DNA from: a virus
IMG/VR virus record: IMGVR_UViG_3300021963_000722
Location: 1-22,213 of that record
Length of the DNA: 22,213 bases
Strand: one strand, 5' to 3'
Made by a program: the position numbers and the translations under genes. Shown here piece by piece: positions 1 through 22,213 of the stretch (the first letter of the stretch is position 1; every line of letters starts with the position of its first letter). The notes beneath the pieces are model-generated. The model ran no database searches. It worked only from the letters and a program-made list of their open reading frames with translations, and was not told the DNA's origin.

Positions 1-61
1 TTTCCTTTCTATAAGGATTATCTCTTTGTAAACAAAGAGAGATAATCATTATGAAAGGGAA
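1..61. repeat. Hairpin 1 (about 26 bp stem)
   Basis: The inner arm 21-28 pairs with 33-40 around a 4-base loop. After a 2-base bulge the stem continues through 16-20 with 43-47, 11-14 with 49-52, and 1-9 with 53-61 (one G-T wobble). The outer arm starts at base 1, so the true structure may extend left of the window. Confidence 0.85.
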
Positions 62-85
62 TAGAGGTTCTCGGCCAATTCTCCC

Positions 86-115
86 TTATCTCTACTCTAT
101 AGAGAGTAGAGATAA
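86..115. repeat. Hairpin 2 (13 bp perfect stem)
   Basis: Arms 86-98 and 103-115 are perfectly complementary around the loop ATAG (99-102). Confidence 0.9.
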
Positions 116-120
116 CAAAC

Positions 121-182
121 TATCTTCTTAATCTAGACTAACTAATGCCAAAGGCACTTAGTTAGTAACTAGATAGAAGATA
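121..182. repeat. Hairpin 3 (about 27 bp stem, bulged)
   Basis: TGCC (146-149) pairs with GGCA (153-156) around an AAA loop. The stem continues with 137-145 on 158-166 (C157 bulged), 131-136 on 169-174, and 121-128 on 175-182, with two-base bulges between segments. Confidence 0.85.
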
Positions 183-188
183 GAAAAG

Positions 189-210
189 TATACAACCAAT
201 AGGTTGTATA
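189..210. repeat. Hairpin 4 (9 bp perfect stem)
   Basis: Arms 189-197 and 202-210 pair perfectly around the loop AATA. Confidence 0.85.
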
Positions 211-217
211 AGAGTAC

Positions 218-249
218 AATACTAGATAATCAAAGATTATCCTAGTATT
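218..249. repeat. Hairpin 5 (14 bp stem, one bulge)
   Basis: 226-231 pairs with 235-240 around an AAA loop, C241 is bulged, and 218-225 pairs with 242-249. Confidence 0.88.
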
Positions 250-261
250 TGGCTTATTTAC

Positions 262-299
262 ATAGATTAGTAGTAGTAATACATTACTACCTAATCTAT
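262..299. repeat. Hairpin 6 (16 bp stem, one bulge)
   Basis: 262-270 pairs with 291-299, and 273-279 pairs with 284-290 around the loop TACA. Bases 271-272 are bulged. Confidence 0.85.
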
Positions 300-319
300 A
301 TTCTTTACACCAATAAACT

Positions 320-340
320 TATACTAACATAGTTAGTATA
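320..340. repeat. Hairpin 7 (9 bp perfect stem)
   Basis: Arms 320-328 and 332-340 pair perfectly around the triloop ATA. Confidence 0.85.
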
Positions 341-342
341 CT

Positions 343-367
343 TATACTACTACTATGTAGTAGTATA
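343..367. repeat. Hairpin 8 (11 bp perfect stem)
   Basis: Arms 343-353 and 357-367 pair perfectly around the triloop TAT. It starts two bases after hairpin 7. Confidence 0.85.
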
Positions 368-373
368 TATATA

Positions 374-417
374 TATAATATACTATAGTGTAACTTTGTT
401 ACTTATAGTATATTATA
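374..417. repeat. Hairpin 9 (about 19 bp stem)
   Basis: 390-394 pairs with 398-402 around the loop TTT. A small asymmetric internal loop (388-389 against 403) follows, then 374-387 pairs with 404-417. Confidence 0.85.
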
Positions 418-433
418 AGGCTGATTATAATAC

Positions 434-456
434 ATATAATACCAAGGGTATTATAT
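434..456. repeat. Hairpin 10 (10 bp perfect stem)
   Basis: Arms 434-443 and 447-456 pair perfectly around the triloop AAG. This is the last stem before the repeat-bearing spacer. Confidence 0.85.
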
Positions 457-469
457 AATATATTCTACA

Positions 470-494
470 TCGTCGTAAAATCTCGTCGTAAAAT
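470..494. repeat. 12-base direct repeat, two copies
   Basis: TCGTCGTAAAAT occurs at 470-481 and again at 483-494, one base apart. A partial third copy (TGTAAAATAT) lies at 522-531, and GGCTCCT occurs at 512-518 and 541-547. Spaced direct repeats in a phage regulatory gap may be operator or iteron sites; that is inference, and no binding protein is identified here. Confidence 0.6.
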
Positions 495-547
495 ATCACA
501 TCATTCTAGTAGGCTCCTCCTTGTAAAATATGACAAACTCGGCTCCT

Positions 548-573
548 GCGTATGCGTATATGCACATGCATAC
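548..573. other. 26-base alternating purine-pyrimidine tract
   Basis: Every base from 548 to 573 alternates purine and pyrimidine (GCGTATGCG... to ...GCATAC). Its ends (550-555 and 568-573) also form a 6 bp inverted repeat. Such tracts can adopt left-handed Z-DNA under negative supercoiling. It sits just before the point where strand composition flips. Confidence 0.6.
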
Positions 574-769
574 CCCCGTTCACACACCCCACATCATATA
601 TAATTATACTGTTTATATTTTTTGTACAAAATGAGTTTGGCTTAGTTTGGTGTTATATTATTAAGATATTGTTAAGATTACGGTTTTGATGTCCGATTTG
701 TGTGTTTTGATGTGTTATTATTAGTAGAGGGTGTTTTTTTTTATTCTATTTTGCTTGAGGGGTGATTTT
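574..769 (+). other. Composition switch and leader of the rightward genes
   Basis: Bases 574-594 are almost only C, A and T. From about 605 the + strand becomes G/T-rich and stays so through the structural genes. The leader up to the first start codon at 770 carries no recognisable gene. TATAAT is present at 599-604, and its complement-strand counterpart lies at 603-608, but neither has a convincing -35 box at standard spacing. Late promoters are presumably here, but I cannot point to one. Confidence 0.4.
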
Positions 770-1492
770 GTGGCTAATGCTTTTACTGATAAGTTGGATG
801 CGATTGTTGCGGATGCTGCGGTTGCTTCTGCGGCGGTTGGTACTATTGTTTCTGGTTCGGATGCGGTTGTTGATAATTTTGCGGGTTTGAAGGATTTGGT
901 TGATGAGTTGTCGGCTTTTGCTTCTTTGATGAAGAGTAATACTTTTTATGCTCCTGTTGGTGGTATTATTCCTTTTGCTGGTACTACTGCTCCGGGTGGT
1001 TGGTTGTTGTGTGATGGTACGGGCTATGCTACTACGGGGACTTATGCTGATTTGTTTGGGGTTATTGGTACTGCGTATGGTTCGTCTGGTGGTTTTCAGG
1101 TGCCTGATTTGCGTGGTCGTGTTATTGCTGGTATTGATAATATGGGTGGTACTGATGCTGGTCGTTTGAGTTTGTCTAATACGATGGGTACGGCTGGTGG
1201 CGCTGAGACTCTTCCGGCGCATACGCATCCTTGGTCTACTACTGGTGGTACGCATGCGCATAATTATTCTAGGCCTTATTTTGGTGGGGTTGATAATACC
1301 TATGTTGGTGGCGCTGGTACTAATGCGTATGTTACTAGTGCGTCTGGTGGATGGTCTTATGGTGGTTGGGTTACTTCTAATGTTGGTGGTGATGGTTCTC
1401 ATTCGCATAGTGGTACTACGGATCCTACTGGTACTGGTACACATGGTGTGGTTCAGCCAACTATGGTACTTAATTATATTATTAAGTGGTGA
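770..1492 (+). CDS. Tail collar-domain protein (short tail fibre-like)
   Basis: A 240-residue virion protein with a phage tail collar domain, the fold of T4 short fibre gp12 and microcystin-dependent proteins. The collar signature GGIIPFAGTTAPGGWLLCDG is at about residues 63-82, followed by a YADLFGVIGTAYG segment. The C-terminus has three His-X-His clusters (HTHPW, HAHN, HSHSG) and ends in VVQPTMVLNYIIKW. In gp12 comparable His-X-His motifs coordinate metal in the trimer core, so a metal-stabilised trimeric receptor-binding tip is likely. I use the GTG at 770 because GAGGGG lies a few bases upstream; an in-frame ATG at 731 would add 13 hydrophobic residues and has no Shine-Dalgarno sequence. 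Codons end almost only in G or T. It is the first gene of the rightward cluster and is followed closely by another fibre gene. Confidence 0.88.
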   Translation: MANAFTDKLDAIVADAAVASAAVGTIVSGSDAVVDNFAGLKDLVDELSAFASLMKSNTFYAPVGGIIPFAGTTAPGGWLLCDGTGYATTGTYADLFGVIGTAYGSSGGFQVPDLRGRVIAGIDNMGGTDAGRLSLSNTMGTAGGAETLPAHTHPWSTTGGTHAHNYSRPYFGGVDNTYVGGAGTNAYVTSASGGWSYGGWVTSNVGGDGSHSHSGTTDPTGTGTHGVVQPTMVLNYIIKW

Positions 1493-1495
1493 TGT

Positions 1496-2056
1496 ATGGC
1501 TAAGTCTTTTCCTAATACTGGTGCTACTGTTATTGATACGGTGGCTGATCTTCCTGCTGCTAGTGCTGCGCTTGAGGGTGTTATGATGTTTCAGAAGGAT
1601 ACTAATGAGTTGAAGATTTGTGATGGTTCTTCGTGGGTTAGTATGCTTGATACTGATAATACTCCTATGGGTGCTTGGATTAATACAAGTGGAACTACTA
1701 TTTCACAGTCTAATGCGGTTACTTTTACTATTTATTATTCTAAATATATTAAACTTGGACGCCTTGTACATTGGAATTTTGCGTATGCTATAACTGGCGC
1801 GGGAACAGCAGGAACGGCTATTACACTATCTTTACCGGTTTCTATATTTACTCAAATAAGCGTTATTGGTTCTGGGTGGGTGTATGACGCTAGCACTAAT
1901 ACTAGGTATGCTTTTATTGCTGAAGTAAATAGTTCAAATAGTATAAGTCTTGTTGGAGATTGGTCTACTGGTTTTGCTTGGGGCGCTGTTCCATCGTTAG
2001 GATTAGCAAATGGAGATCAAATTAGAGGTTCGCTTACTTATGAAGCAGATAGTTAA
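1496..2056 (+). CDS. Tail fibre / receptor-binding protein
   Basis: A 186-residue protein starting three bases after the preceding stop. The N-terminal part (about residues 10-55, VADLPAAS...GVMMFQKDTNELKICDGSSW) resembles the short beta-rich adaptor found at the start of many phage fibre proteins. The rest (from about residue 60) is a Gly/Ser/Thr-rich beta domain typical of receptor-binding tips. Codon use changes inside the gene. Up to about base 1680 codons end in G or T like the neighbours. From there on A- and C-ending codons become frequent (for example AAA, ATA, GGA, GCA). This suggests that the C-terminal domain was acquired separately from the N-terminal attachment part. The function call rests on position and composition rather than a definite family motif. 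Confidence 0.65.
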   Translation: MAKSFPNTGATVIDTVADLPAASAALEGVMMFQKDTNELKICDGSSWVSMLDTDNTPMGAWINTSGTTISQSNAVTFTIYYSKYIKLGRLVHWNFAYAITGAGTAGTAITLSLPVSIFTQISVIGSGWVYDASTNTRYAFIAEVNSSNSISLVGDWSTGFAWGAVPSLGLANGDQIRGSLTYEADS

Positions 2057-2066
2057 GGGGTAGGTT

Positions 2067-2204
2067 ATGTTTGGTAGTAATGTGCAGCCTAAACGCCGCA
2101 TCAAAGAGGCTCGCAAAGAGCCGTGGTGGTGTCATCGGTGTAATATTGAGAATAAGGCTTTTTATTCTAAATGTCCTAAGTGTGCGGAGCATCGCCCACA
2201 TTAA
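2067..2204 (+). CDS. 45-aa zinc-ribbon microprotein
   Basis: A short ORF starting at ATG 2067, after a GGGGTAGG stretch, and ending in TAA that overlaps the Shine-Dalgarno sequence of the terminase. The first half is basic (KRRIKEARK), followed by WWCHRC at residues 20-25 and CPKC at 36-39. This gives a CxxC-10-CxxC zinc-ribbon arrangement with extra His residues at 42 and 45. It could bind nucleic acid or a partner protein. Its place immediately before the large terminase invites a packaging role, but no family is recognised. Codons mix G/T endings with A/C endings (CGC, AAA, ATC), partway between the neighbours. Confidence 0.7.
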   Translation: MFGSNVQPKRRIKEARKEPWWCHRCNIENKAFYSKCPKCAEHRPH

Positions 2205-2213
2205 GGAGTAATA

Positions 2214-3677
2214 GTGGGAAACTACTCGTATAATGATGAGAAAATCAGTGCAAAAGCACTAGAAAAGACAATCCTAGAATACCCCGAAAAAATCGGCTGG
2301 TTCCTATCAAAGGGATACGCGCCTCATTATTATCAAATCCTATTCCATACGGATAAGCATGGTGCTAAACTGACACGATTCAGGCACTTGGTAGCGGGGC
2401 GTCGCGGTGGAAAAACTCTTTCTGCTGCTTGGGAAGTACTTTTTTATTGTTTGCATCCAGAACAATTCCATTTGGATGCACACGGACGCAAGAGCGACCA
2501 GCCATTATGGGTTTGGGCGCTATCCGCCTCGTATAAGGTGGGTCGTCCGTCGTATTTAACATTCCGCGAGGCTTGTATCAAAGCGGGAATTACGATTGGT
2601 AAAGAGGTAAAAGAGAACAAGGGTGGTCTTCGCTTTGAATTTGCTAATGGAAGCCTAGTAGAATTCAAATCTGCTGAGGATCCACAATCACTTCGCGGTG
2701 CTGGCTTGGATATCCTATGGATGGACGAGGCAGCATTCATCAAAAATGATGAATCTTGGGGAGTTATTCGACCAAGCCTCTCAGATAAGCAAGGATTGCT
2801 TATCACAACCACCACCCCTAACCAGAAAAACTGGTTTTATGAAGAATTCTTCTCAAAAGACTCACGCGAAGACAAGAATAATAGTCGCGTAGAGTATAGA
2901 AGCATTGATAATCCTTACTTCCGTAAAGAAGAATGGGAGTATGTGAAGTCACGATATCATCCACTGCTATTCGCACAAGAGTACATGGCGAGTTTTGACA
3001 GCATGGCAGGCAAAGACCTAGCCGGAGATTGGCTTCACTATTATGACAGCACGGATCTGTTAGATTCGGAAGGAAAACCGCTTAAACTGCGTAAATACAT
3101 GGGAGTTGACCCAGCGATCAGCCTATCCGCTAATGCGGACCGGTTCGTGATCACAATTATTGGGGTAGCAGACTCTAACGAGGTGTTTCTACTAGAGCAG
3201 TACGCGGCGCGAATTCCATTCGCAGAGCAACTTCTTAAGATTGAGGAGTTTTATTTGCGTCATAAGCCGCAGATTATTGGTATTGAGTCTAATGCTTATC
3301 AGGCTGCATTAGTGCAGCAGACTGAGCGTCTTACGAGTATGCCTCCTGTTGTTCCTATGTTTGCTAAGGGTAAGAAGTGGGAGCGTATTCTTGCTATGAG
3401 TCCTTTGTTTAGGATTGGTAAGGTTAGGATTAAGAAGGATCATGCTGATTTTATTCAGGAGTGGGTTGATTATGATTCTGCTATTCAGAAGCCTAAGGAT
3501 GACTGTTTGGATAGTATGGAGATTGCTTTGAGGACTGCTGGTGCTTTGTTGGATGGTTTTGTTGATCCTTTGCCTACTGAGAATCCGGGTGGTTTGCCGG
3601 ATTGGGTGATTAATGATCGTCCTAGTGGTAGTAAAGAGGATCGTTTTGTTGATGATATGATGGGGAGTATGTGGTAA
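2214..3677 (+). CDS. terL: Terminase large subunit
   Basis: The DNA packaging motor, 487 residues: an N-terminal ATPase that drives DNA into the prohead and a C-terminal nuclease that cuts the concatemer. Visible motifs are Walker A AGRRGGKT (61-68), an adenine/coupling region LRGAGLD (160-166), Walker B DILWMDEAAF (166-175) with Asp171 and Glu172, and motif III TTTTPNQ (198-204). RNase H-like nuclease acidic residues are Asp299 (GVDPAI), Glu358 (GIESNAY) and Asp433 (DDCLDSMEIA). Start is GTG at 2214 with AAGGAG (2203-2208) five bases upstream. The ATPase portion uses A/C-ending codons (18 of 20 at 2250-2309), while the region after about 3230 uses G/T-ending codons (20 of 20 at 3240-3299). 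The switch lies inside the nuclease domain. The reading frame and all motifs are intact, so the protein should be functional. Confidence 0.95.
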   Translation: MGNYSYNDEKISAKALEKTILEYPEKIGWFLSKGYAPHYYQILFHTDKHGAKLTRFRHLVAGRRGGKTLSAAWEVLFYCLHPEQFHLDAHGRKSDQPLWVWALSASYKVGRPSYLTFREACIKAGITIGKEVKENKGGLRFEFANGSLVEFKSAEDPQSLRGAGLDILWMDEAAFIKNDESWGVIRPSLSDKQGLLITTTTPNQKNWFYEEFFSKDSREDKNNSRVEYRSIDNPYFRKEEWEYVKSRYHPLLFAQEYMASFDSMAGKDLAGDWLHYYDSTDLLDSEGKPLKLRKYMGVDPAISLSANADRFVITIIGVADSNEVFLLEQYAARIPFAEQLLKIEEFYLRHKPQIIGIESNAYQAALVQQTERLTSMPPVVPMFAKGKKWERILAMSPLFRIGKVRIKKDHADFIQEWVDYDSAIQKPKDDCLDSMEIALRTAGALLDGFVDPLPTENPGGLPDWVINDRPSGSKEDRFVDDMMGSMW

Positions 3678-3678
3678 T

Positions 3679-4005
3679 ATGATTATTCATAGTAATATGG
3701 CGGATGCTTTGACTGGGGAGCGTATTTTTCCGGGCGAGGAGGCTATTGATACTGGGTTGGCTAATAGGGCGTTTCCTTATCAGTCTAATGGTAAGACAAA
3801 AGTGGTTAAGGAGGATACCATTGTTCGGTTGGCGGAAGCAGCAGGATATGTTGTTACTAAGCGTGATGGAGTCGTTGTTGGAGACTCAGAAAACGTGGAC
3901 GGATCGGATGTTGGCGTTGGAGGAGGAGAAGGTTCGGTTGGAGAGGTTGCGGTTGGAGGGAAGTCAGCCTCTAAGCGACGTTCCGATGGGTCAGTTAAGG
4001 ATTAG
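3679..4005 (+). CDS. Small packaging/head-module protein, C-terminus overlapped
   Basis: A 108-residue ORF starting one base after the terminase stop. Its first 60-65 residues look like normal coding sequence with the G/T-ending codons of the neighbours, including ERIFPGEEAIDTGLANRAFPY and EDTIVRLAEAAGYVV. The last 40 residues are a low-complexity run rich in Gly, Val and Ser ending in KSASKRRSDGSVKD. They lie over the next gene, which is read in another frame from 3821. The C-terminus may therefore be an overprinted tail constrained by the second gene. No family is recognised. The start lacks a close Shine-Dalgarno sequence, so translation may be coupled to the terminase. A frameshift fusion with the next ORF is possible but less likely given the strong internal ribosome site. 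Confidence 0.6.
   Translation: MIIHSNMADALTGERIFPGEEAIDTGLANRAFPYQSNGKTKVVKEDTIVRLAEAAGYVVTKRDGVVVGDSENVDGSDVGVGGGEGSVGEVAVGGKSASKRRSDGSVKD
3808..3814 (+). promoter_or_regulatory. Internal Shine-Dalgarno AAGGAGG deciding a TTG start
   Basis: AAGGAGG lies inside the upstream ORF, six bases before the TTG at 3821, which opens the overlapping +1 frame. It gives the overlapping gene its own initiation site. Confidence 0.75.
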
Positions 4006-4120
4006 TGAGGATGAGCAGGATGCTGATTGGGCGTTGAATACGGGTCTTATTACTCCTCAGGAGTATAATGATTTGTTGTCTAAGGCTGGTCTTGCTCCGG
4101 GTGATTTAGAGTTTGTTTAA
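3821..4120 (+). CDS. Coiled-coil head-module protein in an overlapping frame
   Basis: A 99-residue protein starting at TTG 3821 with AAGGAGG six bases upstream. The first 185 bases overlap the preceding ORF in another frame. It begins LFGWRKQQDM. A charged helical segment with coiled-coil character follows (about residues 17-46, including LALEEEKVRLERLRLE). A C-terminal part contains the helix-forming motif TPQEYNDLLSKAGLAPGDLEFV. In the overlap this frame has the typical TTG-GAG codon pattern of the phage, and the rest is plainly coding. No family is recognised. Its place between terminase and portal, where small packaging or portal-assembly proteins often lie, is the only functional hint. 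An alternative ATG at 3866 has no Shine-Dalgarno sequence. Confidence 0.7.
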   Translation: MFGWRKQQDMLLLSVMESLLETQKTWTDRMLALEEEKVRLERLRLEGSQPLSDVPMGQLRISEDEQDADWALNTGLITPQEYNDLLSKAGLAPGDLEFV

Positions 4121-4125
4121 TATTT

Positions 4126-4132
4126 AAGGAGG
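4126..4132 (+). promoter_or_regulatory. Shine-Dalgarno AAGGAGG of the portal gene
   Basis: It lies six bases before TTG 4139 and directly abuts GTG 4133, so it selects the TTG start. Confidence 0.75.
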
Positions 4133-4138
4133 GTGGTA

Positions 4139-6442
4139 TTGGAGGAGTCGAATAACAATGTAGAAGTTCCTGCTGGTTTCGCTCCTGCTACCAGTCTCGT
4201 TAAGCGTGTTGATGAGTTGCAGCGTCAGAGGAATTTGTTGGAGCGTCAGTGGAAGATTAATTTGGCGTTTTATAAGGGTAAGCAGTATGTGTTTTATAAT
4301 CGTAAGTCGCGGCGTATTGAGTCGTTGCCTACGGATGAGGGTGATAAGCCTCGTTATCGTGTGCGGTTGATTAGTAATCAGATTGCTCCTAATTCTCAGT
4401 CTTTGTTGTCGCGGCTTGTTAAGTCTAAGCCACAGTTTTTTGCTGCGCCGGGTCAGGCTTCGTATGAGGCTCAGAAGGCTGCGCAGGTTGCTGAGAATCT
4501 TCTTGAGTATTGGTGGGATGCGTTTCATTTGACGGAGAAGCGTGAAGAGGCAATGATGTGGAGTATCATTTGTGGTAATGGTTTTTGGAAGGTTACTTGG
4601 GATGATAAGTCTGGGCCGGGTATGAAGGTTATGATGAGTCCTGATGGTCAGCCGATTGTTGATCCTATGGTTAAGCATTTTTTTGAGAAGAATCTTGAGG
4701 AGATGGGTGTTGATACGGAGCAGTTTGAGCAGCGTATTTATCAGGGTGATATTAAGGTTGATGTGTTGTCTCCGTTTGATGTGTTATTGGATGATTCGGC
4801 TCAGGTGTTTGAGGATTGTAAGTATGCGTTTTGTGTGCATCCTATGAGTCCTGATGAGATTCAGGAGCGGTATGGTGTGCGTCTTCCGGCGAATGCGATT
4901 AATCGTTATCCTGATGAGCAGTTGCCGGGTTCGTTTGGTAATATGGAGTCTAAGACGACTGAGAATGTTCGTGTTGTGTATTATGGGTATTTTCTTCCGG
5001 GTCCTAAGTATCCGGAGGGTCGTTTTGTGGTGTTTACGAAGAATCCTAGTATTGTTTTGTATGATGCTCCGTGGCCTTATCCGTTTGAGAAGTTGCCTCT
5101 TGTAAAGTTTCCGGGTATTCGTGTGCCGGGTCAGTTGTGGGATGGTAGTGTTGTGGAGAATGCTATTCCGCTTCAGAAGGAACTTAATCGTTCGTTGTCG
5201 CAGATTATTGAGTATAAGAATTTGACGTTGAAGCCGCAGATGTTGGCTCCGGTTGGTTCTTTGCGTCAGCGTATTACTGATGAGCCGGGTGCTATTTTTG
5301 AGTATAATCCGGTGGCTGGTAAGGTTCCTGAGGCTATTCCTGTGCCTAGTATGCCTGCGTATGTGTTTGAGCATTTGCAGGATCTTGGTGCTCGTTTGAA
5401 GGATACGTTTGGTTTGAATGAGATTATGGAGGGTAGTGTTCCTCCTAATGTTGAGGCTGGTGTTGCTATTGATCTTCTTCAGGAGGCTGCTACGGATCGT
5501 TTGGCTCCGCAGATTATGCTTATGGAGAAGGCGTTGGAACGTGCTGGTAATATGATGCTTGAGTTGGCTCAGCAGTACTATCAGGAGCCGCGTACGATGA
5601 TTATTATGGGTTCTGGTTCTAAGCCTAAGGTTGAGCGGTTTGAGGATGCTGATCTTATTCAGGGTGTTACTGTTAAGGTTGAGGCTGGTTCTGGTTTGCC
5701 TCGTACTCGTGCGGGTCGTCAGGCTCGTGTGATGCAGATGCTTCAGATGGGTATTCTTAGTCCTACTAAGGCTTATAAGTATCTTGATATGGCTGATTTT
5801 AAGGGTGTTCAGATGCAGTTTGAGGCTGATGAGGAGCAGGCTATGCGTGAGCATGATAGGCTTCTTGATGGTGAGACTATTAATGAGCAGGCGGCTAAGC
5901 AGGCTCAGGATGCGCTTATGATGCAGATGCTTCAGGATCCTCAGGCTCCGATTGATCCGCAGATGCTTCAGCAGAGTGTGGAGGCTGGTTTGTCTCCGCT
6001 TCCTTATGAGAATAAGGCTGTGCATTTGGAGACTCATGGTTCGTATATGAAGAGTGCTGAGTTTGAGTCGTTGCCGTTTGATGTGAAGGAACAGTTTTAT
6101 AAGCATTATGAGTTGACGCAGCAGGCTGTTCAGGCTGAGTCTGCGCCGCAGGGTGATGCTCCGAAGGTTAGTCTTCAGTTGCGTGGTGCTGTTGGTCCGA
6201 CGGTTGGTTCTAAGATGCTTAATCAGAGTGGTGTTAAGGATGTTACTCCGCAAGAGTTGTTGGAGCCGCCGCTTGATACTGTGGTTATTGATAATAAGGA
6301 TAAGCCTAATGCTGAGGGTGGTGCTGGGGGTGCTCAGGATCAGTATCAGATGGAGTTGTTGCAGAAGTTGCAGGGTAATCAGGCCTTGGCTGATCAGAAG
6401 ATTGCTAATAGTATGGCAGAGCAGGCGGTAACTAATGGCTAA
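4139..6442 (+). CDS. Portal protein
   Basis: The dodecameric ring at the capsid vertex through which DNA enters and to which the tail attaches. The 767-residue length matches the large portals of P22-type podoviruses. The N-terminal portion shows the usual portal opening, RQWKINLAFYKGKQYVFYN (about 35-53). It is followed by NQIAPNSQSLLSRLVKSKPQF, the wing/stem region with MWSIICGNGFWKVTWD, and a long central part including VENAIPLQKELNRSLSQIIEY. The last 200 residues are Gln- and Met-rich and helical, compatible with a P22-like barrel inside the head. I choose TTG at 4139 because AAGGAGG at 4126-4132 is six bases upstream; the GTG at 4133 would touch the Shine-Dalgarno sequence. Codon endings are almost all G or T. 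The end overlaps the next gene by eight bases. Confidence 0.9.
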   Translation: MEESNNNVEVPAGFAPATSLVKRVDELQRQRNLLERQWKINLAFYKGKQYVFYNRKSRRIESLPTDEGDKPRYRVRLISNQIAPNSQSLLSRLVKSKPQFFAAPGQASYEAQKAAQVAENLLEYWWDAFHLTEKREEAMMWSIICGNGFWKVTWDDKSGPGMKVMMSPDGQPIVDPMVKHFFEKNLEEMGVDTEQFEQRIYQGDIKVDVLSPFDVLLDDSAQVFEDCKYAFCVHPMSPDEIQERYGVRLPANAINRYPDEQLPGSFGNMESKTTENVRVVYYGYFLPGPKYPEGRFVVFTKNPSIVLYDAPWPYPFEKLPLVKFPGIRVPGQLWDGSVVENAIPLQKELNRSLSQIIEYKNLTLKPQMLAPVGSLRQRITDEPGAIFEYNPVAGKVPEAIPVPSMPAYVFEHLQDLGARLKDTFGLNEIMEGSVPPNVEAGVAIDLLQEAATDRLAPQIMLMEKALERAGNMMLELAQQYYQEPRTMIIMGSGSKPKVERFEDADLIQGVTVKVEAGSGLPRTRAGRQARVMQMLQMGILSPTKAYKYLDMADFKGVQMQFEADEEQAMREHDRLLDGETINEQAAKQAQDALMMQMLQDPQAPIDPQMLQQSVEAGLSPLPYENKAVHLETHGSYMKSAEFESLPFDVKEQFYKHYELTQQAVQAESAPQGDAPKVSLQLRGAVGPTVGSKMLNQSGVKDVTPQELLEPPLDTVVIDNKDKPNAEGGAGGAQDQYQMELLQKLQGNQALADQKIANSMAEQAVTNG

Positions 6443-6947
6443 GACTCGTGTTGAATGGGACGATGATGCTAAGGCTGCCGTTTATGTTCAATGGGTGAGT
6501 AATGATAAGAATGTGAGGCAGACGAGTCGTGAGACTGGTGTTCCTCATACTACTGTGGCTTATTGGGCTAGGCAGTGGGAGAAGGATGGGCCTCCGGCTA
6601 AGATTGATGATAAGATTCGTGCTAATGCGTACGAGTTTGTTCATCATGCTACGCTTATTCGTGAGAAGGCGATGAAGAAGTTGGAGGAGTTGATTCCTGA
6701 TGCTGAGGTTAAGCAGTTGAGTACGCTTGCGACTGTGGTTGGTATTATGGATGATAAACTACGGTTGGCTCAGGGTCTTGCTACTAAGCGTACTGAGACT
6801 GTGCATACGCTTCCTAGTAAGGAGGATATGAAAGAGTTAATGAGTGGTTTTAGTGAGGGCTTGGTGGCTGCTGCTGAGGATCGTGCGTCTGAGGTTGTGG
6901 TTGTTGAGGCTACTAGTGTTGTTGTTAATAGCGACCAACCAGAATAA
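6435..6947 (+). CDS. HTH protein, candidate small terminase
   Basis: A 170-residue protein beginning inside the last codons of the portal gene. Residues about 10-50 form a helix-turn-helix of the homeodomain/transposase type (DDDAKAAVYVQWVSN, VRQTSRETGVPHTTVAYWARQW). A central helical region follows (YEFVHHATLIREKAMKKLEELIPD, then a stretch ending in MDDKLRLAQG). The tail is acidic and Val-rich. This order of N-terminal DNA-binding HTH plus central helical oligomerisation segment is that of phage small terminase subunits, which recognise the packaging site and form a ring. No other small terminase candidate is visible near the large subunit. Placement between portal and scaffold instead of before terL is unusual. 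A transcription regulator of the late genes is the main alternative. Confidence 0.6.
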   Translation: MAKTRVEWDDDAKAAVYVQWVSNDKNVRQTSRETGVPHTTVAYWARQWEKDGPPAKIDDKIRANAYEFVHHATLIREKAMKKLEELIPDAEVKQLSTLATVVGIMDDKLRLAQGLATKRTETVHTLPSKEDMKELMSGFSEGLVAAAEDRASEVVVVEATSVVVNSDQPE

Positions 6948-6977
6948 ACTGGAGTCGTTTGTTTGTAAGGAGTCACG

Positions 6978-7796
6978 ATGAGTGATATTGATATGGAAAG
7001 TGCCGTTGCAGCACTTACGGGCGAGTTGCCGGACGAGATTGATGTTCCGAGTAACGAGTCTTTTGAGGCGGTTGATTCGCTGGTTGAGGATAATCCTAGT
7101 GTGGAATCCTTTACTGGTTTTGATCCGTCTACTCTTCCTGAGGATATGCAGCAGGTGTATCGGTCTATGCAGGCTGATTATACTCGTAAGACTCAGGAGA
7201 TTGCGGAAACTCGTAAGCAGTATGAGGCGTTTTCGCAGAACGGAGTTGATCCGAACGAGGCGTTGGAGGCCGTTAGTCTCTTGCAGAGGATGAATACTGA
7301 TCCTGAGTTTGCCATGGGCATTAGTCAGGAAATTCAGAGTCGCTTAGAGGAACTTGGTTATGCTAATGATCCTATTGTTGAGGATGCTCCGGTTAATAAT
7401 GGTTACGAAGGGCTTCCGCCTGAGGTTGCTAAAGAGTTGCATGAGATGCGTCAGTTCCGTGAGGAGATGGTGCAGCAGCAGGAGCAACAGCAGGTACTTA
7501 TGGAGATTGAGGCTGCTGAACAGACTATTCGGACGACTAATCCGAATTATACTGATTCTGATATGGATGCTATTTATTCGTTGGCGTATTCTACGCAGGG
7601 CGATTTGATTGCTGCTCAGGAGATGTATCATCAGATTCAGCAGAATCTTCTTGGCTCGTATTTGCAGGCTAAAGCGGTGCCGCATGGTGCTACGCCTGCT
7701 CCGGGTGGTCCGTCTAGTGTTCCTCCTAAGGACTTTGGTTCTAATTTGGATGATGCGCATAAGGCGGCGATGGAGGCTGTTCGTAACATTTCCTAA
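6978..7796 (+). CDS. Capsid scaffolding protein
   Basis: A 272-residue acidic protein directly before the major capsid gene, where scaffold proteins are normally encoded. The N-terminal third is rich in Asp and Glu with little predicted structure. The middle is helical with long Gln/Glu runs (EMVQQQEQQQVLMEIEAAEQ, about residues 163-182). The C-terminus is a Pro/Gly-rich linker followed by a short basic-amphipathic helix (DDAHKAAMEAVRNIS), as expected for the segment that contacts capsid subunits. It should guide prohead assembly around the portal and leave before or during packaging. Start is ATG 6978 with AAGGAG at 6967-6972. No protease motif is visible, so scaffold exit rather than self-cleavage is more likely. 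Confidence 0.75.
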   Translation: MSDIDMESAVAALTGELPDEIDVPSNESFEAVDSLVEDNPSVESFTGFDPSTLPEDMQQVYRSMQADYTRKTQEIAETRKQYEAFSQNGVDPNEALEAVSLLQRMNTDPEFAMGISQEIQSRLEELGYANDPIVEDAPVNNGYEGLPPEVAKELHEMRQFREEMVQQQEQQQVLMEIEAAEQTIRTTNPNYTDSDMDAIYSLAYSTQGDLIAAQEMYHQIQQNLLGSYLQAKAVPHGATPAPGGPSSVPPKDFGSNLDDAHKAAMEAVRNIS

Positions 7797-7821
7797 AAAA
7801 TTAATTTGGAGGTGTTAAGAT

Positions 7822-9096
7822 ATGGCTGGTGCTAATCTTGGTACGCTGAGCACGATTCTCAAGGAGTATTACCTTGGGCCGGTTGCTGAGCAGTTGAATA
7901 ATGAGGTTCTTCTTCTTTCGCGTCTTGAGGCGAAGTCGGAGGATCTGGTTGGTAAGCGCGCTTATGTGCCGCTTCATTGGGGTCGTTCTTCGGGTGTTGG
8001 TGCTCGTAGTGAGGCCGCTGCCCTTCCTGCGGCTGGTAATCAGCAGTACGAGAAGGCTGTCTATGACCTGAAGTACCTGTATGGTCGCGTTGAGGTTACG
8101 GGTCCGTCGATGGCTAAGACGAAGAATGAGGCTGGTGCTTTCCTTCAGGCTCTTAAGGCTGAGTTGGATGGTGTTCGTAATGATCTTAAGAAGGATCTTG
8201 CGCGTCAGGTGTATGGTGCTGGTAATGGTCAGATCGCTGTTGGTACTGCTGGTTCGACGACGACGTTGACGGTTCCCGTTGAGTCGATCCGTAAGGGTCA
8301 GGTTTATCCGGGTATGGTTGTTGATATCTTTGATGTGTCGGCTTCTACGTCGGCTGCTACCTACACGGGTATTGTTGTTGATTCGGTCGTTCTTTCGACG
8401 GGTGTTATCACGTTTACCACGACGCTGGCTGCTGCGCTTGCTTCGGGCGATTATATCGTTCGTGCTGGTGTGACGGTTAAGACGGCGGCTGAGGGTAACA
8501 CGTATTCGTTGTCGGATGAGGTTGATGGTCTTCAGCGTATCGTGGCTTCGGCTACGGGTTCGTCCCTTGGTGGTATTACCGCTACTGGTACGGCTACGTG
8601 GTGGGACAATCAGCGCATCACGGCTTCGGGTGCTAGTGGTTCTAGTTCGACGTTTGCCCTCACGCTTGAGGACATTCAGAAGGGTCTGAACCTTGCTCGT
8701 ATCGCTGGTGGAATGCCGACTTCGGTCATCACTTCGCTCGGCGTTCAGCGCGAGTTCTATGGCTTGCTGAGTCAGGACGTTCGGTACGTTGAGCCGGACA
8801 GTCTGTCGTACTCCTCGGGCTTCAAGGCTCTGTCGTACAATGGCATGCCGATCATCGCGGACATTGATGCTCCGTATGGCAAGATGTACATTCTTGACGA
8901 GGCCACCATTCAGGTGTTCTCGGATCAGGACTGGCATTTCCTTGATGCTGATGGTATGACGCTGCGTCAGGTCACTGGCTACGACAAGTTCGAGGCGGTC
9001 ATGGCTCGTTACATGAACCTCGGCGCTAATCGTCGTAACAATCAGGTCGTCATTAACAGCATCGCTGTTGATGGTGCTCCGGACGCTGGTTTCTAA
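7822..9096 (+). CDS. Major capsid protein
   Basis: A 424-residue shell protein that follows the scaffold. The N-terminal region (about 10-140) has features of HK97-fold capsids: an N-arm helix, a basic/Gly-rich extended-loop area (WGRSSGVGARSEAAALPAAG) and a long spine-type helix (GAFLQALKAELDGVRNDLKKDLARQVYGA). Residues about 143-220 are Ser/Thr/Val-rich and beta-like (VYPGMVVDIFD..., GDYIVRAGVTV), probably a surface insertion domain. The C-terminal part (from about 280) holds the A-domain. Start ATG 7822 follows GGAGGTG. Unlike its neighbours the gene uses many C-ending codons (7 of 20 at 8701-8760; 0 of 20 in a portal sample), consistent with selection for efficient translation of the most abundant virion protein. 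A strong terminator follows. Confidence 0.88.
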   Translation: MAGANLGTLSTILKEYYLGPVAEQLNNEVLLLSRLEAKSEDLVGKRAYVPLHWGRSSGVGARSEAAALPAAGNQQYEKAVYDLKYLYGRVEVTGPSMAKTKNEAGAFLQALKAELDGVRNDLKKDLARQVYGAGNGQIAVGTAGSTTTLTVPVESIRKGQVYPGMVVDIFDVSASTSAATYTGIVVDSVVLSTGVITFTTTLAAALASGDYIVRAGVTVKTAAEGNTYSLSDEVDGLQRIVASATGSSLGGITATGTATWWDNQRITASGASGSSSTFALTLEDIQKGLNLARIAGGMPTSVITSLGVQREFYGLLSQDVRYVEPDSLSYSSGFKALSYNGMPIIADIDAPYGKMYILDEATIQVFSDQDWHFLDADGMTLRQVTGYDKFEAVMARYMNLGANRRNNQVVINSIAVDGAPDAGF

Positions 9097-9105
9097 TAAT
9101 GGTTT

Positions 9106-9139
9106 GGGTGGGGGGCTTCGGCTCTCCACCCATTCTTTT
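9106..9139 (+). terminator. Intrinsic terminator with UUCG tetraloop
   Basis: Arms 9106-9116 and 9121-9131 form an 11 bp stem (with two G-U pairs) closed by the very stable cUUCGg loop and followed by ATTCTTTT. It lies ten bases after the capsid stop and ends where the next ribosome site begins. No promoter fits in between, so it probably lowers rather than abolishes downstream transcription, giving excess capsid mRNA. Confidence 0.9.
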
Positions 9140-9150
9140 AAGGAGGTATA

Positions 9151-9264
9151 ATGCCTAAGAAAGTTGATAATATTGTTGCGGCATTGAAGCGGGATCATCC
9201 TGATTGGTCTGAGTCTAAGATTTATGCTATTGCTAATGCTGCTTATAATAAGATGAAGAAGTGA
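9151..9264 (+). CDS. 37-aa conserved-looking small phage protein
   Basis: A short gene beginning MPKKVDNIVAALKRDHPDWS and ending AAYNKMKK, basic and helical. AAGGAGG at 9140-9146 lies four bases before ATG 9151, so it is clearly meant to be translated. Short proteins with this pattern (repeated Lys, D-x-P-x-W-S-E-x-K, A-x-A-x-Y/N) recur near capsid genes of environmental podoviruses as far as I recall, but I know no function. It could be a minor head or DNA-associated protein given its basic charge. It sits directly behind the terminator hairpin. Confidence 0.75.
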   Translation: MPKKVDNIVAALKRDHPDWSESKIYAIANAAYNKMKK

Positions 9265-9272
9265 GGTAGAAT

Positions 9273-9539
9273 ATGTCGGAGGCGTGGACTCGTAAAGAGG
9301 GTAAGAATCCTGAGGGTGGTTTGAATGCTAAGGGTCGCGCTTCGTATAATCGGGCGCATGGCGCTAATTTGAAGCCGCCTGTGAGCGCAAAAGAGGCTGC
9401 TAGTTCGCCTAAGAGTGCTGCTCGGCGTAAGAGTTTTTGTGCGCGGATGATGGGTATGAAGCGGCGTAATACGTCTGCTAAGACTGCTAATGATCCTAAT
9501 AGTCGTATTAATAAGAGTCTTCGAAAGTGGGATTGTTGA
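9273..9539 (+). CDS. DUF6321-like small basic protein
   Basis: An 88-residue, strongly basic protein. The N-terminal 40 residues (AWTRKEGKNPEGGLNAKGRA... and ANLKPPV) match my memory of the DUF6321 family, found in marine and freshwater phages next to structural genes. The usual family continues with a Phe/Cys-Ala-Arg-Met segment, seen here as KSFCARMMGMK. The role is unknown; basic charge and location suggest a minor head component or a DNA-binding protein. GAGG lies just upstream of ATG 9273. The stop TGA shares its last base with the start ATG of the next gene. Confidence 0.7.
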   Translation: MSEAWTRKEGKNPEGGLNAKGRASYNRAHGANLKPPVSAKEAASSPKSAARRKSFCARMMGMKRRNTSAKTANDPNSRINKSLRKWDC

Positions 9540-9961
9540 TGACTAGTTTGTTTATTCCGGGTCGTGGTACTGTTGATACTAGGGCTTGGCGTGTTGATCA
9601 GGCCGTTAATGAGTATGATGAGCGTTTGTTGTTCGCTAAGAATGAGGAGACTGGTGATTGGTGCGTGTTTGTGCGTATGCCGGGTGCTGAGCCTCCTTAT
9701 CCTGTGTGCGGATTTGGGCGTGACATTCCTAGTGTTGATGATGTTATGGTTCGTATTCGTAGGTCGGATACTATGCGTAATGGTGATGCTATTTATAAGG
9801 ATCTTATTCGTTCGCAGGAGAAGTATCGTGCTGAGTTGAAGTATAATGGTGATCAGGCGACTGATGAGAGTGTTGAGGTTGTGGAGCATTTTATGCGTAA
9901 GCATGGTAAGTCTCCGATTATTAAGAGTTTTTCTAAGGGGGTGAGTAATGACGCTGGATGA
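9539..9961 (+). CDS. Hypothetical head/connector-region protein
   Basis: A 140-residue protein starting at ATG 9539, whose first base is the last base of the previous stop, so translation is probably coupled. It contains PGRGTVDTRAWRVDQAVNEYDERL near the start, a beta-rich middle (DWCVFVRMPG, YPVCGFGRDIPSVDDVM) and a charged helical C-terminus. No family is recognised. Position between the capsid and the adaptor gene, and overlap of 14 bases with the latter, suggest a head-completion or connector partner. Codons are G/T-ending. An in-frame ATG twelve bases earlier exists but lies inside the upstream gene and adds only four residues. Confidence 0.65.
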   Translation: MTSLFIPGRGTVDTRAWRVDQAVNEYDERLLFAKNEETGDWCVFVRMPGAEPPYPVCGFGRDIPSVDDVMVRIRRSDTMRNGDAIYKDLIRSQEKYRAELKYNGDQATDESVEVVEHFMRKHGKSPIIKSFSKGVSNDAG

Positions 9962-10604
9962 TATGTATACTGAGATGGATTTGTATGGTTTTGATGATTT
10001 TGAGGATGCGCAGAAGTTATTGTTGCTTAATGAGGCGTATTTTGATGTTGTTACTCGTGAGCCTTGGCCTTTTATGGAGAAGGTTATTGAGTTGACGGTG
10101 CCTTCTGGTACTACTAAGGTTACGAATAATTCGTTTGCTAATTCTCCTAGTGATCTTAATGCTGTGTTGTCGTTTACTGATATTACGCATGATGTTATTA
10201 TGATTCCTGAGCGTGGGGATGTGGTTGAGAAGAATTATAAGATTAATAATCTTAATGTGTATCCTGAGCGTTATTATTTTGTTGGTGAGGATTTGTATTT
10301 GTATCCGGCTCCGACTGGTGATACGACGTATCGTTTGTATTATGTGCGTGTGCCGATTGCGGCTACGGATACGGGTCAGGATACGGATTCTAATACGTTT
10401 TTTATTCCTTCGCGTCATCATAGTATTATTGTGTATGGTGCGCTTGTGAAGGCGTTTCTTGTTAATGATGATCCGCAGGCTGCGGCTTTTCAGAATATGT
10501 TTGAGCAGCGTTATCAGCAGATGCGTAATGATGCTTGGATGCAGCAGTATGATCGTACTGATCGTATTCATATTTTGACGGATTCTTACGATTGGAATTA
10601 CTAA
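9948..10604 (+). CDS. Head-tail adaptor (connector) protein
   Basis: A 218-residue protein with the pattern of podovirus adaptor proteins of the kind that bind below the portal (P22 gp4 or phage SU10 adaptor role). Residues about 20-45 hold a helical LLLLNEAYFDVVTREPWPFM motif, which recurs in this family. A beta-rich middle follows (RGDVVEKNYKINNLNVYPERYYF, EDLYLYPAP, YRLYYVRVP). A C-terminal helical part contains RHHSIIVYGALVKAFL and FEQRYQQMRND. It should bridge the portal and the tail nozzle and help retain packaged DNA. AAGGGGGTG precedes ATG 9948. Neighbours (capsid upstream, nozzle downstream) fit. Family assignment is from remembered motif patterns, so the role is likely rather than certain. 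Confidence 0.7.
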   Translation: MTLDDMYTEMDLYGFDDFEDAQKLLLLNEAYFDVVTREPWPFMEKVIELTVPSGTTKVTNNSFANSPSDLNAVLSFTDITHDVIMIPERGDVVEKNYKINNLNVYPERYYFVGEDLYLYPAPTGDTTYRLYYVRVPIAATDTGQDTDSNTFFIPSRHHSIIVYGALVKAFLVNDDPQAAAFQNMFEQRYQQMRNDAWMQQYDRTDRIHILTDSYDWNY

Positions 10605-10619
10605 GAAGGGGGTGATCCG

Positions 10620-13600
10620 GTGGCGGGTTTGACTTTTGTTAATCAGATTGGTGCTATTGAGGGTATGAATCAGGCTGCTCCGGGTACGCTTATTCCTGAT
10701 ACGTTTGTTCGTTGGTCGCAGGATGTGTTGTTTGATCGTGCTGGTTTGATGCGTCGTCGTGGACCGTTTTCTAAGTTTACTATGTATAATAGTGATGGTA
10801 CTGAGAATACGGATGCGTTTGTTGAGTCTGGTGCTAGTAATGAGCGTGTGTTGGGTGTGTTTTCGACGTATGATCCTAATGGTTTGCCTCGTGTGGCTAT
10901 GATTGTTAATTCGACTGCTGGTGTTACTACGCAGACTATTATGCGTGTGTTTGATAATCAGTTGAAGTTGCTTGGTGAAGAGGTTCTTTTTGGTGGTGTG
11001 GTTGATATTGAGAATCTTAGTATTGTGAGTTCTAAGCCTGCGCTTGGTGGTGGTTTGTGGATTAGTTTTGCTGGTGATCCTGCTGATGCGGAGTCGCATT
11101 ATCAATTGTTTTGGCGTGGTGGTGCTGGTTCTGTTACGGCTAGTAAGACTGGTGTGTTTAGTGTGAGTAATAATGTTCAGGGTTTTAATGGTGAGCATGG
11201 TGTGCTTGATGAGACTATTACGATGAATAATGTTACGAGTATTACTAAGGGCCAGTTTGTGTTTGCTACGTTGTCTGGGTCTGATTATTATGTTGGTACT
11301 GTTAAGGATATTAATCCTCTTACTAATGTTGTTACGCTTGATAAGAAGCCTAATGTGTGGGATCCTAATGTTGATAATAGTCATAGTAAGTTTTTTAGTG
11401 GTTGTACTGCTACTTCGACTAGTACGCATGTTACGGTTACGTTGCCTTCGGCGTGTCCTTTTATTGTTGGTGATAGTCTTAAGTTAACGAATTTTAGTAA
11501 GTCAGCGTATAATATTATTGTTACTGTTACTAGTGTTGCTGGTAATACGTTTAATTTTGCTTTGGGTGGTAATGCTGGTGCGGCTAGTGGCGGCGTGGTT
11601 CGTATGGATAAGGCTCTTAGTAATCTTATTAAGGATGATGCTGGTGCTGATCTTAATGTGTCTCTTAAGTTTACTAGTGTGCGTCCTTATATTCATAATC
11701 ATGGTCGCGGTTTAATGACTATTGAAGATGCTTCTACTAATGTTATTATTAGTGGTACTATTGGTACTAGTGGTGAGGGTCATTGGAAGTCTGCTGATGT
11801 TGCTGGTTGGAATGTTTATCGTGCTAGTGATAATGCTTATGTTGGTAAAATTGAGACTGTTATTGATAATCGTGAGGTTCGTACTTATGCGGATACTGGT
11901 GTTCGTATGGCTGGTGATGAGTATGTTATGAGTCCTATTAGTAGTGGTATTAATATTGGTTCTACTAATAATGATATGATTGTTAATAATCGTGAGGCTA
12001 GTGAGTTTGCTGGTTTGTATACGGCTGTGTATGCTGGTTATCAGTGGTATGGTAATTTTGCTAAGGAAGATATTAATGTTAATCGTGTGGTGTTTAGTGC
12101 TCCGCATGATCGTGAAGCAGTTGATTTGTCTAAGGATTCTGCTGATAGTATTATTTTTCCGGGTAAGAGCCAGTTCCGAGGTTTGGGTGCTTCGTCGGCT
12201 GGTCTTCTAGTTTTTCTTGAGGATCGTACTTATATTCTGCGTGGTAATGATCGTACTAACTTTTCGGTTGAGCAACTTGTTCCTGATGGGTGTTTGTGTG
12301 CGTCTAGTATTGTAGAGTATGGTGGTGGTGTGTTCTGGGCTGCTAAGGCTGGTATTATGTTCTTTGATGGGGCTAGTGTGCGTAATCTTACTAAGGATAA
12401 TCTTGGTTTGTATTATACTGATAGTCTTGATGTGTTTAATCCTGAGCAGGATCGTGTGATGGGTTTTATTCATAAGAATAATCTTATTATGTCGTATACT
12501 GCTTGGAAGTCTCCGTTTGATCCGGTTCGTTATGAGCCTATTTATGCTGCTGATTGGCAGAATACTGAGGGTATTGCGGATCGTACTTGGGATGAGTTTG
12601 ATTCTGATTTTGAGTATGATGATTTTTTTACTCAGAATAATACTCCTATTTTTTGGGATCGTAAGATTCTTAATAATCCTGAGGAGTCGGCTAGTACTGG
12701 TCTAGGGTTTAAGTGGCCTACGCGGTACGCTGTTACTAATAAGGCATTAACTTCTAATGTTGCTACTCTTACTTTTGCTTCTCATCCTTTTAGTGTGGGT
12801 GATAGTATTTGGGTGTCTGGTGTTGATGCTACGTTTAATGGTCGTTATACTGTTACTGCGATTACTAGTACTACGGTGTCTTATGCTAAGACTGCTTCTA
12901 ATGTGGCTAGTGTTGCGGCGACTGGTAAGGTTAATGCGTCGAATGTGGCTTGGAAGCAGACTACTAGTGAGTATAAGTGGGGTCCTCTTCGTAAGAATAC
13001 GAGTATGACGTTTTGTTTGTATTTGCCTACGAATGCTATTACTACGCTTAGTAATATGGATTATCGTGGTGTTGCTAATATTGAGACTACGAATGGTTTG
13101 AAAACTCTTGTTGGTGTTAATAGTGTGGAGAGTAATGCTCTTAAGACGCGGCTTATTGATATTCATCCTGTGTTTGATACTAACACTAATGGTACTGATG
13201 ATTTGCTTGTAGAAAAACTTAATATTCCTTATACGGATCTTGTGTTTGGTCCTGATTTTTATATGCAGACAAAGCATTTTACTGTTGGTGATCCTATTCT
13301 TCGGAAGTGGTTCCAGCGTATTATGGTTAGTATGCTATTATATGATGGTGCTATTCGTATGGATTTTGTTGACGATGATGATAATGATGAAGTTGATATT
13401 AATAAGAAGAAGCATAAGTATTGGGAGATCTTTACTGAAACGGGTTATGATTGGAATTATCTTACGGATATTCAGTTCCCGAAGATTGTGTCTCCTAATA
13501 AGGCTTCTTGGAAGCGTGTTGAGGATGCTTTGTATTCTTGGGATGAGTTGTTTACGAGTGATTTTAATCGTTATTCTAAGCGGTTTGCTTGGCGTAAGGC

Positions 13601-13733
13601 GAGTATTGGTTTTCGTTTGTATCAGATGAATGATTATAAGAAGCCGTTTAATGGTGTTACTACTGTTCCTAATCGTGTTGAGATTCAAGGTTTTAGTGTT
13701 GGATTTAAGCCTATGCGGTCGGGTAGGGTTTAG
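10620..13733 (+). CDS. Tail nozzle / tail tubular protein B-like
   Basis: A 1037-residue structural protein following the adaptor, in the place and size class of podovirus nozzle (tail tube B) proteins. It starts with FVNQIGAIEGMNQAAPGTLIPDTFVRWSQDVLFDRAGLMRRRGPF, a typical opening. Between about 510 and 600 are propeller-like blades (FPGKSQFRGLGASSAGLLVFLEDRTYIL, GGGVFWAAKAGIMFFDG). Two small beta-domains with similar sequence are inserted at about 264-330 and 709-772 (both with V-T/T-L...PF-VGDS...VTVTS/TVTAITS...AS), apparently one module present twice. The C-terminus (about 850-1037) contains an acidic DDDDNDEVD stretch. GTG at 10620 follows AAGGGGG with seven bases spacing. The protein should form the tube through which DNA leaves and carry the fibres. 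Confidence 0.75.
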   Translation: MAGLTFVNQIGAIEGMNQAAPGTLIPDTFVRWSQDVLFDRAGLMRRRGPFSKFTMYNSDGTENTDAFVESGASNERVLGVFSTYDPNGLPRVAMIVNSTAGVTTQTIMRVFDNQLKLLGEEVLFGGVVDIENLSIVSSKPALGGGLWISFAGDPADAESHYQLFWRGGAGSVTASKTGVFSVSNNVQGFNGEHGVLDETITMNNVTSITKGQFVFATLSGSDYYVGTVKDINPLTNVVTLDKKPNVWDPNVDNSHSKFFSGCTATSTSTHVTVTLPSACPFIVGDSLKLTNFSKSAYNIIVTVTSVAGNTFNFALGGNAGAASGGVVRMDKALSNLIKDDAGADLNVSLKFTSVRPYIHNHGRGLMTIEDASTNVIISGTIGTSGEGHWKSADVAGWNVYRASDNAYVGKIETVIDNREVRTYADTGVRMAGDEYVMSPISSGINIGSTNNDMIVNNREASEFAGLYTAVYAGYQWYGNFAKEDINVNRVVFSAPHDREAVDLSKDSADSIIFPGKSQFRGLGASSAGLLVFLEDRTYILRGNDRTNFSVEQLVPDGCLCASSIVEYGGGVFWAAKAGIMFFDGASVRNLTKDNLGLYYTDSLDVFNPEQDRVMGFIHKNNLIMSYTAWKSPFDPVRYEPIYAADWQNTEGIADRTWDEFDSDFEYDDFFTQNNTPIFWDRKILNNPEESASTGLGFKWPTRYAVTNKALTSNVATLTFASHPFSVGDSIWVSGVDATFNGRYTVTAITSTTVSYAKTASNVASVAATGKVNASNVAWKQTTSEYKWGPLRKNTSMTFCLYLPTNAITTLSNMDYRGVANIETTNGLKTLVGVNSVESNALKTRLIDIHPVFDTNTNGTDDLLVEKLNIPYTDLVFGPDFYMQTKHFTVGDPILRKWFQRIMVSMLLYDGAIRMDFVDDDDNDEVDINKKKHKYWEIFTETGYDWNYLTDIQFPKIVSPNKASWKRVEDALYSWDELFTSDFNRYSKRFAWRKASIGFRLYQMNDYKKPFNGVTTVPNRVEIQGFSVGFKPMRSGRV

Positions 13734-13734
13734 T

Positions 13735-13908
13735 ATGGATACTATGCCGGATTTTGATTTGAGTACGCCGAAGGGTAAGCAAGAGTTTCAGTCTTGGTTG
13801 GCTATGATTATTCGTAAGGAAGTTAACTCGTATACTCGTCAGGTTCTTGGCGTGGCTAGTACGGGTGAGACTGTTGCTGGTGGTAATATTAAGATTCCTG
13901 TTAATTAA
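13735..13908 (+). CDS. 57-aa hypothetical tail-region protein
   Basis: A small protein starting at ATG 13735, one base after the stop of the nozzle gene. It has an acidic N-terminus ([18 protein letters not shown]), an amphipathic helix ([19 protein letters not shown]) and a short Gly-rich end (GGNIKIPVN). There is only a weak GTAGGG upstream, so coupled translation is likely. No family is recognised. It is squeezed between the nozzle gene and the collagen-like fibre gene, so a connector or fibre-adaptor role is possible. Codon use matches the neighbours, which supports real coding. Confidence 0.6.
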
Positions 13909-13913
13909 TTTGT

Positions 13914-13920
13914 GAGGGGG
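13914..13920 (+). promoter_or_regulatory. Shine-Dalgarno GAGGGGG of the collagen-like fibre gene
   Basis: It ends five bases before GTG 13926. The earlier GTG at 13920 would overlap this site, so the later start is chosen. Confidence 0.65.
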
Positions 13921-13925
13921 TGCGT

Positions 13926-16139
13926 GTGGCTGATTTAAAGGCTTATACTAGTATTTATAGTTTTCCGTATCCTCTTGATGGGGACGACATTAGTAATGCT
14001 CCAATTAGGATTAAGGAGTTGGCTGATCGTATTGTAGTTGTTCTTGAAACTCTTGGTTTGTCTGGCTTTTCGTATTCTATTCTAACTACTAATTCTACTT
14101 TTAGTGGTGATGTTATTGGTGCTTATAATGCTTTGACTATTAAGTCTAGTGTTAATCTTACTGGTAGTCCTACGACTACTACGCCTAGTACTGGTGATAA
14201 TACTACTCGTATTCCTACGACTGGTTGGGTTCGTAGCGAGTTTATTGGTAATCTTCCTACTGGTCCTACTGGTCCGCTTGGGCCTACGGGTCCTACTGGT
14301 CCTCAGGGTATTACTGGTCCTCAGGGTATTACTGGTGCTGCTAGTACCGTAACGGGACCTCAAGGTCCTACTGGTCCACAAGGTGTTACAGGACCTACGG
14401 GAGCGACTGGACCGGCAGGAACTACTAATGCACATGATGCTTGTAATTTTGTTACTATTGCTGTGCTTGCTAATTCGCCTACTTATACTGCTGGTACTCT
14501 TGGTGCTGATGGTGGTTATGGTGTTGGCGCTTATTTAGAGGCTGGTACTAATAGTGCGCTTAGCGTTGATGGTGTAACACCTAGTTTTGGTGATCGTATC
14601 CTTGTTAAGAATCAGGCTACGGCTACTCAGAATGGTATTTATACTGTTAGTGTTGTTGGTGATGCTGGTTCTAAGTGGAAACTTATTCGTGCTACTGATT
14701 ATGATAATCATGTTGCTGATCAGGTTGATGCTGGTGATTTTACGATTATTCAGGGTGGTGATACGCAGGCTGGTTCTACGTTTATGATGAATTCGGCTGG
14801 TAGTATTGTTATTGGTGTTAATAGTATTAGTTGGACTATTGTTGGTGGTGTTGGTCCTACGGGTCCTCAGGGTCCGGCTGGTCCTACTGGTGCTGCGTCT
14901 ACTGTGACGGGTCCAACGGGTGCTATTGGTGCTACGGGTCCGACTGGTGCTCAGGGTATTCAAGGTCCTACTGGTCCGACCGGTGCGGATAGTACTGTTA
15001 CTGGTCCTACAGGTGCGCAGGGTGTAACGGGTCCTACGGGGCCTACAGGGCCTACGGGTGCTGCAAGTATGGTTACTGGTCCTACGGGTCCAACGGGTGC
15101 TACGGGGCCTGCTAGTACTGTTACAGGGCCTACTGGACCTCAGGGTCCGACTGGTAGTGCTGGTGCTAATGGTGCTAATGGTATTGCTGGTGCGACTGGC
15201 GCAACTGGTCCTACCGGTCCTACTGGCCCTACTGGTGCGGCTGGTTATATTGGCGCGGATGGTGCTACTGGACCCACTGGTCCTACTGGTTCATATATTA
15301 TTAGTGATACTGCTCCTAGTGCTACGGGCGCGGGTACTACTTGGTTTGATTCTACTACGGCTAAGACGTATATTCGTTATAATGATGGTTCTAGTTCTCA
15401 GTGGGTTGAGGAGGGTAATCCTACGAGTATTGTTGTGCCGGGGCATGGTTCTAGTCATGTGCGTGGTGGTAGTGATGTTATTGATGGTGATCGTTTGACT
15501 GTTGATTATGTTCCTACTGCTTATACTCGTAATGCGGCTGCTAGTGGTGCAGGCGATGCTACTGATTTAACGGCGCATCTTAGTGGTGTAAATACCGCGC
15601 TTGCTCCCGCATTTGTCACTAGTCTGCCTAGTACTCCCTATGATGGGCAAATTATTTATTATCAGGCTAGTGCTGCAGATGGCGTTATTTGGCAATTTCG
15701 TTATAATGCTAGTAGTTCTTCTTCTTATAAATGGGAATTTATTGGCGGAGGAGAGTTAGTTGCTACTGCTGGTTCTCGTAATTATAATACTCGTCAAACG
15801 TATAGTTCTCTTTTTTACGGTGATTTAAGTACTGCTGGTCCAAGTATTACGGCCCCTTTAGCGGGAGATTATTTATGTACTTTTAAGGCGCTTTGTCAGT
15901 CAAATACTACCTCTGGAAATGTCCGTGTTTTTGTAACTGGAGATTCAACTAGTATTGCTTGGAGTGATGACGTTGATGGACAGGCATACACTGGTAATTC
16001 GACAATAGGTGGTATTGTTAAACGAAGTGGTGTTTTATCGGGAAACACTATTAAATTACAGTACGCTGTTTCTAATGCCGGTGTAAATGCAGAGTTTTGG
16101 AGTAGGCAATTAAGCATTACTCCTATTCGTGTTGGTTAA
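13926..16139 (+). CDS. Collagen-like tail fibre protein
   Basis: A 737-residue fibre. Order (own numbering): an N-terminal attachment part (1-110); a first Gly-X-Y collagen stretch (about 113-165); a globular domain (about 170-308) with [19 protein letters not shown] and [12 protein letters not shown], a pattern common in phage fibres; and a longer Gly-X-Y stretch (about 310-455). This stretch is interrupted three times by Ala-Ser/Asp-Ser variants of ASTVTG. Then come a neck module with [15 protein letters not shown] (about 509-535) and a C-terminal beta head. Collagen triplets in phage fibres form trimeric rods. The neck is shared with the next fibre gene. From about base 15550 codons change from nearly all G/T-ending to mixed, so the C-terminal head appears to have a different origin. 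GTG 13926 is chosen from the GAGGGGG spacing. Confidence 0.85.
14262..14420 (+). repeat. Collagen-like Gly-X-Y repeat, first segment
   Basis: DNA encodes repeated Gly-Pro-Thr and Gly-Pro-Gln triplets with one interruption (Ala-Ala-Ser-Thr-Val-Thr). Near-identical GGTCCTACT-type units could recombine or be misassembled. Confidence 0.85.
14853..15290 (+). repeat. Collagen-like Gly-X-Y repeat, second segment
   Basis: About 145 residues of Gly-X-Y triplets, mostly Gly-Pro-Thr, Gly-Ala-Thr and Gly-Pro-Gln. They are interrupted several times by ASTVTG or a close variant, which would kink or register the triple helix at intervals. Confidence 0.85.
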
Positions 16140-16150
16140 AGGAGGTGTGA

Positions 16151-17374
16151 ATGGCTATTAATTTTCCAAACAGTCCAACAAACGGACAAGTATTTACAAG
16201 CGGCACCTCCTCATGGACCTATGATGGAGTAAAATGGAATCTCAATACTAACACTACTACATCTAATGATAGTATGCCTGTTGGTAGTATTCTCTGGTTT
16301 GCTAATACGACTACTACTCCTCCGGGCTGGGTTGCAGCAGATGGTAGTGCTATTAGTCGTACAACGTATGCTACTCTTTTTTCTACTATTGGTACAACGT
16401 ATGGTAGTGGTGATGGTAGCACGACGTTTAATGTGCCTAGCGTGGCTGCTACGACGGGTAAGTATTTTATTAGGTATACTACTAGTGTTGGTACGGTGAC
16501 GACTACGAGCCTTTCTACGAGTCCTGTGGGCACTATGCTTGATTGGCCTACTACGTCTAGTTATCCTACTGGTTATCTTCGTGCTGATGGTAGTGCTGTT
16601 AGTCGTACTAGTTATGCTGATTTGTTTGCTTTGATTGGTACTACTTATGGTAGTGGTGATGGTTCTACTACGTTTAATCTTCCTAATCTTGTGGCGGCTG
16701 GTACGGGTAGCCCGGTTAAGATTATTAAGGCTAGTCTTGGTGGTACGGTTGAGCCTAGTACTGTTGCTCATGCGACTAGTCATATTCGTGGTGGTTCGGA
16801 TATTATTGATGCTGATCGTGCTCAGATTGATTTTGTTCCTACTCGGTATACTCGTGATTCTAGCCCAACAGAAGCAGGGGCTAATACTGATCTTACAGCC
16901 CATCTTAAAGGTATTGATAATCAATTAAATACACAATATAATTCTTTAAAAAGACTAGGCTATCAATCTAGAACAAGTACTTACAGTATTACTTCTACTA
17001 CTGTTGCTGGTGCAAGTAATATTTTTACTAATATTACGTGGACTGCGGATGGAACGAGTGCGTATTTAATTGAAATTTTTAGCCCATATGTATATACTGG
17101 AACTGATTTAAACGGCGGTATTTCTGTTGCTTTTGTTGATGGTTCTGGTACTTCTTTAGGTACGTGTGCTGTTTTTGGACCGGTTGCGGTATCTACTTAT
17201 CGTGTATATGGTGTTTTATCTTCTAAATTCTATTATACTCCTTCCGCGGGAACAGCAACAATAAATGCTAGAGCAATGTATTCAGGATCTAATACTAATG
17301 GTAGTGCTATTCATGGTAATGCTACAGGTTATGTTCCTTCATATATTACTGTTTATGGACCTATTTTACTTTAA
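16151..17374 (+). CDS. Tail fibre protein with two tandem collar domains
   Basis: A 407-residue protein. It begins with a short adaptor (FPNSPTNGQVF, SWTYDGVKWN). Two consecutive tail collar units follow, at about 42-98 (MPVGSILWF...PPGWVAADGSAISR...YGSGDGSTTFNVPSV) and 124-180 (SPVGTMLDW...PTGYLRADGSAVSR...YGSGDGSTTFNLPNL), clearly an internal duplication. A neck module TSHIRGGSDIIDADR (209-223) then leads to a C-terminal beta domain (about 260-407). The neck resembles that of the preceding fibre. Codons are 20 of 20 G/T-ending at 16751-16810 but only 10 of 20 at 16901-16960, so the terminal domain seems to be a foreign tip. AAAGGAGGTG precedes ATG 16151. The likely role is host surface recognition. 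Confidence 0.82.
   Translation: MAINFPNSPTNGQVFTSGTSSWTYDGVKWNLNTNTTTSNDSMPVGSILWFANTTTTPPGWVAADGSAISRTTYATLFSTIGTTYGSGDGSTTFNVPSVAATTGKYFIRYTTSVGTVTTTSLSTSPVGTMLDWPTTSSYPTGYLRADGSAVSRTSYADLFALIGTTYGSGDGSTTFNLPNLVAAGTGSPVKIIKASLGGTVEPSTVAHATSHIRGGSDIIDADRAQIDFVPTRYTRDSSPTEAGANTDLTAHLKGIDNQLNTQYNSLKRLGYQSRTSTYSITSTTVAGASNIFTNITWTADGTSAYLIEIFSPYVYTGTDLNGGISVAFVDGSGTSLGTCAVFGPVAVSTYRVYGVLSSKFYYTPSAGTATINARAMYSGSNTNGSAIHGNATGYVPSYITVYGPILL
16274..16690 (+). repeat. Tandem duplication of a tail collar domain
   Basis: Units at 16274-16444 and 16520-16690 encode collinear collar sequences sharing the core ADGSA-SR-Y-LF-IGTTYGSGDGSTTFN-P. The DNA also retains similarity, so this is duplication rather than convergence. 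Confidence 0.8.
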
Positions 17375-17383
17375 GGAGGTGTT

Positions 17384-17800
17384 ATGACTGTATGTAATAA
17401 ATGCAATACAGAAAAACCCTCTAAAGATTATCGTAAACACTCACGTATTTGTAAATCTTGTGAGTATGATAAGAATAAAGAATGGGTAAGTAATAATAAG
17501 GATCAGCGTAAGAAACAACAATCAAAGGCTAATCGGCGCGCTTATTATAAGCATTGTAATAATTATGAAGAGTATGAAAATATTTGGGATGATGTTACGC
17601 ATTGTCAGTGTTGCGGTAAAGAATTTGATACTAGTGTTAAGCGTTTGACTAAGTGTATGGATCATGTGGACGCTGGTCCTAATTCTTATGTTCGTGGTAT
17701 TATTTGTGGGAATTGTAATATTGGTATTGGGTGTCTTGGGGATACTTTTGAGGGTGTTTTTAATGCTATTAATTATTTGGATAGGGAGGTGTTCTTATGA
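17384..17800 (+). CDS. Endonuclease VII-like HNH nuclease
   Basis: A 138-residue protein with the recombination endonuclease VII (beta-beta-alpha metal) signature. CxxC pairs at Cys74/Cys77 and Cys108/Cys111 can bind structural zinc, and the active-site pattern is CMDHVD (Asp93-His94) followed by VRGIICGNCNIGIG (Asn112) and a family-like end (GDTFEGVFNAINYL). A second, N-terminal cysteine set (Cys4, Cys7, Cys23, Cys26) resembles an added zinc finger. T4 Endo VII resolves branched DNA, while short free-standing members among structural genes often behave as homing nucleases. Here the gene lies between two fibre genes, which favours a mobile or recombination-promoting role. The 5' half is A-rich in codon use and the 3' half is G/T-ending. 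AAGGAGG (17373-17379) precedes ATG 17384, and the end overlaps the next start (ATGA). Confidence 0.82.
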   Translation: MTVCNKCNTEKPSKDYRKHSRICKSCEYDKNKEWVSNNKDQRKKQQSKANRRAYYKHCNNYEEYENIWDDVTHCQCCGKEFDTSVKRLTKCMDHVDAGPNSYVRGIICGNCNIGIGCLGDTFEGVFNAINYLDREVFL

Positions 17801-18900
17801 CGGTTGTAGGCCATGGTTATGATGATAATGTAGGAGCACCAGCATTTCGTAATGTTATTACTAATGGTGGTATGAACGTGGCTCAGCGTAGTTCTAGTGT
17901 TGCTAGTATTACTGCCGACGGATATTATACAGTTGATCGTTTTAGTACTAGAAACATTACGTTAGGAACTTGGACACAAAGTGTAGAAAATGATGCCCCT
18001 ACGGGCAGTGGTCATCGTAAGTCTCTTAAAATGCTTTGCACGGCTGCTAAGGCTAGTCCTTCTGCTGGAGATGGTTTATGGATTCGACACAAGATTGAAG
18101 GTCAAAATCTTCAACATTTTGCTAAAGGGACTAGTAGTGCTAAGTCTTTTAGTTTGCAGTTTTGGGTTAAATCGAATGTAACAGGTACTTATACTATTGC
18201 TTTGTATGATAATGATAATAATCGTCATATTGGAGCGTCGTATGCTATTAGTGCTAGTGCTACTTGGGAAAAGAAAACGGTTGTATTTGCTGCGGATGCC
18301 AGTGGCGCTTTTGATAATGATAATCTTGATTCTTTATGGGTTGATTTTGGTTTGGGCGCTGGATCTTCTTGGACTTCTGGTAGTATTCCTTCTTCTTGGG
18401 GATCTTATTCGGGAATTAATTATGCGGTTGGTCAAACTAATGTTGCTAGTGCTATTAGTAATTATTGGCAGGTTACTGGTGTTCAATTAGAGGCTGGTAG
18501 TGTTGCTACTCCTTTTGAGTTTGAGCCTTTTGAGACTACGTTAAGAAAATGTCAACGATATTTTTCTAAGTCTACTCCTATTACTCAAACTACTTTTACT
18601 ACATTAGCCGCAGACAGTAATATGAATTCTGGCTGTTGCTGGATTACTTCAAGTACAAATGGTGGAGGAGTTCGTATTCCGTTTCCTGTTGAAATGAGAG
18701 CGGTTCCAACGGTTGATTTTAGAGCGTGGACAAGCGTAAACGATAATATTTATAATGGTGGTAGTTTTACAAGCCATGCGCCGGGATTAGGTGACTTAAC
18801 TAGTATTTTAGAATACAAGAGCCAATCGGGTCTTAGTATTTATACTACGGCGGCTGGTTATAGATCATTCTTTTTTTGGCGAGCAGCAGCAGAATTATAA
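17797..18900 (+). CDS. Tail fibre with carbohydrate-binding-type domain
   Basis: A 367-residue protein whose ATG overlaps the preceding stop. Residues about 15-50 (FRNVITNGGMNVAQRSS..., GYYTVDRF) and about 225-255 (YWQVTGVQLEAGSVATPFEF, FETTLRKCQRYFSKS) form a frequent phage fibre pattern. It has a jelly-roll, carbohydrate-binding-like domain ended by VGVQLE-G-ATPFE and a CQRYF motif. The C-terminal 110 residues form a further beta domain that probably contacts the receptor. Codon use is mixed along the whole gene and contains clusters of A/C-ending codons, especially after 18540, unlike the head genes. GGGAGG (17784-17789) serves as Shine-Dalgarno sequence. The role is adsorption to a surface glycan, inferred from the fold pattern and position. 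Confidence 0.75.
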   Translation: MTVVGHGYDDNVGAPAFRNVITNGGMNVAQRSSSVASITADGYYTVDRFSTRNITLGTWTQSVENDAPTGSGHRKSLKMLCTAAKASPSAGDGLWIRHKIEGQNLQHFAKGTSSAKSFSLQFWVKSNVTGTYTIALYDNDNNRHIGASYAISASATWEKKTVVFAADASGAFDNDNLDSLWVDFGLGAGSSWTSGSIPSSWGSYSGINYAVGQTNVASAISNYWQVTGVQLEAGSVATPFEFEPFETTLRKCQRYFSKSTPITQTTFTTLAADSNMNSGCCWITSSTNGGGVRIPFPVEMRAVPTVDFRAWTSVNDNIYNGGSFTSHAPGLGDLTSILEYKSQSGLSIYTTAAGYRSFFFWRAAAEL

Positions 18901-18909
18901 GGAGTAGAA

Positions 18910-19977
18910 TTGAAAGTAGCAATCTATAGTATCAGCAAAAACGAAGAACAATTCGTAGAACGTTGGGCAGAATCCGCAAAAGAAGCGGACATGATCCTTC
19001 TCGCTGATACAGGATCAACAGACAATACAGTACAAATCGCTAAGGATCTTGGCATTAGTGTCGTTGAGATTGAAGTTAAACCTTGGCGTTTTGATGTAGC
19101 ACGTAACAAGAGTCTTGATGCTATTCCACAAGATTATGATTATTGTATTGCTCTTGATTTGGACGAGGTTCTTGTGCCGGGTTGGCGTAAGCATCTTGAA
19201 CTTATGCATGAGATGCGAGTTACTCGTCCACGATACAAGTATGTATGGTCGTGGAATGATAATGGTACCGAAGGCTTAGTATATGGTGGTGATAAGATTC
19301 ATGCTCGTAAGTTTTATACTTGGAAGCATCCTGTTCACGAAGCCTTAAAGCCTACTAATCATCAAGAAAAAGCAGTGTGGTGTGATATTGAGATTCATCA
19401 TCATCCTGATAATTCTAAGCCTCGTAGTCAATACTTGCCGCTTCTTAAGCAGAGTGTTGAGGAGGATCCGCATGATGATCGTAATGCTCATTATTATGCG
19501 CGTGAACTTCTTATTTATGGTCGTAAAGAGGAGGCTCTTGTAGAGTTTAAGCGGCATCTGAGTCTTCCTACTGCTACTTGGAAGGCTGAACGCGCTAATT
19601 CGTATCGTTATATGAGTATGTGTTGTACTGATCGTGATGAGATTGAGTCTTACTTGTTTAAATCTGTGGCTGAGTATCCTGAGGGTCGTGAGGGTTGGGT
19701 CGCTCTTGCTAATCATTATTATGTGGTTGAGGATTGGCATGGGTGTTATTTTGCGGCTAAGAAGGCTACTAGTATTATTGATAAGCCGCTTCATTATTTT
19801 AATGAGGCTTGGGCTTGGGATAGTTTTATTTGGGATATTGGTAGTATTGCTGCGTTTCGTTTGGGTCAGGATGTTGAGGCTATTGAGTGGTGTGAGAAGG
19901 CGTTGGAGTTTTTGCCTGATGATGATCGTATTTTAAATAATTTGAGAGAGTTTAAGGGGGTTATTGATGGCTGCTGA
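18910..19977 (+). CDS. Family 2-type glycosyltransferase with helical C-terminus
   Basis: A 355-residue enzyme. The N-terminal GT-A domain shows SISKNEEQFVERWAESAKEAD, the nucleotide-binding DTGSTDNT (33-40), a WRFDVARNKSLD segment and the metal-binding DLD at 83-85 (ALDLDEVL). These are all typical of GT2 enzymes that transfer a sugar from a nucleotide donor. The second half is helical with TPR-like units (AHYYARELLIYGRKEEALVEFKRHL; AIEWCEKALEFLPDD). Such genes inside phage tail clusters may glycosylate virion proteins (reported for some actinobacteriophages) or modify host surface sugars. Target and donor are not visible. TTG 18910 has AAGGAG five bases upstream. The first roughly 180 bases use A/C-ending codons (15 of the first 20) and the later part G/T-ending ones, suggesting a chimeric history. 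Confidence 0.85.
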   Translation: MKVAIYSISKNEEQFVERWAESAKEADMILLADTGSTDNTVQIAKDLGISVVEIEVKPWRFDVARNKSLDAIPQDYDYCIALDLDEVLVPGWRKHLELMHEMRVTRPRYKYVWSWNDNGTEGLVYGGDKIHARKFYTWKHPVHEALKPTNHQEKAVWCDIEIHHHPDNSKPRSQYLPLLKQSVEEDPHDDRNAHYYARELLIYGRKEEALVEFKRHLSLPTATWKAERANSYRYMSMCCTDRDEIESYLFKSVAEYPEGREGWVALANHYYVVEDWHGCYFAAKKATSIIDKPLHYFNEAWAWDSFIWDIGSIAAFRLGQDVEAIEWCEKALEFLPDDDRILNNLREFKGVIDGC

Positions 19978-20218
19978 TGCTACTGGTACGCCGACTACTA
20001 ATTATAGTTTTAAAACTATTGATGGTACGGATACGGCGGGGTTTACGAGTATTAATAGTGTGGTTACTAGTATTGATACTCAGTTGCAAGATAAGGCTTT
20101 TAAGCCTAATATGGTTGTGCTTTATGCTGGTGCTGCGGCTCCTAGTGGTTGGACGATTGATTCTACTGCTGGTTTGGCTGCTAAGCCTACTGGTTATATT
20201 TGGATTAAAAAGAATTAA
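19967..20218 (+). CDS. 83-aa truncated collar-domain protein
   Basis: A small protein overlapping the glycosyltransferase end by eleven bases. Residues about 25-45 (FTSINSVVTSIDTQLQD) resemble the helix that precedes collar domains in the larger fibres. PNMVVLYAGAAAPSGWTI then matches the start of a collar unit, but the protein stops soon after with GYIWIKKN. This is either a minimal stand-alone collar subunit or a degraded remnant. ATG 19967 is six bases after AAGGGGG; the in-frame TTG at 19964 is too close. Codons are G/T-ending, so it is old in this genome and likely still expressed. Confidence 0.65.
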   Translation: MAADATGTPTTNYSFKTIDGTDTAGFTSINSVVTSIDTQLQDKAFKPNMVVLYAGAAAPSGWTIDSTAGLAAKPTGYIWIKKN

Positions 20219-20229
20219 GGGGGTGAAAC

Positions 20230-20916
20230 TTGGCTGGTGAAGACTTATTAACTTATACTGGACAAGCAACTATTGCGTATCAGGATGCCCTTAATCAGGC
20301 TCGGAATACGCAGAATACGTTGCTTCGTCAGTATGGTTTTATTGCGCCTAATAGTACTGGTGGTTATAGTACTGAGGCTGCTCAGGCAGCGTTTGATCCT
20401 AATAGTCTTTTTGATAAGGCTACTGGTGGTGTTGATCAGGCCAAGTTGGCTCAGGCTATGAGTAGTATTAGTATTGGTGGCGGTGGTTTGTTTGGTCAGA
20501 TTGGTAGTGCGGGTGCGGGTGCTGAGGCTGAGGCTATTCAAGAGGCTGCTAGTCGTGGTTTTGGTGGTGAGATCGGTGGTGGTCTTATGAATCAGCGTAG
20601 GCAATTGGCTGAGGCGCAGACTAGGGGACAGTTGGGGCAGGCTAAGAACGAGTTTATTAGTGCTCTTGGTCAGGGTCTTAGTCCTATTGGTACTTCTTAT
20701 CAACAGTTGCAGACTGCGCAGAGTATGGATACGGCTGATCGTCTTGCTGCCGAGGCTGCTAAGAATAGTATTGTGAATGCTAATATGCCTACTGAGGCTC
20801 CGGCTGGTAGTGCTGCTAGTAGTCCGCCTAAGAATGCTAAGAATTATCAGCGTTGGACTAATCCGGTGAATGGGCAGAAAATGCAGTATCTTAATGGTAA
20901 ATGGAAAAAGGCTTAG
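20230..20916 (+). CDS. Putative internal virion / ejection protein
   Basis: A 228-residue protein starting at TTG 20230 with AAGGGGGTG just upstream. It has no Cys or clear membrane segment. It is rich in Ala, Gln and Gly, with long helical stretches (GQATIAYQDALNQARNTQN, QAKLAQAMSS, RRQLAEAQTRGQLGQAKNEF) and a Gly-rich patch (GGGGLFGQIGSAGAGAEAEA). It ends in a basic WTNPVNGQKMQYLNGKWKK. In podoviruses the genes after the fibres often encode helical, Ala/Gln-rich proteins that are stored in the head and ejected before the DNA, and this fits by position and composition only. No family is recognised. The end abuts the Shine-Dalgarno sequence of the next gene. Confidence 0.6.
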   Translation: MAGEDLLTYTGQATIAYQDALNQARNTQNTLLRQYGFIAPNSTGGYSTEAAQAAFDPNSLFDKATGGVDQAKLAQAMSSISIGGGGLFGQIGSAGAGAEAEAIQEAASRGFGGEIGGGLMNQRRQLAEAQTRGQLGQAKNEFISALGQGLSPIGTSYQQLQTAQSMDTADRLAAEAAKNSIVNANMPTEAPAGSAASSPPKNAKNYQRWTNPVNGQKMQYLNGKWKKA

Positions 20917-20924
20917 GAGGCAGT

Positions 20925-21770
20925 ATGGCTAAGGACAAGAATGCTTGGATGAGTGGATATACTAATCCTTCTAAGAAGCAGTTTATAAATTGGATGAAGA
21001 CTCAGAAGGGTCAGTTTAATCCTATGTTGAGTACGCTTACTAATCAAATGGCTTTGTTGAAGCCTGAGAATAGTGAGGTTGTTAAGCAGTATCAGAGTAT
21101 TCTGGGTCGTATTCCGGGTGCTGATCAGGTTACTGCTGCGTATAAGGGTAAGGGTACTGAGTTTGCTAATGCTCTTAGTGGTATGGATTTTGCTAGGGCT
21201 GGTCAGGGTGTTTCTGATATTGTGAAGTCTGCTGCTGGTGCTATTGGTGCTGATACTGGTACTGCTGCGGATACGGCGCTTGCTGCTGGTACTGTTAGTG
21301 GTATGGGTGGTCAGGGTGGTGATGTGTATTCTAAGGCGCTTATGGGTGGCGCTGCTGCTAAGTTTGCTGGTTTGGAGGCTGATACTCTTAAGGCTAATGA
21401 GGCTAATCGTCAGGCTATGATGCTTGGTATTGGTGAGGCTACGGATGCTGCGCGTATGAAGCGTATGGAGTTGGGTCAGATGCTTGCTGAGACTAAGGGT
21501 AAGAAGATTGGGTTTAATCAGAATCCGTTTGATGTTGCTAGTATGATGATGCAGTGGCAGGCTGCTCAGAAGGCTCTTAAGGGTAGTGGTAACAGTGGTA
21601 AGTCTGGTACGACTACGCCTACGACTCCTGCTGCTAGTACTGCTGGTGACGAGTATTCCGCGTTGTCTGCGGCTATGTCTGGTATTGCTGGGTTGAATAA
21701 TTTGCGTGGTAATGCGATTACTTATGGTAATCGTGGGAGTCAGGGTCGTCCCGCTCCTCGCTCGTCCTGA
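20925..21770 (+). CDS. Putative internal virion / ejection protein
   Basis: A 281-residue protein starting at ATG 20925, with AGGAGG overlapping the previous stop. The N-terminus is basic and aromatic (KNAWMSGYTNPSKKQFINWMKTQKG). A long Ala/Gly-rich helical region follows (SGMDFARAGQGVSDIVKSAAGAIGADTG, AAKFAGLEADTLKANEANRQ), then a Met-rich helix (MKRMELGQMLAETKGKK). A Ser/Thr/Pro linker leads to a Gly-rich end. Composition and place match ejection or DNA-stabilising proteins of podoviruses, but no diagnostic motif is present. An in-frame ATG 24 bases earlier lies inside the upstream gene and is not supported by a ribosome site. It probably acts with its neighbours. Confidence 0.62.
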   Translation: MAKDKNAWMSGYTNPSKKQFINWMKTQKGQFNPMLSTLTNQMALLKPENSEVVKQYQSILGRIPGADQVTAAYKGKGTEFANALSGMDFARAGQGVSDIVKSAAGAIGADTGTAADTALAAGTVSGMGGQGGDVYSKALMGGAAAKFAGLEADTLKANEANRQAMMLGIGEATDAARMKRMELGQMLAETKGKKIGFNQNPFDVASMMMQWQAAQKALKGSGNSGKSGTTTPTTPAASTAGDEYSALSAAMSGIAGLNNLRGNAITYGNRGSQGRPAPRSS

Positions 21771-21831
21771 TAATAATTTTATAGTACTTAGGCCGCTTTT
21801 GTGATGTTCCGGTGTACTGGATTGGAGTTTT

Positions 21832-22213
21832 ATGGCTACTTTTATGGATAATTGGCGTAAGCAGATGGGTGTTAAGCCTGTGCAGAATACGCCTGATAAT
21901 ACTAACACTACTTCTCAGGCTCCTGTGAAGTATAATTCTAATGCTTTTCAGGATTTTATGCGACAGGTGCGACCTAAGGTTGTTAAGGCTAATAAGTATT
22001 TTGCTAAGCAGGAGCGTCTGATTGGGGATCGTAATCAGTTCTACTCTTCGTATAATTCGCAGACTAGTGAGCCTAAGTATAATTTTACTGATGCTATGCG
22101 TTTGTCAGAGTATGGTTATACGGGTTTGTATGGTCGGTCTGATACTAAGAAGACTCTTGGTTTGTATGGTGAGGAGTGGCAGCAGGCTTATGCGCTTGAT
22201 CGTCTTCGTAAGA
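21832..22213 (+). CDS. Partial gene, likely large internal virion protein (3' end outside)
   Basis: An ORF opens at ATG 21832 with GGAG four bases upstream and stays open for the 127 complete codons left in the window. The visible N-terminus reads MATFMDNWRKQMGVKPVQN, followed by a Thr/Asn-rich spacer. A basic helical part follows (AFQDFMRQVRPKVVKANKYF, KQERLIGDRNQFY), then YNFTDAMRLSEYGYTGLYGRS and LGLYGEEWQQAYALDRLRK. Codons are G/T-ending, so this is native coding sequence. Position after two candidate ejection proteins suggests a large internal core protein, possibly with a peptidoglycan hydrolase domain further on, but no such domain is visible here. Confidence 0.7.
   Translation, partial: MATFMDNWRKQMGVKPVQNTPDNTNTTSQAPVKYNSNAFQDFMRQVRPKVVKANKYFAKQERLIGDRNQFYSSYNSQTSEPKYNFTDAMRLSEYGYTGLYGRSDTKKTLGLYGEEWQQAYALDRLRK

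Follow-up and report, generated by a model that had tools for sequence, protein, structure and literature searches.

In the Lactococcus Ceduovirus phages c2, bIL67 and 923, origins of replication have been proven by plasmid tests, and they lie between the cluster of early genes and that of late genes (PMC7150918). They encode no protein, and fast-changing sequence types do the same job; what defines them is a pair of early promoters together with a non-coding transcript, and hairpins are absent from their description (PMC7150918). In phage N4, a giant virion RNA polymerase reads short promoter hairpins, in which bases of both stem and loop are conserved. These hairpins have 3-nt loops with C:G closure, certain stem bases are free provided that the hairpin forms, and the C-G closing pair is needed for extrusion under supercoiling (PMC4496689). 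The array of hairpins described here is, like the Ceduovirus origins, non-coding, placed between early and late gene clusters and fast-changing in sequence, whereas it is a row of hairpins that characterizes it. Its loops, counted across the family, are mostly of 3 nt (102) or 4 nt (56), and the triloops are closed by C-G in 83 of the 102 cases against 3 with G-C, as in N4. However, 9-15 hairpins stand in a row, both arms and loops vary, and no giant virion polymerase was seen in the records searched. GOLLD, ROOL and OLE are large structured non-coding RNAs with a compact multi-branched core. The array resembles them in its length of several hundred bases, its strong fold and its covariation, but it is a row of short hairpins with almost no wobble pairs and no Rfam match.

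The DNA analysed (the window, 22,213 bp) is the whole of the linear, metagenomic IMG/VR record IMGVR_UViG_3300021963_000722. It is a tailed-phage fragment with a P22-type portal, a terminase large subunit, a major capsid protein, tail fibres and a glycosyltransferase. A tail protein carrying collagen-like G-P-T repeats is found at 13920-16139, and a small ORF between tail-fibre genes (17384-17800) has paired CxxC motifs and an HNH-endonuclease-like look. The left end of the record cuts the array internally, and the gene to the left, absent from the record, was deduced from relatives. The best annotated relatives of the capsid protein belong to Arthrobacter and Microbacterium phages, at ~30% identity. 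A prophage and host search with TerL in genome contigs gave no match, so that the host, read from these capsid relatives only, is likely actinobacterial. The array phages most likely form a family of uncultured actinophage-like podoviruses.

The initial annotation reported ten hairpins over about 360 of the first 456 bases in a gene-free region. Indeed, ten stem-loops, here given without strand, span ~357 of these bases, and no convincing gene was found within the array. H1 (2-61) is a long imperfect hairpin; in relatives, ~10 nt separate its left end and the start codon of a leftward early Zn-ribbon gene. H2 (86-115) has a perfect 13-bp stem and a 4-nt loop. H3 (120-183) is a composite hairpin with bulges in the 3' arm and an apical TGnC-AAA-GnCA motif; the motif occurs in 20 of 28 arrays, and the bulges are, by inspection, retained. 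H4 (189-210) again has a perfect stem, of 9 bp, with a 4-nt loop. H5 (219-248) stands just behind a GTACAAT linker, and its arms consist of unrelated letters in one relative (L008), while H6 (262-299) follows a TTTGGCTTA linker (248-256). H7 (320-340) consists of a 9-bp stem and an ATA loop, which is TAT in several relatives, and H8 (343-367) of an 11-bp stem and a 3-nt loop. The 14-bp outer stem of H9 (374-417) encloses an inner 5-bp hairpin, and H10 (434-456), just behind a GGCTGA linker, has a 10-bp stem and a 3-nt loop. H1, H3, H6 and H9 are longer than first described, with internal loops or bulges. The short linkers are conserved, the hairpins of an array mostly differ from one another in sequence and fill a gap of about half a kilobase, and their number per array ranges in the family from ~9 to ~15 (the latter counted by eye in L101).

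The folding potential of this region is far above that of shuffled controls. A strict hairpin finder returned 9 hairpins (198 bp) in the first 470 bases of the window, against a mean of 0.97 (21 bp) and a maximum of 5 (97 bp) in 1000 dinucleotide shuffles. As RNA, the + strand of the array folds at -173.3 kcal/mol against -86.9 in shuffles (z -15), and the - strand reaches z -16.3; DNA parameters give z -14.1, and no shuffle matched any of the three. The fold thus came through the comparison with shuffles, proposed earlier, on both strands. An intrinsic terminator stack, already doubted at that time, is ruled out, since T tracts are lacking and window 1-780 gave one loose terminator match only, on the - strand. 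Searches of Rfam at gathering and relaxed thresholds returned sub-threshold chance matches only, mostly to microRNA families, and no tRNA or tmRNA was found. The similarity to integron attC sites is limited to a chance-looking GTTAGAC match, and the idea of primase sites (CTA) was dropped, as CTA/TAG is not among the most over-represented trinucleotides. INPHARED gave no match to the array DNA or to the adjacent Zn-ribbon protein, and no described element of such form was found in the open papers searched. The earlier statement that no named phage element looks like this therefore holds for Rfam, for INPHARED by DNA and for these papers.

The structured region extends beyond position 456 to ~580 and takes in several GTAAAAT motifs as well as an imperfect palindrome. 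Three iteron-like copies of GTAAAAT lie on the + strand at 469-535, likewise in L040. They are followed at 547-580 (strand unassigned) by the imperfect palindrome, an alternating purine-pyrimidine run, and then by the conserved CCCCCGTT. The run at 547-573 is 27 nt of perfect alternation, of the Z-DNA type; many relatives have such a run, which measures 22-28 nt in several of them. A Z-DNA tract was rejected because a plain hairpin occupies the site in L100, L101, L103 and L105, and we therefore read the run as a degenerate eleventh hairpin. A conserved AT-rich block (595-647, strand unassigned), containing TATATTTTTTGTAC and the second copy of TTTGGCTTA, which is otherwise found in the linker before H6, is a putative divergent promoter region. 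The direct repeat TATTAAG/TGTTAAG with an 11-bp period (659-676, + strand) lies ahead of the late genes, is retained in many relatives, and may be a late activator site. Where the contigs of relatives are long enough, the order is the same: the Zn-ribbon gene on the - strand, ~10 nt, the array, the GTAAAAT repeats, the last palindrome with CCCCCGTT, the AT-rich block, the TGTTAAG repeat and the late genes on the + strand. Sigma-70-type promoter scans of the array region gave no excess over shuffles, with a consensus that may not be that of the host.

Relatives of TerL and of the neighbouring Zn-ribbon gene provided 28 non-redundant arrays, that of the window included, in independent contigs, which excludes an assembly artefact. 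(A structure model of the Zn-ribbon protein was of low confidence, pLDDT 67, and was left out of the analysis.) Each array phage has the array at one site per genome, and the array is present down to 72% TerL identity (L055). A phage with a TerL 88% identical (L057) has no comparable array, and in the cultured relatives Jasmine and Shocker no 500-bp stretch contains more than 1 and 2 of these hairpins, respectively; the array thus seems to go with the early/control module and not with the terminase. No such array was found in the remoter TerL relatives L061-L085, which are mostly GC-rich and include many incomplete records.

An alignment of 11 arrays has 96.8% of its cells paired. Changes on both sides with pairing kept were found at 48 of 132 pairs, in 124 cells, against 23.5 and 40.3 in shuffles, and the covariation score is 0.264 against 0.113 in shuffles, neither being equalled in 500 shuffles; with the structure slid, the score falls to 0.03-0.07. 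These compensatory changes strongly support the suggestion of the initial annotation that the fold is kept rather than the sequence. Covarying pairs are the mark of structured RNAs, and they are equally expected of DNA hairpins. Pair counts on the RNAalifold structure lean to G-U on the + strand by construction and were excluded from the strand question. The arm changes are concerted, in that blocks of both arms are swapped without wobble intermediates, and the ~1,555 pairs of 160 unique hairpins contain only one G.T and six A.C as isolated mismatches. Identical arms with exactly reverse-complement loops, such as GACTAC arms with TTC or GAA, occur 10 times against 5.0 expected (125 of 5000 permutations gave as many), a test that serves as a guide only, since the arrays share ancestry. 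Concerted arm changes and reverse-complement loops are marks described for template switching (PMC8794818). As template switching can explain the strict pairing, the pairing shows that the hairpins persist and cannot alone separate a function as DNA from one as RNA.

The place of the array is best seen in G001, a circularly complete genome of 44.5 kb with a 127-bp terminal repeat. The array forms its main divergent junction, from which the late arm runs one way and the early arm the other, and the two converge near 1.5 kb. Three further records, G001 among them, have the array at the junction of early/late divergence. The late arm of G001 encodes TerL, portal, capsid and tail proteins; the early arm encodes the Zn-ribbon protein, an ArdC-like protein, Rad52, family A polymerase, a Toprim/AAA primase-helicase, an SSB-like frame, sigma-70 region 2 and ribonucleotide reductase. 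Two ORFs, divided near the TGRMSS / NVQNIP motif, make up the family A DNA polymerase (L138 16348-18793, equal to G001 36348-38793), with a glycosyltransferase-like ORF between them, and two separated matches also occur in G002, G003 and G005; an intron, an intein or a split gene is possible. In L139, a small early protein (2432-2764) matches sigma-70 region 2 (Pfam E 4e-6) and is a possible phage sigma factor. The array is thus real, conserved in shape and located at the early/late junction, a place which suggests a control or replication-start region. In G001, G003 and G004, the cumulative GC skew reaches its minimum at most ~0.3 kb from the array, which favours an origin there, although skew is confounded with gene direction. 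In a distant relative, the environmental podovirus MW202795.1 (L146), whose capsid protein is 31% identical, two exact and three near DnaA boxes are clustered in ~260 bp (34184-34440) near the early/late junction, a place comparable to that of the array. This cluster looks, as far as its boxes tell, like a DnaA-type origin. In contrast, the array phages have no DnaA-box cluster: with 0-1 mismatch allowed, no box was found in window 1-760, and there is no excess in the window or in L138.

We favour, with a probability of roughly 0.4, the reading that the array acts at the level of DNA as an origin/control region and that negative supercoiling drives the extrusion of its hairpins. The composition of the hairpins bears on this. 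Stem pairs are C(5')-G(3') in 352 cases against 89 G-C, whereas in RNA stems G-C has been reported to be in excess (PMC8794818). TpA is found 1350 times against 817 expected, and AA/TT is depleted. The isolated mismatches lean weakly to RNA of the - strand (A.C on the + strand equals G.U on the - strand), both kinds being very rare. Overall, action as DNA comes slightly ahead of action as RNA, and transcription probably covers the array at least in part, as H1 adjoins the early start codon.

This last point leads to a structured 5' leader RNA of the early operon, transcribed from near 595-647 leftward through the array, which could protect early mRNA from nucleases, tune Zn-ribbon translation or be processed into small RNAs. 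It is a tentative reading that deserves serious weight. In relatives, ~10 nt separate the end of the array from the early start codon, a ribosome-binding-site-like sequence lies beside or within an arm of H1, and the strong fold of the - strand, the lean of the mismatches (6 to 1) and the conserved bulges and apical motif of H3 all agree with it. However, hardly any wobble pairs occur on either strand despite the divergence of the stems, the C-G asymmetry of the stems runs opposite to that reported for RNA, and the reverse-complement loops on identical arms oppose strand-specific recognition of loops. Rfam has no match, and sigma-70-like promoters are not in excess, though those of the host may differ. 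A role in transcription control or insulation, in which the array absorbs negative supercoils between divergent promoters or exposes a promoter by extrusion as in N4, is rather unlikely. It would suit the position between divergent modules, the DNA-hairpin-like loops and the late-promoter-like repeats beside the array, and N4 provides a precedent of supercoil-extruded phage hairpins (PMC4496689). Insulation alone, however, does not obviously call for ten or more hairpins with conserved linkers. Moreover, G001 has no ORF of virion-polymerase size (the largest, of 1889 aa, has no Pfam match), and an RNA_pol search of five records, run without a positive control, gave no match.

Two further explanations carry little weight. 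Palindromes may be made and perfected by template switching in an unconstrained gap, as a by-product without function, and the concerted multi-base arm changes and the reverse-complement loops would fit this (PMC8794818). Nevertheless, the restriction to a single site per genome, the retention to 72% TerL identity, the conserved H3 bulges and linkers, and a C-G loop closure far from random make it very improbable. Still more improbable is a packaging (pac/cos) or site-specific recombination site: the terminase gene lies within ~2 kb of the array in the window, but there is no conserved core resembling a cut site, the arms vary freely, and L057 lacks the array in spite of its similar TerL. Among the roles listed in the initial annotation, a replication site has the best fit in location, while no evidence was found for packaging or for recombination.

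In the favoured origin/control reading, divergent transcription together with the gyrase of the host would leave the stretch negatively supercoiled. The palindromes, rich in TpA and with short loops closed by C-G, would be extruded as cruciforms or, alternatively, fold as single-strand hairpins once the duplex opens. The hairpins would hold ~0.5 kb as an unwound platform beside the iteron-like repeats of GTAAAAT and the AT-rich block at 595-647, at which replication proteins could load. If only the fold matters, the arms would drift, and template switching during replication would keep them matched. Judged from sequence, the covariation, the near absence of wobble on either strand, the triloop closure, the stem asymmetry and the TpA excess are consistent with such an origin, as are the divergent-junction location, the skew minimum and the replication genes of the early arm. 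By analogy, the iteron-like repeats, the DnaA boxes of MW202795 and the place of the Ceduovirus origins may point the same way. On the other hand, transcription alone would yield a skew reversal at a divergence point, template switching could produce strict Watson-Crick pairing whatever the function (PMC8794818), and the array is probably transcribed in part at H1. The kept bulges of H3 suggest a folded single strand over a plain double-stranded palindrome, and both the absence of the array from L057 and that of a DnaA-box cluster from the array phages speak against an origin. The bolder proposal of a new phage-origin architecture, in which 9-15 supercoil-extruded hairpins of free sequence are used for shape only and perfected by template switching where a related phage has DnaA boxes, is doubtful for the present.

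The phages with the array have no close isolate among the records searched. If the hairpins act as DNA, they would be a phage control element kept for its shape, with sequence almost free. They would offer dozens of natural hairpins for the study of cruciform extrusion and template switching, and origins of uncultured phages could then be found by fold instead of sequence. If they act as RNA, the array would represent an undescribed class of leader RNA heading the early operon.
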